This document shows, piece after piece, positions 1 to 64,000 of a DNA stretch of 64,000 nt. Numbering within the stretch: position 1 is the stretch's first letter; each line of letters opens with the position of its first letter. The notes under the pieces were generated by a model. That model had not been told where the DNA came from, did no database searches, and saw only the letters and a program-made list of their open reading frames with translations. The stretch is from Pseudorhodoferax sp. Leaf267. Lineage in GTDB: Bacteria; Pseudomonadota; Gammaproteobacteria; Burkholderiales; Burkholderiaceae_C. The stretch covers positions 904,620 to 968,619 of the forward strand of contig NZ_LMMV01000001.1 in assembly GCF_001422405.1 (NCBI RefSeq), read 5' to 3'. Made by a program: the position numbers and the translations under genes.

Positions 1-185
1 AGCAGGGCTTCGGCTGGGCCAAGACCATCGGTCAGATCCGGCAAGTGATGGTGCGCGGGCTCAAGAAGGTCGGCCAGATGTTCGTGCTGAACATGGCCGC
101 CTACAACCTTGTGCGCATGCGCTCGCTCTACAACCTTGTGCGCATGCGCTCGCTGGGACAGGTGCGTCTGCAAGGTGCGCGATGA
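1..185 (+). CDS. IS5-family transposase, C-terminal fragment (5' end outside window)
   Basis: The third forward frame is open from the window edge to a TGA at 183-185. It encodes the conserved C-terminal region of IS5-type DDE transposases: a GFGWAKTIGQIRQ segment, a VRGLKKVGQMF segment and the tail motif AAYNLVRMRSL. The catalytic DDE residues lie upstream of the window except for the region near the final Glu. The YNLVRMRSL segment is present twice in a row because of a 27-bp tandem duplication, which is unusual in this conserved tail. Whether the transposase is otherwise intact cannot be seen. Confidence 0.75.
   Translation, partial: QGFGWAKTIGQIRQVMVRGLKKVGQMFVLNMAAYNLVRMRSLYNLVRMRSLGQVRLQGAR
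102..155 (+). repeat. 27-bp tandem duplication inside the transposase gene
   Basis: The segment 102-128 is repeated at 129-155 with only the final base changed (c to g). It duplicates nine codons in frame, so the protein carries YNLVRMRSL twice. This is probably a recent slippage or sequence-duplication event. Confidence 0.9.
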
Positions 186-329
186 GGGGAAAAGGCGCGC
201 CAACCGGCGCTGGCGCGGCTCGAATTGGGCTGCGCACGCGTCAATGAGCCGTCAGCGCCGAACACCCTGCTGAATCCGCGCTCTCACCGAGGTGAGGCGA
301 GCTGCGGCGTCGGGTATTTCAGCAGCCTG

Positions 330-806
330 CTAAGGCCGCCGGTACGCCACCTGCTGGCGCGACCAATACGGTCCGTCCAGCCGGTCCAGCCGCACCGTTC
401 CACCCGTGGACGGCGCATGCACGAAGCGGCCCTCGCCCACATAGATGCCGGCGTGCGTGGGCCGCGAATTGCGCGGGCTGAAGATCACGAGGTCGCCGGT
501 GCGCAGCGCATCGGCATCGATGCCCGTGCCCCAGCCCGCCAGTTGCGCCACCGTGCGCGGCACGACCGGCGTGACGCCGTGGCGGTACACGTAGCCGATC
601 AGGCCGCTGCAGTCGAAGCCGCCATCGGGCGTGTTGCCGCCGTAGCGGTACGGCGTGCCGACCAGGCCCAGCGCGTGCACGGCCACGTCGCTGGCGGCAT
701 CGGGTGTGAGGCGGCTGTCGACGGGCTGGCGCGGTGCGGGGGGCGCCGTGCCGCAGGCGGCCAGCAGGGCGGCCAGGGCCAGTGGCAGGGCGGCGCGCCG
801 CTGCAT
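330..806 (-). CDS. NlpC/P60 (C40) family cell-wall peptidase lipoprotein
   Basis: A 158-residue predicted lipoprotein. The N-terminus MQRRAALPLALAALLAACG has a signal peptide and lipobox LAAC. The C40 domain shows YRYGGNTPDGGFDCSGL with the catalytic Cys in DCSGL, the catalytic His in THAGIYVG and a further FVHAPS His. Such enzymes cleave peptide stems of peptidoglycan (gamma-D-Glu to diamino acid bond) at the cell envelope; this role is family knowledge. It lies four bases downstream of lolA on the same strand. Its TAG stop at 330-332 falls exactly in the junction with the IS5 element. The last residues (AYRRP) may therefore be native, if CTAA is the target site, or slightly altered by the insertion. 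Confidence 0.85.
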   Translation of the reverse strand: MQRRAALPLALAALLAACGTAPPAPRQPVDSRLTPDAASDVAVHALGLVGTPYRYGGNTPDGGFDCSGLIGYVYRHGVTPVVPRTVAQLAGWGTGIDADALRTGDLVIFSPRNSRPTHAGIYVGEGRFVHAPSTGGTVRLDRLDGPYWSRQQVAYRRP

Positions 807-809
807 GCC

Positions 810-1469
810 TTATTGGCGCAGCACGTCGGCCCCGGCCGGCGGCTTGAACTGGAAGCTCGCGGCGGGCAGCGACGGGTTGACCTCGACCTGGCTGAAGCGC
901 AGCACGGAGCGCTGGCCGAAGCTGTCCTGGATGTCCAGCGCGGCCAGCTCGGGGCCCTTGTCGCCGGGCTTGAGCCCCACGCGCACGGCAGCCAGCTGGC
1001 CGTCCTTGGTCTTGGGCGTGGCCTCGACCCATTGCAGGCCATCCGCATCGGGCGCGGCCTTCAGGTCGAAGTCGGCGCGCAGCGCGGCCAGGTCGGGCGC
1101 GGCGGCGACCAATGCGGCGGGCGTGGAGCCCAACACATCAGCCTGCTTGCGCGCAGTGACCTGGTTCAGGTCCACGTCGTGCAGCCACAGCGTCTGGCCG
1201 TCGGCCACGATGGTCTGCTCGAAGGGCTTGGTGTAGACGAAGCGAAAGCGGCTGGGCCGCTGGAATTCGAAACTGCCTGTCGAGGTCTTGGTCCGCGCAG
1301 CCTGGCCCTCGCGCGGCGGCGATGTTACGGTCTGCGTGAACGCGGCGCGGCCGCTCTTGACGGTCTTGACGAAGGTTTCCAGGCTGTCGATCGCGTCGGC
1401 ATGGGCGGCCAAGGTGCCCAGCGTGAGCAGTGCGCCGAACGCCATGGTCCGCAAAGGTTTGAAATGCAT
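810..1469 (-). CDS. lolA: LolA outer-membrane lipoprotein carrier protein
   Basis: Periplasmic chaperone that accepts lipoproteins from LolCDE and hands them to the outer membrane. From the chosen start the protein is 219 residues, beginning MHFKPLRTMAFGALLTLG and cleaving near AAHADA. It has the family pattern SFEFQRPSRFRFVYTKPFEQTIVADGQTLWLHD with the following D-L-NQVT strand. An in-frame ATG at 1505 overlaps the ftsK stop as ATGA and would add 12 residues; I prefer 1469 because it leaves a normal short signal-peptide n-region, but no clear ribosome site separates the two. ftsK-lolA adjacency is common in Burkholderiales. Confidence 0.88.
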   Translation of the reverse strand: MHFKPLRTMAFGALLTLGTLAAHADAIDSLETFVKTVKSGRAAFTQTVTSPPREGQAARTKTSTGSFEFQRPSRFRFVYTKPFEQTIVADGQTLWLHDVDLNQVTARKQADVLGSTPAALVAAAPDLAALRADFDLKAAPDADGLQWVEATPKTKDGQLAAVRVGLKPGDKGPELAALDIQDSFGQRSVLRFSQVEVNPSLPAASFQFKPPAGADVLRQ

Positions 1470-1501
1470 GGGCGTTCTGAGTGCGGCGTGCGCGGCTTGG
1501 T

Positions 1502-3880
1502 TCATTCGGAGCGTTCGGGCACGAGGATCTCGCGCTGGCCGCTGCCGCTCATGGAGCTGACCAGGCCGGCCTTTTCCATGTCTTCCACCAGCCGCGCGGC
1601 GCGGTTGTAGCCGATCTTCAAGTGCCGCTGCACCAGCGAGATGCTGGGCTTGCGGTGCTTGAGCACGACCTCGACCGCCTGGTCGTACATCGGGTCCTTC
1701 TCGGCGTCGCCGCCACCCTCGCTGCCGTAGTCGGTGCTCTCGCCATCGACGGTGCCGCCTTCGAGCACGCCCTCGATGTAGTCGGGCTCGCCCTGGCTCT
1801 TCAGGTAGGCCACCACGCGGTGCACTTCCTCGTCGCTGACGAAGGCGCCGTGCACGCGGATCGGCAGGCCGCTACCGCTGGCCATGTAGAGCATGTCGCC
1901 CATGCCCAGCAAGGCCTCGGCGCCCATCTGGTCGAGGATGGTGCGGCTGTCGATCTTGGAGCCGACCGAGAACGCGATCCGCGTGGGGATGTTGGCCTTG
2001 ATGAGGCCGGTGATCACGTCGACGCTGGGCCGCTGCGTGGCCAGGATCAGGTGGATGCCGGCCGCGCGGGCCTTTTGCGCCAGCCGCGCGATCAGCTCCT
2101 CGATCTTCTTGCCGACCACCATCATCAGGTCGGCCAGCTCGTCGATGATGACCACGATGTGCGGTTCGCGCTTGAGCGGCTCGGGGTCGTCGGGCGTCAG
2201 GCTGAAGGGGTTGTAGATGAACTCCTCGCGCGCCTTGGCTTCGTCGATCTTCACGTTGTAGCCGGCCAGGTTGCGCACGCCCAGCTTGCTCATCAGCTTG
2301 TAGCGGCGCTCCATCTCGGCCACGCACCAGTTCAGGCCGTGCGCGGCCTGCTTCATGTCGGTGACCACCGGCGCCAGCAGGTGCGGGATGCCCTCGTAGA
2401 CCGACATTTCCAGCATCTTGGGGTCGATCATCAACAGCCGCACGTCGCGCGCCTCGGCCTTGTAGAGCAGCGACAAAATCATCGCGTTGATGCCGACCGA
2501 CTTGCCCGAGCCCGTGGTGCCGGCCACCAGCACGTGCGGCATCTTGGCCAGGTCGGCCACGATGGGGTTGCCCACGATGTCCTTGCCCAGGCCCATGGTC
2601 AGCATGGACTTGGCCTCGTGGTAGACCTGCGAGCCCAGGATCTCCGACAGCTTGATCGACTGGCGCTTGGCGTTGGGCAGTTCGAGCGCCATGTAGTTCT
2701 TGCCCGGAATGGTCTCGACCACGCGGATCGATACCAGGCTCAGGCTGCGCGCCAGGTCCTTGGCCAGGCCCACGATCTGCGAACCCTTGACGCCGGTGGC
2801 CGGTTCGATCTCGTAGCGCGTGATCACCGGGCCGGGCGAGGCCAGCACCACGCTGACCTCCACGCCGAAGTCCTTGAGCTTCTTCTCGATCATGCGGCTG
2901 GTCATTTCCAGCGTGTCGTTCGAGACGGTTTCCTGGCGCAGCTGCGCGGCGTCCAGCAGGTCGACCTGGGGCAGCTTGGAATCGGGCAGCTCCTTGAACA
3001 GCGGCTTTTGCCGTTCCTTGACGACGCGCGTGCTCGGCGGCGCCTCGACAGGCGCGGGCTCGATAACCACCGGCGGCTTGGCGGGCTTGCCGGTGCGCAC
3101 CAGCCGGGCGGCGGGCGCGTCCACGGCATCCGACACGTCGGGCTCGAAGCGGTCGTCGAAGGTGCCCTCCTGCCGCTCGCGCACGGCCTGCTTGCCCAGC
3201 GCCAGGTCTTCGGCGACCTCGCGCTTTTCGCGGCGCGACTCGACCAGCGAATACACGCGCGCGCCGACACGCTCGGCCACATGCGCCCACGAGAACCGGA
3301 ACACCGCCGCCACACCGATGATGCCGGCCACGATGCCCACGAGGCCGGAGCCGGCAAAGCCCAGCCACTGCAGCGCGGCCGGGCCGACGAAGTAGCCCAC
3401 GATGCCACCGCCATGGCCGGGCAGCTGCGGCTCCAGCCGGTACAGCCGAGACCATTCCAGCGCGCAGCTGGCCGCCAGCAACAGCACCAGGCCCAGGCCG
3501 AACACCAGAGCGCCGCCAGCCGGCCGATGGGCATGCACGGGCAGCCGAGCCTGCGGCGGGCGCATCCAGTCGGCCAGGTTGGCCAGCCATGCTCGCGCGC
3601 CGGCGGCCAGGCACCACCAGACCGAAAATCCCAGGCTGAAGTAGCTGATGTCGGCCACCCAGGCGCCCAGGCGGCCGCCCCAGTTGCGCGTGGCGCCGGG
3701 GCCGCCGGACGTGGACCAGGCCGCGTCCTGCAGCGAATAGCTGATCAGCGAGATGAACCAGAACGACAGCGCGAGCAGGCCCAGCAGCAAGCCGAATTCG
3801 CGGGCGAAGCGCACGATGCCGGAACGCACCGGCAGCTCCGTGCCAGTGGAGGAATTGAGTGTGTTGAGCGAATAGGTCAT
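1502..3880 (-). CDS. ftsK: DNA translocase FtsK
   Basis: A 792-residue septal DNA pump that helps segregate chromosome termini and activates XerCD at dif. Four hydrophobic segments lie in the first ~190 residues. A charged linker follows, then the alpha/beta motor with Walker A GTTGSGKS, Walker B region [13 protein letters not shown] and the [20 protein letters not shown] segment. It ends with the winged-helix gamma domain ([22 protein letters not shown]). Length is at the short end of the family because the linker is brief. lolA follows immediately. A Crp/Fnr gene lies upstream on the same strand, 64 bases away. Confidence 0.97.
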
Positions 3881-3944
3881 GGAGGCAGGAATCTGCGCCC
3901 AAGCTTACCCCATGGCCCTGCGCGCGCAGCGCAGGCGCAGGGCA

Positions 3945-5737
<1,793 letters not shown>

Positions 5738-5758
5738 GGCCGCTTCGGCGAAGCTGGC

Positions 5759-5764
5759 TATAAT
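5759..5764 (+). promoter_or_regulatory. Candidate -10 element (TATAAT) for rpmB-rpmG
   Basis: A perfect TATAAT lies in the 177-bp gap between trxB and rpmB, about 150 bp before the rpmB start. No good -35 hexamer is visible at 17 bp. The long leader suggests room for leader control, but no specific structure was identified. Confidence 0.45.
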
Positions 5765-5914
5765 CGCGGGCTTTGCCGAATTCTCCGCAGCCGCAAGGGT
5801 CGCGCTGCGCACGGCAGACAGGGAACCGCCACCTGCTTTTGGCGAGGTCAAGCTGTCACACACCGCGCACGCCCAGGCGTTGCATGGTGCCAGCTGTTCA
5901 TAGGAAGAGTGACC

Positions 5915-6148
5915 ATGTCACGCGTATGTGAAGTCACGGGCAAGGGCCCGATTACCGGGAACAACGTTTCCCACGCCAACAACAAGACGAAGCGCCGGTT
6001 CCTGCCGAACCTGCAGTACCGCCGCTTCTGGGTCGAGTCGGAAAACCGCTGGGTGCGCCTGCGCATCTCCAACGCCGGCCTGCGCCTGATCGACAAGAAC
6101 GGCATCGATGCCGTGCTCGCAGACCTGCGTGCACGCGGCCAAGCTTAA
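5915..6148 (+). CDS. rpmB: 50S ribosomal protein L28
   Basis: A 77-residue ribosomal protein of the large subunit. It starts [20 protein letters not shown], with the conserved internal [18 protein letters not shown] and the C-terminal [14 protein letters not shown]. The start at 5915 follows GGAAGAGTGACC; an ATG two codons earlier is less consistent with the family. It is followed 12 bases later by rpmG, the usual rpmB-rpmG pair, and the two share the terminator after rpmG. Confidence 0.97.
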
Positions 6149-6160
6149 GAGGACACCACC

Positions 6161-6331
6161 ATGGCTACCAAAGGCGGACGCGAGAAGATCAAGCTGGAAT
6201 CCACTGCCGGCACCGGTCACTTCTACACAACGACCAAGAACAAGAAGACGATGCCTGAAAAGATGCTGATCACGAAGTTCGATCCCAAGGCTCGCAAGCA
6301 CGTCGAGTACAAGGAAATCAAGCTGAAGTGA
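6161..6331 (+). CDS. rpmG: 50S ribosomal protein L33
   Basis: A 56-residue large-subunit ribosomal protein, starting [20 protein letters not shown] and ending with [14 protein letters not shown]. It is preceded by an AAGAGGACACC ribosome-binding region. It has no zinc-binding CxxC pairs, so it is the zinc-independent L33 type. It forms an operon with rpmB and is followed by an intrinsic terminator. Confidence 0.96.
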
Positions 6332-6367
6332 TGCATCCGGGCCGGCAACGGCTCCCCGCACACACCG

Positions 6368-6396
6368 AAACCCGCCTCCGAGCGGGTTTTCTTTTT
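6368..6396 (+). terminator. Intrinsic terminator after rpmG
   Basis: An 8-bp stem AAACCCGC / GCGGGTTT with a six-base loop CTCCGA is followed by TTTTCTTTTT. This is a textbook rho-independent terminator, 37 bases after the rpmG stop. Confidence 0.9.
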
Positions 6397-6451
6397 GGCG
6401 CACAGGGGCTTGCCGCACAGGCGACCGCCGAACACCGCGCCCCCACCTAAA

Positions 6452-7315
6452 ATGCCCGCCGTGTCCTCCATCCTCAACGCCGACCTGCACTGCCACTCCA
6501 TCGTGTCCGATGGCACGCTGACGCCGGAGGCACTCGCCGAGCGGGCCAAGGCCAATGGCGTGGAACTGTGGGCCCTGACGGACCACGACGAGATCGGCGG
6601 CCAGCGGCGCGCCGCCGCGGCCGCCAAGGCCCAGGGCATGCGCTACCTGACCGGCGCCGAGATCTCCGTCACCTTCGCTGGCGAGACCGTGCACATCGTG
6701 GGTCTGGGCTTCGATGCCGAAGACCCGCGCATGCAGCAGGGCCTGGCCGACACGCGCGACGGCCGCGGGCCGCGGGCCATGGAGATGGCAGCCGGCCTGG
6801 CCAAGGTCGGCATCCAGAACGCCTACGAGGGCGCGCTCAAATTCGTCGGCAACCCGGCGCTGATCTCGCGCACGCACTTCGCACGCTTCCTCGTCGAGGC
6901 CGGGCATTGCAAGGACACGCCCGAGGTGTTCCGCAAGTACCTGACGGAAGGCAAGCCTGGCTACGTGCCACACCGCTGGGCGACGCTGAAGGACGCAATC
7001 ACCTGGATCACGCAGTGCGGCGGCATCGCCGTGATCGCGCACCCAGGCCGCTACAAGTTCACGGCCAACGAAGAGTACGCGCTGTTCAGCGAGTTCAAGG
7101 CGCATGGCGGCCGTGGTGTCGAAGTCGTCACGGGCAGCCACACGACCGCCGAGTACGTGGAATACGCCACCATGGCGCGCGACTTCGGCCTGGCCGCCTC
7201 GCGCGGCAGCGACTTCCACAGCCCCGACGAGAGCCACACCGACCTGGGCGCCCTGCCCTACCTGCCGGGCGACCTGACCCCCGTGTGGGAACTGCTGGCG
7301 GACCGCATTCAGTGA
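6452..7315 (+). CDS. PHP-domain phosphoesterase (RNase AM / nucleoside bisphosphate phosphatase type)
   Basis: A 287-residue PHP protein with the metal-binding motifs NADLHCHSIVSDGTL, LWALTDHDEIGG, GAEISV, IAHPGRYK and SRGSDFHS in the expected order. The length fits the E. coli YciV/RNase AM group, which trims 5' ends of RNA and hydrolyses 3',5'-bisphosphate nucleotides (family knowledge). The start at ATG 6452 was chosen because the conserved region begins about ten residues in. The stop overlaps the GTG start of the exporter gene, so translation may be coupled. Confidence 0.88.
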   Translation: MPAVSSILNADLHCHSIVSDGTLTPEALAERAKANGVELWALTDHDEIGGQRRAAAAAKAQGMRYLTGAEISVTFAGETVHIVGLGFDAEDPRMQQGLADTRDGRGPRAMEMAAGLAKVGIQNAYEGALKFVGNPALISRTHFARFLVEAGHCKDTPEVFRKYLTEGKPGYVPHRWATLKDAITWITQCGGIAVIAHPGRYKFTANEEYALFSEFKAHGGRGVEVVTGSHTTAEYVEYATMARDFGLAASRGSDFHSPDESHTDLGALPYLPGDLTPVWELLADRIQ

Positions 7316-8196
7316 ACGCCTCGCCGCTGGCCGGCATCGCCCTGGTGCTGGCCGCCGTGGCCTGTTTCGCGGTGCTGGACATCACCACCAAGGCCATCAG
7401 CGCCAGCGTCCCGCTGCTGATGGCGCTGTGGTTCCGCTACGCCTTCCAGGCCATCGCCACCACCGTGCTCGTGCTGCCGCGCCACGGCCTGGCCCTGCTG
7501 CGCACGGCACACCCGAAGTTCCAGATCCTGCGCGGCCTGCTGCTGCTGGTGAGCAGCCTGCTGGCCTTCTTCAGCCTGCGCTTCATGCCGGTCGGCGAGT
7601 TCACCGCCATCGTCATGATCACGCCGCTGGTCATCACGCTGCTGGCGGCCTATGCGCTGGGCGAGCGTGTGTCGCCGCTGCGCTGGGCGCTGGTGCTGGG
7701 CGGTTTCGTCGGCACCATGGTCATCATCCGGCCGGGCGGCGAAGCCTTCGACTGGAAGCTGCTGCTGCCGCTGGCCCTGGTCGGCACGAACGCCTGCTTC
7801 CAGCTGCTGACCAGCAGGCTGGCCAAGACCGAGGCGCCCCTGACCACGCACCTGTACACGGGCTGGGTCGGCACGCTGCTGGCGTCGCTGTCCCTGCCCT
7901 TCGTCTGGGTGCACATCGAGAGCTGGCAACTATGGGCCGCACTGCTGCTGATGGGCTTGATGGCCACGGTGGGCCACTTCATGCTGATCCTGGGCTACGC
8001 GCGTGCGCCGGCGGCCACGCTCACGCCCTACCTGTACGGCCAGATCGGCTTCGCGATGCTGGGCGGCTGGCTCGTGTTCTCGCATGTGCCCGACCAGTGG
8101 GCCATGCTGGGCATGGCGCTGGTGGCCTTTTGCGGCGCTGCCGGCGCCTGGCTCACCGTGCGCGAAAGCCGCATCGGCCCTGCCACCACCCTGTAG
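7312..8196 (+). CDS. EamA/DMT-family transporter
   Basis: A 294-residue inner-membrane protein with about ten hydrophobic helices and two EamA repeats; the first repeat includes FFSLRFMPVGEFTAIVMITPL and the second YARAPAATLTPYLYGQIGFA. Start is GTG 7312, overlapping the previous stop (GTGA), which excludes the long upstream extension of the same frame. DMT proteins export small metabolites; the substrate is unknown. It sits inside a conserved run of housekeeping genes. Confidence 0.9.
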   Translation: MNASPLAGIALVLAAVACFAVLDITTKAISASVPLLMALWFRYAFQAIATTVLVLPRHGLALLRTAHPKFQILRGLLLLVSSLLAFFSLRFMPVGEFTAIVMITPLVITLLAAYALGERVSPLRWALVLGGFVGTMVIIRPGGEAFDWKLLLPLALVGTNACFQLLTSRLAKTEAPLTTHLYTGWVGTLLASLSLPFVWVHIESWQLWAALLLMGLMATVGHFMLILGYARAPAATLTPYLYGQIGFAMLGGWLVFSHVPDQWAMLGMALVAFCGAAGAWLTVRESRIGPATTL

Positions 8197-8209
8197 AGAC
8201 GACGACACC

Positions 8210-8845
8210 ATGGCCCAGTACTTCGAACTCCACCCCGAGAACCCGCAGGTGCGCCTGCTCAAGCAGACCGTGGCGCTGCTGGCCAAGGGCGACATCGTCG
8301 CCGTGCCCACGGATTCCAGCTACGCGCTGGTCTGCCACCTGGACGACAAGGCTGCCGTGGACCGCATGCGCCGCCTGCGCGGCGTGGACGAGCGCCACCA
8401 CCTGACGCTGCTGTGCCGCGACCTGTCCGAGCTGGCCAATTACGCACGGGTGGACAACAAGCAGTACCGCCTGCTCAAGTCCGCCACGCCCGGTGCCTAC
8501 ACCTTCATCCTGGAAGCCAGCAAGGAAGTGCCGCGCCGCGTGAGCCACCCTTCGCGCAAGACCATCGGCCTGCGCGTGCCCGACCATAAGGCGCTGCAGG
8601 AACTGCTGGCGCTGCACGGCGCGCCGCTCCTCGCCACGACCCTGATCCCGCCCGGCGAGACCGAGCCGCTGAACGACGCGCAGGACATCCGTGCGCGCTT
8701 CGAGCACCAGGTGGCCGCGGTGCTGGACGCCGGCGCCTGCCCTTCCGAACCCACCACCGTGGTCGACCTGACCACCATGGAACAAGGCGGCGACCCCACG
8801 GTCGTGCGCGAAGGCCGCGGCTCGCTGGCCGCGTTGGGGCTGTGA
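8210..8845 (+). CDS. yciO: YciO family protein (Sua5/YrdC fold)
   Basis: A 211-residue protein starting MAQYFELHPENPQVRLLKQT. It matches the E. coli YciO pattern closely: VPTDSSYAL, MCRDLSEL-like LLCRDLSELANY, EVPRRVSHPSRKTIGLRVPDH and PTTVVDLT. The KxR/SxN basic groove of the YrdC fold binds ATP and RNA. YciO relatives have been linked to threonylcarbamoyl-AMP chemistry, but the true tsaC function usually belongs to a different paralogue. The gene lies 13 bases after the exporter and 33 before the site-2 protease. Confidence 0.9.
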   Translation: MAQYFELHPENPQVRLLKQTVALLAKGDIVAVPTDSSYALVCHLDDKAAVDRMRRLRGVDERHHLTLLCRDLSELANYARVDNKQYRLLKSATPGAYTFILEASKEVPRRVSHPSRKTIGLRVPDHKALQELLALHGAPLLATTLIPPGETEPLNDAQDIRARFEHQVAAVLDAGACPSEPTTVVDLTTMEQGGDPTVVREGRGSLAALGL

Positions 8846-8878
8846 GCCCCCTGCAACCCCTCTGAGAGAATCCCGCCG

Positions 8879-9547
8879 GTGAATTTCGACAACCTGATCC
8901 AGAACCTGCTGATCTACGCGATCCCGGTCATCTTCGCCATCACCGTGCACGAGGCCGCGCACGGCTACGTGGCCCGGCACTACGGCGACAACACGGCCTA
9001 CATGCTGGGCCGCGTGACGCTGAACCCGATCAAGCACATCGACCCGCTGGGCACCATCGTGATGCCCATCATGCTGTACCTGGCGACCTCGGGCGCCTTC
9101 GTGTTCGGCTATGCCAAGCCGGTGCCGGTGCAGTTCGGCCGGCTGCGCAACCCCAAGCGCGACATGGTGTGGGTGGCCCTCGCCGGCCCCGGCGTGAACC
9201 TGGTGCAGGCCCTGATCTGGGGCATCGTGCTGTACCTGCTGGTCGGCATGGGCATCGATGAGCCCTTCTTCGTCAAGATGTGCCAGGCCGGCATGCTGGT
9301 CAACGTCGTGATGTTCGCGTTCAACCTGTTCCCGCTGCCGCCGCTCGATGGCGGCCGCGTGCTCGTGGGCCTGCTGCCCTACAAGCAGGCGGCACTGGTC
9401 TCGCGCGTGGAGCCCTGGGGCTTCTTTATCGTGATGGGCCTGGTGCTGGCGGGCGTGGTCGGCACGCTGTGGCTGCGCCCCATCATGGGCCTGACCTTCG
9501 GCTTCCTCGACATCCTGCTGAGCCCTCTTTCCTTTCTGATCCGCTGA
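8879..9547 (+). CDS. Site-2 protease family (M50) membrane protein
   Basis: A 222-residue integral membrane metalloprotease with GTG start. The zinc-binding HEAAH sits in helix 1 (AITVHEAAHGYVARH). The conserved NPIKHIDPLGT follows, and the third zinc ligand lies in NLFPLPPLDGGRVL near the C-terminus. This short form without PDZ domain is typical of the gene found beside trpS in Burkholderiales. Substrates are unknown. It overlaps no neighbour; trpS starts 7 bases downstream. Confidence 0.92.
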   Translation: MNFDNLIQNLLIYAIPVIFAITVHEAAHGYVARHYGDNTAYMLGRVTLNPIKHIDPLGTIVMPIMLYLATSGAFVFGYAKPVPVQFGRLRNPKRDMVWVALAGPGVNLVQALIWGIVLYLLVGMGIDEPFFVKMCQAGMLVNVVMFAFNLFPLPPLDGGRVLVGLLPYKQAALVSRVEPWGFFIVMGLVLAGVVGTLWLRPIMGLTFGFLDILLSPLSFLIR

Positions 9548-9554
9548 GACCACC

Positions 9555-10901
9555 ATGACCACGCTGCGCGTTCTGACCGGTATCACCACCTCGGGCACGC
9601 CCCACCTGGGCAACTACGTCGGCGCCGTGCGGCCCTCCGTGCGTGCCAGCCAGGCGGCCGGCACCGAGAGCTTCTACTTCCTGGCCGACTACCACGCGCT
9701 GATCAAGGTCGACGACCCGCAGCGCATCCAGCGCTCCACACTGGAGATCGCCGCCACCTGGCTGGCCGCCGGCCTGGACCCGGAGCGCGTGACCTTCTAC
9801 CGCCAGTCCGACATCCCCGAGATTCCCGAGCTCACCTGGTTCCTGACCTGCGTGACCGGCAAGGGCATCCTGAACCGCGCCCACGCCTACAAGGCCGCGG
9901 TGGACCGCAACAACGCCGCCGGTAGCGACGTGGATGCCGACGTGACGGCCGGCCTGTTCATGTACCCGGTGCTGATGGCCGCCGACATCCTGCTCTTCAA
10001 CGCGCACAAGGTGCCCGTGGGCCGCGACCAGGTGCAGCACATCGAGATGGCGCGCGACATCGCGCAGCGCTTCAACCACCTGTATGGCGAGCACTTCACG
10101 CTGCCCGAGGCCGCCATCGAGGAGAGCGTCGCCACCTTGCCCGGTCTGGATGGCCGCAAGATGAGCAAGAGCTACGACAACACCATCCCCCTGTTCGCGC
10201 CGCGCGAGCAGCTGAAAAAGCTGATCGCCGGCATCGTGACCGACTCGCGCGGCCCCGGCGAGCCCAAGAGCTCCGAAGGCTCGGCGCTGTTCCAGATCTA
10301 CCAGGCCTTCGCCGACGCGCAGGAGACCGAGGCGCTGCGCCAGGCCTTCGCCGACGGCATCTCCTGGGCCGATGCCAAGCAGGCCCTCTTCGAGCGCGTG
10401 GACCGCGAGATCGCGCCGATGCGCGCGGCCTACCAGGGCTACATGGAAGACCCGGCCCAGGTCGAACGCGTACTGCTCGCCGGCGCGCAGAAAGCCAGGC
10501 GCATCTCCGCCCCGTTCACGACCAGCCTGCGGGCCGCCGTCGGCTTGCGCAGGCTCGAAAGTTCAGGGGGCACGGCCAAGGCCGCCAGGAAGGCGAAGGC
10601 CGGCGGGCCTGCCTTCAAGCAATACCGCGAAGCCGATGGCCAGTTCTATTTCAAGCTGGTCGATGCCACTGGCGTTTTGCTGCTGCAAAGCCATGGCTTT
10701 GCCTCGCCCAAGGAAGCGGGCCAGGCCATTGCGCGGCTGACCGGCGAAGGGGCGGCGGCGCTGGTGGCCCTGGCGCCACTGCTGCACACCACTGCCGATG
10801 GCGCTCTGGCGGCATTGGCCCAGTTGGCAGCGCCCAAGGCCGACCCGAACTCGGTGGCCGGCGAAGAAGACCCCGGTGCCGCCGGCGACGTTCAGCTCTG
10901 A
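9555..10901 (+). CDS. trpS: Tryptophan-tRNA ligase with C-terminal YegP-like extension
   Basis: Charges tRNA-Trp. The class I core has the HIGH-equivalent TPHLGNYVG near residue 15 and KMSKS at residues 202-206. The protein is 448 residues, against about 330 for bacterial TrpS. The extra part, from about residue 350, reads FKQYREADGQFYFKLVD and then LLLQSHGFASPKEAGQAI. This resembles the beta-strand repeat of YegP/DUF1508 proteins. An alanine-rich linker joins the two. Its 3' end overlaps the convergent OsmC gene by ten bases. The extension's role is unknown. Confidence 0.93.
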   Translation: MTTLRVLTGITTSGTPHLGNYVGAVRPSVRASQAAGTESFYFLADYHALIKVDDPQRIQRSTLEIAATWLAAGLDPERVTFYRQSDIPEIPELTWFLTCVTGKGILNRAHAYKAAVDRNNAAGSDVDADVTAGLFMYPVLMAADILLFNAHKVPVGRDQVQHIEMARDIAQRFNHLYGEHFTLPEAAIEESVATLPGLDGRKMSKSYDNTIPLFAPREQLKKLIAGIVTDSRGPGEPKSSEGSALFQIYQAFADAQETEALRQAFADGISWADAKQALFERVDREIAPMRAAYQGYMEDPAQVERVLLAGAQKARRISAPFTTSLRAAVGLRRLESSGGTAKAARKAKAGGPAFKQYREADGQFYFKLVDATGVLLLQSHGFASPKEAGQAIARLTGEGAAALVALAPLLHTTADGALAALAQLAAPKADPNSVAGEEDPGAAGDVQL

Positions 10902-11329
10902 AGCGTTGCGGAGAGCGTGATCTCCGGCACGGCGGCCAGCGCCTTGGACAGCGGGCAGCCTGCCTTGGCGCCATTGGCCAGTTCCTGGAATTTGGCTTCG
11001 TCCAGCCCGGCCGACTTGGCCACCAGCGTCAACGCAATGCGGTCGATCTTGAAACCGTCGCCGTCCTTCACCAGGCGCACGCTGGCCTGGGTGTCGGCCG
11101 ACTCCAGCGCCACGCCCGCCTTCTCGCAGGCAAACGCGAACGCCATCGTGAAGCAGGCCGCATGCGCCGCACCCACGATCTCCTCGGGGTTGGTGCCGCG
11201 CCGGTCGTCCTCGAAGCGGCTGGCAAAGCCGTACGGGTAGTCCTTCAGCGCACCCGTTTCGGTGCTGATTGCGCCCTTGCCCGTCTTGCCCGCACCTTCC
11301 CAGTGCACGCTGGCTTTTTTCTCGCTCAT
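10892..11329 (-). CDS. OsmC-family peroxidase
   Basis: A 145-residue OsmC-type thiol peroxidase that reduces organic hydroperoxides. It starts MSEKKASVHWEGAGKTGKG, with the two reactive Cys in AHAACFTMAF and AKAGCPLSKAL as expected for the fold. The start at 11329 is preceded by GAAGGA at proper spacing; an ATG two codons upstream sits too close to that site. Convergent with trpS. A Cu/Zn superoxide dismutase gene lies 25 bases upstream on the same strand, so the two form an oxidative-stress pair. Confidence 0.9.
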   Translation of the reverse strand: MSEKKASVHWEGAGKTGKGAISTETGALKDYPYGFASRFEDDRRGTNPEEIVGAAHAACFTMAFAFACEKAGVALESADTQASVRLVKDGDGFKIDRIALTLVAKSAGLDEAKFQELANGAKAGCPLSKALAAVPEITLSATLQS

Positions 11330-11354
11330 GGTCATTCCTTCGCTTGGTTGAAGA

Positions 11355-11954
11355 TCAGCGTGCCACGCTACCGACCACGGCATCACGCGCCGGCTCGATC
11401 ACGCCGCACAGCACGCGGGCGCCGGAGTTGCCGGCCGGGTTGGTCTTGTAGTCGTCCGCATCGGCATGCACGACCAGCGCCTTGCCAATGACCGAGGTCT
11501 TGCCCGGCACCAGCGTGACCATGGTGTTCGTGTAGCGCAGCGTGGCCTTGCCCTGCGCGTCGGCTGTCAGGTTGGGCGCATCGCCGGCATGGCGCTGCGC
11601 ATCGTGTTCGGGGTGTCCGTGGCGCGCCGTGGCGGCGGGGTCGAAATGCCCGCCGGCCGCACCGAAGTCGATCGTCTTGCCGCTCGGGTCCGGCCCGGGC
11701 GCGCAGCTGCCGTTGGTGTGGATGTGAAAGCCGTGCAGGCCAGGCGTCAGCTTCTCGACGTTCAGCACGATCTCCACGCCGTCCGGCACGGCCGTCAACA
11801 CCGCCTGGCCCGCCGGCTCGCCCTTGGCCGTCTGCAGCTTCACCATGGCCGTGGCACCGGCGCGCTGTGGCGCTGCGGGGGCCGCCCCACCCTGCGCGAT
11901 CGCGACCAGGGGGACGACGACCGCTGCAAACAACATGAATTCCAGATTCCGCAT
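11355..11954 (-). CDS. sodC: Periplasmic Cu/Zn superoxide dismutase
   Basis: A 199-residue exported protein with a signal peptide ending near AIAQG. Family motifs appear in order: GLHGFHIHTNGSC (copper ligands), GGHFDP, HDAQRHAGDAPNL (zinc-loop His/Asp), VVHADADDYKTNPAGNSG and RVLCGVIEPA with the disulfide Cys. It dismutates periplasmic superoxide. It lies upstream of, and in the same direction as, the OsmC gene. It is slightly longer at the C-terminus than average. Confidence 0.92.
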   Translation of the reverse strand: MRNLEFMLFAAVVVPLVAIAQGGAAPAAPQRAGATAMVKLQTAKGEPAGQAVLTAVPDGVEIVLNVEKLTPGLHGFHIHTNGSCAPGPDPSGKTIDFGAAGGHFDPAATARHGHPEHDAQRHAGDAPNLTADAQGKATLRYTNTMVTLVPGKTSVIGKALVVHADADDYKTNPAGNSGARVLCGVIEPARDAVVGSVAR

Positions 11955-12161
11955 GCTCTCTCCTCGTCACGCAACTCCTTCGGGATCCGAAGGCCAAGGC
12001 AATCTAACCGCCAGCCGCGCCGGCCCGTGTAGGAGGGGAGCGCCTTGCGCAACTGCGCGGTTCTTTTGTTTGCCGATGCAGGCCCGGCGGGAAGGCAGCA
12101 CGGGCGCGCAGCAGGCACCGGGAGCGCATGCGGTGCAGGCCCCCAAGCGCGGGCCGCCGCG

Positions 12162-12419
12162 TCACTGCTGCGGCGTGCGCAGGGCGGCCCCGCCCTCTTC
12201 CGTCCGCCCCGTGATGAGGCCCAGGGCCAGCTTGCCCAGCAGGCAGCCCATGGCGCCCAGCATGCACAGCCAGCCCAGGCTCAGCAGGTCTTCCGCTTGT
12301 TCGCCTGGCACCAGCAGCATGCCGCCGAAGGCCACGCAGGCCAGCGCGATCGCCGCGTACAAGGCGGTGTCGGCATGCTCGTCCAGGGCGTCAGAAATGC
12401 TGCGGTTGGCTTGCGTCAT
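12162..12419 (-). CDS. Small two-helix inner-membrane protein, unknown function
   Basis: An 85-residue protein starting [20 protein letters not shown], preceded by GGAG at eight bases. Two hydrophobic segments ([19 protein letters not shown] and [20 protein letters not shown]) are separated by a short acidic loop. I do not recognise a named family. It lies alone between sodC and glgX. Confidence 0.6.
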
Positions 12420-12564
12420 GGCCGATTCTCCGAATCGAGGAAAGGAAGCGAACAACCGTCAGGGACGGGGGCTTGGAACTCCAGATTAGAGCGGGCGGCG
12501 GCGGCACAGGATCGGCCGCCGTGCCAAGCCGAAGTAGGAATGCATCGCGCCGCGCCCTGGACGA

Positions 12565-14673
<2,109 letters not shown>

Positions 14674-14733
14674 GAAATCTCTAAAGCAAGCGCCGGGCCG
14701 CGGCGCGGGAACACAAAGGGGTGGAGGGGTGGA

Positions 14734-14808
14734 TCAGCGCACGAACAGTGCGATCAGGATGATGATGGGGATCGGCACGCCGAGGAAAAACAGGAGCAGT
14801 GAACGCAT
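14734..14808 (-). CDS. 24-residue single-helix membrane protein
   Basis: A tiny reading frame with a good ribosome site (GGAG, seven bases before ATG). It encodes a protein that begins MRSLLLFFLGVPIPI, continues with a run of Ile/Leu and ends LFVR. It is almost entirely hydrophobic with positive ends, so it is a single transmembrane helix. Similar miniature proteins are, from memory, frequent in Proteobacteria beside larger membrane proteins. It lies between the 304-residue membrane protein and glgX on the same strand. Function unknown. Confidence 0.7.
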   Translation of the reverse strand: MRSLLLFFLGVPIPIIILIALFVR

Positions 14809-14846
14809 GGTGGATCTCCAGGGTTGAGGGGGATGGGTTCAAGCAA

Positions 14847-15761
14847 TCAGGCGTCGCGCTCGCGGCCGCCCCAGGTTGCGGCCAGGCTCGCACTGAAGGC
14901 CCCCAGCAGCAGCGAAACGAATAGCCACAGCGTGGCGCCGATGCCGGCCTTGCGCGCCTTCTCGGCCGCGTCGCGGGCAGCGGCTTCGAGTTCGCGGGCC
15001 TTGGCCTGCATGGCCGCCACGGTGTCGCTCACCCGCTTTTCGGCATCGTCCTGCGCCAGGCCCGTGCGCTCGGCCACGAGTTGGCCGAGGTAACGCTGGT
15101 CCTCTGCGGCCAGCGGCTTGTCGATGCCAGCCTGCATCAGGATGCGCGTGACTTCGGCGGTCGGCACCGCGGCCGTGGACGCCATCGGGATCGCGCCGGT
15201 GGCAGCCTGCGGCCGGCGGAACATGGAATCGATGAAATACGCAGTGGGGCCGTTGCCCTCGGCCTTGTCGCCCGTGGCCGCGGCCGCGACGGCCGACGTG
15301 GCCGCACCGCCGGCCACCGTGGCGCCGGCCTTCACTGCACCGCCAACGATGGAACCGATGGCCGAGGTCAGCAGTGCAGCCGTCACCAGCGAGGCAATGG
15401 CCCAGGCCAGGAAGCCATGGGCCGTGTCGCGGAAATAGACCTCATCGGAGTGCACCGAGAGCCAGCGCGTGCGCAGCCGGCCGGCCAGGTAGCCGCCCAT
15501 GCCGGAGGCGAGCGCCTGCGTGACCATCACCCACACGATGGCCGAGAAGCCCAGCGCCATCGCGCTGGCGCTACTGCCGCCGTAGGGCGACAGCGACGTC
15601 AGGCCCAGGCCCGTGCCCAGCACCAGCAGGATCAGCGAGAGCGCCGCAGTGGCGGCTGCGCCGGCCAGGATCGCGCCCCAGGACACGGCACTGCGGCCCT
15701 GCTGGTCGACGGAGGGAGCGCTGTAGGCATCGGCCGGGGGTACCGCTGGGAAAGATGCCAC
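14847..15761 (-). CDS. Membrane protein of unknown function with coiled-coil segment
   Basis: A 304-residue protein starting at GTG 15761, preceded by AGGAG at eight bases. Hydrophobic segments: WGAILAGAAATAALSLILLV, FSAIVWVMVTQALASGMGGY, a Gly/Ala-rich helix near residue 120-165, and a C-terminal LWLFVSLLLGAFSASLAATW. A charged alpha-helical stretch (roughly residues 215-275, rich in Ala/Glu/Arg) lies before the last helix and looks like a short coiled coil. No catalytic motif is visible. It is followed by the 24-residue membrane protein gene 38 bases downstream; the two may act together. Confidence 0.75.
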   Translation of the reverse strand: MASFPAVPPADAYSAPSVDQQGRSAVSWGAILAGAAATAALSLILLVLGTGLGLTSLSPYGGSSASAMALGFSAIVWVMVTQALASGMGGYLAGRLRTRWLSVHSDEVYFRDTAHGFLAWAIASLVTAALLTSAIGSIVGGAVKAGATVAGGAATSAVAAAATGDKAEGNGPTAYFIDSMFRRPQAATGAIPMASTAAVPTAEVTRILMQAGIDKPLAAEDQRYLGQLVAERTGLAQDDAEKRVSDTVAAMQAKARELEAAARDAAEKARKAGIGATLWLFVSLLLGAFSASLAATWGGRERDA

Positions 15762-15859
15762 GTCGTTCTACTCCTGTGTGATGACGTGGCCATTGTTCGG
15801 AGGGGCATGCGGCCTGACCGTCGGACGGCTAAGCCAGGCCTTGTAGGAGGAACGAGCGA

Positions 15860-16744
15860 TCAGGCGCGCTTGCGTGCCGGGCTCTTGGCGGCGGCCGTCT
15901 TCTTGGCCGCTGGCTTGGGCGCGGCCTTCTTCGCCGGGGGCTTGGCCGCGGGCCTGCGCCCGGCCAGGCTCTTGGCCAGCAGCTCGGTCAGGTCCACGAC
16001 GTTGGAGCCGCCGCTGCTCTCGGGCGCATCTTCCAGCGCCGTCACCTGCTTGGTATCGCCGGCTTCGATCTTGCGTTTGACGAGCGCGTGAATTGCGCCC
16101 GTGAACTGGTCGCTGAACGCCTCCGGGTCCCAGGTCTGCGTCATGTCGCCGATCAGTTGCTCGGCCATCTTGAGCTCGGCCGGCTTGAGCGTCGACTTGC
16201 CGGCGGCGGGCAGCTTGAGTTCCTCGGGCGAACGGATCTCGGAGGCCCAGCGGATGGTGTTGAGCATCAGCGCCGGGCCGGCCGGCACCAGCGCGGCCAG
16301 GTGTTCCTTGGAATGCATGACCACGCGGGCGATGCCGATCACGCCGGCCTGCGCCATGGCCTCGCGCAGCAGGGCATAGACCTTCTCGCCCTTGCCGATG
16401 GGCTCCAGGTAATAGGGCTTCTCGAGCAGCGTGAACGGGATTTCCGCGGCCGTCACGAAGCACTCGATCTCGATCGTCTGCGTGGCCTTGGGATAGGCCG
16501 CCTTGATCTGGTCTTCGCTGAGCACCACGTAGTCACCGTCCTCCTGCTTGATGCCCTTGACGATGTTCTCGCGCTGGATCTCCTTGCCGGTGCGCTTGTT
16601 CACGCGCTTGTAGCCCACGGGGTCCATGGAGCGTTTGTCCAGCCAGTCGAAATCGATGCCCACGTCCTGCGAGGCCGGGAACAGGCCCACGGGCACGTGG
16701 ACCAACCCGAAGCTGATGGCGCCCTTCCAGATGGCACGGTACAT
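15860..16744 (-). CDS. ku: Ku protein for non-homologous end joining
   Basis: A 294-residue bacterial Ku homodimer subunit that rings DNA ends and recruits LigD. It begins MYRAIWKGAISFGLVHVPVG, the classic Ku start. The beta-barrel core follows, then a basic C-terminal tail of Lys/Ala/Pro repeats (about residues 255-294), which binds DNA in many bacterial Kus. Its start is four bases after the ligD stop. The ribosome site AAGGAG is formed by the last ligD codons, so the two are one translationally linked operon. Confidence 0.96.
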   Translation of the reverse strand: MYRAIWKGAISFGLVHVPVGLFPASQDVGIDFDWLDKRSMDPVGYKRVNKRTGKEIQRENIVKGIKQEDGDYVVLSEDQIKAAYPKATQTIEIECFVTAAEIPFTLLEKPYYLEPIGKGEKVYALLREAMAQAGVIGIARVVMHSKEHLAALVPAGPALMLNTIRWASEIRSPEELKLPAAGKSTLKPAELKMAEQLIGDMTQTWDPEAFSDQFTGAIHALVKRKIEAGDTKQVTALEDAPESSGGSNVVDLTELLAKSLAGRRPAAKPPAKKAAPKPAAKKTAAAKSPARKRA

Positions 16745-16748
16745 GGTC

Positions 16749-19229
16749 TTACTCCTTGAAATCGAGCATGCGCATGGCGGTCGTCAACGACCTGGCCGCG
16801 CGCGCGTAGCCGTCCCACGGCCCGTTGCCGGCATCGAGCCGGGTCTGCACGTTGCGGATGTTCCAGTGGTCGCTGGCGGGCAGGCCGGGCAGCTCGTCCC
16901 AGGCCAGCGGCACCGAGATCCCCAACCCAGGCCGCGCGCGCGCCGACCAGGCGCAGACCGTGGTCGCGCCCTGGCCGTTGCGCAGGTAGTCGATGAAGAT
17001 CTTGCCGACCCGGTTGCGCGGCCCGCTCTTGGCCACGAAGCGCTCCGGGATGGTGCGCGCCAGATGCTGCACGATGGCCTGCGCGAAGCCCTTGACCGCC
17101 ACCCAGCCGTGCTGGCGGCGCAATGGCACGACCACATGCAGGCCCTTGCCCCCGCTGGTCTTCAGGAAGGCCGGCAGCTTGAGCTGCTGCAGGAAGGCGT
17201 GCACCAGCTCCGTGCCTTCCTGCATCTGGCGCCAGGTCGCGCCCTCGCCCGGGTCCAGGTCGAACACCATGCGGTCGGGCCGCTCGAAGTCGCTGGCCAG
17301 CGCGTTCATGGAATGCACCTCGACCACGTTCCATTGCGCAGCCGACAGCAGGCCCTGCGCCGCGGCGATGGCCAGCATGGGCGGGTGCTCGGCGTCGAGC
17401 CCGGGGTCGAGCTGGCGCACGCCGGGCAGCTTCTCGACCTCGGCATGCTTCTGGAAGAACAGCTGCTTGCCGATACCGGCCGGCGCGCGCACCAGCGACA
17501 CGGGCCGACCCTTCAGGTGGGCCATCATGAGATCGCCGACCAGCGCGTAGTAGCGCACCAGCTCCACCTTGGTCGCACCGGTCGAGGCATCGATCACGCG
17601 CTCGGGGTTGGTCACCTTGAGCCGTGTCGACAAGGCATGCGAGCCCGCGGCAGCCGGCTTCTTCTTCGCAGCCTTGGGCGCGGCGGCGGGCCGCTCGCGC
17701 ACGATGCTGGCCGGCGGCTTGTCGCTGCGCAGGCCGTGGAACACGGCGTGGCGGATGCGGCCGCTGCGCGTCCACTCGCCGAAGCTGACCTCGGCGATCA
17801 GCTCGGGCGCCACCCAGTGCGGCCGGCCCTCGACACCCTGGGTGTCGGCGAGCGGGCTGCGCTCGGCCTGCAAGGCCTTGAGCCTGCGTGTGAGATCCTT
17901 CAGCACCGCCTGGCCGAAGCCCGTGCCCACGTTGCCCGCGTAGACCAGCTGGCCGGCCTTGTCGTGCACGGCCAGCAGCAGCGCGCCCAGGCCCGTGCGC
18001 GTGCCCTGCGGATCGGTGAAGCCGACGATCACGAACTCCTGGCGCTGGCTGCACTTGAGCTTGATCCAGCTGTCGGCGCGGCGCGAGAGGTAGGCCGAGT
18101 CCTTGCGCTTGGCGATCACGCCTTCCAGCCCGAGCTTGCAGGCCGACAGCACGACATCGCCTGGCGGCGCCTCGAACACGTCGGAAAAGCGCACGCGTTC
18201 GGATGCGCGCTCGGCCAGCAGGCGCTGCAGCAAGGCCCGGCGCGCGACCAGCGGCTGCTCGCGCAGGTCATGGCCGGCGCAGTACGGCACATCGAACAGG
18301 TAGTAGACGATGGGCGAGGTCTTGGCGGCATCGAACGACTGCTGCAGCGCGCCGAAATCCGGCTTGCCCTGCTTGTCGAGCACGACGATTTCGCCGTCGT
18401 ACCAGCCCTCGGGCAGCTCCATGCGCTGCAGCTCGGCCTGCAGCGGTTTGAGCCTGTGCGTCCAGTCGTTGCCGTTGCGCGTGAACAGCTGCAGCTTCTT
18501 GCCCTGCACGCGCGCAAGCAGGCGGTAGCCGTCGAACTTGATCTCGTAGACCCAGTCGCCTGGGTCGGAGGGCGGCTTGTCCACCAGCGTGGCCAGTTGC
18601 GGCGCCAGTGTCTCGGGCAGCGCAGCTTCGGGCGGGACATCGGCAGCCGGCGCGGACGCAGCGGGCCTGGGTGCCTTCAGGCGCTTGACGCTGTCGGGCA
18701 TCTCGTCGACCACGCTGAACTCGGCGGCCGGCCGCACGAAATCGTCCTTCTCCTTGAGCAGCAGCCAGGGCGGCTGCTTGTCGCCCTTGCCCTTCATGCG
18801 CACCAGCGCCCACTTGCCATGCAGCTTGTGGCCATGCAGTTCGAACACCAGCTTGCCGGCGCGCAGCCCCTTGGCCGGGTCGCCCACCGGCGTCCACAGG
18901 CCCTTGTCCCAGATGATGACCTTGCCCGCGCCGTACTGGCCCTTGGGGATCTGGCCCTCGAAGCTGGAATAGGCGATGGGGTGGTCCTCGACCTGCACGG
19001 CCAGGCGCTTGTCCGCCGGGTCGAAGCTGGGGCCCTTGGGCACGGCCCAGCTCTTCATGGTGCCGCCCACCTCCAGCCGGAAGTCATAGTGCAGGCTGCT
19101 GGCCCAGTGCTTCTGCACGACGAACGAGAGCGTGCCAGCCTCCGATGCCTCGCCGCCGTCGGCCGGTTCGGCCGTCACGGCGAAATTGCGCTTGGCGCGG
19201 TAGGTTTTCAGCGCGGCATGGGCGTCCAT
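16749..19229 (-). CDS. ligD: ATP-dependent DNA ligase D (phosphoesterase-ligase-polymerase)
   Basis: An 826-residue three-domain end-joining enzyme. The N-terminal 3'-phosphoesterase domain (about residues 30-155) has FVVQKHWASSLHYDFRLE and KGQYGAGKVIIWD. The central ligase has the adenylated Lys231 in YEIKFDGYR and the later VIAKRKDSAY. The C-terminal polymerase/primase domain (about 535-820) has VTNPERVID, RAPAGIGKQLFFQKH and the acidic DLDPGEG. Domain order PE-Lig-Pol matches the Pseudomonas type. Start ATG 19229 was preferred to one 11 codons upstream because MDAHAALKTYRAKRNF matches the family start. Confidence 0.96.
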   Translation of the reverse strand: MDAHAALKTYRAKRNFAVTAEPADGGEASEAGTLSFVVQKHWASSLHYDFRLEVGGTMKSWAVPKGPSFDPADKRLAVQVEDHPIAYSSFEGQIPKGQYGAGKVIIWDKGLWTPVGDPAKGLRAGKLVFELHGHKLHGKWALVRMKGKGDKQPPWLLLKEKDDFVRPAAEFSVVDEMPDSVKRLKAPRPAASAPAADVPPEAALPETLAPQLATLVDKPPSDPGDWVYEIKFDGYRLLARVQGKKLQLFTRNGNDWTHRLKPLQAELQRMELPEGWYDGEIVVLDKQGKPDFGALQQSFDAAKTSPIVYYLFDVPYCAGHDLREQPLVARRALLQRLLAERASERVRFSDVFEAPPGDVVLSACKLGLEGVIAKRKDSAYLSRRADSWIKLKCSQRQEFVIVGFTDPQGTRTGLGALLLAVHDKAGQLVYAGNVGTGFGQAVLKDLTRRLKALQAERSPLADTQGVEGRPHWVAPELIAEVSFGEWTRSGRIRHAVFHGLRSDKPPASIVRERPAAAPKAAKKKPAAAGSHALSTRLKVTNPERVIDASTGATKVELVRYYALVGDLMMAHLKGRPVSLVRAPAGIGKQLFFQKHAEVEKLPGVRQLDPGLDAEHPPMLAIAAAQGLLSAAQWNVVEVHSMNALASDFERPDRMVFDLDPGEGATWRQMQEGTELVHAFLQQLKLPAFLKTSGGKGLHVVVPLRRQHGWVAVKGFAQAIVQHLARTIPERFVAKSGPRNRVGKIFIDYLRNGQGATTVCAWSARARPGLGISVPLAWDELPGLPASDHWNIRNVQTRLDAGNGPWDGYARAARSLTTAMRMLDFKE

Positions 19230-19368
19230 CTTCCTGATGGTGTGGCGATGACGCGTGGGCAAGCGTCAGCGGCGGATCACATGCCATGTCAGTCCAAGCC
19301 GCGTCGCTGGGCTGACATGGCGGCCATGCGCGCCGCAGCCGCCGCAAAGCAACACGAATATCCCCGGC

Positions 19369-19906
19369 ATGCGACGCTATGACCTCGACTGGTTGCGGAT
19401 CGGGGCCTTCGGGCTGCTGAACGGCTACCACGTCGGCATGCTCTATGTGCCCTGGGCATTTCACGTCAAGAGCGCCTACAGCGGTGGGCCATTGACGACC
19501 GCGCTGATGCTCGCGCTGAACCCCTGGCGCCTGTCGCTGCTATTCGTCGTTTCGGGGCTGGCCACCGGCTACATGATGCGCACGCTCGATCGCAATGCGC
19601 TGGCACGCCGGCGCGCCTGGCGACTTGGAATCCCGCTGCTGTTCAGCATGGTGGTGGCTGTCGTACCGCAGGTGTATTTCGAAGTCATTGACGCTGGGAG
19701 GTACCAGGGCAGCTTTCTCGCGTTCTGGAGCCGTTACTTGCGTGGTGATCAGAGATTTCGCACGCCGATCCCGACCTGGAACCATCTGTGGTTCGTCGCG
19801 TACCTGCTGGTTTTGCACGCTGTTCGTCATGGCGCAAGACATGGCCAGGCTCGCGCTGACGCGCGCTGCCCGCGAGGCACTGGCCTGGGGCGCGGTGCCG
19901 AGCTGA
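19369..19906 (+). pseudogene. Acyltransferase-3 family pseudogene (frameshifted, truncated)
   Basis: From ATG 19369 the frame encodes the N-terminal half of an acyltransferase-3/OpgC-like membrane protein: MRRYDLDWLRIGAFG, then PWRLSLLFVVSGLATGYM, and WNHLWFVAYLLV near 19785-19815. Around 19812 the homology shifts by one base into the frame reading WFCTLFVMAQDMARLAL, which stops at about 19906. Full-length members are about 370-400 residues, so the second half is missing. This is a decayed gene rather than a short functional one. Confidence 0.7.
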
Positions 19907-20177
19907 ACGAACGCAGTGAGTGGTGCGAGTGTGCAATGCGCCCGCGGGTCGAGCACCGCAGGTTCCCCGGAGCGCCAGCACAGGGGCGCGTCCACCGGGC
20001 GGCCGCGGCGGGCACTTCAGGCCGGGCGGCCCTGACCAGCCTGCACGCCCTGCAACGTGAAAGGCCTGGCCCCGAGGCTGCGTTCGATCTATTCGCGCGC
20101 CGTGACGGGTTCGGCGTCGAACGCATGGCCTCGGCTGCCTGAGATGACTTCTTCCATGCGGCGCCAAAGTTTTTTAA
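19907..20177. other. Intergenic stretch after the acyltransferase pseudogene
   Basis: About 270 bases with no convincing gene. Open frames on both strands lack recognisable domains. It probably contains the eroded 3' half of the acyltransferase and DNA joined to it by deletion. Confidence 0.4.
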
Positions 20178-20187
20178 TGTACGTACA
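20178..20187. promoter_or_regulatory. Palindrome upstream of brnTA, candidate operator
   Basis: A perfect 10-bp palindrome TGTACGTACA lies eleven bases before the brnT GTG start and overlaps a TACAAT that could serve as -10. BrnTA modules are autoregulated by the BrnA ribbon-helix-helix protein, so this is a plausible operator; the assignment is inference. Confidence 0.45.
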
Positions 20188-20197
20188 ATAATTACTC

Positions 20198-20496
20198 GTG
20201 AACATCAGCTTCGACCCGGCCAAGGACGCGACCAATCAAGCCAAGCACGGCGTGCCCTGGCCTTGGCGAAACGCATCGCGTGGGCTGATGTCCTGTGCTT
20301 CCCGGACAGCCGGCAAGACTATGGCGAGCTGCGTGAGATCGGCTTCGCCGTAGTGGATGACCGGCTGTACGTGGTGGTGTTCGTACAGCGCGGCGAGGTG
20401 ATGCGCATCATCAGCCTGCGCAAGGCCAATGCGCGAGAGGTGAACCTATATGACCAAGCGTTCCAGGAACATGGGGCTCGCGATTCCGAGCCCTGA
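20198..20496 (+). pseudogene. brnT: BrnT-family toxin gene with a one-base frameshift
   Basis: BrnT toxins are RelE-fold ribonucleases. GTG 20198 starts VNISFDPAKDATNQAKHGV in one frame. The rest (LALAKRIAWADVLCFPDSR, then REIGFAVVDDRLYVVVFVQR and MRIISLRKANAREV) lies in another frame ending at 20494-20496. The break is near 20253-20262, where loss of a single base from a V-S-L-A-L junction would explain it. Apart from this the gene is full length and overlaps brnA by 47 bases. Either a real inactivating mutation or a sequencing error. Confidence 0.75.
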
Positions 20497-20746
20497 GGAA
20501 GACGTGGCGATCGACGCCGGTATCGCGGCCGACCCCGACACGCAGGCGCTGACGGCGCAGGACATAGCGCGCCTGCAGCCGCTGCGCCGCCCCGGCCGGC
20601 CGCTGGCCGAGCGCCCCAAGGTGCCGATGACGATGCGCGTGGACGCGGACGTGCTGGAGGCCATCAAGGCCGGTGGCCCCGGCTGGCAGACGCGCGTGAA
20701 CCAGGTGTTGCGCGAGGCCGTGCGCCGCGGCAAGCTTTCGGCCTGA
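20450..20746 (+). CDS. brnA: BrnA-family antitoxin
   Basis: A 98-residue antitoxin with a disordered N-terminal part and a C-terminal ribbon-helix-helix: VPMTMRVDADVLEAIKAGG, then WQTRVNQVLREAVRRGKL. This is the BrnA arrangement, which binds DNA and neutralises BrnT. It overlaps the 3' end of the broken brnT. With the toxin frameshifted, the antitoxin is an apparently intact orphan. Confidence 0.85.
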   Translation: MTKRSRNMGLAIPSPEEDVAIDAGIAADPDTQALTAQDIARLQPLRRPGRPLAERPKVPMTMRVDADVLEAIKAGGPGWQTRVNQVLREAVRRGKLSA

Positions 20747-20749
20747 CGC

Positions 20750-21595
20750 TCAACCCGCCGCGTCGAACCCGAAAAGGCGCCGCGGCGTCTCCCACTCCAC
20801 GGCTTGCCGGTCCGCCGCGTCCGGCAGATGCTGCACCAGCAGCGCGCGCAGCGGCCCGTAGTCGATGCGGGACGGCGCGCGCAGGAACGGCCAGTCCGAG
20901 GCCCAGACCAGGTGGTGCGGCGTGAAGGCCTCGACGAGCGCCCACACGAACGGGTCCAGGTCGGTGTGGGGGAACGGCAGGGCCGAGATCTTGGCGTGGC
21001 CCGACAGCTTGACCGCCGCACGGCCCGTCTGCGCCAGCGCCAGCAGCGCTGCAAAGCCCGCTTGCCCGACGCCACCGGCAGGCACCGGTCGCCCGCAGTG
21101 GTCGAACACCAGCTGCGCGCCGCTGTCGGCCAGCAGGCCCGTCAAGGCCGTCAGCTGGTCGCCCTCGACCTGCACGTTGGCCACGAGGCCCAGCTCGCGC
21201 AGGCGCTGCAGCAGCGGGCCGGTGCCCCGGTAGAAGTCCACACCCAGCAGGGCCACGTTGAACGCGATGCCGACCACGCCGGCGGCCTGCAGGTCCTGCA
21301 GCTGGCCCAGGCTGGCACCGTTGGGCACGACCGCGATGCCCTTGTAGCGGCCCTGGCCGCGCGCGATGGTGTCGAGCAGGCAGCGGTTGTCCAGGCCATA
21401 GCCCGAGTTCGGGCCGACCAGCAGCGCATGGCGCACCCCATGGGCCTGCAGCACGTGGTCCAGCTGCGCGGGCGTACCGGTCTCGGCCGGCGTGGGCACA
21501 TACCAGGCGTCGGCTGCATAGGCGAAGCGCCGCGGATCGAACACGTGCACATGGCAGTCGATGGCGGCGCAGGTGGAAGGCAGGGCGTCGTGCAT
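20750..21595 (-). CDS. Amidohydrolase family protein (TIM-barrel hydrolase)
   Basis: A 281-residue metal-dependent hydrolase of the amidohydrolase-2 type (2-pyrone-4,6-dicarboxylate lactonase-like). The N-terminal metal motif AAIDCHVHVFDPRRFAY, the VFDHCGRPVP strand, KLSGHAKIS and WASDWPFL metal Asp appear in order. Start ATG 21595 is chosen because the conserved CHVHVFDP follows within 15 residues. The substrate is unknown. Convergent with brnA, with a 3-base gap, and divergent from pssA. Confidence 0.85.
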   Translation of the reverse strand: MHDALPSTCAAIDCHVHVFDPRRFAYAADAWYVPTPAETGTPAQLDHVLQAHGVRHALLVGPNSGYGLDNRCLLDTIARGQGRYKGIAVVPNGASLGQLQDLQAAGVVGIAFNVALLGVDFYRGTGPLLQRLRELGLVANVQVEGDQLTALTGLLADSGAQLVFDHCGRPVPAGGVGQAGFAALLALAQTGRAAVKLSGHAKISALPFPHTDLDPFVWALVEAFTPHHLVWASDWPFLRAPSRIDYGPLRALLVQHLPDAADRQAVEWETPRRLFGFDAAG

Positions 21596-21714
21596 GGCCG
21601 GGACGATAGCGCAGCTTGCCGGCACCGGCCTACAGCCACAGGCCGGCTCCACGGACAGCGCCGCCACGCACAATCGGACACAGTCAGCCGCAAGATCCAA
21701 CCTGAAAGCCTGCC

Positions 21715-22353
21715 ATGAGCGCCGCCCCAGAACGCACCACTCCCCGTCATTTCTCGATGCTGCGCGGCTTCCACCTGGCGGACTTCTTCACGCTGGGCAA
21801 TGCGGCCTGCGGCATGGCCTCGGTCTTCTTCGCCATGCAGTTCATGGCGACCGGCGAGCTGCGCCACTTCCTGCTGTCGGCGCTGATGACGCCGATCGCG
21901 CTGGTGTTCGACATCTTCGACGGCCGCATCGCGCGCTGGCGCCAGCAGCACTCCTCGCTGGGCCGCGAGCTCGACTCGCTGGCCGACATCGTGTCCTTCG
22001 GCGTCGGCCCCGCGGCCCTGGGTTTCGCGGCCGGCCTGCAGGGCGGCTGGGACGTGGCGCTGCTGGTGTACTTCGTCTGCTGCGGCGTGAGCCGGCTGGC
22101 GCGCTTCAACGTCACGGCCGAGACGCTGGCCGAGGGCGGCGACAAGGTCGCCTACTTCGAGGGCACGCCGATCCCGACCAGCGTGGTCTTGACCGCGGTT
22201 TTGGCCTTCGCCGCCTGGCAGGGCCGCATCGGCGATGCGCTGTACGGCGGCGGCCTCATGCTGGGGCCGTGGCAACTGCATCCGCTGGCCCTGCTGTTCG
22301 GGCTGTCGGGCACGCTCATGATCAGCAAGACGCTGCGCATCCCCAAGCTGTGA
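21715..22353 (+). CDS. pssA: CDP-diacylglycerol-serine O-phosphatidyltransferase
   Basis: A 212-residue integral membrane enzyme making phosphatidylserine, precursor of phosphatidylethanolamine. The CDP-alcohol phosphotransferase motif D-x2-DG-x2-AR-x8-G-x3-D-x3-D is present as DIFDGRIARW, followed by SLGRELDSLAD. About six hydrophobic helices surround it. The substrate (serine) is inferred from overall similarity and could be another alcohol. The next gene starts 12 bases later on the same strand. No psd gene is adjacent. Confidence 0.85.
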   Translation: MSAAPERTTPRHFSMLRGFHLADFFTLGNAACGMASVFFAMQFMATGELRHFLLSALMTPIALVFDIFDGRIARWRQQHSSLGRELDSLADIVSFGVGPAALGFAAGLQGGWDVALLVYFVCCGVSRLARFNVTAETLAEGGDKVAYFEGTPIPTSVVLTAVLAFAAWQGRIGDALYGGGLMLGPWQLHPLALLFGLSGTLMISKTLRIPKL

Positions 22354-22365
22354 GCATCCGTTTCC

Positions 22366-25300
22366 ATGCGCGCGCAACAATCACGCATGGATACAACTTC
22401 GGGCTTCTTGCCGGTCGGCAGCCGCTTCGGCGATTTCACCGTGCTGGAGCGGCTGCATGAAAGCCAGCGCTCCGTGGTGTTGCGCTGCCTGGACGCCAGC
22501 GGGCGCAAGGTCGTCAAGTTCCTGCGCGCCGCGGCACCCAGCCCCGGCGAGGTGGCGCGCTTTCGGCGCGAGTTCGAGCTGTCGCGCCGCCTGGCCCATG
22601 CGCACGTGGTCAGCGCCACGGCCATGGGCAGCCACGAAGGCCTGCTGTTCATGGCCATGCCCGACGACAACGCCGTCGCCCTGCGCGACCTGCTGCAGGG
22701 CCACGCGCTGCCGGCCCGGCAGGCCCTGCAGGCGGCCATTGCCGTAGTCCAGGCGCTGGAGGCCGTGCATGCGCGCAACGTGGTGCACAAGGACATCGCG
22801 CCCGGCAACATCGTGGCCAACTTCGCGGCCGGCACGGTCAAGCTGATCGACTTCGGCATCGCGGCCGAGCTGTCCAGCGAACGCCCGGAGCTGGCCCGCC
22901 CCGAGGACCTGGAAGGCACGCTGTCCACCATGGCGCCCGAGCAAAGCGGCCGCATGAACCGCGACGTGGACTACCGCGCCGATTTCTATGCACTGGGCGC
23001 CACGCTGTTCGAGCTGCTGACCGGCGAGCCGCCGCTGCGCTACGCCGACCCGCTGGAAGCCGTGCATGCCCACCTCACGCACCAGCCGCGCCGGGTGACC
23101 GAGCTGCAGCCCACGCTGGCGCCGCTGCTGGCCGACCTGGTCGCCAAGCTGCTGGCCAAGGAGCCCGGGGCGCGCTACCAGAGCCACGTGGCGCTGCAGC
23201 GCGACCTGGCCTACATCCTGGCGCACCTGGACACACCCGATGCACTGGTGGGCTACCCGCTGGCGGCCAACGACCTGTCGGCGCGTCTGCAGGTGTCGGG
23301 CCTGCTGTACGGCCGCTGCGCGCAGGTCGGCCGCATGCTGGATGCGTTTACGGCGGCGGCGCGCGGCACGGCGCAGCTGGTCACGGTCGCCGGCTTCTCG
23401 GGCATCGGCAAGACGGCGCTGGTGCACGAGCTGCAAACGGCGCTGCTGGGCAGCCATGGCCACTTCATCAGCGGCAAGTTCAACCAGTTCGGCCAGCATG
23501 CGCCGTACGCGGCGTTCACGGCGGCATTGCAGCAGCGCGGGCGCCAGGTGCTGGCCCTGCATGCCGACGAGCAGCAGCGCTGGCGTGCGGCGCTGCTGCA
23601 GGCGCTGGGCGCCAATGCGGCCCTGGTGGCGGATGCCGTGCCCGATCTGGCGCGGCTGCTGGGACCGCTGCCCGCCGTGTTGCCGCTCGGCCCCACCGAG
23701 GCCGAGAACCGTGTCGTGCGCAGCCTGCAGCAGTGCATCGCCGCGCTGGCCGCGGCCGATGCGCCGCTGGTGCTGTTCATCGACGACCTGCAGTGGGCCG
23801 ACCGCGCCTCGCGCCGCCTGCTGCGCGAGCTGGCGCTGGACGAGGGCCTGCGCCATGTGCTCCTGATCGGTGCCTACCGCTCCAACGAGGTGCCCGCCGA
23901 CCACCCGCTGGCGCAGGACCTGCAGCTCTTCGCGGCCCTCGGCCCGCGCGCGCTGGCCCTGCAGATCGGCCCGCTGCAACTGGAGGACACGCGCCGCCTG
24001 CTGGCCGACACGCTGCACAGCACGCCCGAGGCCGTGGACGCCCTGGCCGTGCTGTGCCAGGCCAAGACCGGCGGCAACCCCTTCTTCCTGCGCCGCTTCG
24101 TGCAGGACGTGGCCCGGCGCGGGCTGATCTGGCTGGACCGCGGCGCGGCGCGCTGGTGCTGGGCGATCGAACGCATCCAGGCCGAGCGCATGGCCGACAA
24201 CGTGGTCGACCTGATGGTCGAGCAGCTGCGGCGCCTGCCGGCCGACACGGCGCGGCTGCTGACCACGGCCGCCTGCCTGGGCACGCACTTCGAGCTCGCG
24301 GCGCTGGCCACGGTCAGCGGGCAGGACGAGCATGCCGTGCTGCAGGCGCTGCGCCCGGCGCTGGAAGCCGGCCTGCTGGTGCCGGACGACGCGCGCTACA
24401 AGTGGGTGGCCGTGCTCGACGCCGCCGAGCGCGCCGGCCTGCACGTGGGCCTGGGCTTCGCGCACGACCGCGTGCAGGAGGCCGCCTATTCGCTGGCCGG
24501 TGCGGCCGAGCGCCCGGCCCTGCACCTGCGCATCGGCCGGCTGCTGCGCAGCGGCATCGACCCGCAGCGCCCGCCCTTCGACGTGGTCAACCACCTGAAC
24601 CTGGGCGTGGACGTGATGGACAGCCCGGCCGAACGCGCCGACCTGGCCGCCCTGAATGCCCGCGCCTCCGGCCTGGCCCAGGACGCGGCCGCCTTCGAGC
24701 TGGCCGCGCACTACGCCGACCGCGCCATCGCGCTGCACGGCCCCGCGGCCTGGCAGGCCGACCCGGCAGGCGCGCTGGTGCTGCACGCCCACGCCGCGCG
24801 CATGGCCTACCTGGGCGGCCAGCCCGAGCGCATGGAGATGCTGCTGCAGACGGCGCTGCCCCATGCGCACGCGCCGCTGGAGCAGGCACGGCTGATGGAC
24901 GTGCGCATCGAGTCGTTCTACGCCGCGGGCCAGCTGCCAGCCACGCTGGACCAGGGCCTGGCCGCGCTGGGCCTGCTCGGCCTGGCGCTGCCGGCCGCCG
25001 CCTCGCCGCAGGACGTGGTGGCCCTGGTGGCGGCCGTCAAGCAGGAAATCGAGGCCATGGGCCTGGCGGCGCTGGCCGCCCGGCCGCCGATGCACGATGC
25101 GCTATGCCTGCAGCAGCACAGCATCATCGCCAAGATGACGGCCGCCGCCTATATTGCACGCCCGGCCCTGCTGCCGCTGCTGACGGTGGTGCAGGTGCGA
25201 TCGATGATGGCGCACGGCCACGCGCCGGCCGCGCTGTCGGCCTACTCGGTCATGGGGCTCATGGCGGTCGAGTTCCTGGGCGACACGCCGTTCGGCTATG

Positions 25301-27768
25301 CGCTGGGCCGCATGTCCATGGACCTCATCGAGCGCCACGGCTGGCGCCAGGTGCAGGCGCATGCCGGCTTTTCGTTCAATGCCTTCCTGCGCCACTGGGT
25401 CGAGCCCGTCGCGGCCGGGCTACCCGCGCTGCTGGCCGTCAACGAGAACGGCCAGGAGTTCGGCAACCTGCGCCACCCCGGCCTGGCGCTGTATGTGCAC
25501 GGGGTCCATGCGCTGCTGGCCGGCGAGCCGCTGGCCGAGCTCGCCCCGCAGCTGGAAGCCCATGCGGCCACGCTGCGCCGCATCCGCCAGCCCGTCGCGC
25601 ACGACTACCTGTGGGTGCTGCGCGAGACCGTGTACGCGCTCCAGCAGCAGCAGCTCGATGCCGCGCCGCTGGAGAACGCGCGCTTTTCCATGCGCGAGCT
25701 GCGGCAGACCTACGAGGCCCGCAGCGACCAGACCGGCGCGATGTTCCTGCATGCCTTCGCCGGCCTGCTGCATGGCCTGGCCGGCCGCCATGCCCAGGCC
25801 GAGTCCGAGGGCCTTGCCGCGATGGCGCTGTTCCCGGCCGGCCGCGGCATGTCCATCCAGCCGTACTGCGTGTTCTTCACGGCCACCGCCGCGCTGGCTC
25901 TGGCACGGCAGGACGAAGCCGGCGACGCGGCCCCGGCATCGGCACAGCGGCGCAGCCAGGTGGCCGCCGCGCTGGCGCGCCTGCAGCACTGGGCGCAGCA
26001 CAACACCGAACTGGCTCCGCTGTGGCGGCTGCTGCGCGCCGGCCAGGCCCTGCTGGACGACGACCGTGCCCAGGTACGCGCCGAGCTGCAGGCCGCATCG
26101 CAGGCCGCCGCGCCACAGGGCAACCTGTTCCTGCGCGGCGTGGTGCACTGGCAGCGCGCGCTGCTGCTGGCCAGCCTGGGCGACACAGGCGCGCGGGTGG
26201 AACGCGCCGAGGCGCGCACGGCCTTCCTGCGCTGGGGCGCACGCGCCCTGACCGAGGCGCTGGCCGAGCCGCCCACGGTGCCACCGCCGCATGCCCTGCA
26301 GCTCAGCCTGCACAGCACCTCGGCCGGCAGCCAGGCGCTGGACCTGGTCACGCTGATGAAGGCCGTGCAGGCCGTGACCGCGCAGACCGCGCTGGGCCCG
26401 CTGCTCGAGCGCATGCTGCATGTGCTGCGCGAGAACGCGGGCGCGCAGCGCGTGGCCATCGTGCTGCAGGACGCCGAGGGCTGGACGCTGCAGGCCGACA
26501 GCGCCGGCACCGGGCCGGCGCGGCCCATGGAAGCCGCGGGCGATGCCCTGCCGCTGCCCATGCTGCGCACGGCGCTGAACACCGGCAGCCCGGTGCTCAT
26601 CGACGACCTGCCGGGCGATGCGCGCTGGCAGCGGCTGGAGTACTTCGTGCGCGTCGGCGGGCGTTCCGTGCTGTGCATGCCGCTGGTGCAGCAGGCCCAG
26701 GTGGTGGGCGCGCTCTACCTGGAAAACGGCGCCGTGGCCGCGGCCTTCTCGCCGCAGCGCATGGAGTTCCTGCACCTGCTGTCGGGCAACGTGGTCAATG
26801 CGATCGACAACGCCCGCCTGGTGCAGCAACTGCGGGTGCAGGCCGAGACGCTGGAGCAGCGCGTGGCCGAGCGCACGCGCGAGCTGCGCGACAGCGAGGC
26901 CCGCACGCTGAGCATCCTGCAGAACGCGCCGGTGCCGATGACGGTCACCCGCCGCAGCGACGGCGTGCTGGTCTACGTGAACGCGCCAGCCGCGGCCGCG
27001 GTGGGCTTCACGCAGGCCACGCTGATGGGAAAGCCGGCGCAGACGCGCTACCGCGACCCGGCCGACCGCGCGCGGCTGTTCGCCCAGTACCGGCGCCAGG
27101 GCGTGCTGCGCGATGCCGAAGCCTGCCTGCTGACGCAGGACGGCCAGGAGCGCTGGACGCTGATCTCTCTGGTGCCCATCGTCTACGACGGCGAAGCTGC
27201 GGACCTGGCCACCATCATCGACATCACCGAACGCAAGGCCATGGAGGAAGCGCTGCGCCGCCTGGCCACGACCGACGCACTGACCGGCGTCAGCAGCCGC
27301 GGGCACTTCATGCACTGCACGGCCAGCGAGGTGGAGCGTGCCCAGCGCTACGGCCGGCCGCTGGCCATGCTGATGCTGGACATCGACCACTTCAAGAAGA
27401 TCAACGACCGCCACGGCCACTCGGGCGGCGACGCGGCGATCCGCGGGCTGACGGTGGCCTGCGCCGACATGGTCCGGCACCAGGACCTGGTCGGGCGCCT
27501 GGGCGGCGAGGAGTTCGGCATCCTGATGCCCGAGACCGACCTGGACGCGGCCTACCTGCTGGCCGAGCGCCTGCGCGCCCACATCGCGGCGCTGGATGTC
27601 GCGCTGCCCGACCACGGCGAGATCCGCATGACGGCCAGCTTCGGCGTGAGCGCGCTGCGCGATGGCGACGACGTGGAGCAGCTGATCGCGCGCGCCGACC
27701 GGGCGCTGTACGCATCCAAGCACGGCGGGCGCAACCGGGTCAGCCTGCAGACGCCGGTCGCGGGTTGA
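22366..27768 (+). CDS. Giant signalling protein: Ser/Thr kinase, AAA ATPase, GAF, PAS, GGDEF
   Basis: An 1800-residue multidomain protein. A protein kinase domain (about residues 20-285) has Lys51 in VVKFLR, HKD at 141-143, DFG at 162-164 and APE at 190-192, so it looks active. An AAA/STAND ATPase follows, with Walker A GFSGIGKT at 343-350 and Walker B LVLFIDDLQWAD at about 468. Next come a long helical repeat region to about 1330, a GAF domain (about 1345-1485), a coiled coil, a PAS domain (about 1515-1625) and a diguanylate cyclase with GGEEF at 1713-1717 and an RHQD inhibitory site five residues before it. The usual homologues end in a histidine kinase. It lies 12 bases after pssA and has no signal peptide. 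Start could also be ATG 22387. Confidence 0.9.
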   Translation: MRAQQSRMDTTSGFLPVGSRFGDFTVLERLHESQRSVVLRCLDASGRKVVKFLRAAAPSPGEVARFRREFELSRRLAHAHVVSATAMGSHEGLLFMAMPDDNAVALRDLLQGHALPARQALQAAIAVVQALEAVHARNVVHKDIAPGNIVANFAAGTVKLIDFGIAAELSSERPELARPEDLEGTLSTMAPEQSGRMNRDVDYRADFYALGATLFELLTGEPPLRYADPLEAVHAHLTHQPRRVTELQPTLAPLLADLVAKLLAKEPGARYQSHVALQRDLAYILAHLDTPDALVGYPLAANDLSARLQVSGLLYGRCAQVGRMLDAFTAAARGTAQLVTVAGFSGIGKTALVHELQTALLGSHGHFISGKFNQFGQHAPYAAFTAALQQRGRQVLALHADEQQRWRAALLQALGANAALVADAVPDLARLLGPLPAVLPLGPTEAENRVVRSLQQCIAALAAADAPLVLFIDDLQWADRASRRLLRELALDEGLRHVLLIGAYRSNEVPADHPLAQDLQLFAALGPRALALQIGPLQLEDTRRLLADTLHSTPEAVDALAVLCQAKTGGNPFFLRRFVQDVARRGLIWLDRGAARWCWAIERIQAERMADNVVDLMVEQLRRLPADTARLLTTAACLGTHFELAALATVSGQDEHAVLQALRPALEAGLLVPDDARYKWVAVLDAAERAGLHVGLGFAHDRVQEAAYSLAGAAERPALHLRIGRLLRSGIDPQRPPFDVVNHLNLGVDVMDSPAERADLAALNARASGLAQDAAAFELAAHYADRAIALHGPAAWQADPAGALVLHAHAARMAYLGGQPERMEMLLQTALPHAHAPLEQARLMDVRIESFYAAGQLPATLDQGLAALGLLGLALPAAASPQDVVALVAAVKQEIEAMGLAALAARPPMHDALCLQQHSIIAKMTAAAYIARPALLPLLTVVQVRSMMAHGHAPAALSAYSVMGLMAVEFLGDTPFGYALGRMSMDLIERHGWRQVQAHAGFSFNAFLRHWVEPVAAGLPALLAVNENGQEFGNLRHPGLALYVHGVHALLAGEPLAELAPQLEAHAATLRRIRQPVAHDYLWVLRETVYALQQQQLDAAPLENARFSMRELRQTYEARSDQTGAMFLHAFAGLLHGLAGRHAQAESEGLAAMALFPAGRGMSIQPYCVFFTATAALALARQDEAGDAAPASAQRRSQVAAALARLQHWAQHNTELAPLWRLLRAGQALLDDDRAQVRAELQAASQAAAPQGNLFLRGVVHWQRALLLASLGDTGARVERAEARTAFLRWGARALTEALAEPPTVPPPHALQLSLHSTSAGSQALDLVTLMKAVQAVTAQTALGPLLERMLHVLRENAGAQRVAIVLQDAEGWTLQADSAGTGPARPMEAAGDALPLPMLRTALNTGSPVLIDDLPGDARWQRLEYFVRVGGRSVLCMPLVQQAQVVGALYLENGAVAAAFSPQRMEFLHLLSGNVVNAIDNARLVQQLRVQAETLEQRVAERTRELRDSEARTLSILQNAPVPMTVTRRSDGVLVYVNAPAAAAVGFTQATLMGKPAQTRYRDPADRARLFAQYRRQGVLRDAEACLLTQDGQERWTLISLVPIVYDGEAADLATIIDITERKAMEEALRRLATTDALTGVSSRGHFMHCTASEVERAQRYGRPLAMLMLDIDHFKKINDRHGHSGGDAAIRGLTVACADMVRHQDLVGRLGGEEFGILMPETDLDAAYLLAERLRAHIAALDVALPDHGEIRMTASFGVSALRDGDDVEQLIARADRALYASKHGGRNRVSLQTPVAG

Positions 27769-27780
27769 GCGTGGCGGCGG

Positions 27781-29430
27781 TCAGCCGCTGATCGCCGCGT
27801 CCACCACGGCCTGCGCCTCGGCGAAGATGCGCTGCAGATGGTCGTCGCCGCGGCGGCTCTCGGCGTAGATCTTGTAGACGTTCTCGGTGCCCGAGGGCCG
27901 GGCCGCGAACCAGCCGCCGGCCGTGCTGACCTTGATGCCGCCGATGGCCGCACCATTGCCGGGCGCCGTGGTCCGCACGTCGGTGATGGCATCGCCGGCC
28001 AGCTCGGCCGACCTGATCTGCCCGGGCGCCAGCTTGCCCAGCAGCTTCTTCTGCGCCGGCGTGGCCGGTGCGTCCTTGCGGCTGAACACGGGGTTGCCGA
28101 ACTCGCCCGCCAGCGCAGCGTACTGCGCGCCGGGGTCGCGGCCGTCGCGCGCGGTGATCTCGCCGGCCAGCAGGGCCGCGGCCATGCCGTCCTTGTCGGT
28201 CGTCCACACCGTGCCGTCGCGCCGCAGGAAGCTGGCGCCCGCGCTTTCCTCGCCACCGAAGCCCAGCGAGCCGTCGAACAGGCCGTCGGCGAACCACTTG
28301 AAGCCCACCGGCACCTCGTACAGCCGCCGGCCCAGCCGCGCGGCCACGCCGTCGATCACGCTGGTGCTGACGATGGTCTTGCCCACGGCTGCAGCCGGGC
28401 TCCACTGCGGCCGGTTGCGGAACAGGTAGTCGATGCACACCGCCAGGTAATGGTTGGGCGGCAGCAGGCCGGTGCCCGGCGTCACGATGCCGTGGCGGTC
28501 GTGGTCGGTGTCGCAGGCGAAGGCGACGTCGAAGCGGTCCTTCATCTTCAGCAGCGACTGCATGGCGTGCGGCGACGAGGGGTCCATGCGGATCTGGCCG
28601 TCCCAGTCCAGCGTCATGAACGCAAAGCGTGGGTCCACGGTCTCGCTGACCACGGTGAGGTTCAGCTTGTAGCGCTCGGCGATGGCGCCCCAATAGTGCA
28701 CGCCGGCGCCGCCCAGCGGGTCCACGCCCAGGCGCAGGCCCGAGCCGCGGATCAGCTCCATGTCCAGCACGTTGCCCAGGTCGGCGACATACAGGTTCAG
28801 GTAGTCGTGGCGGTGCGTGGTCGATGCGGCCAGCGCCTGCGCCAGCGGCACGCTGCGCACCCCAGCCAGGCTGGCCTCCAGGTACTGGTTGGCCGCCGCC
28901 TCGATGGGGCCGGTGATCTCGCCACCGGCCGGGCCGCCGTTGGGCGGGTTGTACTTGAAGCCGCCATCGCGCGGCGGGTTGTGCGAGGGCGTGACCAGGA
29001 TGCCATCGGCCAGGCCCGCAGTGCGCCCCTTGTTGTAGACCAGGATCGCGTGCGACACGGCCGGCGTGGGCGTGGGCTCGTCGTGGGCCGACAGCATCAC
29101 CTCGACCCCGTTGGCCGCCAGCACCTGCAGCGCGCTGGCCACGGCCGGCTCGGACAGGCCATGCGTGTCCGCGCCGAGGAACAGCGGGCCGGTGATGCCC
29201 TGCGCGCGGCGGTGGTCGCAGATGGCCTGCGTGATGGCCAGCACATGCCAGTCGTTGAAGGACCGGTCCAGCGACGAGCCGCGGTGGCCGGACGTGCCGA
29301 AGGCCACGCGCTGCGCGGCCACGGACGGATCGGGCTTGTCGTCGGCATAGGCCGCGCGCAGCCGCGACAGGTCGATCAGGGAGTCTTGTGGCGCGGTCTG
29401 GCCGGCCAGGGGGTGCAGGTGGGAGCTCAT
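27781..29430 (-). CDS. pgm: Phosphoglucomutase (alpha-D-glucose phosphate-specific)
   Basis: A 549-residue enzyme interconverting glucose-1-phosphate and glucose-6-phosphate. The phosphoserine loop GILVTPSHNPPRDGG, the metal loop CDTDHDRHG and the sugar loop GGEESAGASF are all present. The C-terminal phosphate site RPSGTENVYKIYAES is also there. Start ATG 29430 follows AAGGA at five bases; the frame continues open upstream but that part overlaps the ZIP gene and is not conserved. Length matches E. coli Pgm. Convergent with the giant signalling gene. Confidence 0.96.
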   Translation of the reverse strand: MSSHLHPLAGQTAPQDSLIDLSRLRAAYADDKPDPSVAAQRVAFGTSGHRGSSLDRSFNDWHVLAITQAICDHRRAQGITGPLFLGADTHGLSEPAVASALQVLAANGVEVMLSAHDEPTPTPAVSHAILVYNKGRTAGLADGILVTPSHNPPRDGGFKYNPPNGGPAGGEITGPIEAAANQYLEASLAGVRSVPLAQALAASTTHRHDYLNLYVADLGNVLDMELIRGSGLRLGVDPLGGAGVHYWGAIAERYKLNLTVVSETVDPRFAFMTLDWDGQIRMDPSSPHAMQSLLKMKDRFDVAFACDTDHDRHGIVTPGTGLLPPNHYLAVCIDYLFRNRPQWSPAAAVGKTIVSTSVIDGVAARLGRRLYEVPVGFKWFADGLFDGSLGFGGEESAGASFLRRDGTVWTTDKDGMAAALLAGEITARDGRDPGAQYAALAGEFGNPVFSRKDAPATPAQKKLLGKLAPGQIRSAELAGDAITDVRTTAPGNGAAIGGIKVSTAGGWFAARPSGTENVYKIYAESRRGDDHLQRIFAEAQAVVDAAISG

Positions 29431-29498
29431 GGAATCCTTTGGCTGATGGCCCATCGCCCGGGGCCACGCCGCAGCATAGCGCGGCTCCCCTTGCGCCA

Positions 29499-30422
29499 TC
29501 ACGCCAGAGCGGTATCCAGAAGCATCATCACGATGAAGCCCAGCATCAGGCCGCAGGTGGCCCAGCGCTCGTGCCCGGCGCGGTGCGACTCGGGGATGAT
29601 CTCGTGGCTGATCACGTACAGCATGGCACCGGCCGCGGCGGCCAGGCCCCAGGGCAGCAGACCGGCCGAGATGCCGATCACCGCCGCACCGAACACCGCC
29701 GCAATCGGCTCCACCAGGCCCGACAGCACGCCCAGCCCCGCCGAGGTGATGCGGCCGTAGCCCACACCACGCAGCGCCAGCGCCACGACCATGCCCTCGG
29801 GCACGTCCTGGATCGAGATGCCCGTGGCCAGCGCCATCGCAGCCGCCGGGTCGGTGCCGGCCGCGGCCACGCCAATTGCCAGGCCCTCGGGCAGGTTGTG
29901 CACCGCAATGGCCAGCACGAACAGCCAGACGCGCTTCATGGCCTTGGCCTCGCGGCCCTCGAGCCCCTTCACGAAATGCTCGTGCGGCACCACGCGGTCG
30001 ATCACCATGAGCAGCAGCGCGCCCATCGCGATGCCCATGCCGACCAGGCCGCCCGCGCCCCAGCTCCCGGCGCCCTGCGCCTTGGCCGCGGCCAGCGCGG
30101 GGATGATGAGCGAGAACGAGCTGGCCGCCAGCATCACGCCGGCGCCGAAGCCCAGCATGGTGTCGTAGCTGCGTTGCGAGAATTTTTGCGAGAGCAGCAC
30201 CGGCAAGGTGCCCAATGCCGTGGCCAGCGCGGCCATGGAGCCGCCCAGCAGCGCGCCGTGCATGCGCGGGTCCTGCCACAGCGGCAACTGCGCGATCTGC
30301 GACAGCACGATCACCACCGCGGCCAGCATCAGCGCGATGCCGGTCAGGTAGCGCCATCGCCAGCGCGGATGGAACGACGACGGCATGGGGGCAGCCGGGG
30401 TGTGCGCGTGGTGGGTGTCCAT
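29499..30422 (-). CDS. ZIP-family metal transporter
   Basis: A 307-residue inner-membrane protein with eight hydrophobic helices. The ZIP metal-binding helices read AVHNLPEGLAIGV (helix 4) and YVISHEIIPESH (helix 5). A His-rich loop (VVPHEHFVKG) precedes helix 4, and the N-terminus has DTHHAHTP. It imports zinc or other divalent cations. Start ATG 30422 has AGGA seven bases upstream. No metal-regulator site was recognised. Confidence 0.9.
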   Translation of the reverse strand: MDTHHAHTPAAPMPSSFHPRWRWRYLTGIALMLAAVVIVLSQIAQLPLWQDPRMHGALLGGSMAALATALGTLPVLLSQKFSQRSYDTMLGFGAGVMLAASSFSLIIPALAAAKAQGAGSWGAGGLVGMGIAMGALLLMVIDRVVPHEHFVKGLEGREAKAMKRVWLFVLAIAVHNLPEGLAIGVAAAGTDPAAAMALATGISIQDVPEGMVVALALRGVGYGRITSAGLGVLSGLVEPIAAVFGAAVIGISAGLLPWGLAAAAGAMLYVISHEIIPESHRAGHERWATCGLMLGFIVMMLLDTALA

Positions 30423-30459
30423 GGTGCTGTCCTCGTGGGGTGTGCTGTGCATGCGGCAT

Positions 30460-30478
30460 GGCCCCGCGCCGCGGGGCC
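30460..30478. other. Perfect GC-rich hairpin between two genes
   Basis: GGCCCCGC, a three-base loop, then GCGGGGCC. It lies between the ferritin-like gene and the ZIP gene, both on the minus strand. There is no T tract, so it may be a weak or rho-assisted terminator or an RNA-stabilising element. Confidence 0.4.
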
Positions 30479-30490
30479 CTGCCTGAGGCA

Positions 30491-31459
30491 TCAGGCCAGT
30501 GCGCTGCTGATGGCCAGCGCGCCATTGACGCCGGCGGGGTAGAAACCACCGCGCGACACCGCGCCCGGGTTCAGGTAGACGATGTTGAGCACATCGCCGG
30601 GCGAGCGGCTGTAGGCGATGCCGTTCGCATCGGTGGGCACGATGTTGGACATGTCGTTCATGCCCGTCACGCCCTGGTCCACGTCGGTGCTGGCGTCCAG
30701 GCTGTCACGCGCGCCGGAGATGGCATCGGTGGCCGTGCGCAGGGCCGGCGTCGCCAGGCCCTTCGAATACAGCACCGTGCGCACCAGGCCGGCGTGGTAG
30801 GCCTCGACCGCCAGGATGCCGGCGGCGGCTTCCAGGAAGGTCTTGTTCTGGATCAGCGGCGAGGCGCCCTTGTAGGCGGTGACGCCCACGTCTTCGAAGA
30901 TGTAGGCGGCCAGCAGGAAGTTCTCGTCGCTGGCGTAGGGGTCGAAGGACTGGCCCGCGCCGACGAGCCCGGCCGCGCGCGCCGCGCTGGAGAAGGCGCC
31001 ATTCGGGTCGGAGCCGATGTCAATGGCCGGCTGCGCCACGGCCGAGGCGCCCAGCGCCGTGCGCAGGAAGGCCACGTGGGCGATCTCGTCCTGTGCGATC
31101 TCCTTGGCGTACTGGCGCACGATGGGGTCGGTGAAGGTGACGGCACGGCCGCCGGTGACGGCGCCCTGCGTGCCTGTGCCGCCGAGCTGCGATGCCGGCA
31201 GGCCCACGCCCGTGGCGGCATAGGCATAGAACTGCGCCTCCAGGTATTCCAGGTTCAGCGCGAAGTTCAGCACGTCGGCGTCCGACACCTCGTTGGCCTG
31301 CGCATTGGAGTCGCTGGAGCCGCCGCCGCAGGCGGTCAGGATGGCGCCGCCAGCGACACCGGCCGCGAACCCGCTGGTCTTGCGGAAGAAGGCACGCCGT
31401 TCGGCGCGGCGCGTGGCGATCTCGGTGACCTGGTTGCGTGTGAGAAAGTGACCCAGCAT
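30491..31459 (-). CDS. Ferritin-like domain protein with Tat/lipoprotein-type signal
   Basis: A 322-residue exported protein. The N-terminus contains [20 protein letters not shown] and then [10 protein letters not shown]. It therefore has a twin-arginine-like stretch followed by a possible lipobox. The mature part is a ferritin-like four-helix protein of the desiccation-related (PCC13-62-like) type, with [40 protein letters not shown] and [13 protein letters not shown] carrying the Glu/His metal ligands. Family roles include desiccation and oxidative stress protection. Start ATG 31459 has AAGGAG eight bases upstream. Confidence 0.85.
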
Positions 31460-31738
31460 GGAAAGCTCCTTTTCATGCGGACGCATGACCCCCTCGGGGA
31501 CCACCGATCCGCTCTTGCCTAGACAGGCGCTCGCGAGAGCCGCGAACGAACCTTGGCAACGTGCGTTGGTGTTCGGTGCAGGACCGGCGATCCAATGGAC
31601 GCGTTGTCCTCCGCAAGTACGCGGGCGGCTGTGGATCCGGATCAGCGCCTTCGAGTAGGACAGTGCCGCGTCCCTGATGTTTCGGCGCCGGCCGCCCTGC
31701 GACACCGCGCGGCGAATCCATCCACCGCCACGACAACC

Positions 31739-32038
31739 ATGCCGTCACTGCCCAACGCATCCATGGACGACGGTGCCGGGCCAGGCTCCCAGGCCCTGCC
31801 CTCGGTCGACCGCCTGCTGCGCGCCCCCGGCGCTGCCACGCTCACCGTGGTCCACACCAACCTGGGCCGCGCGCTGATGGCCGACCGGCAGGCGCATGGC
31901 TCAGCGCATCGCGCCGCTGCTGGCGCAGGCCGATCTCGAAGGCAGTTGGAGTACTTAGACCGCCTCGGCCTGCTGCGCCGCGTGGGCGACGTGTACGGCA
32001 TGCGCACCGACAGCGCGCTGTTCACCGACGGCGGCTGA
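31739..32038 (+). pseudogene. Relic joining selA-like and selB-like fragments
   Basis: A 99-codon frame with two recognisable scraps. Near its start LPSVDRLLR matches the SelA N-terminus (E. coli LPAIDRLLR). Directly after it TVVHTNLGRAL matches a SelA segment that normally lies about 65 residues later (VLHTNLGRAL). The last part, QLEYLDRLGLLRRVGDVYG then RTDSALF, resembles the SelB C-terminal winged helix (DRxGxTRRVGD...). It thus looks like selA and selB collapsed by deletion into one small frame. It is followed nine bases later by a degenerate tRNA-Sec-like sequence. Family matches are from memory. Confidence 0.6.
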
Positions 32039-32047
32039 CACGCATCG

Positions 32048-32139
32048 GGAAGCGTGCCTGGTGGCACGGCCGGGCTTCAAACCCGGTGGGTGACGTCACG
32101 CGTCGCCGGGTGGCTTCGACTCCCACTCCCGTGCGCCCA
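32048..32139 (+). tRNA. selC: Degenerate tRNA-Sec (selC)-like sequence, anticodon TCA
   Basis: The 5' end GGAAGCGT, a perfect five-pair anticodon stem CCGGG/CCCGG around loop CTTCAAA (anticodon TCA at 32077-32079), a seven-pair long variable arm GGTGACG/CGTCGCC and a CTTCGACTCCCAC T-loop region are all tRNA-Sec features. Damage is visible. The D stem has only four pairs, the last T-stem pair is C:C where G:C is near-invariant, and the 3' strand (CTCCCGTGC before GCCCA) no longer pairs with GGAAGCGT. It is therefore probably a dead selC. It lies just after the selB-like scrap, as in many selAB-selC loci. Confidence 0.6.
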
Positions 32140-32426
32140 TCCAACTGTCTGCGACGCCAACCAACGCGGCACGGAAAACCGCGCGCGGCGCTGTGGCAAA
32201 GGCGGGTTTCCGTACGCCGCGCAGGGAATAGGCGGGTTTGTAATGTGTTTGTAATCAACGGCTTACGAAGAGCCTCGACCGCCAGAACGCCTGGCACAGG
32301 AACTGCAATTTGTTACGCGCTCCCGCCCCCTGCCGTTCACCCGGCAGAGGCGGTCGCCGAACCCCCAGGGCCGACTGCGGATGCCGCAGGGCCGCCACCT
32401 GTTCCATGTCGAGGAGTTAGCGTTAG
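32140..32426 (+). other. Leader region of the carboxypeptidase gene
   Basis: About 290 bases without a gene. It holds the sigma-54-type promoter listed separately and, near 32412-32417, GAGGAG upstream of ATG 32427. The part before the promoter contains nothing recognised. Confidence 0.5.
32291..32308 (+). promoter_or_regulatory. Sigma-54-type (-24/-12) promoter
   Basis: CTGGCACAGGAACTGCAA has the GG (32293-32294) and GC (32305-32306) dinucleotides separated by ten bases within TGGCAC...TGCA, matching the RpoN consensus. It lies about 120 bases before the M14 carboxypeptidase start and probably drives the GlyGly-CTERM cassette. No enhancer-binding protein gene is nearby. Confidence 0.65.
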
Positions 32427-34565
32427 ATGACACGATTCAATCCGCCCCGCCTGACCCCGGTCGCAGCCATCGTGGCCGCCGTCGTACTGGCCAGCGCCTC
32501 ATGGGCCATCCATGCCCACGGCAGCGACGATGCCACCGTCGACATCTATTCGGTGAAGATCGGCTACGCGTCCGAAGAGCAACTGTCCAAGATGACGGCC
32601 ATGCTGGACCACCCCTATGTGGACCAGAAGAGCCGGCTCATCCACGCCGAGATCGGCCCCGACGAGCTCAAGGCCATCCAGGCCCTGGGATACACGGTGC
32701 AGATCGACCAGGCCGAGACCGAGCGCATCCAGAACTGGGTGGCCTCGCGCGAGCGCGACCTGAAGTCGGGCGCACTGACCCGCATCGACCGTGAGAAGCC
32801 CAGCTCGATCGCCGACGGCGTGCACGCGTGCTACCGCACGATGGAGCAGACCTACGCGACCTTCGACGAGCTCAAGGCCAAGTACCCGGAGCTGGTGCAG
32901 GTCAAGACGCTGGGCCCGGCTTGGATGAAGACGCAGATCAAGGCGCCGACCGTCGTCAACAACCAGTACGACAACTCCTCGTCCAGCTACACCAGCCTGC
33001 TGGCCAAGTTCCTGCCGGCCGCGTGGCTGCAGCGCTTCAACCTGGCGCTGTTCCCCGAGCAGCCGCATGACGTGAAGGCCATCGTCGTCGGCAACTTCAA
33101 GAAGCAGGAAGGCAAGGAAGTGCCGCGCATGGTCTGGACCGGCGGCATCCACGCCCGTGAGTACGCACCGCAGGAGGTGGGCACCAAGTTCATCGAGTGG
33201 CTGCTGGACAACTACGGCAAGGACGCCAACGCCACGATGATGCTGGACAACAACCAGTTCCACTACATCATCCACAACCCCGACGGCCGCAAGCTGGCCG
33301 AGCAGGACCGCGCCGCCCGCCAGCGCAAGAACACCAACTACACGACCGCGTTCTGCACCAACACGACCGGCAACGGCCCGCTGGGCTCGGGCGTGGACCT
33401 GAACCGCAACTACCCGTTCGGCTGGGCCACCGGCGGCGCGGGCGGCTCGGACGGCAACATCTGCGGCGAGACCTTCCGCGGCACGGGCCCGGCGTCCGAG
33501 CCGGAAACCCAGGCGGTGCTGAACTACGTGCGCGGCACCTGGAACCAGGCGCAGTGCAAATGGGAAGGCGGCGCGCTGCCCGACGGCCGGCCCAAGAGCG
33601 CCGAGTACTGCAACCCGGAAAACCGTTCGACCATCACCGGCGAGCTGGACTGGACGACAGGTGCCTCCGAGGAATACCCGGGCGGCATGTTCATCGACCT
33701 GCACAGCAACGCGCGCGCCATCCTGTGGCCCTGGGGCGTGGAGCGCACCGAGAACGGCTTCAACACCCATTCGCCCAACAACAAGGGCATGGCCGTGATC
33801 GCCCAGCGCCTGGCCTACCACAACAACTACTCGTCGCAGCAGCTGCTCAGCTACAACACCGAAGGCACGACCAAGGACGCGTTCTACGGCTTCCTGGGTG
33901 CGCCCTCGTACACGGTGGAAATGGGCCGCTCGTTCTACGAGGACTGCGGCGTGTTCGAGCGCGAGACCAATCCCGAGAACTTCAACGGCTTTCACTACCT
34001 GAGCCGCACGCTGCACCGCATCTACCAGCTGCCGTTCGGGCCGGACACGGTGGACGTGCAGGTCGCGCAGACCAACCCGGTCGATGCCGGCACCAAGGTG
34101 CAGGTCTCCGCGCTGGTGGACGACAACCGCTACCGCTACAGCAACGCGGGCCAGTCCACGATCAAGCCGCCACCCTACCCCGTGGTCTACAACGTGACCG
34201 AGGCCTATGCCTACATCGGCAAGCTGCCCTGGGAAGCGGGCGCCGAAGCGGTGCGCGTCAAGCTGGACCTGAGCGCTTCGGACAAGGCGCGTGACGACTT
34301 CCCCGACGCGACCAAGCGCGCATCGGGCGAACTCAACACCGCCGGCCTGGCCGCCGGACGCCACATGGTCTACGTGCAGGGTGTGAACAGCGACGGCAAG
34401 CCCGGCGCGCTGTCTGCGGCCTTCCTGGACATCGCCGAGCCCGCGCAGGCCGAGCCCAAGAGCGGTGGCGGCGCCCTGGGCGGCCTGGTCGCCGTGCTGG
34501 GCGGCCTGGCCGCCATCGGCCTGCAGCGCCGCCGCAAGGCCGCCGCGCAGGACGACGCACGCTGA
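32427..34565 (+). CDS. Secreted M14 zinc carboxypeptidase with GlyGly-CTERM tail
   Basis: A 712-residue exported peptidase. The signal peptide is MTRFNPPRLTPVAAIVAAVV with cleavage near AIHAHG. The M14 zinc site is His242 and Glu245 in GGIHAREYAPQE and His426 in FIDLHSNARAILWPWG; the catalytic Glu498 is in YTVEMGRSFYEDC. The C-terminus has SGGGALGGLVAVLGGLAAIG followed by QRRRK. This Gly-rich, hydrophobic, basic order is the GlyGly-CTERM signal recognised by rhombosortase, and an rrtA-like gene lies 1.9 kb downstream. It probably removes C-terminal residues from peptides outside the cell. Confidence 0.9.
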   Translation: MTRFNPPRLTPVAAIVAAVVLASASWAIHAHGSDDATVDIYSVKIGYASEEQLSKMTAMLDHPYVDQKSRLIHAEIGPDELKAIQALGYTVQIDQAETERIQNWVASRERDLKSGALTRIDREKPSSIADGVHACYRTMEQTYATFDELKAKYPELVQVKTLGPAWMKTQIKAPTVVNNQYDNSSSSYTSLLAKFLPAAWLQRFNLALFPEQPHDVKAIVVGNFKKQEGKEVPRMVWTGGIHAREYAPQEVGTKFIEWLLDNYGKDANATMMLDNNQFHYIIHNPDGRKLAEQDRAARQRKNTNYTTAFCTNTTGNGPLGSGVDLNRNYPFGWATGGAGGSDGNICGETFRGTGPASEPETQAVLNYVRGTWNQAQCKWEGGALPDGRPKSAEYCNPENRSTITGELDWTTGASEEYPGGMFIDLHSNARAILWPWGVERTENGFNTHSPNNKGMAVIAQRLAYHNNYSSQQLLSYNTEGTTKDAFYGFLGAPSYTVEMGRSFYEDCGVFERETNPENFNGFHYLSRTLHRIYQLPFGPDTVDVQVAQTNPVDAGTKVQVSALVDDNRYRYSNAGQSTIKPPPYPVVYNVTEAYAYIGKLPWEAGAEAVRVKLDLSASDKARDDFPDATKRASGELNTAGLAAGRHMVYVQGVNSDGKPGALSAAFLDIAEPAQAEPKSGGGALGGLVAVLGGLAAIGLQRRRKAAAQDDAR

Positions 34566-34634
34566 ATCGCGCCCTTGCGCCGGGCCCGCGCCGCGGGCCT
34601 GGCGTGCCACCCAGATCGAATTCGAGGAATCTCC

Positions 34635-36452
34635 ATGAAGTCCCCCAAAACCTACGCGCTCTCGGCGATGGCCCTGGCCGTTTCCACTCTCCTGGCTGCC
34701 TGCGGTGGCAGCAGCGATGACGACGGCCCGACGACGCCCGAGCTGCCGGCCCGGCAGGTCACGGGCTATGTGCTGGACCGCGACCTCAGCGACGCCACTG
34801 CCTGCCTGGACCTGAACGACAACCGCGCCTGCGATGCCGACGAGCCCAAGGCCATGACCGCCAACGGCGCCTTCAGCATCACCACCACGGCGGCCAACGA
34901 CGCCATCGTGCTGGTGCAGGCCACGGCGCAGAGCCGCACGTCCGAAGGCGCCGTCGTCGCGCCCTACACGCTGACCGCGCCGCTGGGCCGGCACGCCGTG
35001 ATCACGCCGTTCACCACGCTGCTGCAGTCCGAGATCGACTCAGGCCGCTCGGCCAACGTGCTGCAGGCCGAGGAGACGCTGCTGTCCTTCCTGGTCGGCA
35101 CGGCCGGGCAGGTCGGCGGCATCCAGCTCTACGACAACTACCAGCCCGCGGCGGGCACCGAGGCCACGGTCGCACAGCAAAAGATGCTGTCGCTGGGCCA
35201 GCTGCTCACGCGCGGTTTCGCCGAGGCCAGCGCCAGCGCGGGTGCGGACAGCCGCGCCGCGTTGAACGCCTACAGCGCCGTGGCGCCCGGCTCGCTGCAG
35301 CAGCTGCTCTACCAGATCCCTGCCACGCTGACGCCGGCCCAGCGCGAGTCGCTGTTCCTGGCCACGCGCGACAGCCTGGTGCCGACAGCAAAGACGTTGG
35401 CCAGCATCGCCAAGGCCAAGGCCGCCACGGCCGCCCAGCCCATCGAAGGCGCCTGGATCAAGACCGACGGCGCCACGCGCGAGCTGTACCTGTTCGCAGG
35501 CGACGGCAGCTTCGTGCACCAGGTCATCGAGACGCCGGTCGGCGCCAACTACGCGTTCGACAACGGCCTGGCCTACCGCTACGGCCGCTACAGCCTGGCC
35601 GGCGGCACGCTGACGCTGGAACTGCTGGAGGCGGCCAACGCCCGCGGCCCGGCGGCAGGCGCGCACAGCGTGGCCATCGCGCAGGACGCGATGACGCTTA
35701 ACGGCGCCAGCCTGACCCGCGTCGCGAGCGCCGGCAACCCGCTGGTCGGCGCCTGGGTGCGGCCCATGGGCCTGAGCCGGCCCGAGTACCTGGTGGTGTT
35801 CGCCGACGGCCGCTACGTGCACGGCACCTTCTACTACCAGAACGACCGCCAGACCGGCACGGCGACGGCGCTGGAGACCGCGAAGAGCGTGGGCCTGCAG
35901 GTGGGCAGCTACGCCGTCAACGCGGCCGACGCCAAGGTGATCGACTTCGGCGAGACCACGATCGACTTCAACGGCAACCTGTCCGTGCCCGGCAACCCCG
36001 GCGCGGCCAGCGTGCAGGCCGACGGCAGCCTTTCGCTGGCCGGCCTGCGCCTGGTCAAGCTGGGCAGTACGCTGGGCGCGCAGGCCGTAGCCGGCTTCAC
36101 CGAGGCCACGCGCTCGCGCATCTGGTCGGGCCGCTACTTCAGCCGCACGCTGTCGGGCACGGGCGCCAGCGCGGTCGTCGAGTACCTGTACGTGAAGGGG
36201 CCGGGCGACATCCAGTCGTTCACGAACGTGCCCGTGCTGAGCACCGAGGCCTGCCCGGTGCAGGCGGCACCGTTTGCCAACATCGACCCGTCCGACGGCG
36301 TCCTGAAGCAGTTCGTGATCGGCACCGGCACCGCCGCATCGGCCACCTACGCGCAGCGGCGCATGGCCTACGGCACGCCGGCCAGCTTCGTCGCACTGAC
36401 GCCCGTGGCACGGCCGACCAACGCGGCGGCGCGTTGCGCCGTGCCGTTCTGA
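34635..36452 (+). CDS. Large predicted lipoprotein, unknown function
   Basis: A 605-residue protein starting MKSPKTYALSAMALAVSTLL with lipobox AAC (Cys23) followed by GGSSDDDGP, a typical outer-membrane lipoprotein start. Early in the mature part is DLNDNRACDADE, an Asp-rich calcium-binding-like loop set in a small beta domain. The rest is Gly/Ala/Thr-rich with repeating strand patterns: two segments beginning GAWIKTDGATRELYLFAGDG and GAWVRPMGLSRPEYLVVFAD look like internal repeats. No enzyme motif seen. It lies between the GlyGly-CTERM peptidase and rhombosortase, so it may share their secretion route. Confidence 0.75.
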   Translation: MKSPKTYALSAMALAVSTLLAACGGSSDDDGPTTPELPARQVTGYVLDRDLSDATACLDLNDNRACDADEPKAMTANGAFSITTTAANDAIVLVQATAQSRTSEGAVVAPYTLTAPLGRHAVITPFTTLLQSEIDSGRSANVLQAEETLLSFLVGTAGQVGGIQLYDNYQPAAGTEATVAQQKMLSLGQLLTRGFAEASASAGADSRAALNAYSAVAPGSLQQLLYQIPATLTPAQRESLFLATRDSLVPTAKTLASIAKAKAATAAQPIEGAWIKTDGATRELYLFAGDGSFVHQVIETPVGANYAFDNGLAYRYGRYSLAGGTLTLELLEAANARGPAAGAHSVAIAQDAMTLNGASLTRVASAGNPLVGAWVRPMGLSRPEYLVVFADGRYVHGTFYYQNDRQTGTATALETAKSVGLQVGSYAVNAADAKVIDFGETTIDFNGNLSVPGNPGAASVQADGSLSLAGLRLVKLGSTLGAQAVAGFTEATRSRIWSGRYFSRTLSGTGASAVVEYLYVKGPGDIQSFTNVPVLSTEACPVQAAPFANIDPSDGVLKQFVIGTGTAASATYAQRRMAYGTPASFVALTPVARPTNAAARCAVPF

Positions 36453-36472
36453 CAGGCTGAGGGCGCACCGCG

Positions 36473-37072
36473 ATGCCGCACGTGGCGCCCGCGCACCGCA
36501 ACGGCCGCGCCATGGCCACCCTGGTCGCGGCCGTGGCCGTGCTGGGGGCGCTGCAGGCCCTGCCGCCCGCGTGGCACGCGGCCTTGCGCTACGACCGCGC
36601 GGCGCTGCTGCAGGGCGAGCTGTGGCGGCTGTGGACGGGGCACCTGATCCATCTGGGTTGGGCGCACTGGGCGCTGAACGCGGCCGGCCTGGTGCTGTGC
36701 GGCCTGCTGGTGGACCGGCCGCCCGGCGCCGCGGTGCTGGCACGCCGCGCGGCCTGCCTGGGCCTGGGCATCTCGCTGCTGTTCCTGCTGCTGGTGCCCA
36801 CGCTGTCGCACTACGTGGGCCTGTCCGGCGTGCTGTACGGTCTGTTCGTTCTGGGGCTGTGGCCAGGCGCGCGCCGGGTCGACCCCGTCGCCATCGCCGC
36901 GCTCAGCACCATCGCCGCATGGCTGTGCGGCCAGTGGCTGCTGGGGCCGGACCGCCGCGAGATGGAACTCATCGGCGGCCCCATCATCGTGCAGGCCCAT
37001 GTGTTCGGCGTGGCCTGCGCCGCGCTGGTGCTGGCCGCCAGGCGCGCGGGCCGTTCGCTGGCCGGAACGTAG
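36473..37072 (+). CDS. rrtA: Rhombosortase (rhomboid-family GlyGly-CTERM processing protease)
   Basis: A 199-residue polytopic membrane protein. It has the rhombosortase pattern GELWRLWTGHLIHLGWAHWA and the following NAAGL. The catalytic Ser118 sits in VGLSGVLYGLF and the likely catalytic His176 in QAHVFGVACA. Length is typical of this short rhomboid subgroup. Rhombosortase cleaves the GlyGly-CTERM tail of its targets in the inner membrane; the carboxypeptidase upstream is the obvious local target. It starts 20 bases after the lipoprotein gene. Confidence 0.88.
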   Translation: MPHVAPAHRNGRAMATLVAAVAVLGALQALPPAWHAALRYDRAALLQGELWRLWTGHLIHLGWAHWALNAAGLVLCGLLVDRPPGAAVLARRAACLGLGISLLFLLLVPTLSHYVGLSGVLYGLFVLGLWPGARRVDPVAIAALSTIAAWLCGQWLLGPDRREMELIGGPIIVQAHVFGVACAALVLAARRAGRSLAGT

Positions 37073-37240
37073 GCGGGCGGCCGACGAACGCACGGTCCCT
37101 CGGCGGGCACCCCGGCGCCTGGCTGCACGGCACAGTCCTCCCATCGACGGAGCGCTTTTTTGCAGTGGCCCGACAGGTGGACACGGGGTTCGCCTGGCAC
37201 ACATGGGCCGCGGCGTCCGTCAGCACAAGGGATTGATTCC

Positions 37241-37573
37241 ATGAACCGCAAGCTTTTCGCCTCCGCCGTCATCGCCGCCGCCGGTTTCGCGGCCACCTCC
37301 AGCTTCGCCGACACGCTGGTATACGGCGAAGTGGGCTACGTGCCCCAGGTCCAGCCCTCCACGAGCAACACCACGCGTGCCGAAGTGCGCGCCGACTACC
37401 TGCAGGCCCAGCGCAACGGCACACTGCCGCGCGACGGCGAAGTGGGCGAGTTCTCGACCGCCGAAGCCCGCGCGGCGACCCAGAGCACCACCGACGTGAC
37501 GCGCGCACAGGTCCGCTCCGAAGCCATCGCGGCCATGCAGCAACGCGGCCATTCGGTCGGCGGCGAAGTCTGA
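37241..37573 (+). CDS. DUF4148 family periplasmic protein
   Basis: A 110-residue exported protein. The signal peptide MNRKLFASAVIAAAGFAATS ends near SFADT. The mature part has the DUF4148 hallmarks: TTRAEVRADYLQAQRNGTLP, the GE motif region and VTRAQVRSEAIAAMQ. These small proteins are abundant in Burkholderiales and have no established function. It is followed by an intrinsic terminator. Confidence 0.9.
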   Translation: MNRKLFASAVIAAAGFAATSSFADTLVYGEVGYVPQVQPSTSNTTRAEVRADYLQAQRNGTLPRDGEVGEFSTAEARAATQSTTDVTRAQVRSEAIAAMQQRGHSVGGEV

Positions 37574-37592
37574 GGCTGCCCCGCGCGCAACG

Positions 37593-37615
37593 AGCCGCCC
37601 TCGGGCGGCTTTTTT
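37593..37615 (+). terminator. Intrinsic terminator after the DUF4148 gene
   Basis: AGCCGCC, loop CTCG, GGCGGCT, then TTTTT. It lies 20 bases after the stop codon and close to the 3' end of the convergent LacI gene, so it may serve only the plus strand. Confidence 0.88.
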
Positions 37616-37631
37616 GCGTGCGCGGCCCGGC

Positions 37632-38639
37632 TCAGCCGCCGCCGGTGGACTGCCGCTCGACGATGCGAAAGCCGATGTCGACGATGGGCTGGGCCACCGT
37701 CTCGCCGCGGCAGCGCGCCAGCACCAGCTGCGCCGCCATGCGGCCGATGGCCGGCCCGTCGATCAACACGGTGCTGAGCGTGGGCAGCAGGTGCGCGGCG
37801 AAGTCGGCGTTGCCGAAGCCGCAGACCGCCAGGTCCTGCGGCACGCGCAGGCCGCGCGCCTGGGCCTCCACCAGCACGCCCTGGGCCAGTTGGTCCGAAC
37901 TGCAGCTCACGGCCTGCAGGCGCGGCTCTCGCGCCAGCAGCTCGGCCAGTGCCTGGCGGCCGCGCTGCAGGCTGCTGGGCGCGGGCACGGTCGCCGTGGG
38001 CACGGTGGCGCCGAACGCCGCCTCGAAGCCGGCCTTGCGCTGCAGCGCGCGCGGGTCGCCCGCCGTGGCGATGCCTACGTGCTGCCAGCCCTTGGCGCGG
38101 AAGTACTCACCCACCGCGCAGCCCACCCGCTCCTGCGAGAAGCCGACCAGCATGTCCACCGGCGCGTCGGACAAATCCCAGGTCTCCACCACGGGCACGC
38201 GCGTGCGGCGCAACCGCGCACGCACGGCCTCGTCCTGCACCAGGCCGGTGAAGACGATGCCGTCGGGCTGGCGGCTGATCATGGTGTTGAGCACGAGTTC
38301 TTCGCGCGCGCGGTCGTAGCCGGTCTGGCCCAGCAGCAGCTGGTAACCCTCGGCCGCGAGGATCTCGGTGAGCGTCTGCACCGACGGCAGGAACTGCGCG
38401 ACGTTCAGCGCCGGCACGATGCCGGCCACCATGCGGCTGCGCTTGGACTTGAGCCCGCCGGCCAGCAGGTTGGGGATGTATCCCGTGGCCTCCACGGCCT
38501 GCTGCACGCGCGCAATGGTCGTGGCCGAGACCACGCCCGGGTTGCTGAGCGCACGCGAGGCCGTGATCAGCGACACGCCGGCGGCCCGCGCCACCTCGTG
38601 CAGCGTGGCCGGCTTGGGGGACCGAGAAGCCTCATGCAT
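37632..38639 (-). CDS. LacI-family transcriptional regulator of the aldarate operon
   Basis: A 335-residue regulator from ATG 38639, or three residues longer from 38648. The N-terminal helix-turn-helix reads ATLHEVARAAGVSLITASRA and the hinge helix is IPNLLAGGLKS. The periplasmic-binding-protein-like effector domain follows (GIVFTGLVQDE, GYDRAREELVL). It is close to the GntR (gluconate) subgroup of LacI. It is divergent from the Bug receptor gene. A palindrome at 38667-38682 between them is a likely operator. The effector is probably a sugar acid of the operon's pathway. Confidence 0.88.
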   Translation of the reverse strand: MHEASRSPKPATLHEVARAAGVSLITASRALSNPGVVSATTIARVQQAVEATGYIPNLLAGGLKSKRSRMVAGIVPALNVAQFLPSVQTLTEILAAEGYQLLLGQTGYDRAREELVLNTMISRQPDGIVFTGLVQDEAVRARLRRTRVPVVETWDLSDAPVDMLVGFSQERVGCAVGEYFRAKGWQHVGIATAGDPRALQRKAGFEAAFGATVPTATVPAPSSLQRGRQALAELLAREPRLQAVSCSSDQLAQGVLVEAQARGLRVPQDLAVCGFGNADFAAHLLPTLSTVLIDGPAIGRMAAQLVLARCRGETVAQPIVDIGFRIVERQSTGGG

Positions 38640-38666
38640 GCAACGCAAATCCGCTTGACTTGAAAA

Positions 38667-38682
38667 ATGACAACGATATCAT
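38667..38682. promoter_or_regulatory. Candidate LacI/GntR-type operator
   Basis: ATGACAACGATATCAT is an imperfect 16-bp palindrome with a central CG (six of eight positions symmetrical). It resembles the ATGTTACC-type operators of LacI-family gluconate regulators. It lies 28 bases before the regulator's start and 120 before the Bug receptor. Confidence 0.6.
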
Positions 38683-38802
38683 CCAACCCGTCGCAGTCGT
38701 CGTACAACTAACATCAAAACAGCAAAAACCCCCGTAGACGTCAGACATCCCCAGCCAGATACTGCGCTTTTTTTCACCCTCTGCCCCCGTTTAGGAGACT
38801 CC

Positions 38803-39759
38803 ATGAAGAAATTTCTGCTCGCCGCCGGCCTGGTTGCGACCTTCGCCGCCAGCGCCCAGACGTGGCCCGAGAAGGCCGTGACCATGGTCGTGCCCTTCCC
38901 GCCCGGCGGCTCCACCGACCAGGTGGCCCGCGCCGTCGGCCCGCTGCTGACGGACAAGCTCAAGCAATCCTTCCTGGTGGACAACAAGGCCGGCGCCACG
39001 GGCACCATCGGCGCCACCTTCGTCAAGCGCGCCGCGCCGGACGGCTACACCTTCCTCGTCACCTCGCTGGGCCCGCTGGTCATCGTGCCGCACCTGCTCA
39101 AGGGCATGCAATTCGACCCGCTGAAGGACTTCGACACCATCACGGTGGCTGTGCAGTCGCCCAACGTGCTGGTGGTGCCGGCCAACTCGCCGCACAAGAG
39201 CCTGGCGGACGTGGTGGCCTACAACAAAGCCAACCCCGGCAAGATGACCTTCGCCTCGGCCGGCAACGGCTCTTCCGACCACCTGACGGCCGAGCTGTTC
39301 TGGCAACAAGTGGGTACCAAGGGCATCCACGTGCCCTACAAGGGCGGCGCACCGGCCCACACCGACCTGATGGGCGGCCAGGTGGATGCGTCGTTCCAGA
39401 ACGTCAACTCGGTGCTGCAGTACATCAAGGGCGGCAAGATGCGCGCGCTGGCGGTGACGAGCGCCAAGCGCTCGGCCGTGCTGCCGGACGTGCCCACCAT
39501 GGCCGAAGCCGGCGTGAAGAACGTGGAAGTCACGTCCTGGCAGGCCATCGTGGCGCCCAAGGGCCTGCCGGCCGACGTGCGCACCAAGGCGCATGCGGCC
39601 TTCGTCGAGGCACTGAACAGCCCCAAGGTCAAGGACCAGTTCACCAGCATCGGCTTCGAGATGGTGGCCAACACGCCGGCCGAGTTCGAAGCCTTCCAGC
39701 AAAAGGAATACGCGAAGTGGAAGCAGGTCATCGAAGCCGGCAAGATAACACTCGAATAA
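38803..39759 (+). CDS. Bug-family tricarboxylate-transporter-type solute receptor
   Basis: A 318-residue periplasmic receptor with signal peptide MKKFLLAAGLVATFAASAQ. The Bug pattern is clear: WPEKAVTMVVPFPPGGSTDQ, VDNKAGATGTIGA, FASAGNGSSDHLTAELF and VPYKGGAPAHTDL. A TAGGAGACTCC ribosome site precedes it. Bug receptors bind carboxylates and pair with TctA/TctB membrane proteins; none is encoded nearby. As the first gene of the aldarate operon, its ligand is probably an aldaric acid. Confidence 0.92.
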   Translation: MKKFLLAAGLVATFAASAQTWPEKAVTMVVPFPPGGSTDQVARAVGPLLTDKLKQSFLVDNKAGATGTIGATFVKRAAPDGYTFLVTSLGPLVIVPHLLKGMQFDPLKDFDTITVAVQSPNVLVVPANSPHKSLADVVAYNKANPGKMTFASAGNGSSDHLTAELFWQQVGTKGIHVPYKGGAPAHTDLMGGQVDASFQNVNSVLQYIKGGKMRALAVTSAKRSAVLPDVPTMAEAGVKNVEVTSWQAIVAPKGLPADVRTKAHAAFVEALNSPKVKDQFTSIGFEMVANTPAEFEAFQQKEYAKWKQVIEAGKITLE

Positions 39760-39924
39760 CACCCCCCAGTCTGCGCGCTGCGCGCTCCGCCAACCCCCCT
39801 CTGCTGCGCGAGGGGGGCGCACCCAGCGGCCTGGCAGAGCCAGTTCTGCGGGTGCCCTGGGATGGCCTGCTCCGCGGCCGTCTGAACTGCTACCTGCTAC
39901 CGCCGACGCAACTCAAGCACCGCC
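39760..39924 (+). repeat. Intergenic element with strong hairpin, probably dispersed
   Basis: The 165-base gap inside the operon contains CTGCGCGCTGCGCGCTCCGC and a perfect 8-bp hairpin CCCCCCTC / GAGGGGGG (39794-39817). GGCCTGGCAGAGCCAGTTCT then follows. I recall similar sequences scattered between genes in Comamonadaceae; only one copy is visible here, so repeat status is inference. It may stabilise or attenuate the operon mRNA. Confidence 0.5.
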
Positions 39925-41055
39925 ATGACCCAAGACAGCATCGCCCACATCCGCCTCTCGTCCTGCTACCTGCCGCTGGCCAACCCGATCAGCGACGCCA
40001 AGGTGCTGACGGGCCGGCAAAAGCCCATGACCGAGATCGCGATGCTGTTCGCTGAAGTTCAGACCAAGGACGGGCACACCGGCCTGGGTTTCTCGTACAG
40101 CAAGCGCGCCGGCGGCCCCGGCCAGTTCGCGCATGCCAAGGAAGTGGCCGGCGCGTTGATCGGCGAAGACCCCAGTGACATCGCCAAGCTGTGGACCAAG
40201 CTGTGCTGGGCCGGCGCCTCGGTGGGCCGCAGCGGCCTGGCCGTGCAGGCCTACGGCGCGTTCGACGTGGCGCTGTACGACCTGAAGGCGCGCCGTGCCG
40301 GGCTGTCGCTCTCGAAGCTGCTGGGCTCGCAGCGCGACTCGGTGCGTTGCTACAACACCTCGGGCGGCTTCCTGCACACCCCGATCGACCAGCTCTCCGT
40401 CAACGCGGCCGCCTCCATCGAGCGCGGCATCGGCGGCATCAAGCTCAAGGTGGGCCAGCCCGACGGCAAGATCGATATCCAGCGCGTGGAGGCCGTGCGC
40501 AAGCACCTGGGCGACCACGTGCCGCTGATGGTGGACGCCAACCAGCAATGGGACCGGCCCACGGCCCAGCGCATGTGCCGCATCTTCGAGCAGTTCAACC
40601 TGGTATGGATCGAGGAGCCGCTGGACGCCTACGACCACGAAGGCCACGCTGCGCTGGCCGCCACCTTCGACACGCCGATCGCCACGGGCGAGATGCTGAC
40701 CAGCCTGTCGGAGCACTACGACCTGATCCGCCACCGCGCGGCCGACTACCTGATGCCCGACGCGCCGCGCGTGGGCGGCATCACGCCCTTCCTCAAGATC
40801 GCCGCGCTGGCCGAACACGCCGGCATCGCCCTGGGCCCGCACTTCGCGATGGAGCTGCACGTGCACCTGGGCGCCTGCTACGCCACCGAGCCATGGGTCG
40901 AGCATTTCGACTGGCTGGAGCCGCTGTTCAACGAACGGCTGGAAACCAAGAATGGCCGCATGCTGGTGCCCACGCGCCCCGGCCTGGGCCTGTCCTTGAG
41001 CGAGCAAGCCCGTGCCTGGACGCGCGAGACGGCGGAGGTCGGCCAGCGCGCCTGA
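39925..41055 (+). CDS. Galactarate/L-talarate dehydratase (enolase superfamily)
   Basis: A 376-residue mandelate-racemase-type enzyme. The catalytic Lys pair is in [11 protein letters not shown] (about residue 173-175). Metal ligands are in [21 protein letters not shown] and ATGEM, and the general-base His is in [14 protein letters not shown]. This set and the operon context fit L-talarate/galactarate dehydratases, which give 5-keto-4-deoxy-D-glucarate. A related acid-sugar dehydratase activity cannot be excluded. Confidence 0.82.
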
Positions 41056-41083
41056 TCCTCGCCAGAACGACAAAGAGACCACG

Positions 41084-42664
41084 ATGACCACCCAAGCCCC
41101 GCTCTACATCACCATGCACGAGGCCGACAACGTGGCCATCGTGGCCAACGACGGCGGCCTGCCCGCCGGCACCGTCTTCCCCTGCGGCCTGACCCTGGTC
41201 GACAAGGTGCCGCAGGCGCACAAGGTCGCGCTCGTCGACATCTCAGAAGGCGCGCCCGTGCGCCGCTACAACGTGACCATCGGCTATGCCGCCCAGCCCC
41301 TGGCGCGCGGCAGCTGGGTGCACGAGCGCCTGCTGAAGATGCCGGCCGCGCGCGAGCTCGAAGGCCTGCCGATCGCCACCGTCAAGCCGCCACCGCAGGA
41401 GCCGCTGGAGGGCTACACCTTCGAGGGCTACCGCAACCTGGACGGCTCGGTGGGCACGCGCAACATCCTGGCCATCACGCAGACCGTGCAGTGCGTGGCC
41501 GGCGTGACCGACTTCGCCGTGCAGCGCATCAAGGCCGAGCTGCTGCCCAAGTACCCCCATGTGGACGATGTGGTGGCGCTGGAGCACACCTACGGCTGCG
41601 GCGTGGCCATCGACGCGCCCGGCGCCGAGATCCCGATCCGCACGCTGCGCAACATCAGCCTGAACCCGAACTTCGGCGGCGAGGTCATGGTGGTGAGCCT
41701 GGGCTGCGAGAAGCTGCAGCCCGAGCGGCTGCTGCCGCCCGGCTCCATCCCCATCGTGGACGAGCGCAACGTGGCCGATGTCGGCGACAGCGCCGAGGCC
41801 AAGCTCGACGTGGTCTGCCTGCAGGACGATGCGCACGTGGGCTTCATGTCCATGATCGAGTCCGTCATGCGCCAGGCCGAGGAACACCTGGAGCGCCTGA
41901 ACACGCGCCGCCGCGTCACCGTGCCGGCCAGCGAACTCGTGGTGGGCGTGCAGTGCGGCGGCAGCGATGCGTTCAGCGGCGTCACGGCCAACCCGGCCGT
42001 GGGCTACTGCACCGATTTGCTGGTGCGCGCCGGTGCCAGCGTGATGTTCAGCGAGGTGACCGAGGTGCGCGACGGCATCGACCAGCTCACCAGCCGCGCC
42101 AGCACGCCGGAAGTGGCCGAGGCCATGATCCGCGAGATGGCCTGGTACGACGCCTACCTCGACAAGGGCCGCGTGGACCGCAGCGCCAACACCACGCCGG
42201 GCAACAAGAAGGGCGGCCTGTCGAACATCGTCGAGAAGGCCATGGGCTCCATCGTCAAGAGCGGCAGCGCGCCGATCTCGGGTGTGATCTCCCCCGGCGA
42301 GAAGCTCAAGCAGAAAGGCCTGATCTACGCGGCCACGCCAGCCAGCGACTTCATCTGTGGCACGCTGCAGCTGGCCGCCGGCATGAACCTGCACGTGTTC
42401 ACCACCGGCCGCGGCACGCCCTACGGCCTGGCCGAGGTGCCCGTGATCAAGGTGGCCACGCGCGCCGACCTGGCGCGGCGCTGGCACGACCTGATGGACA
42501 TCAACGCCGGCACCATCGCCACTGGCGAGAAGACCATCGCCGATGTCGGCTGGGAGATGTTCCAGCTGATGCTGGACGTGGCCAGCGGCCGCAAGAAGAC
42601 CTGGGCCGAGCACTGGAAGCTGCACAACGCGCTGGTCCTGTTCAACCCCGCACCCGTGACCTGA
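41084..42664 (+). CDS. garD: UxaA/GarD-family dehydratase (probable galactarate dehydratase)
   Basis: A 526-residue iron-dependent dehydratase. The small N-terminal SAF domain (about residues 1-100: [18 protein letters not shown]) is followed by the large altronate/galactarate dehydratase body. Landmarks are [47 protein letters not shown] and the C-terminal [18 protein letters not shown]. The length is closer to GarD (about 520) than UxaA (about 495). Product in the galactarate case is 5-keto-4-deoxy-D-glucarate, the same as for the enzyme before it. ATG 41084 was taken as the start; 28 bases separate it from the preceding stop. Confidence 0.85.
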
Positions 42665-42707
42665 CACTTCGCACACCAACCCTCATACATCACGCAAGGA
42701 GCAACAC

Positions 42708-43592
42708 ATGAAGATCGGATTCATCGGCCTGGGCATCATGGGCGCGCCCATGGCCCTGCACCTCGTCAACGCCGGCCACGAGGTCACCTACGTCAAGCGC
42801 AGCAAGACCAACGCCGAGATCGCGGCCAGCAGCGCCAAGGGTGTGGCCACGGCCAAGGAAGTGGCGCAGGCGGCCGACGTCATCATCCTGATGCTGCCCG
42901 ACACGCCCGACGTGCAGGCCGTGCTGTTCGGCGAGAACGGCGTGGCCGAGGGCCTGACCAAGGGCAAGACCGTGATCGACATGAGCTCGATCTCGCCCAT
43001 CGAGACCAAGGCCTTCGCCGAGAAGATCGCCGCGCTGGGCTGCGACTACCTGGACGCGCCCGTCAGCGGCGGCGAAGTCGGCGCCAAGGCCGCCAGCCTG
43101 ACCATCATGGTCGGCGGCACCGAGGAAGGCTTCGCCAAGGCCAAGCCCCTGTTCGAGAAGATGGGCAAGAACATCACGCACGTGGGCGGCGTGGGTGACG
43201 GCCAGACCACCAAGGTGGCCAACCAGATCATCGTGGCGCTGAACATCGCCGCCGTGGGCGAGGCCCTGCTGTTCGCCAGCAAGGCCGGCGCCGATCCGGC
43301 CAAGGTGCGCCAGGCGCTGATGGGTGGCTTCGCGGCCAGCCGCATTCTGGAAGTGCACGGCGAGCGCATGATCAAGCGCACCTTCAACCCGGGCTTTCGC
43401 ATCGGCCTGCACCAGAAGGACCTGGGCCTCGCTTTGGCCGGCGCCAAGTCCATGGGCGTGGCACTGCCGCAGACCGCGAGTGCGGCGCAACTCATGCAGA
43501 CCTGCGCCGCGCAGGGCTGGGACCAGCTGGACCACTCGGCCCTGGTCAAGTCACTCGAATTGATGGCCAAGCACCAGGTGGCCCCGGACTAA
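42708..43592 (+). CDS. garR: Tartronate semialdehyde reductase (2-hydroxy-3-oxopropionate reductase)
   Basis: A 294-residue beta-hydroxyacid dehydrogenase. NAD(P) binding is in GFIGLGIMGAPMALHLVNAG. The substrate motif is DAPVSGGEVGAKAASLTIMV and the catalytic Lys lies in GQTTKVANQIIVALN. It reduces tartronate semialdehyde, formed by the aldolase of this operon, to D-glycerate. An AAGGAGCAACAC ribosome site precedes it. Length and motifs are normal. Confidence 0.92.
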   Translation: MKIGFIGLGIMGAPMALHLVNAGHEVTYVKRSKTNAEIAASSAKGVATAKEVAQAADVIILMLPDTPDVQAVLFGENGVAEGLTKGKTVIDMSSISPIETKAFAEKIAALGCDYLDAPVSGGEVGAKAASLTIMVGGTEEGFAKAKPLFEKMGKNITHVGGVGDGQTTKVANQIIVALNIAAVGEALLFASKAGADPAKVRQALMGGFAASRILEVHGERMIKRTFNPGFRIGLHQKDLGLALAGAKSMGVALPQTASAAQLMQTCAAQGWDQLDHSALVKSLELMAKHQVAPD

Positions 43593-43632
43593 GCCTTTAG
43601 CGCCGCACAACGAACCACAACAGGAGCACCCC

Positions 43633-44421
43633 ATGCGAGACAACCGATTGCGCACACTGTGGAAATCGGGGGGTGCAGCCGTCAACGGCTGGCTCGCCAT
43701 TCCGAACAGTTTCTCGGCCGAGACCATGGCCCACCAGGGCTGGGACTCATTGACCATCGACCTGCAGCACGGCGTGGTCGACTACCAGGCCATGCTGCCC
43801 ATGCTGCAGGCCATCGCCACGACCGAGACCGTGCCCGTGGTGCGCGTGCCCTGGCTGGAGCCCGGCATCCTCATGAAGACGCTGGACGCCGGCGCATCGG
43901 CCGTGATCTGCCCCATGGTCAACACGCGCGAGGACGCGCAAAAGCTCGTCCACTGGACCAGCTACGCGCCGCGCGGCACGCGCAGCTTCGGCCCCATCCG
44001 CTCGCTGCTGATCCACGGTGCCGACTACGCCGAGAAGGCCAACGATTTCGTCGTGCGCTTCGCCATGATCGAGACCGCGCAGGCGCTGGACAACCTGGAC
44101 GACATCCTGTCGGTCGAGGGGCTGGACGCGGTCTACATCGGCCCGTCGGACCTGTCGCTGTCGCTGGGCTGCCGCCCGGTGTTCGACGACGTGGACCCGA
44201 AAGCCCAGCAGGCCATCGACCACATCCTGGCGCGCGCCAAGGCGCATGGCGTGGTGGCCGGCATCCACAACGGCAACGCCGAAGGCGCGCGCAAGCGCAT
44301 CGCGCAGGGCTTCCAGTTCATGACCGTGAGCTCGGACGCGCGGCTGATGGCAGCCGGGGCGCAGCAGATCGTGGCAGCCATGCGCGCGCAGCCCACCGCC
44401 GCGCCCACCAGCGGCTATTGA
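43633..44421 (+). CDS. garL: 5-keto-4-deoxy-D-glucarate aldolase (HpcH/HpaI family)
   Basis: A 262-residue class II aldolase. The family signatures are VNGWLAIPNSFSAE, DSLTIDLQHGVVDY, MKTLDAGASAVICPMVNT and VEGLDAVYIGPSDLSLSLG, carrying the Glu/Asp metal ligands and the catalytic Arg/His. It cleaves ketodeoxyglucarate into pyruvate and tartronate semialdehyde, which links the dehydratases to GarR. A CAGGAGCACC ribosome site lies upstream. Confidence 0.9.
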   Translation: MRDNRLRTLWKSGGAAVNGWLAIPNSFSAETMAHQGWDSLTIDLQHGVVDYQAMLPMLQAIATTETVPVVRVPWLEPGILMKTLDAGASAVICPMVNTREDAQKLVHWTSYAPRGTRSFGPIRSLLIHGADYAEKANDFVVRFAMIETAQALDNLDDILSVEGLDAVYIGPSDLSLSLGCRPVFDDVDPKAQQAIDHILARAKAHGVVAGIHNGNAEGARKRIAQGFQFMTVSSDARLMAAGAQQIVAAMRAQPTAAPTSGY

Positions 44422-44451
44422 AGATCCACCACAACGAGGAGACGAGCCGAT

Positions 44452-45549
<1,098 letters not shown>

Positions 45550-45615
45550 AGCCTGGTGGCCGCTGCACAGTCGCTTCTCCTGGGCCGCCCCCGGTCCACC
45601 AGGAGAGGGTCGCAG

Positions 45616-46056
45616 ATGTCCACCTTGACAGCCGTCGCCTCCCTGAGCAGTTCCGCCACGCTGGTCACCGAAGCCGAACTGGAGGCCCTGCTGGAGCAAG
45701 CCCTCACCTTCAACCGCAGCGTCGGCGTCACCGGCGTGCTGCTGCACCACGACGGCAGCTTCTTCCAGTACTTTGAGGGGCCCGAAGATGCCGTGGCCCA
45801 GGTCTACGCGCGCATTCACCGGTCCGGCCGCCACTACACGATCTTCGAGCTGTGCCGCGGGCCGATCACGCAGGTGTTCTTCGCGGATTGGCAAATGGGT
45901 TTCGCCCAGACACCGAAGTCCGCCATCCTCCAACTGTCACAGGCCGAGTGGACGGCGACCGGTGCCGCCATCGACGGCGCGGAGCGGCCGACGGAGGGGC
46001 TGGAACTGGTGGCCGACTACTGGAAGGCGGTGGCGCCGTGGGGCGCCCGGCACTAG
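45616..46056 (+). CDS. BLUF-like domain protein lacking the flavin tyrosine
   Basis: A 146-residue protein with a BLUF fold pattern: FNRSVGVTGVLLHHDGSFFQ (Asn33 and Gln51 equal the flavin-binding Asn and Gln), YFEGPEDAVAQVYARIHRSG, and FADWQMGFAQ at the C-terminal cap. Counting back from Asn33, the essential photocycle Tyr is replaced by Ser9 (or Ala8) in AVASLSSSA. No upstream start restores a Tyr. It may bind flavin without light signalling, or serve another role. The start was chosen at ATG 45616 behind GGAGAGGGTCGCAG. Confidence 0.8.
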   Translation: MSTLTAVASLSSSATLVTEAELEALLEQALTFNRSVGVTGVLLHHDGSFFQYFEGPEDAVAQVYARIHRSGRHYTIFELCRGPITQVFFADWQMGFAQTPKSAILQLSQAEWTATGAAIDGAERPTEGLELVADYWKAVAPWGARH

Positions 46057-46099
46057 CCCCGAAAGAGCGCGCCGCGTGCTCCCGTGAGCTTCGCGCCAA

Positions 46100-46119
46100 A
46101 CCACGCGAGATTTGGTGGT
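46100..46119. promoter_or_regulatory. Candidate operator of the RHH/ParE module
   Basis: ACCAC at 46100-46104 and GTGGT at 46115-46119 form an interrupted inverted repeat about 30 bases before the antitoxin start. Antitoxins of this class usually bind such sites; function here is inference. Confidence 0.3.
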
Positions 46120-46147
46120 CACTATGATGACGCCGAAGGAGTCCGCC

Positions 46148-46411
46148 ATGGAAACCATTGTTCTCACAGCAAACGTACCGCAAGAGTTGGCCGAGAAGAT
46201 TGATCGAGTCGCCGAGCGTCTGCGTCAGCCACGCGGCTGGATCGTAGAGCAGGCCCTGTCAGCCTGGCTGCATGACGAAGATGTACGTAACCAGCGCACA
46301 CGCGAAGCGCTGGACGACGTGGACGCCGGCCGTCTCGTGGACCACCAGGCCGTGCTGGCCTGGGCTGCGAGCCTGGGCAGCGCCCAGCCAAGACCACTGC
46401 CCTCGGCATGA
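46148..46411 (+). CDS. Ribbon-helix-helix antitoxin
   Basis: An 87-residue CopG/ParD-like antitoxin starting METIVLTANVPQELAEKIDR. The N-terminal ribbon-helix-helix (LTANVPQELAEKIDRVAERL, then GWIVEQALSAWL) binds DNA. The C-terminal half would wrap the toxin. It has an AAGGAG ribosome site six bases upstream. Its stop overlaps the toxin start by four bases (ATGA), the usual arrangement for coupled toxin-antitoxin genes. Confidence 0.85.
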   Translation: METIVLTANVPQELAEKIDRVAERLRQPRGWIVEQALSAWLHDEDVRNQRTREALDDVDAGRLVDHQAVLAWAASLGSAQPRPLPSA

Positions 46412-46689
46412 CCTGGGAGCTGCGGTGGACCAGCAAGGCTTTGGGCGACTTGGTCCGCTTGCACGAGTTCCTCGCCCCTGTCAATCCAGCGGCGGCGGCC
46501 AAGGCCGTGCAAGCCCTGACCCGAGCGCCAGAAAGGTTGCTGGAGCACCCGAGAATCGGCGAACCACTTCAGGACTTTGCGCCGCGTGAGGTGCGCCGAC
46601 TTCTGGTCGCGCAGTACGAGATCCGCTACGAGTTGGTAGATCGCAAGATCTACCTGCTGCGGATCTGGCACACACGCGAGCATCGGTAG
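46408..46689 (+). CDS. ParE/RelE-family toxin
   Basis: A 93-residue ParE-type toxin: MTWELRWTSKALGDLVRLHE, IGEPLQDFAPREVRRLLVAQ and the C-terminal YELVDRKIYLLRIWHTREHR. These are the RelE/ParE beta-sheet strands and the conserved basic C-terminus. ParE members poison gyrase, while RelE members cut mRNA; the sequence is closer to ParE. It appears intact, unlike the BrnT gene elsewhere in the window. Confidence 0.87.
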   Translation: MTWELRWTSKALGDLVRLHEFLAPVNPAAAAKAVQALTRAPERLLEHPRIGEPLQDFAPREVRRLLVAQYEIRYELVDRKIYLLRIWHTREHR

Positions 46690-46725
46690 TGCTCTGCGCA
46701 AGCCATGCGTGCGGCATCTCGCAGA

Positions 46726-47703
46726 TCACTCCACCACGATCTTCTGCTCGCGGATCACCTTCTCCAGCAGCGCGCCCTCGTCGGCCAGCAGCTTGCGGAA
46801 CTCGGCCGTACCGACCTGCACCGGCTCGGCCCCCAGCTCGGCATAGCGGCTCTTCACGCTGGCCTGCGCCATGGCCCTGGCGATCGCTTCACTGAGGCGC
46901 GCGACGATCTCGGGCGACGTGCCCTTGGGCGCCCAGGCGCCGAACCAGATGTCCAGGTTCGCACCCTCGAAGCCCTGCTCGCCCACCGTCGGCACATCCG
47001 GGAAGAACGGCGAGCGCTTGGCGCTGACGACGCCCAGCAGCCTGGCCTTGCCGGTGCGGATGTGCGGGAACGCGATGCCCGGGTCGCACACGAAATCGGC
47101 CTGGCCCGACAGCACGTCCTGCAGCGCCGGGGCGGCGCCGCGGTAGGGCACATGGGTGATGGCCGTGCCCGTGGCCAGCTTGAACAGCTCGCACGCCAGG
47201 TGCGGCGGCGTGCCGGTGCCGGCCGAGGCATACGACAGCGTGTTGGGCCTGGCCCTGGCCAGCGCCACGAGGTCCCTGGCGTCCTTCACCTCCAGCTGCG
47301 GCTTGGCCACCAGGTACATCTGCGTGCGGCCGATGGCGGCCACGGGCGCCAGGTCGCGCGAGGGCAGGATGGTGGACTTGAACAGCCAGGGGTTGGCCGT
47401 CTCGACCGAGGTCGGCGCGATCAGGAACGTGGCGCCGTCGGGCACGGCGCGGATGACCTCGGACGCGGCGATGTTGCCGCTGGCGCCGGGCTTGTTGTCG
47501 ATGATGACGGTCTGGCCCAGCGTCTCGGTGAGCTGCTGCGCAACGATGCGCGCCATCACGTCGGTGCTGCCGCCGGGCGCGAAGCCGACGACGATGCGGA
47601 TGGGCTTGGTCGGCCAGGTGGCCTGGGCATGGGCCACGCCCAGGCTCAGGAGGGCGGCCGCGAGGACGAGGGCGCGGCGCAGGGGCTGCAAACGTGTGTG
47701 CAT
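46726..47703 (-). CDS. Bug-family solute receptor of the cyclohexanecarboxylate cluster
   Basis: A 325-residue periplasmic receptor with signal peptide MHTRLQPLRRALVLAAALLS cleaved near AHAQA. Bug motifs: WPTKPIRIVVGFAPGGSTDV, IIDNKPGASGNIAA, YASAGTGTPPHLACELF and HVPYRGAAPALQDVL. It is the last gene of the bad/ali operon, 29 bases after aliA. Its ligand is probably an alicyclic or aromatic carboxylate. No TctA/TctB partner is in the window. Convergent with the ParE toxin. Confidence 0.9.
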   Translation of the reverse strand: MHTRLQPLRRALVLAAALLSLGVAHAQATWPTKPIRIVVGFAPGGSTDVMARIVAQQLTETLGQTVIIDNKPGASGNIAASEVIRAVPDGATFLIAPTSVETANPWLFKSTILPSRDLAPVAAIGRTQMYLVAKPQLEVKDARDLVALARARPNTLSYASAGTGTPPHLACELFKLATGTAITHVPYRGAAPALQDVLSGQADFVCDPGIAFPHIRTGKARLLGVVSAKRSPFFPDVPTVGEQGFEGANLDIWFGAWAPKGTSPEIVARLSEAIARAMAQASVKSRYAELGAEPVQVGTAEFRKLLADEGALLEKVIREQKIVVE

Positions 47704-47732
47704 TGTGATGTCTCGGTAGTGGATCGGGGTCT

Positions 47733-49388
47733 TCAGCCAGCCGCCAGCAGCTCGCGCAGCTTGAACTTCTGGATCTTTCCGCTCGGCGTGGACGGCATGG
47801 CATCGCGCACGATCAGCCGCTCGGGGATGTACTGGACGGCCACCTTCTGCGCCTTCAGGAATTCGACGATGCCCGGCAGATCGATGCTCTGCCCCGGCCG
47901 CGGCACGACCACCGCGCAGGCCCGCTCGCCCAGGCGCTCGTCGGGGTACGACACGATGGCCGCATGCGCGATCGCCGGGTGCCGGTACAGCAGCGATTCG
48001 ATCTCCACCACCGGGATGTTCTCGCCGCCGCGGATGATCACGTCCTTGCTGCGGCCGGTGATGCGCACGTAGCCTTGTGCGTCGATGCGGGCCAGGTCGC
48101 CGGTGTCGAACCAGCCTTCGGCGTCGGTGCCGTTCAGGTGCGGGCGGCGCAGGTAGCCGCCGAAGTTGGAGCACGCGCGCAGCAGCAGCTTGCCGGACTC
48201 GCCGTCCGGCAGCGGCTTGCCATCGACATCGACCACCTTCAGCTCCACGCCCGGCAGCGGCAGGCCGTCGGTGTTGAAGGAGCGCTCGTCCGCATCGTCC
48301 AGCCTGGTAAGCGTGACGGCGCCGTTCTCGGTCATGCCCCAGGCCGAGACGATCTTGGCGCCCAGCGCGGCGCGGGCCTGCTCGACCAGCGCACCGGGGA
48401 TCGGCGCGCCGGCACACAGGAAGCTGCGCAGGCTGGGCACGCCTTCGCCACCCATTTCCGTCACGGTGCGGGCCAGGTCGGTCAGGAACGGGGTGGACGC
48501 CATCGTGAACGTGGCGCGCTCCTGGCGGATCAGCGCGACCGCCTTCTTCGGCTCCCACACGTCCTGTAGCACGGCGCTGGCCTGCAGCCAGATCGGCATG
48601 ATGAGGCCATACATGAAGCCGGTCTGGTGCGCCATGGGCGAGGCCATGAAAACCACGTCGTCCGCCCCCAGGCGCAGCCGCTCGGCATACGGCACGATGT
48701 TGGCCAGCACGGTGTTGGCCGAATGCATGACGCCCTTGGGCTCGCCCGTCGTGCCCGAGGTGTAGATCAGCTGCGTGATGTCGTCCGGGCCCGGCCGGTG
48801 TGCGCGCAGGATGTCGGCGGCGTCGGGCGCCTCTTCCCACGCCGGGCCGCTCAGCAAGGCCTCGAAGCTGTGCGGCGCCGGTTCGTTGCCGTGCACCGCG
48901 CCGACCACCACCACGTGCTGGAGGTGCGGCAGCTGCGGGCGCAGGCCCTCGAGCATCTGCGCGAAGTCGAAGCCGCGAAAGCTCTGCGGCACGATGGCGA
49001 CCTTGGCCTCGCCGTGCTGCAGCATGAACGACAGCTCGCGCTCGCGGAAGATGTGCATCAGCGGGTTCATCACCGCCCCGATGCGCGAGCAGGCCAGGTA
49101 GGTCAGCGTGAACTGCCACCAGTTGGGCAACTGCACGGCGACGATGTCGCCCGGGCCCACGCCCAGGCGCGACAGGCCGATGGCGATGCGGTCGGCCATG
49201 CGCGCGAGCTCGCGGTAGGTGAAGCGCGTGACGGCGCCGCCCTCGACCTGCACGGCCGTGAGCGCGGTCTTGTCGGGCACGGCCAGGGCGGCGGCGTCCA
49301 GCGCGTCGTTGATGGTGCGCTCGCGCCAGTGGCCATGGGCCACCATGGCCGCGCGGCGCGGGGGGATGAGGACGGCATCGAATTGCAT
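47733..49388 (-). CDS. aliA: Cyclohexanecarboxylate-CoA ligase (AliA type)
   Basis: A 551-residue acyl-adenylate-forming enzyme. The ATP-binding motif is TQLIYTSGTTGEPKGVMHSA, the A5 motif region SAWGMTENGAVT, and the hinge/A8 motif GWFDTGDLARIDAQGYVRIT. The catalytic Lys is in SGKIQKFKLRELL near the end. It activates the ring acid to its CoA thioester, the first step of the pathway. The AliA assignment rests on the neighbouring aliB, badI and badH genes; the sequence alone says medium-chain acyl-CoA ligase. Confidence 0.85.
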   Translation of the reverse strand: MQFDAVLIPPRRAAMVAHGHWRERTINDALDAAALAVPDKTALTAVQVEGGAVTRFTYRELARMADRIAIGLSRLGVGPGDIVAVQLPNWWQFTLTYLACSRIGAVMNPLMHIFRERELSFMLQHGEAKVAIVPQSFRGFDFAQMLEGLRPQLPHLQHVVVVGAVHGNEPAPHSFEALLSGPAWEEAPDAADILRAHRPGPDDITQLIYTSGTTGEPKGVMHSANTVLANIVPYAERLRLGADDVVFMASPMAHQTGFMYGLIMPIWLQASAVLQDVWEPKKAVALIRQERATFTMASTPFLTDLARTVTEMGGEGVPSLRSFLCAGAPIPGALVEQARAALGAKIVSAWGMTENGAVTLTRLDDADERSFNTDGLPLPGVELKVVDVDGKPLPDGESGKLLLRACSNFGGYLRRPHLNGTDAEGWFDTGDLARIDAQGYVRITGRSKDVIIRGGENIPVVEIESLLYRHPAIAHAAIVSYPDERLGERACAVVVPRPGQSIDLPGIVEFLKAQKVAVQYIPERLIVRDAMPSTPSGKIQKFKLRELLAAG

Positions 49389-49414
49389 GGCTTGTCTCCT
49401 TGTGTCGTTGTTCT

Positions 49415-50566
49415 TCAGGCGGGCACGGCCTGGCGCCCCGCCCGCGTGCGCGCGATGATGGTTTTCATGATCTGCGCGGTGCCGTCGCCGATCTGGAAGC
49501 CCAGCACGTCGCGCAGCCGCTGCTCCATCGCCCCCCGGTCGTAGCCGCCGTGGCCGAAGCTCAGCAAGCACTGGTGGATGGCGTCGAAGGCCAGCTTGGG
49601 CGCCCACCACTTGCACATGGCTGCCTCGGCGCTGTGCGGCGCGCCCTTGTCCTTGAGCCACAGCGCCTGCAGGCACAAGAGCCGCGCGGCCTCGACCTGC
49701 GTGTCGAAATCGGCCAGCGGATGCGAGACGCCCTGGAACGCCGACAGCGGCTTGCCGAAGGCTTCGCGCTGGGCCACGTATTCCCAGGTCTCTTGCAGCG
49801 ACGCGCGGGCCACGGCCAGCACCTGCAGGCCGATCAGCGCGCGCGAGAAGTCGAAGCCCTGCATCACCTGCACGAAGCCCTTGTTCTCGTCGCCCAGCCG
49901 GTGGTCCACGGGCACGCGCACGTTCTCGAAAAAGATGGAGCCTCGGCCGATGGCGCGCTGGCCGTGGCAGTCGAAGCGGTTGGTCGTCACGCCCGGCAGG
50001 TCCATGCGCACCAGCAGCGCCGTGACGCCGTGTGCCTGCGACTCCACCGTGCCGGTGCGGCCGAACACCACGGCCGCGTCGGCCTGGTCGGCCGCCGAGA
50101 TCGAGGTCTTCTCGCCGTTCAGCACATAGTGGTCGCCCACGCGTTCCACCCGCAGGCGCAGGTTGCCCGCGTCCGACCCGCCGCGCGGCTCGGTCAGCGC
50201 GATGGCCAGCAGCGCCTCGCCGCGCGTGAGCTTGTGCAGCCAGGGCTGGGCGACTTCGCGCTGGCCGTGGTGCGACAGGATCTGCCCGTTCAGCGACGCC
50301 AGCAGGTTGATGTAGGAGATGCTGAGGTCGGCCCGCGCGATCTCTTCGTGGATCACGCCGGCCGCCAGGCAGCCCATGCCCTGGCCGCCGGCCGACTCGG
50401 GCAGCTCGGGCGCGATGAAGCCCATCTCGCCCATCTCGCGCATCAGCGCGCGGTCGAGCACGCGCGTCCTGTCGCGCTCCAGAAAGCCAGGGGCCACGCG
50501 GCCCTGGGCGAAGCGGCGGACGTGCTCGCCCAGGGCGAGCAGGTCGTCGTCGAGGTAGGGATTCAT
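49415..50566 (-). CDS. aliB: Cyclohexanecarboxyl-CoA dehydrogenase (AliB type)
   Basis: A 383-residue acyl-CoA dehydrogenase. The FAD/substrate motifs are AIALTEPRGGSDAGNLRLRV, YVLNGEKTSISAADQADAAV and the C-terminal FGHGGYDRGAMEQRLRDVLG. It would introduce the 1,2-double bond into cyclohexanecarboxyl-CoA. The active-site residue falls in the YDRGAMEQ segment. It lies between aliA (26 bases) and badI (10 bases). Confidence 0.87.
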   Translation of the reverse strand: MNPYLDDDLLALGEHVRRFAQGRVAPGFLERDRTRVLDRALMREMGEMGFIAPELPESAGGQGMGCLAAGVIHEEIARADLSISYINLLASLNGQILSHHGQREVAQPWLHKLTRGEALLAIALTEPRGGSDAGNLRLRVERVGDHYVLNGEKTSISAADQADAAVVFGRTGTVESQAHGVTALLVRMDLPGVTTNRFDCHGQRAIGRGSIFFENVRVPVDHRLGDENKGFVQVMQGFDFSRALIGLQVLAVARASLQETWEYVAQREAFGKPLSAFQGVSHPLADFDTQVEAARLLCLQALWLKDKGAPHSAEAAMCKWWAPKLAFDAIHQCLLSFGHGGYDRGAMEQRLRDVLGFQIGDGTAQIMKTIIARTRAGRQAVPA

Positions 50567-50576
50567 GGCGCAGCCC

Positions 50577-51359
50577 TCACTTGGCGTACTTGCGGAAGTC
50601 GGGCTTGCGCTTGTCCTTCAGCGCGGCCACGCCTTCGCGCGACTCTTCGGTGTCGTAGTAGAGCTTCAGCGCATACATGCCCATGCCCGCGATGCCGGCC
50701 TGGTGCGCGGTGTCGGCGTTGAAGCTGCGCTTGGCGATCGCGATCGCCGTGGGGCTGCGCTCGCAGATGGTCTCGGCCCACTCCTGCACGGTGGCGTCCA
50801 GCTGGTCGTGCGGCACGCAGATGTTGGCCAGGCCCATGGCCACGGCCTCGGCGCCCGAGTAGCGCTTGTTCAGGTACCAGATCTCGCGCGCCTTCTTCTC
50901 GCCGACGACGCGGGCCAGGAAGGCCGTGCCGTAGCCCGGGTCGACCGAGCCCATCTTGGGGCCGACCTGGCCGAAGATGGCCTTCTCGGACGCGATCGTC
51001 AGGTCGCAGATGGTGGCCAGCACGTTGCCACCGCCGATCGCAAAGCCCTGCACGCGGGCGATGACCGGCTTGGGCACGTCGCGGATGGCGGTGTGCAGCT
51101 CTTCCATCGGCAGGCCGATCGTGCCGCGCCCGTCGTAGTTGCCGTTGTGGGCCGACTGGTCGCCGCCGGTGCAAAAGGCCTTGTCGCCCGCGCCGGCCAG
51201 CACGATGCAGCCCACGGCGCGGTCGTAGCCAGCCTTGTTCAGCGCGCGGATGATCTCGTCGCAGGTCTGGCCGCGAAACGCGTTCATCTTCTCGGGGCGG
51301 TTGATCGTGATCCAGGCCACGCCGTTGCGCACTTCGTACAGGATGTCTTCGAAAGTCAT
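50577..51359 (-). CDS. badI: 2-Ketocyclohexanecarboxyl-CoA hydrolase
   Basis: A 260-residue crotonase-family enzyme that opens the ring to give pimelyl-CoA. The sequence follows the BadI pattern almost residue for residue in memory: MTFEDILYEVRNGVAWITIN, RAFCTGGDQS-like KAFCTGGDQSAHNGNYDG, VIARVQGFAIGGGNVLATIC, IFGQVGPKMGSVDPGYGTAF and RKPDFRKYAK. The oxyanion-hole and SVDPGYG region distinguishes the MenB/BadI group from ordinary enoyl-CoA hydratases. Start ATG 51359 matches the family start. Confidence 0.92.
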   Translation of the reverse strand: MTFEDILYEVRNGVAWITINRPEKMNAFRGQTCDEIIRALNKAGYDRAVGCIVLAGAGDKAFCTGGDQSAHNGNYDGRGTIGLPMEELHTAIRDVPKPVIARVQGFAIGGGNVLATICDLTIASEKAIFGQVGPKMGSVDPGYGTAFLARVVGEKKAREIWYLNKRYSGAEAVAMGLANICVPHDQLDATVQEWAETICERSPTAIAIAKRSFNADTAHQAGIAGMGMYALKLYYDTEESREGVAALKDKRKPDFRKYAK

Positions 51360-51393
51360 GCTGGTCTCCTTGGGGGTGTGCGTGAGAACGGCA

Positions 51394-52161
51394 TCAGCCA
51401 TTCATGGTCAGGCCGCCCGAGACGGACAGCACCTGGCCGGTGACGAAGCCCGCGTCGTCGCTGGCGAAGAACAGGATGGCGCCGGGCAGGTCGCCGGGCT
51501 GGCCGATGCGGCCGAGCGGAATGGAGCGGGTGAAGGCCTCCATCAGCTTTTCGGGGTTGCCGGCGCCCTCCTTGTAGTCGGCGAACAAGGCCGTGTCGGT
51601 GGGCCCCGGGCAGACCACGTTGACCGTGATGCCGTGGCGCGCATGCTCGCGCGCAATCGTCTTGGAGAACGCCACCAGCCCGCCCTTGCAGGCCGCGTAG
51701 ACGGCCTCACCCGAGGAGCCCACACGCGCCGCGTCGGACGCGATGTTGACGATGCGGCCCGCCTTGCGCGCCGCCATGCCGGGCAGCACGGCGTGGTGCA
51801 TGTGCAGCGCGCCGGTGAGGTTGATGGCGATCAGCTTGTCCCACTGCGCCGGCTCGGTCTTGGTGAAGGGCTTGAACACGTCCCAGCCGGCGTTGTTGAC
51901 CAGCACGTCGATGGGGCCCAGCGATTCCAGCGTGGCGGCCACGGCCTGGTCGACGGTGGCGCGGTCGGTGATGTCGCAGCGAAACGCCTGCGCCTGGCCG
52001 CCGTCGGCGCGGATGGCGGCGGCCACCTGGTCGGCGGCCTGCAGGTTCATGTCGAACACGGCCACCTTGGCGCCCTCTGCCGCGAAGCGGCGGCACGTGG
52101 CCCCGCCGATGCCGCCACCGCCACCGGTGACGAGGACGGTCTTGCCTTCGAATCTCTGCAT
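51394..52161 (-). CDS. badH: 2-Hydroxycyclohexanecarboxyl-CoA dehydrogenase
   Basis: A 255-residue short-chain dehydrogenase: nucleotide-binding TGGGGGIGGATCRRFA, the NAG motif VLVNNAGWD, and the catalytic Ser, Tyr and Lys in NIASDAARVGSSGEAVYAAC followed by KGG. It oxidises the 2-hydroxy ring CoA ester to the keto form used by BadI. First gene of the minus-strand operon, divergent from the MarR regulator. Start ATG 52161 is the only one with a family-like N-terminus. Confidence 0.9.
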   Translation of the reverse strand: MQRFEGKTVLVTGGGGGIGGATCRRFAAEGAKVAVFDMNLQAADQVAAAIRADGGQAQAFRCDITDRATVDQAVAATLESLGPIDVLVNNAGWDVFKPFTKTEPAQWDKLIAINLTGALHMHHAVLPGMAARKAGRIVNIASDAARVGSSGEAVYAACKGGLVAFSKTIAREHARHGITVNVVCPGPTDTALFADYKEGAGNPEKLMEAFTRSIPLGRIGQPGDLPGAILFFASDDAGFVTGQVLSVSGGLTMNG

Positions 52162-52226
52162 GGTGTCTCTCCTGGTTGAATGCTTGCTATCGTCGGGCCA
52201 CGGTGCTGCGCAGCTTCTGCATTTAC

Positions 52227-52240
52227 GACAATATGTTGTC
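52227..52240. promoter_or_regulatory. Candidate MarR (BadR) operator
   Basis: GACAATATGTTGTC, an inverted repeat with five-base arms GACAA/TTGTC, lies in the unusually AT-rich 133-bp gap between badH and badR, next to a TTATTATA that could be a -10. MarR repressors of this type bind such sites and are released by acyl-CoA ligands; the assignment is inference. Confidence 0.6.
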
Positions 52241-52294
52241 TTATTATAGGAAGGCATCTGCACAACGCAAGCAGCCTCCATTCAGGGATAAATC

Positions 52295-52804
52295 ATGGAA
52301 AACACCAATGAAAAAGCAGAGAACGCACGCATGGAACTGGCCAATCGCGTTTTCTTCAGACTCTACCAATGTGCAAATATGTTGCATAAAACGGGGACGC
52401 GCGCGGTCGAAAGCGAGGGGCTGACGACGCAGCAGTGGGCGGTGCTGGGGGCCTTGTCGCGGCCGCAGGCCGAAGGCGGCATGAGCATGGGCGACCTGGC
52501 CCGCTACCTGATGGTGAGCCGGCAGAACCTGTCGGGGCTGGTCAGCCGCATGGAGCGCGACGGGCACGTCGCCAGCGCGCCGGACGGCCGCGACCGGCGT
52601 TCGCGGCTGGTCACGATGACGGACTCAGGCCGCCACGTCTGGCAGGTGGACGCCTTGCCCAAGATCCACGCCTACTACGGCCAGGTGCTGGACGGCTTCT
52701 CGGTCAACGACGTGACGCACACGCTGCACTACCTGCTCAAGCTGCTGGAGAACATGCAGCGGGTGGATGCCGGGCAAGGGGGTGCGGTGGAGGCGGAGGC
52801 CTGA
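52295..52804 (+). CDS. badR: MarR-family regulator (BadR type)
   Basis: A 169-residue MarR regulator with the winged helix GLTTQQWAVLGALSRPQAEG, SMGDLARYLMVSRQNLSGLV and the wing DGRDRRSRLVTMT. It is divergent from badH, as BadR is from the R. palustris bad genes, and likely represses that operon until a ring-CoA intermediate accumulates. The shared intergenic region holds a palindrome. Convergent with the ABC ATPase gene. Confidence 0.85.
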   Translation: MENTNEKAENARMELANRVFFRLYQCANMLHKTGTRAVESEGLTTQQWAVLGALSRPQAEGGMSMGDLARYLMVSRQNLSGLVSRMERDGHVASAPDGRDRRSRLVTMTDSGRHVWQVDALPKIHAYYGQVLDGFSVNDVTHTLHYLLKLLENMQRVDAGQGGAVEAEA

Positions 52805-52835
52805 GAGCCGAGAGGCCGGGAGTCAAGCCTGCCGC

Positions 52836-53537
52836 TCACCCGGCGCCCACGCGCACCAACGCCCCACCCGCCGCCTGCGCATCCGCCGCGTCGTGCGTGA
52901 CCAGCACGGTCGGCAGCCCCTGCCGGCGTGCATGGTCGAAGACGAAGCGGCGCAAGTCCTCGCGCAGCCGCGCATCGAGCTTGTTGAAGGGCTCGTCCAG
53001 CAGCAGCGCGCGGGGCTGGGCCAGCAGCGTGCGCATCAGCGCCACGCGCGCGCGCTGGCCGCCCGACAGCGTGGCCGGGTCGCGCGGCGCGAAACCCTCC
53101 AGCCCGCATTCGGCCAGCGCCGCGTCGATGCGGGCGGCGCGCTCGGCACGGCCGCGCACCGCGGCCGGCAGCGCGAACGCCAGGTTGCCGCCCACCGTCA
53201 GGTGCGGGAACAGCAGATCGTCCTGGAACAGGATGCCCACGCGGCGCCGCTCGGGCGGCAGCGCCGTGAGCTCGTCGGCGCCCACGCGCACGCTGCCGCT
53301 GGCCGCGAACACCGCAGGCAGCGTGCCGGCCAGGTAGTTCAGCAGGCTGGACTTGCCGCAGCCGCTGGGGCCCATCAGCGTGAGGCATTCGCCGGGCGCG
53401 ACCACCGCGTCCAGCGGGCCGATCAGGCGCTGGCCGTGCAGCGCGACCGTCACGCCCTGCAAGTGCAACGCGGTCACTGGAGTACCTGCGCCTTCGGCTA
53501 CGGTGCTATTCGCCTTGGGAGCGGCCCGGCGGCTCAT
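52836..53537 (-). CDS. ynjD: ABC transporter ATP-binding protein (YnjD type)
   Basis: A 233-residue ABC ATPase: Walker A GPSGCGKSSLL, Q-loop FQDDLLFPHLTV, signature LSGGQRARVALMR, Walker B ALLLDEPFNKLDA and the H-loop VLVTHDAADA. Its start overlaps the permease stop by four bases (ATGA). Together with the next two genes it forms a ynjBCD-type importer. Substrate not known; related systems carry thiamine-like compounds or metals. Confidence 0.9.
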   Translation of the reverse strand: MSRRAAPKANSTVAEGAGTPVTALHLQGVTVALHGQRLIGPLDAVVAPGECLTLMGPSGCGKSSLLNYLAGTLPAVFAASGSVRVGADELTALPPERRRVGILFQDDLLFPHLTVGGNLAFALPAAVRGRAERAARIDAALAECGLEGFAPRDPATLSGGQRARVALMRTLLAQPRALLLDEPFNKLDARLREDLRRFVFDHARRQGLPTVLVTHDAADAQAAGGALVRVGAG

Positions 53538-55267
53538 GGGGCGCTCCGCCGGTGCGGATGCAGCAGCCGCGGCGCCAGCGCCGCCAGCAGGAAGGCCAGC
53601 ATCGGCAACACCGTCTGCAACACCGCCCACACGCCGATCACGCGCCGGTCCGCGCCGGAGGACAGCGTGACCGCCTCGGTCGTCAGCGTGGCGATGCGGC
53701 CGGCCCCGGCGAACAGCGTGGGCAGGTATTGCGCCACGCTGACCGCAAAGCCCACGGCGCAGGCCGTCAGCAGCGGCGGCAGCAGGATGGGCAGCTTGAC
53801 GCGCCAGAACACGCGCCAGGGCGAGGCGCCCAGGCTGGCCGCCGCGCGCGCATAACGCGGGTCGAACGCGCGCCAGGGGTCGGCCAGGCTCAGGAACAGG
53901 TAGGGCAGCACGAAGACCAGGTGCACCGCCACCACGGCGGGCCAGCGGCCGTCCAGCCCGGCGGCCACCAGCAGCACCTGCAGGCCGAACAGGAAGGCCA
54001 CCTGCGGCACCAGCAGCGGCAGGTACAGCAGCCACAGGCTGGCCGACACCGGGCCGCGCACCGCGTGGGCGGTGGCGGCGGGCCGGCGCGATTCGTTCTC
54101 CAGGCAGGCCAGCACCAGCGCCAGGGCCAGCGCGGTGCTGGCCAGGCCGATGCCCAGCGTGGCGGAGGCCGGCGCGCGCAGCGGCGCGGCCTGGCGCGCC
54201 CAGGTGGCCAACGTCAGGCCCGGCGGCAACGCATCCGGAAAGCGCCAGGGCGTGGCGAGCGACCAGAGCACCAGGCCCGCCATGGCCAGCAGTGCCAAAG
54301 CGGCCAGCAGCAGGCCGCCGCCCAGGGCCGCCGTGGCCAGCGGCGGCAGCGCGCTGGCCCGCTCGCCCCGCGCGATCCAGCGCCGCACCAGCGGCGCCGC
54401 CACCCGCTCGGCCAGCATCCACACGCCGATGCTGGCCAGCACCAGCGCCAGCAGCAAGGTGGCGGCCGCCGCGGCCGGGAACACCTGGCCCACATCCGGC
54501 GACGAGAACCAGCGCACCGCCTGCACCGCCAGCGTGGACGGGTTGCCCGGGCCCAGCACCAGCGCCACGTCGACCACCGACAGCGAGAACGCCAGCACCG
54601 CGAAGATCGGCAGCCGCAGCTGCGCGTAGAGCTGCGGCAGCACCACCTTGCACCAGGCCTGCACCGGCCCATACCCCAACGCGCGTGCCGCGGCCACCTG
54701 CGCGTTCGCCGGCAGCTGGTGCTGCGCGCCCAGCAGCATCAGCAGCAGGAAGGGCAGCTCCTTCATCACCAGCGCCAGCACCAGCGGCCAGCCCGAGGCG
54801 TGGCCCACGGTGGCCACGTCGGGCGGCACGGTCCAGCCCGTGAGGCCGGGCGACACCCAGCGCACCAGCCAGCCCGAGGGCAGCAGCACGAAGGCCAGCC
54901 CCAGCGCCAACGCCGCATGCGGCATGGCCAGCACCGGCGCCAGCCACCGACCCAGGCGCGCCCAGGCCGGGCGGTGGTGCAGCACGGCCGCGATGCCGAA
55001 GGCCAGCAGCACCGACAACAGCGTGGCCGCCCAGCCCGTGGCCAGCGTGGCCTGCAGGCTCAGCGCAAAGCCGGGGCTGGCGAACAGGGTGCGCCAGGGG
55101 TCCAGGCTCCCCTGCGTGCCGCCGATGGCCGGCAGCCAGCCGAAGGCCGGCAGCAGCGTGCCGACCAGGCCCGCCGCGATCGGCAGCGCGAAAGCCGCCA
55201 CCGTCAGCACCGGCGCGGCGCGCGGGGCCGGGTGGGCCCGGTTCAGCGCGTGGTGCGCCGGCGCCAT
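53534..55267 (-). CDS. ynjC: ABC transporter permease (YnjC type, duplicated)
   Basis: A 577-residue inner-membrane protein of about twelve helices in two homologous halves, like ThiP/FbpB/YnjC. The first half has the EAA-like loop AARALGYGPVQAWCKVVLPQ and the second AAASLGASPWRVFWRVKLPI, so one polypeptide supplies both permease subunits. It starts at ATG 55267, overlapping the 3' end of the receptor gene by 25 bases. Upstream open frame is not used. Confidence 0.88.
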   Translation of the reverse strand: MAPAHHALNRAHPAPRAAPVLTVAAFALPIAAGLVGTLLPAFGWLPAIGGTQGSLDPWRTLFASPGFALSLQATLATGWAATLLSVLLAFGIAAVLHHRPAWARLGRWLAPVLAMPHAALALGLAFVLLPSGWLVRWVSPGLTGWTVPPDVATVGHASGWPLVLALVMKELPFLLLMLLGAQHQLPANAQVAAARALGYGPVQAWCKVVLPQLYAQLRLPIFAVLAFSLSVVDVALVLGPGNPSTLAVQAVRWFSSPDVGQVFPAAAAATLLLALVLASIGVWMLAERVAAPLVRRWIARGERASALPPLATAALGGGLLLAALALLAMAGLVLWSLATPWRFPDALPPGLTLATWARQAAPLRAPASATLGIGLASTALALALVLACLENESRRPAATAHAVRGPVSASLWLLYLPLLVPQVAFLFGLQVLLVAAGLDGRWPAVVAVHLVFVLPYLFLSLADPWRAFDPRYARAAASLGASPWRVFWRVKLPILLPPLLTACAVGFAVSVAQYLPTLFAGAGRIATLTTEAVTLSSGADRRVIGVWAVLQTVLPMLAFLLAALAPRLLHPHRRSAP

Positions 55268-56457
55268 TCGGCCTCGATGCGCGTCATCCACGAGGCATGC
55301 GGCTCCAGCTGCGGTGAGCCGAGTTCGGCCGCGCTCGGCACAGCCGGGTGGTGCGGCAACTGCTCGAAGCGCGCGCGCTCGGCCGCCGGCAATTTGGCCA
55401 GGTCCAGCACGTTGAGGCTGCCCAGGTGGGCCAGGTCCTGTGCGCGGGCCTGGGCCAGCGGCTCGATCAGGAAGTTGGCGACGACCAGCGCGCCCTCCGG
55501 GTGCGCCGCGTTGAAGGGGATGGCCACGAAGCTGGTGTTGCCGATGGTGCCCTTGCGGAACGCGAAGGCGCGCACCGTGGCGGGCAGCAGGCCATCGCGC
55601 ACCGCCGCAGCCGCCTCGGCGGGGCTGAACGACAGCGTGATGTCGATCTCGCCGTCCGCCAGCAACTGGCGCTGCGCCGGCCCGCTCTCGGGGAACTGCC
55701 GGCCCTGGCGCCACAAGTGCGGGCGGATGGCGTCGTACCAGGTCCACAGCGGCGCGGCCACGGTGGCGAAGCTGGCGTCGGTGGCGGGCTGCTGCAGCAC
55801 GGCCGCGTCGGGCACCAGGTCCACCAGCGCCTGCTTCAAAAAGCTCGCGCCCAGGAAGTTGCCCACCTGCGGATGCGTGAGGCGGCCCGGGTGGCGGCGT
55901 GCCCATTCGAGCAGCGCGGGGGTCGAGCGCGGCACCTCGGCCGGGTTGGTGATGCGCGCGCTGTCGTACACGAAGACCAGCTGCGCCAGCGCCCAGGGCA
56001 CGGCGAAACCGTCGACCGGCGTGCTGAAGTCGATCACGTTGGAGCGCTTGCCCACGGTGTCCACATAGGCGAAGTTGGGCAGCCGCTGCGTGACCGGGCC
56101 CAGCAGCAGGCCCTGCTGCTTCATGGCGAGGAAATTGGGGCCGTTGATCCAGATCAGGTCCACGCTGCCGCCGCGGGTGCGCCCGGCCGTCTTCTCGGCG
56201 ATCACGCGCGTGACGGCTTCGGCCGTGTCCTGCAGCCGCGTGTGGACCAGGGTCACGCCGTAGCGCGCCTTCACCTCGGCGCCGACCCAGGCGATGAAGG
56301 CATTGGTCTTCTCGTCGCCGGCCCAGGCGTTCCAGTAGACGGTCTGGCCACGGGCGGTGGCCAGGGTCCGGGACCAGTCGGCGGGGGTCTGGGCGCGGGC
56401 GGCGCGGGAGGTGAGCAGCGCGGCCGTCAGCAGGGAGAAGTGGCGGCGGTGGAGCAT
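55243..56457 (-). CDS. ynjB: ABC transporter substrate-binding protein (YnjB type)
   Basis: A 404-residue periplasmic receptor. The signal peptide starts MLHRRHFSLLTAALLTSRAA and ends near ARAQT. YnjB-type landmarks: QTVYWNAWAGDEKTNAFIAW, VDLIWINGPNFLAMKQQGLL, VDGFAVPWALAQLVFVYDSA and GTIGNTSFVAIPFNAAHPEG. It is the first gene of the importer operon. ATG 56457 was preferred to one ten codons earlier because the signal peptide begins there. Confidence 0.9.
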   Translation of the reverse strand: MLHRRHFSLLTAALLTSRAARAQTPADWSRTLATARGQTVYWNAWAGDEKTNAFIAWVGAEVKARYGVTLVHTRLQDTAEAVTRVIAEKTAGRTRGGSVDLIWINGPNFLAMKQQGLLLGPVTQRLPNFAYVDTVGKRSNVIDFSTPVDGFAVPWALAQLVFVYDSARITNPAEVPRSTPALLEWARRHPGRLTHPQVGNFLGASFLKQALVDLVPDAAVLQQPATDASFATVAAPLWTWYDAIRPHLWRQGRQFPESGPAQRQLLADGEIDITLSFSPAEAAAAVRDGLLPATVRAFAFRKGTIGNTSFVAIPFNAAHPEGALVVANFLIEPLAQARAQDLAHLGSLNVLDLAKLPAAERARFEQLPHHPAVPSAAELGSPQLEPHASWMTRIEAEWRRRTTR

Positions 56458-56798
56458 GCCGGCGATCCGAAGTGGTTTAAACCGCACGATTCTGACAACA
56501 CCGGTGAATCACTCGCTGACTGACGGATAGTTGAGGTGTGGGGTCGTGAGAGGGCGTGGTCGCTGACCTGCGTGTTTCCATCTGGGCAGTCGGTAGCCGT
56601 TGGGACTATGCGTCAAGTGCGGCAGACCCGCCGGCCTGCACGCTCTGAGAAGCCAATCCCGGCGTTCGTTGTGGGAAGGCAGGCTCCACGCGTCATCTTG
56701 TATTGCGACCCGCTTCAGCAGCGCAAGACTGCTCAGTTCGGGCCGTTCGCATGCTGGCAGCCAACTGCGTTATCCTGCCCGGCCCGTCTTAGACAGCC
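56458..56798. other. Intergenic region between the importer and the three-gene module
   Basis: 341 bases with no gene seen. It contains a 10-bp palindrome GGTTTAAACC (56474-56483) near the ynjB start, and its base composition is more balanced than the flanking genes. Promoters for both directions should lie here, but none is clear enough to call. This is a likely left boundary of the accessory module. Confidence 0.45.
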
Positions 56799-57224
56799 AT
56801 GGCCTACACACTTGATCTCCAGAACGCCGCCCGTCGTCACCTGCGGGCGGCGGCAACTCTCTACGCGGCGACCGGAGCTGGCGCCCAGCCTGGCTGCAAG
56901 GTGGTCGCGGGCTACCTGTTCGGCCTCGCGGGTGAATTGGCGGTGAAGCAAATGATGCGCGACAGCGGCATGCGCCCCCTATCACCAGAGCGGCGGCGCG
57001 ACGATCCGTTTTATGCACATTTTCCAGAGTTGAAACGCCTCCTGCTGGATCAAATCAGCGGGCGTCGGGCTGGGCAACTGCGCGCGGTCGCGCAATCTGG
57101 TCGCATCTTCCGACAGTGGCATACGGACATGCGCTACGCGCCGTCCATCGAGGTGCCAGAGGCGCGGGTGGAGGAATGGAAGGCGGACGCCAACGAGCTT
57201 GTGAACCAGATGGGAGCACCGTAA
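56799..57224 (+). CDS. Small helical protein, HEPN-like, first gene of accessory module
   Basis: A 141-residue protein. The N-terminal half has AARRHLRAAATLYAATGAGA and AGYLFGLAGELAVKQMMRDS, helices spaced as in HEPN-type proteins (small helical RNases or RNA/nucleotide-binding partners). The second half has FYAHFPELKRLLLDQISGRR and FRQWHTDMRYAPSIEV. The classic R-x4-6-H motif is not evident, so the HEPN label is tentative. It touches the next gene by one base (TAATG), so the three genes are one unit. Confidence 0.6.
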   Translation: MAYTLDLQNAARRHLRAAATLYAATGAGAQPGCKVVAGYLFGLAGELAVKQMMRDSGMRPLSPERRRDDPFYAHFPELKRLLLDQISGRRAGQLRAVAQSGRIFRQWHTDMRYAPSIEVPEARVEEWKADANELVNQMGAP

Positions 57225-58597
57225 TGCCCGGTGTACTTTTCGATGATGCGCTGCCAGCCCTGGTCAGCGTACTTGCATCACACGGCGGCCCAGAGTTCGT
57301 CGAGAAAGGCACCGTCCTTCGAGACGCAACTGGAAGGCTGGCGTTCTTCGCCAGGGCGATGCGACCTGCGCCGCCGGACGCGAATGACGACATACCCCCT
57401 GAGGCTCCGAAATCCGACCCGCTGACCCAGGAGGTTTCGGCGGCGCTTGGGTGCTACGCGCGCGCGCATCGTCCCGTGGTGTACATGGACGAAGTAGGTG
57501 CTTCGGCAATATTGGACTCGCCCGAACGAATACCTGTGCAAGTTGGCAACCTGTTCTGCAACCTGATCGACCGCCGCATCGTGGGCTCGGGCTGGCTGGC
57601 GCATCCCGTTGCAGGGCCTGTGTTTCCGCCGCGCCTGGTGTTCGCGTCGCTGAAAGGCGGCGTGGGCCGCTCCACCGCCTTGGCCGTCGTCGCCGCAGAC
57701 CTGGCCCGGCGACATCGGAACGTCCTCGTGGTAGACCTGGACCTCGAGGCGCCCGGCATTGGGCACCTTATGCTGGACGACGAGCGCCTGCCCGCGTTCG
57801 GCGTCATCGACTTCCTCGTGGAAAACGGCATCGGTGGCGTAAGTGACGAATGGTTGCCTGACTTCGTCGGCACCAGCCACCTGACTGAACCCGGCGGCGG
57901 CCGGGTGGACGTGATGCCTGCCATCGGTCGAAAGTCCGCCGCAGCGCCGGAGAACGTGATGGCCAAGCTGGCGCGTGCCATGGTCGAGGACATCGAAGAA
58001 GAACGCGCCGTGTCAGTGGGCCAGCAGGTGTTGGCTATGCTAGACCGCGTGGCCGCGCTCGCTTCTTACGACGCGGTGCTGATCGACAGCCGGGCCGGTT
58101 TGGCCGAATTGACGGCACCCGCGCTGATCGGCCTGGGTGCAACGGTGCTGCTGTTCGGCACTGCGCAGACCCAGACCATCGAGGGTTACCGCGCGCTGTT
58201 CGCAGCGCTCCGGTGGCTGGCGCAGCGAGACCGCATGCAGAACGGCGCAGGGGAGTGGCGCATGGCGCTGCGGCCGGTTTATGCCAAGTCCAGCCTCAAT
58301 GCGGCCACCGAGCAGCGCTTGCGCGACGACTGGTACGAGCTCTTTTCTGAGTACCTGTACGACGCGGAGTTGGAAAACGAAGGAGACGCCGAGCTCGACG
58401 CACTCCGATTCGCCCGCGAAGACCGCACTGCGCCGCACTGGCCACTGGTCGTTCCATTCAATCCCGCGTTCATCGATTTCGATCCCGCACGCGTTCCCGG
58501 TCAGTTGTCCGCCGCGTTCTACGAGCAGAGCTTTCGCCCGCTCCTCAACGCAGTGGACGCCATTCTTGTAGCTAGCCGCACAGCACCTTCATCGTGA
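57224..58597 (+). CDS. ParA/MinD-like ATPase with variant P-loop KGGVGRS
   Basis: A 457-residue protein. Residues 1-135 form an unrecognised N-terminal region (including VVYMDEVGASAILDSPERIP). The SIMIBI-type ATPase follows, with P-loop KGGVGRST at 144-151, VVDLDLEAPG at 168-178 and DAVLIDSRAGLAELTAPALI as the switch. In ParA/MinD proteins the loop is KGGxGKT/S. Here the signature Lys is kept but the P-loop Lys is Arg. A C-terminal extension (about 330-457) is helical with FNPAFIDFDPARVPGQLSAA. The start is ATG 57224, overlapping the previous stop by one base. Confidence 0.85.
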   Translation: MPGVLFDDALPALVSVLASHGGPEFVEKGTVLRDATGRLAFFARAMRPAPPDANDDIPPEAPKSDPLTQEVSAALGCYARAHRPVVYMDEVGASAILDSPERIPVQVGNLFCNLIDRRIVGSGWLAHPVAGPVFPPRLVFASLKGGVGRSTALAVVAADLARRHRNVLVVDLDLEAPGIGHLMLDDERLPAFGVIDFLVENGIGGVSDEWLPDFVGTSHLTEPGGGRVDVMPAIGRKSAAAPENVMAKLARAMVEDIEEERAVSVGQQVLAMLDRVAALASYDAVLIDSRAGLAELTAPALIGLGATVLLFGTAQTQTIEGYRALFAALRWLAQRDRMQNGAGEWRMALRPVYAKSSLNAATEQRLRDDWYELFSEYLYDAELENEGDAELDALRFAREDRTAPHWPLVVPFNPAFIDFDPARVPGQLSAAFYEQSFRPLLNAVDAILVASRTAPSS

Positions 58598-60039
58598 ATA
58601 CCGCAGCCATTGCTTTCGCAGACATTCGTCGCGCCATGGCGGAGTTCGACTTGGCATCCCGGGTGGAGCCCAACACCCCGATATCCGCTGACCGGGCGTT
58701 CCTGCCCGCCGGGCACCGAGGCGTGCTGGATTTACGCCGCCAGTTGGTGGTTGGCAACCGTGGCATGGGAAAGAGCTTCTGGACACACGCCCTGCTGAAC
58801 CAAGAGGTCAGAAACAAGCTGGCGGAACACTACCAGCACGCTGAACTGAAAACCACCGAGGTAAAGCTGGGCTTCAATGGGTCCATCCGCACCGATGACT
58901 TTGCGCCCACCGTGGACGAGGTGGTTCAGCTACAGGCCGAGAGCGTTCCGGCCGATCTGATCTGGAAGGGTGTTTTCTTGAGGATCGCCAACGCAGTGAC
59001 AGGCCAGCCGGTGTTCAACCTTACCCACTCCATCGCGGCGCTGCGCAGTGATCCCACGCTGTACTCCAACGTTCTGTCGGAGCTGGATCGACAGCTCGGC
59101 GCACAGAGGCGCCATCTGTTGGTGGTATTTGACGCACTGGATCGCCTGGGTCCCGACTGGAATGGCATTCGCGACCTGTCCAAGGCACTGCTGCGCCTCT
59201 CCATCGGCCTGCAGTCCTTTCGCAGCATCCGCGCCAAGATCTTTATGCGCGTGGACCAGTTTGCGGACCGCGAGCTGTTCATGTTCCCGGACAGTTCCAA
59301 GATTCGCAATGACCACGTCAACCTGATCTGGCAACCCCAGGAGCTCTATGGCTTGCTGTTGTTCGAAATCCTGCGCAACCAGCGGGGCAAGCCGGCATTG
59401 CACGCACTGGCGGCCCGGGAAGGTGCCCTGGCGGCGCTGCCCATAGATGGCAGCGACAGCATGGCCGACTTGGAGCCGCAACGGAAGTTAGTCCATGCGT
59501 TGGCCGGTGAGTTCATGGGCAGCAGCAAGAAGCGTGGCCTGGTGTACACCTGGGTGCCTCTGCACCTTAGCGACGCAGCCAATACCTGTGCGCCCCGAAC
59601 CTTTCTCACGGCATGGAAGAAGGCTGCCGAACACTCGCCCGCCCCGGTAGACCGCGCCGTCGACCATCTCAGCCTGCTCGATGGGGTGCGCTCGGCATCT
59701 CAAGTCCGGCTGAACGAGCTGTACGAGGACTACGGCTGGATCAGGCCATCGCTCGAAGCTTTGAAGCGCCAACTCGTGCCGATGACGAGGAACCAGTTGT
59801 TCCAACTGTGGCGAGACAAGCGTGTCATCGAGACCATCCAAGCGACGGGAAACCGTCAGGCGCAGTCGGTTCCGGCCGGCTTGGCGGCGGCCTCCGATTC
59901 GGAGGCGCTGCTCGAAGCCATGGTCAGCGTTGCAGTCATGGAAGAGCGCAGCAACGGCAAGATCAACGTGCCAGACATCTTTCGCGTGGAGGCAGGCATC
60001 CTGCGCAAGGGCGGAGTTGCTGTACCCAAACGCCGGTAA
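58594..60039 (+). CDS. P-loop ATPase, third gene of accessory module
   Basis: A 481-residue protein starting at GTG 58594, which overlaps the previous stop (GTGA). Walker A GNRGMGKSF is at residues 54-62 and a Walker B-like HLLVVFDALDRLGP at about 174-187, typical of STAND/AAA-type NTPases. After the core come MRVDQFADRELFMFPDSSKI and a long helical region to the C-terminus. No effector domain (nuclease, protease, TIR) is recognised. Its dependence on its neighbours is suggested by overlap. Codon use is less GC-biased than in neighbouring core genes. Confidence 0.8.
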   Translation: MNTAAIAFADIRRAMAEFDLASRVEPNTPISADRAFLPAGHRGVLDLRRQLVVGNRGMGKSFWTHALLNQEVRNKLAEHYQHAELKTTEVKLGFNGSIRTDDFAPTVDEVVQLQAESVPADLIWKGVFLRIANAVTGQPVFNLTHSIAALRSDPTLYSNVLSELDRQLGAQRRHLLVVFDALDRLGPDWNGIRDLSKALLRLSIGLQSFRSIRAKIFMRVDQFADRELFMFPDSSKIRNDHVNLIWQPQELYGLLLFEILRNQRGKPALHALAAREGALAALPIDGSDSMADLEPQRKLVHALAGEFMGSSKKRGLVYTWVPLHLSDAANTCAPRTFLTAWKKAAEHSPAPVDRAVDHLSLLDGVRSASQVRLNELYEDYGWIRPSLEALKRQLVPMTRNQLFQLWRDKRVIETIQATGNRQAQSVPAGLAAASDSEALLEAMVSVAVMEERSNGKINVPDIFRVEAGILRKGGVAVPKRR

Positions 60040-60705
60040 TGCGTTCGTCTTGTGCCAGGCGTTCGCTCGCCCCGAAGATCCGCAAGCGAGGTTCGTGGCC
60101 AGCTGACCACGCCGCTGCACGGGCGCCGGAGCATGGCCGCAGCGATGCCCAGCGGGCCAGCGAAGCTCCTCATCACGCCGACACGACCGTCCAGCATGAG
60201 ACAGGCGAAGTTGGGGCGAATGCAAGGTCGGCGTAGTCGTCCAGCCCCATGCAGGCCTCCTCGAGATCGGTGACAGACCAAACCATCACGTTCATGTGCA
60301 GCATCAACGCCCAAGAATCGCACGACCTGGCGGCAAGGAAGTTGGGCAGCGCAGAGTGATTGCCGCGTGTATGCGAGACGCGGACGATCACCTTGCTCCA
60401 GCAGTCGTAGGGCAGAGCCCAAATGCCGCACGCTGATGGAGATGCGCCGCCGTGGCGCGGTGATGAACGGCTGCACTTGCATCTACTGCGCGCTGCACTT
60501 CAACTGTGCGGCCACCCGCCAGCACAAACCAGCGATTGGCTAGGCGTGCAGACGCTGGACCCGTTGCTGGAAGTGCCAGGCGCGCCCTCACAGCCAGGCC
60601 TCAGATCGGATCCAATAGCTTCAGGAGACCGTACGCGCTGCGCTGCGAGCGTCGTTTCCGTCCCATCCGCTTTTGCCAATCGTTGACTCAACCCTCACCT
60701 ATCTG
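60040..60705. other. 666-base region without a confident gene
   Basis: Separates the accessory module from the DedA-fusion operon. On the minus strand a frame around 60173-60430 is open and reads IVRVSHTRGNHSALPNFLAA then LHMNVMVWSVTDLEEACMG. Its composition looks protein-like, but it has no good start and I do not recognise it. It may be the remnant of a displaced gene at the right edge of an insertion. No tRNA, direct repeat or attachment site was recognised. Confidence 0.4.
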
Positions 60706-62853
60706 ATGCGCCTAGACAAACGCTGGTGGCTGCTGCTCGCCCTGCTGGCCGGCATCACCCTGTTCTTCGCCTTCGACCTGGGCCAGTACCTGAACCTGGC
60801 CACCCTCAAGCGCCACCAGGCCACGCTGGAGGCCTGGCGCGCCGCGCAGCCGCTGCAGGCGGCGCTCGCCTTCTTCGCCGCGTACGTGCTGGTCACGGCC
60901 CTGTCGCTGCCCGGCGCGGCGGTGATGACGCTGGCCGTGGGCGCGGTGTTCGGCCTGGGCTGGGGCACGCTCATCGTTTCCTTCGCGTCCAGCATCGGCG
61001 CCCTGCTTGCCTTTCTGGCGGCGCGCTGGCTGCTGGGCGACTGGGTGCAGGCCCGCTTTGCCGACCGGCTGGCCACGCTGAACGCCGGCATGGCGCGCGA
61101 TGGCGCCTTCTACCTGTTCACGCTGCGCCTCGTGCCCATCCTGCCCTTCTTCGTCATCAACCTGGTGATGGGGCTCACGCGCATCCGGCCGCTGACCTTC
61201 TACGGCGTGAGCCAGCTCGGCATGTTGCCCGGCACGCTGGTCTACGTGAACGCGGGCACGCAGCTGGGGCGCATCGACTCGCTGGCCGGCATCCTCTCGC
61301 CCGGGCTGCTGGGCGCGCTGGTGCTGCTGGGCGTGTTCCCGCTGGTGGCCCGCAAGCTGGGCGACGCGCTGCGCGCACGCAAGGTCTACGCGGGGTGGAC
61401 GCGGCCACGCCGCTTCGACCGCAACCTCGTCGTGATCGGCGGGGGCTCGGCGGGGCTGGTGACGGCCTACATCGCGGCGGCCGTGCGCGCCAAGGTCACC
61501 CTCGTCGAGCAGGGGGAGATGGGCGGCGACTGCCTGAACACGGGCTGTGTGCCGTCCAAGGCGCTGATCCGCTCGGCGCGCTTTTTGTCGCAGGTGGCGC
61601 GGGCGCCGGATTTCGGTGTGCGCTCGGCCAGCGCGGACCATGACTTCGCCGACCTGATGGAGCGCGTGCAGCGCGTGGTGCAACAGATCGCGCCCCACGA
61701 TTCGGTGGCGCGCTACACCGCGCTGGGCGTGGACGTGGCCCAGGGCCGCGCGCGCATCGTCTCGCCCTGGCAGGTGGAGATCACGCAGGCCGATGGCCAG
61801 GTGCGCACCCTCTCCACCCGCAGCATCGTGGTCGCCACCGGCGGCCAGCCGCTGGTGCCCGACATTCCCGGGCTGGACCAGGTGGGCTACCTCACGTCCG
61901 AGACCGTCTGGGCCCTGCGCCAGCGCCCCGGTCGGCTGCTGGTGCTGGGCGGCGGCCCCATCGGCTGCGAGCTGGCGCAGACCTTCGCGCGGCTGGGCAG
62001 CCAGGTCACGCAGGTGCACCGTGGCCCGCGCCTGCTGCCGCGCGAGGATGCGGACGCGGCCGAGCTGGTGGCGCAGGGCCTGCGCGCGGACGGCGTCGCG
62101 CTGCGGCTGGGCCACGAGGCCGTGCGTTGCGAGGTGGTGGACGGCCAGAAGACGCTGGTCGCCACCCACGCCGGCGCCGAGGTGCGCATCGCCTTCGACA
62201 CGCTGCTGCTGGCCGTGGGCCGCCAGGCGCGGCTGGAGGGCTTCGGCCTGCAGGAGTTGGGCGTGGTGACCGGCCGCACGCTGCAGGTCAACGGCCTGCT
62301 GCAGACCAACTTCCCGAACATCTACGCGGCCGGCGACGTGGCCGGGCCCTACCAGTTCACGCACGTGGCGGCGCACCAGGCCTGGTACGCGGCGGTGAAC
62401 GCATTGTTCGCGCCGTTCAAGAGCTTCCAGGCCGACTACCGCGTGATCCCCTGGGCCACCTTCACCGAGCCCGAGGTGGCGCGCGTGGGCCTGAACGAGG
62501 ACGAGGCCCGCGCGCGCAAGATCCCGCACGAGGTGACGGTCTACGACATCGCCGACCTGGACCGCGCCATTGCCGACAGCGAGGCGCGCGGCTTCGTCAA
62601 GGTGCTCACCCCGCCCGGCCGCGACCGCATCCTGGGCGTGACCATCGTGGGCGCGCACGCGGCCGAACTCATCGCCGAATACGTGCTGGCCATGAAGCAC
62701 GGCATCGGGCTGAACAAGATCCTGGGCACCATCCACATCTACCCCACCATGGCCGAGGCGAACAAGTACGCGGCAGGGCAGTGGAAGCGCGCGCATGCGC
62801 CGCAGAAGCTGCTGGGCTGGGTCGAACGCTTCCATGGCTGGAGGCGCGGATGA
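60706..62853 (+). CDS. DedA/TVP38-type membrane domain fused to mercuric-reductase-like FAD oxidoreductase
   Basis: A 715-residue fusion. Residues 1 to about 230 form a TVP38/TMEM64-type membrane domain with five to six helices (SLPGAAVMTLAVGAVFGLGW, PFFVINLVMGLTRI). The rest is a class I pyridine-nucleotide disulfide reductase: VVIGGGSAGLVTAYIAAAV, redox pair GGDCLNTGCVPSKALIRSA, NAD motif VLGGGPIGCELAQTFARLGS, YAAGDVAGPYQFTHVAAHQA and dimer motif IHIYPTMAEANK. The C-terminal extra Cys pair of mercuric reductase is absent, so mercury is unlikely. A TTG codon 11 residues upstream is an alternative start. The stop overlaps the next start (ATGA). Confidence 0.88.
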   Translation: MRLDKRWWLLLALLAGITLFFAFDLGQYLNLATLKRHQATLEAWRAAQPLQAALAFFAAYVLVTALSLPGAAVMTLAVGAVFGLGWGTLIVSFASSIGALLAFLAARWLLGDWVQARFADRLATLNAGMARDGAFYLFTLRLVPILPFFVINLVMGLTRIRPLTFYGVSQLGMLPGTLVYVNAGTQLGRIDSLAGILSPGLLGALVLLGVFPLVARKLGDALRARKVYAGWTRPRRFDRNLVVIGGGSAGLVTAYIAAAVRAKVTLVEQGEMGGDCLNTGCVPSKALIRSARFLSQVARAPDFGVRSASADHDFADLMERVQRVVQQIAPHDSVARYTALGVDVAQGRARIVSPWQVEITQADGQVRTLSTRSIVVATGGQPLVPDIPGLDQVGYLTSETVWALRQRPGRLLVLGGGPIGCELAQTFARLGSQVTQVHRGPRLLPREDADAAELVAQGLRADGVALRLGHEAVRCEVVDGQKTLVATHAGAEVRIAFDTLLLAVGRQARLEGFGLQELGVVTGRTLQVNGLLQTNFPNIYAAGDVAGPYQFTHVAAHQAWYAAVNALFAPFKSFQADYRVIPWATFTEPEVARVGLNEDEARARKIPHEVTVYDIADLDRAIADSEARGFVKVLTPPGRDRILGVTIVGAHAAELIAEYVLAMKHGIGLNKILGTIHIYPTMAEANKYAAGQWKRAHAPQKLLGWVERFHGWRRG

Positions 62854-63599
62854 GGGCGGGCCTGCACCGCCGCCAGGCCCTGGCCTGGCTGGGCCTGGCG
62901 GCCACCGGCGTCAGCCCACCTGCCGGCGCGCAGGCGGACGGGCAGCCGCCCCTGCTCTCCACCGCGCCGCCGGGCGACACGCTGCCTGCGGGCTGGACGC
63001 ACCAGCGCCTGCCCAAGGTGGAGCGCGCCAACCGTTACGACATGGTGGACGATGCGGGCCGCCGCGTGCTGCGCGTGCGCTCTGCAGCCTCGGCCTCGTC
63101 GCTGGTGTGCCGGGTCGATGTGGACCCGGCGCGCACACCGCTGCTGCAGTGGCAATGGAAGGTGGCGCGTGCGCTGGCCGGCTCCGACGTGCGCAGCAAG
63201 GGCGGCGACGACTATGCCGCGCGCCTCTACGTGTTCTTCGACCTGCCGTTGGAGCGCCTGTCCTTCGGCGACCGGGTGGCGCTACAGGCGGCACGCGCCC
63301 TGTCCGGGGCCGACATCCCGGCAGCCGCCCTGTGCTACGTCTGGGGCCAGGCCCAGCCCGCGGGCCACACCGCCTGGAACCCCTACACCGACCGCGTGCG
63401 CATGGTGGTGGTGGACAGCGGCGACGCGCAGGCCACCACCTGGCGCAGCCACACGCGCGACCTGCGGCGCGACTGGGCCGAAGCCTTCGGCGGCACCGCA
63501 CCGCGCTTGGGCGGCTTCGGCATCGGCGCGGACACCGACAACACCGGCGACACCGCCGAGACCTGGTTCGGCGACCTGCGGCTGGTGGCCGCCCCATGA
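62850..63599 (+). CDS. DUF3047 family exported protein
   Basis: A 249-residue protein with N-terminal HRRQALAWLGLAATGVSPPA, a signal peptide with an Arg-Arg pair (Tat-like). The DUF3047 body shows LLQWQWKVARALAGSDVRSK, GDDYAARLYVFFDLP, ALCYVWGQAQPAGHTAWNPY and the C-terminal GIGADTDNTGDTAETWFGDL. It looks like a secreted beta-sandwich; function unknown. It overlaps both neighbours by four bases (ATGA at each end), so the three genes are tightly coupled. Confidence 0.88.
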   Translation: MRAGLHRRQALAWLGLAATGVSPPAGAQADGQPPLLSTAPPGDTLPAGWTHQRLPKVERANRYDMVDDAGRRVLRVRSAASASSLVCRVDVDPARTPLLQWQWKVARALAGSDVRSKGGDDYAARLYVFFDLPLERLSFGDRVALQAARALSGADIPAAALCYVWGQAQPAGHTAWNPYTDRVRMVVVDSGDAQATTWRSHTRDLRRDWAEAFGGTAPRLGGFGIGADTDNTGDTAETWFGDLRLVAAP

Positions 63600-64000
63600 A
63601 GCAGCTGGTGCTGCTGGGCGGCGGCCACGCGCACCTGGCCGTGCTGGCCGATCTGGCGGCGCGCCCGCTGACGGGCTGGCAGGTCACACTCGTCACGCCC
63701 TACCGGCGGCAGATCTATTCGGGCATGTTGCCGGGCTGGGTGGCCGGGCACTACGCGCTGGACCAGTGCGCCATCGCGCTGGACGCACTGGCCGCGCGGG
63801 CCGGCGTGCGCCTGCAGACCACGGCCTGCACGGGGCTGGACCTGGCGGGCCAGACGGTGGATTGCGCGGACGGCACGCGCCTGCCTTTCGACCGGCTGTC
63901 CATCGACACCGGCCCCGTGGCGGCCGTGCAGCAAATGCCCGGCGCGGCCGACCATGCGCTCTGCGTGCGGCCCATCGAAGGGTTTGCCGCGGCCTGGCCG
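63596..64000 (+). CDS. FAD-dependent oxidoreductase (type often fused to SelD), 3' end outside window
   Basis: The first 135 residues of a flavoprotein: MKQLVLLGGGHAHLAVLADL (FAD-binding GGGHAH instead of GxGxxG), VTLVTPYRRQIYSGMLPGWV, AGHYALDQCAIALDALAARA, and FDRLSIDTG. This pattern (SGMLPG.VAGHY) is that of the pyridine-nucleotide-disulfide oxidoreductase-like domain found alone or fused N-terminally to selenide, water dikinase SelD. Whether SelD follows cannot be seen because the window ends. The start overlaps the DUF3047 stop. Confidence 0.82.
   Translation, partial: MKQLVLLGGGHAHLAVLADLAARPLTGWQVTLVTPYRRQIYSGMLPGWVAGHYALDQCAIALDALAARAGVRLQTTACTGLDLAGQTVDCADGTRLPFDRLSIDTGPVAAVQQMPGAADHALCVRPIEGFAAAWP

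Follow-up and report, generated by a model that had tools for sequence, protein, structure and literature searches.

Loss of the selenocysteine (Sec)-decoding trait occurs across bacteria (PMC1794560), and the closest described cases are in Yersinia and Helicobacter. Yersinia pestis CO92 and Mediaevalis have lost the trait with a frameshift in selB, but they retain selA, selC and selD (Romero et al. 2005, PMC1273633). Both in Y. pestis and in the genome described here, the Sec machinery is dead, selC has persisted, and so has a formate dehydrogenase gene with a UGA codon. The two cases differ in that several deletions have here reduced selA and selB to scraps and the fdh operon has collapsed as well. 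In Helicobacter pylori and H. acinonychis, one part has likewise outlived the trait: SelA is found without other sel genes, free of frameshifts but with its N-terminal domain lost, and a new function has been argued for it (PMC4607533). In contrast to Helicobacter, the survivor here is the tRNA, which carries a lesion, while the protein genes are reduced to scraps. An orphan SelD has also been described (PMC5029168). Among the matches listed in a literature search over titles and abstract openings, with many subscription papers outside its coverage, the present case was absent. Loss of the Sec trait is already known, and this locus is a clean new instance of it and not a new kind of event.

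Having compared the locus with intact relatives and with the rest of its genome, we read it as a selA-selB-selC operon reduced to a remnant, in a bacterium of Pseudorhodoferax type that no longer decodes Sec, with a probability of about 95%. Within the window (the whole 64-kb stretch of DNA that was analysed), the segment 31749-32138 contains two selA scraps, two selB scraps and a near-complete selC, in the same order as in relatives (Table 1). The initial annotation had recognized a 99-codon frame with sel scraps and proposed a locus in mid-deletion. The proposal was borne out by the comparison with relatives and the frame does hold such scraps; they number four instead of three, and an out-of-frame selB piece had been overlooked. 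With four protein scraps, one of them out of frame, the 99-codon frame must be open by chance. On the right flank, DNA similarity to nine named genomes starts at 32403-32607. Within 31460-32402, similarity to related genomes begins just 5' of the M14 peptidase, and the fossil lies at the edge of a conserved block. Elsewhere in the window, an 1800-codon open frame (22366-27768) appears by eye to be a fused serine/threonine kinase, ATPase and GGDEF sensor protein.

Table 1 Features of the fossil sel locus and its neighbours (positions within the window)
Feature	Position	Strand	Evidence
selA scrap 1 (SelA start, motif LPSVDRLLR)	31749..31842	+	DNA match, tblastn, Pfam
selA scrap 2 (TVVHTNLGRAL, catalytic-domain start)	31843..31889	+	DNA matches, Pfam
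selB scrap 1 (MAQRIAPLLAQADLEGSW; different reading frame)	31890..31946	+	SelB alignments and DNA position; least certain scrap
selB scrap 2 (C-terminal end and stop codon, LEYLDRLGLLRRVGDVYGMRTDSALFTDGG)	31947..32038	+	DNA match contiguous with selC, tblastn, Pfam
selC (tRNA-Sec, anticodon UCA, long variable arm, G73 at 32135; light damage)	32042..32137	+	ARAGORN, RF01852, fold, 47 relatives
Extra T bulging from the acceptor stem of selC	32045	+	Minimum-energy fold; spacing versus relatives
C at tRNA position 53, T-stem pair with C61 (32122) broken	32114	+	47 relatives compared
Chance open frame, 99 codons, spanning the four scraps	31739..32038	+	Pfam matches; internal SelB scrap out of frame
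Left neighbour, ferritin-like protein (Ferritin_2), outside the fossil	30491..31459	-	Pfam PF13668, 1.2e-47
Right neighbour, zinc carboxypeptidase M14, outside the fossil	32427..34565	+	Pfam PF00246

The protein scraps were identified by profile, translated and DNA searches. The 99-codon frame gave colinear Pfam matches to Se-cys_synth_N (E 6.7e-4), SelA (0.012) and SelB-wing_3 (1.2e-3), each scoring under its own gathering score, and it matched the NCBIfam selA model at E 0.0056. When 21 SelA and 21 SelB proteins of relatives were searched by tblastn against the whole 64-kb window, the best E-values were 7.5e-10 for the SelB end and 1.9e-4 for the SelA start. In a DNA search covering 399 same-family genomes, 31949-32138 matched the selB end and selC of relatives as a single block (78% in the best non-self match, E 1e-36). 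Two separate pieces of selA lying 5' of that block were matched as well. In the first, 31775-31835 matched the intact locus L162 at 89% and 31749-31827 matched L161 at 75%; the second, at about 31843-31885, was matched in all 22 intact loci at 75-95%. The earlier identification of LPSVDRLLR as a SelA N-terminal motif, of VVHTNLGRAL as a later SelA motif and of a SelB C-terminal-like segment was upheld by these matches. For the internal SelB scrap, the best tblastn E-values were only 0.001-0.003, with top matches outside the fossil at 0.001-0.004, and nine of the 21 SelB proteins aligned at 31890..31946 with E from 0.001 to 5.8. We accepted this scrap because of the position of its DNA match, which lies about 300 bases 5' of the selB-end block in five of the 22 intact loci (L145, L149, L150, L154 and L162), and not because of its E-value.

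Measured against relatives, about 190-210 nt of selA are absent between scraps 1 and 2, and about 2.6 kb is gone just 5' of selB scrap 1 (relative to L149). The distance from selA scrap 2 to the selB-end block is 104 bases here versus 2.9 kb in L146. About 290 bases remain of the roughly 3.3 kb of selA and selB (L149 as the reference), a loss of roughly nine tenths. A tRNA-like sequence standing by chance next to an unrelated small frame would agree with the shortness of the motifs and with Pfam scores that are all sub-threshold; however, the scraps and selC stand in conserved order, the scraps being colinear in the ancestral gene order when compared with the 22 intact loci, and DNA identity reaches 89-95% in the best selA matches, alongside the E of 1e-36 for the selB-selC block. 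Chance similarity was therefore ruled out by the DNA block match and the ordered scrap matches, and its probability is practically negligible.

ARAGORN reported selC as the single tRNA gene in the window, a tRNA-Sec with anticodon TCA, and the covariance check with Rfam RF01852 gave 65.4 bits (E 4.2e-12; gathering score 47), in agreement with the original call of a tRNA-Sec with a TCA anticodon and a long variable arm. The UCA anticodon, the long variable arm and G73 were all present. A complete acceptor/T stem of 8+5 pairs was not found: the 8-pair acceptor is bulged and 53-61 is C.C. The same call had placed the tRNA start at GGAAGCG, which lies at 32048-32054, the real start being 32042, and had described the acceptor as ruined; in the minimum-energy fold, GCA(U)CGGGA forms eight pairs with UCCCGUGC, with one bulge. 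Its description of the T stem as ruined was right in that the pair C53.C61 is broken, G-C in all 47 relatives, but the damage to the tRNA was overstated. From the acceptor start to the D loop there are 18 bases here versus 17 in 46 of the 47 relatives, the remaining one not being measurable in that way. These 47 distinct relatives exclude G042, G098 and G165 (L255-L257), whose tRNA-Sec was unreported by ARAGORN, and count L114 and L268, which are the same genome, once; in every one of them the acceptor begins with GG, pairs 2 and 53-61 are G-C and position 73 is G. The fossil gene keeps G73 and has C at position 53 opposite C61. Its acceptor pairs 2 and 4 are both C-G, with both sides changed, pair 4 in relatives being A-T (27), G-C (18) or G-T (2). 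With random flanks, four Watson-Crick outer pairs arose in 0.7% of draws without a bulge and in 2.8% with at most one bulge; with G-U allowed, the values were 4.1% and 13.1%.

By comparison with these relatives, the clear lesion is the one broken T-stem pair (53-61), and the tRNA is lightly damaged and not ruined as judged from its sequence. We infer that the acceptor stem drifted while the tRNA was functional and that the damage came later. Two other candidate signs of decay were rejected. The non-CCA 3' end is no lesion, as an encoded CCA is missing in 18 of the 47 relatives. The low tRNA score is no proof of decay, as G145 scores only 64.4 although its SelA and SECIS both exceed their cut-offs; three further SelA-bearing genomes have tRNA-Sec at 67.6-67.9 bits, and the other 51 of the 52 family genomes with a tRNA-Sec over cut-off span 64.4-85 bits with RF01852. 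One acceptor mismatch occurs in 5/47 relatives. Bulged acceptor bases are also reported for tRNA-Sec genes in genomes that have the Sec machinery (PMC5330540). Unusually divergent tRNA-Sec genes were also seen at L254 (G145) and L270 (G199), both in genomes that keep SelA and SECIS_3.

The condition of selC raises the alternative that, during the decay of selA and selB, the tRNA was kept and recruited for another use, for example to read UGA when charged with serine or to give rise to tRNA fragments. Its near-wholeness beside the loss of about nine tenths of selA and selB, a cloverleaf that still folds with an 8-pair acceptor, the retained G73 and the two-sided changes at acceptor pairs 2 and 4, with the chance frequencies given above, all speak for such recruitment. 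However, the T-stem pair G53-C61 that is invariant in relatives is broken, a 96-base gene is a small target whose survival is expected, and the SECIS element, useless alone, survives equally well elsewhere in the genome; the compensated changes could predate the loss, and the fold is weaker than in two intact relatives (-51.3 versus -59.6 and -58.9 kcal/mol). In a folding control of three sequences, a cloverleaf was obtained for the window gene and L133 and none for the intact L129, so single-strand folding alone decides little. We consider recruitment very unlikely. It is just as doubtful that the orphan tRNA-Sec would still be transcribed and used, its acceptor rebuilt on both sides unlike those of the 47 relatives, in a new role, such as inserting serine at UGA or acting as a regulatory RNA.

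The reading as a dead operon is supported by the rest of the genome, in which a search for intact sel genes found no SelA and neither a SelB nor a second tRNA-Sec over the cut-off. SelA had no match at E 0.001, in a search that was blind to the scraps too; the best SelB match reached 185.8 bits against a cut-off of 242.25; and a tRNA-Sec over the cut-off was found only at this locus. No SelB exceeded the cut-off in any of the six genomes of the genus, and the sub-cut-off SelB matches of 185-187 bits, which recur in two congeners, are most likely elongation factor Tu. A second functional copy was thus excluded for this assembly by the SelA, SelB and tRNA-Sec searches; as the assembly is a 27-contig draft (completeness 100%, contamination 1.03%), an unassembled second sel copy is a remote possibility. 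SelD is present (433 bits, 365-aa open frame) and carries HGGGCGCK near its start, which we take to be the cysteine form. MnmH exceeded the cut-off in all six genus genomes. For the selenouridine trait, both SelD and MnmH are present, and their retention fits selenouridine use. For the Sec-decoding trait, SelD was found, and SelA, SelB and an intact selenoprotein gene with SECIS were not (SECIS_3 search).

The decisive evidence for Sec loss is a wrecked FdhA. The search for a UGA formate dehydrogenase, suggested at the outset, located one that is also broken: formate dehydrogenase-N alpha lies in pieces, some with stops, at G000:C12:35890-37213. Compared with eight intact genes, this remnant shows clear homology between about codons 35 and 468, with both ends missing, and contains three frameshifting deletions of 1, 2 and 5 nt; a fourth (2 nt, alignment column 97) was left uncounted because it borders the unaligned N-terminal part. 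Its sole in-frame stop is the TGA at codon 196, which is also TGA in the intact L177, and at this codon SECIS_3 scored 80.3 bits (cut-off 63), the one match in the genome. FdhH residues 192-295 (beta) follow directly after the remnant, and then FdhI residues 70-208 (gamma). Viewed as a whole, the stretch L174 (G000:C12:28000-46000) has at about 7900-9920 a collapsed fdh operon, in which large internal deletions join alpha, beta and gamma scraps. No fdhE scraps were found at E 0.05 in the window or in L174 among the matches listed. A second formate dehydrogenase alpha, of another family (TIGR01591), is full-length without an in-frame stop (930.8 bits).

Two further explanations bear on these genome-wide results. 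Assembly error or contamination would be favoured by the draft state of the 27 contigs; however, the completeness and contamination values given above speak against it, and both fossils lie inside long contigs (at least 968 kb for sel, 1.05 Mb for fdh), flanked by ordinary genes, which makes this explanation scarcely credible. The locus could also be a partial duplicate or a fragment gained by horizontal transfer, the working Sec system being encoded elsewhere in the genome, as might be suggested by the five congeners, all without a tRNA-Sec over the cut-off, and by a left flank without synteny to the nine loci examined. Neither SelA nor SelB exceeds its cut-off, tRNA-Sec occurs only here and the Sec formate dehydrogenase is broken as well, which argue against a duplicate or acquired fragment and leave it extremely unlikely. 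Neither of the two outcomes named beforehand as contrary to a fossil operon occurred: the scraps do resemble SelA and SelB, and no second copy was found.

We then set the fossil against its family. In G018 (L110), beta, gamma, FdhE, SelA and SelB lie ahead of selC (NCBIfam, each over at least one cut-off of its kind), with alpha upstream and tRNA-Sec downstream. Alpha lies upstream in all eight longer loci, and tRNA-Sec is downstream of selA in 14 of the 20 stretches around selA, being farther away or on a different contig in some of the others; the selA-selB-selC order, put forward as conserved, is therefore common and not universal. Family members with an intact fdh alpha-beta-gamma-fdhE-selA-selB-selC cluster, for example G018 and L178, have the same genes in the same order as the fossil, whereas here the fdh and sel parts are each broken and stand on separate contigs. 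The fossil resembles such a cluster after collapse.

Among 200 family genomes, SelA exceeded the cut-off in 50, all of which also have tRNA-Sec. A tRNA-Sec over the cut-off was found in 52 (a tally over the same genome set with stricter filters), the two without SelA being this genome and G138. SECIS_3 exceeded the cut-off in 47 of the 200, namely 46 with SelA and this one, which alone has SECIS without SelA. G138 (L253) likewise has a tRNA-Sec (79.8 bits) without a SelA match, but its tRNA pairs are complete and it has no SECIS_3 match; it represents either an earlier stage of loss or an assembly break. By eye, selB at L253 (G138:C27:1-16000, about 120-2040) lacks a start and adjoins the contig end, where the adjacent sequence looks like what we assume to be the end of an insertion element. 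Sub-threshold SECIS_3 matches were also seen at G184:C1:401116-401174 (43.6 bits) and G174:C8:33055-33113 (43.1 bits), in genomes without a listed SelA or tRNA-Sec; they are possibly relics in formate dehydrogenases that have switched to cysteine. Closer to the fossil, tRNA-Sec stays under the cut-off or is absent in all five congeners (Variovorax boronicumulans DE0202, Pseudorhodoferax sp. Leaf265, Pseudorhodoferax sp. Leaf274, P. soli and P. aquiterrae), leaving this genome as the only one of six in the genus with a tRNA-Sec over the cut-off. In all five, the DNA of 31450-32430 gives only short matches of about 28-77 bases, and L086-L094 showed no DNA match to 31700-32150 at E 1e-5.

The timing of the loss was assessed from FdhA divergence, with the N-terminal part that does not align left out of the counts. 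Between the remnant and five intact FdhA genes, the differences at codon positions 1, 2 and 3 are 0.23-0.26, 0.18-0.20 and 0.32-0.40; between three more distant intact FdhA genes and the same five, they are 0.24-0.27, 0.15-0.17 and 0.30-0.41. Second positions on which all five agree number 368; the remnant departs from them at 45 and the distant genes at 32, 36 and 33. This divergence points to a mostly constrained history with late relaxation; fast FdhA evolution before the death of the gene may be an alternative. The initial annotation had inferred a recent loss of Sec coding. The loss itself is supported, and the FdhA divergence supports "recent" in relative terms only.

Taken together, the two fossils would fit a course in which the Sec-dependent formate dehydrogenase became dispensable, the genome keeping the full-length formate dehydrogenase alpha of another family, and selection on both loci ended. 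Internal deletions would have taken the long genes fastest, and the 96-base tRNA and the SECIS would have lasted longer because they are small targets. SelD would have been kept because MnmH still needs selenophosphate for tRNA selenouridine. Sec loss is usually recognized only because the genes are missing. In this genome, remains of the decoding genes, the decoder tRNA and the UGA enzyme have all survived, and they show how an expanded genetic code comes to be lost: long genes vanish by internal deletion while the tRNA and SECIS persist. For automated annotation, the locus is also a warning that Sec use is not proven by a tRNA-Sec scoring above the cut-off.
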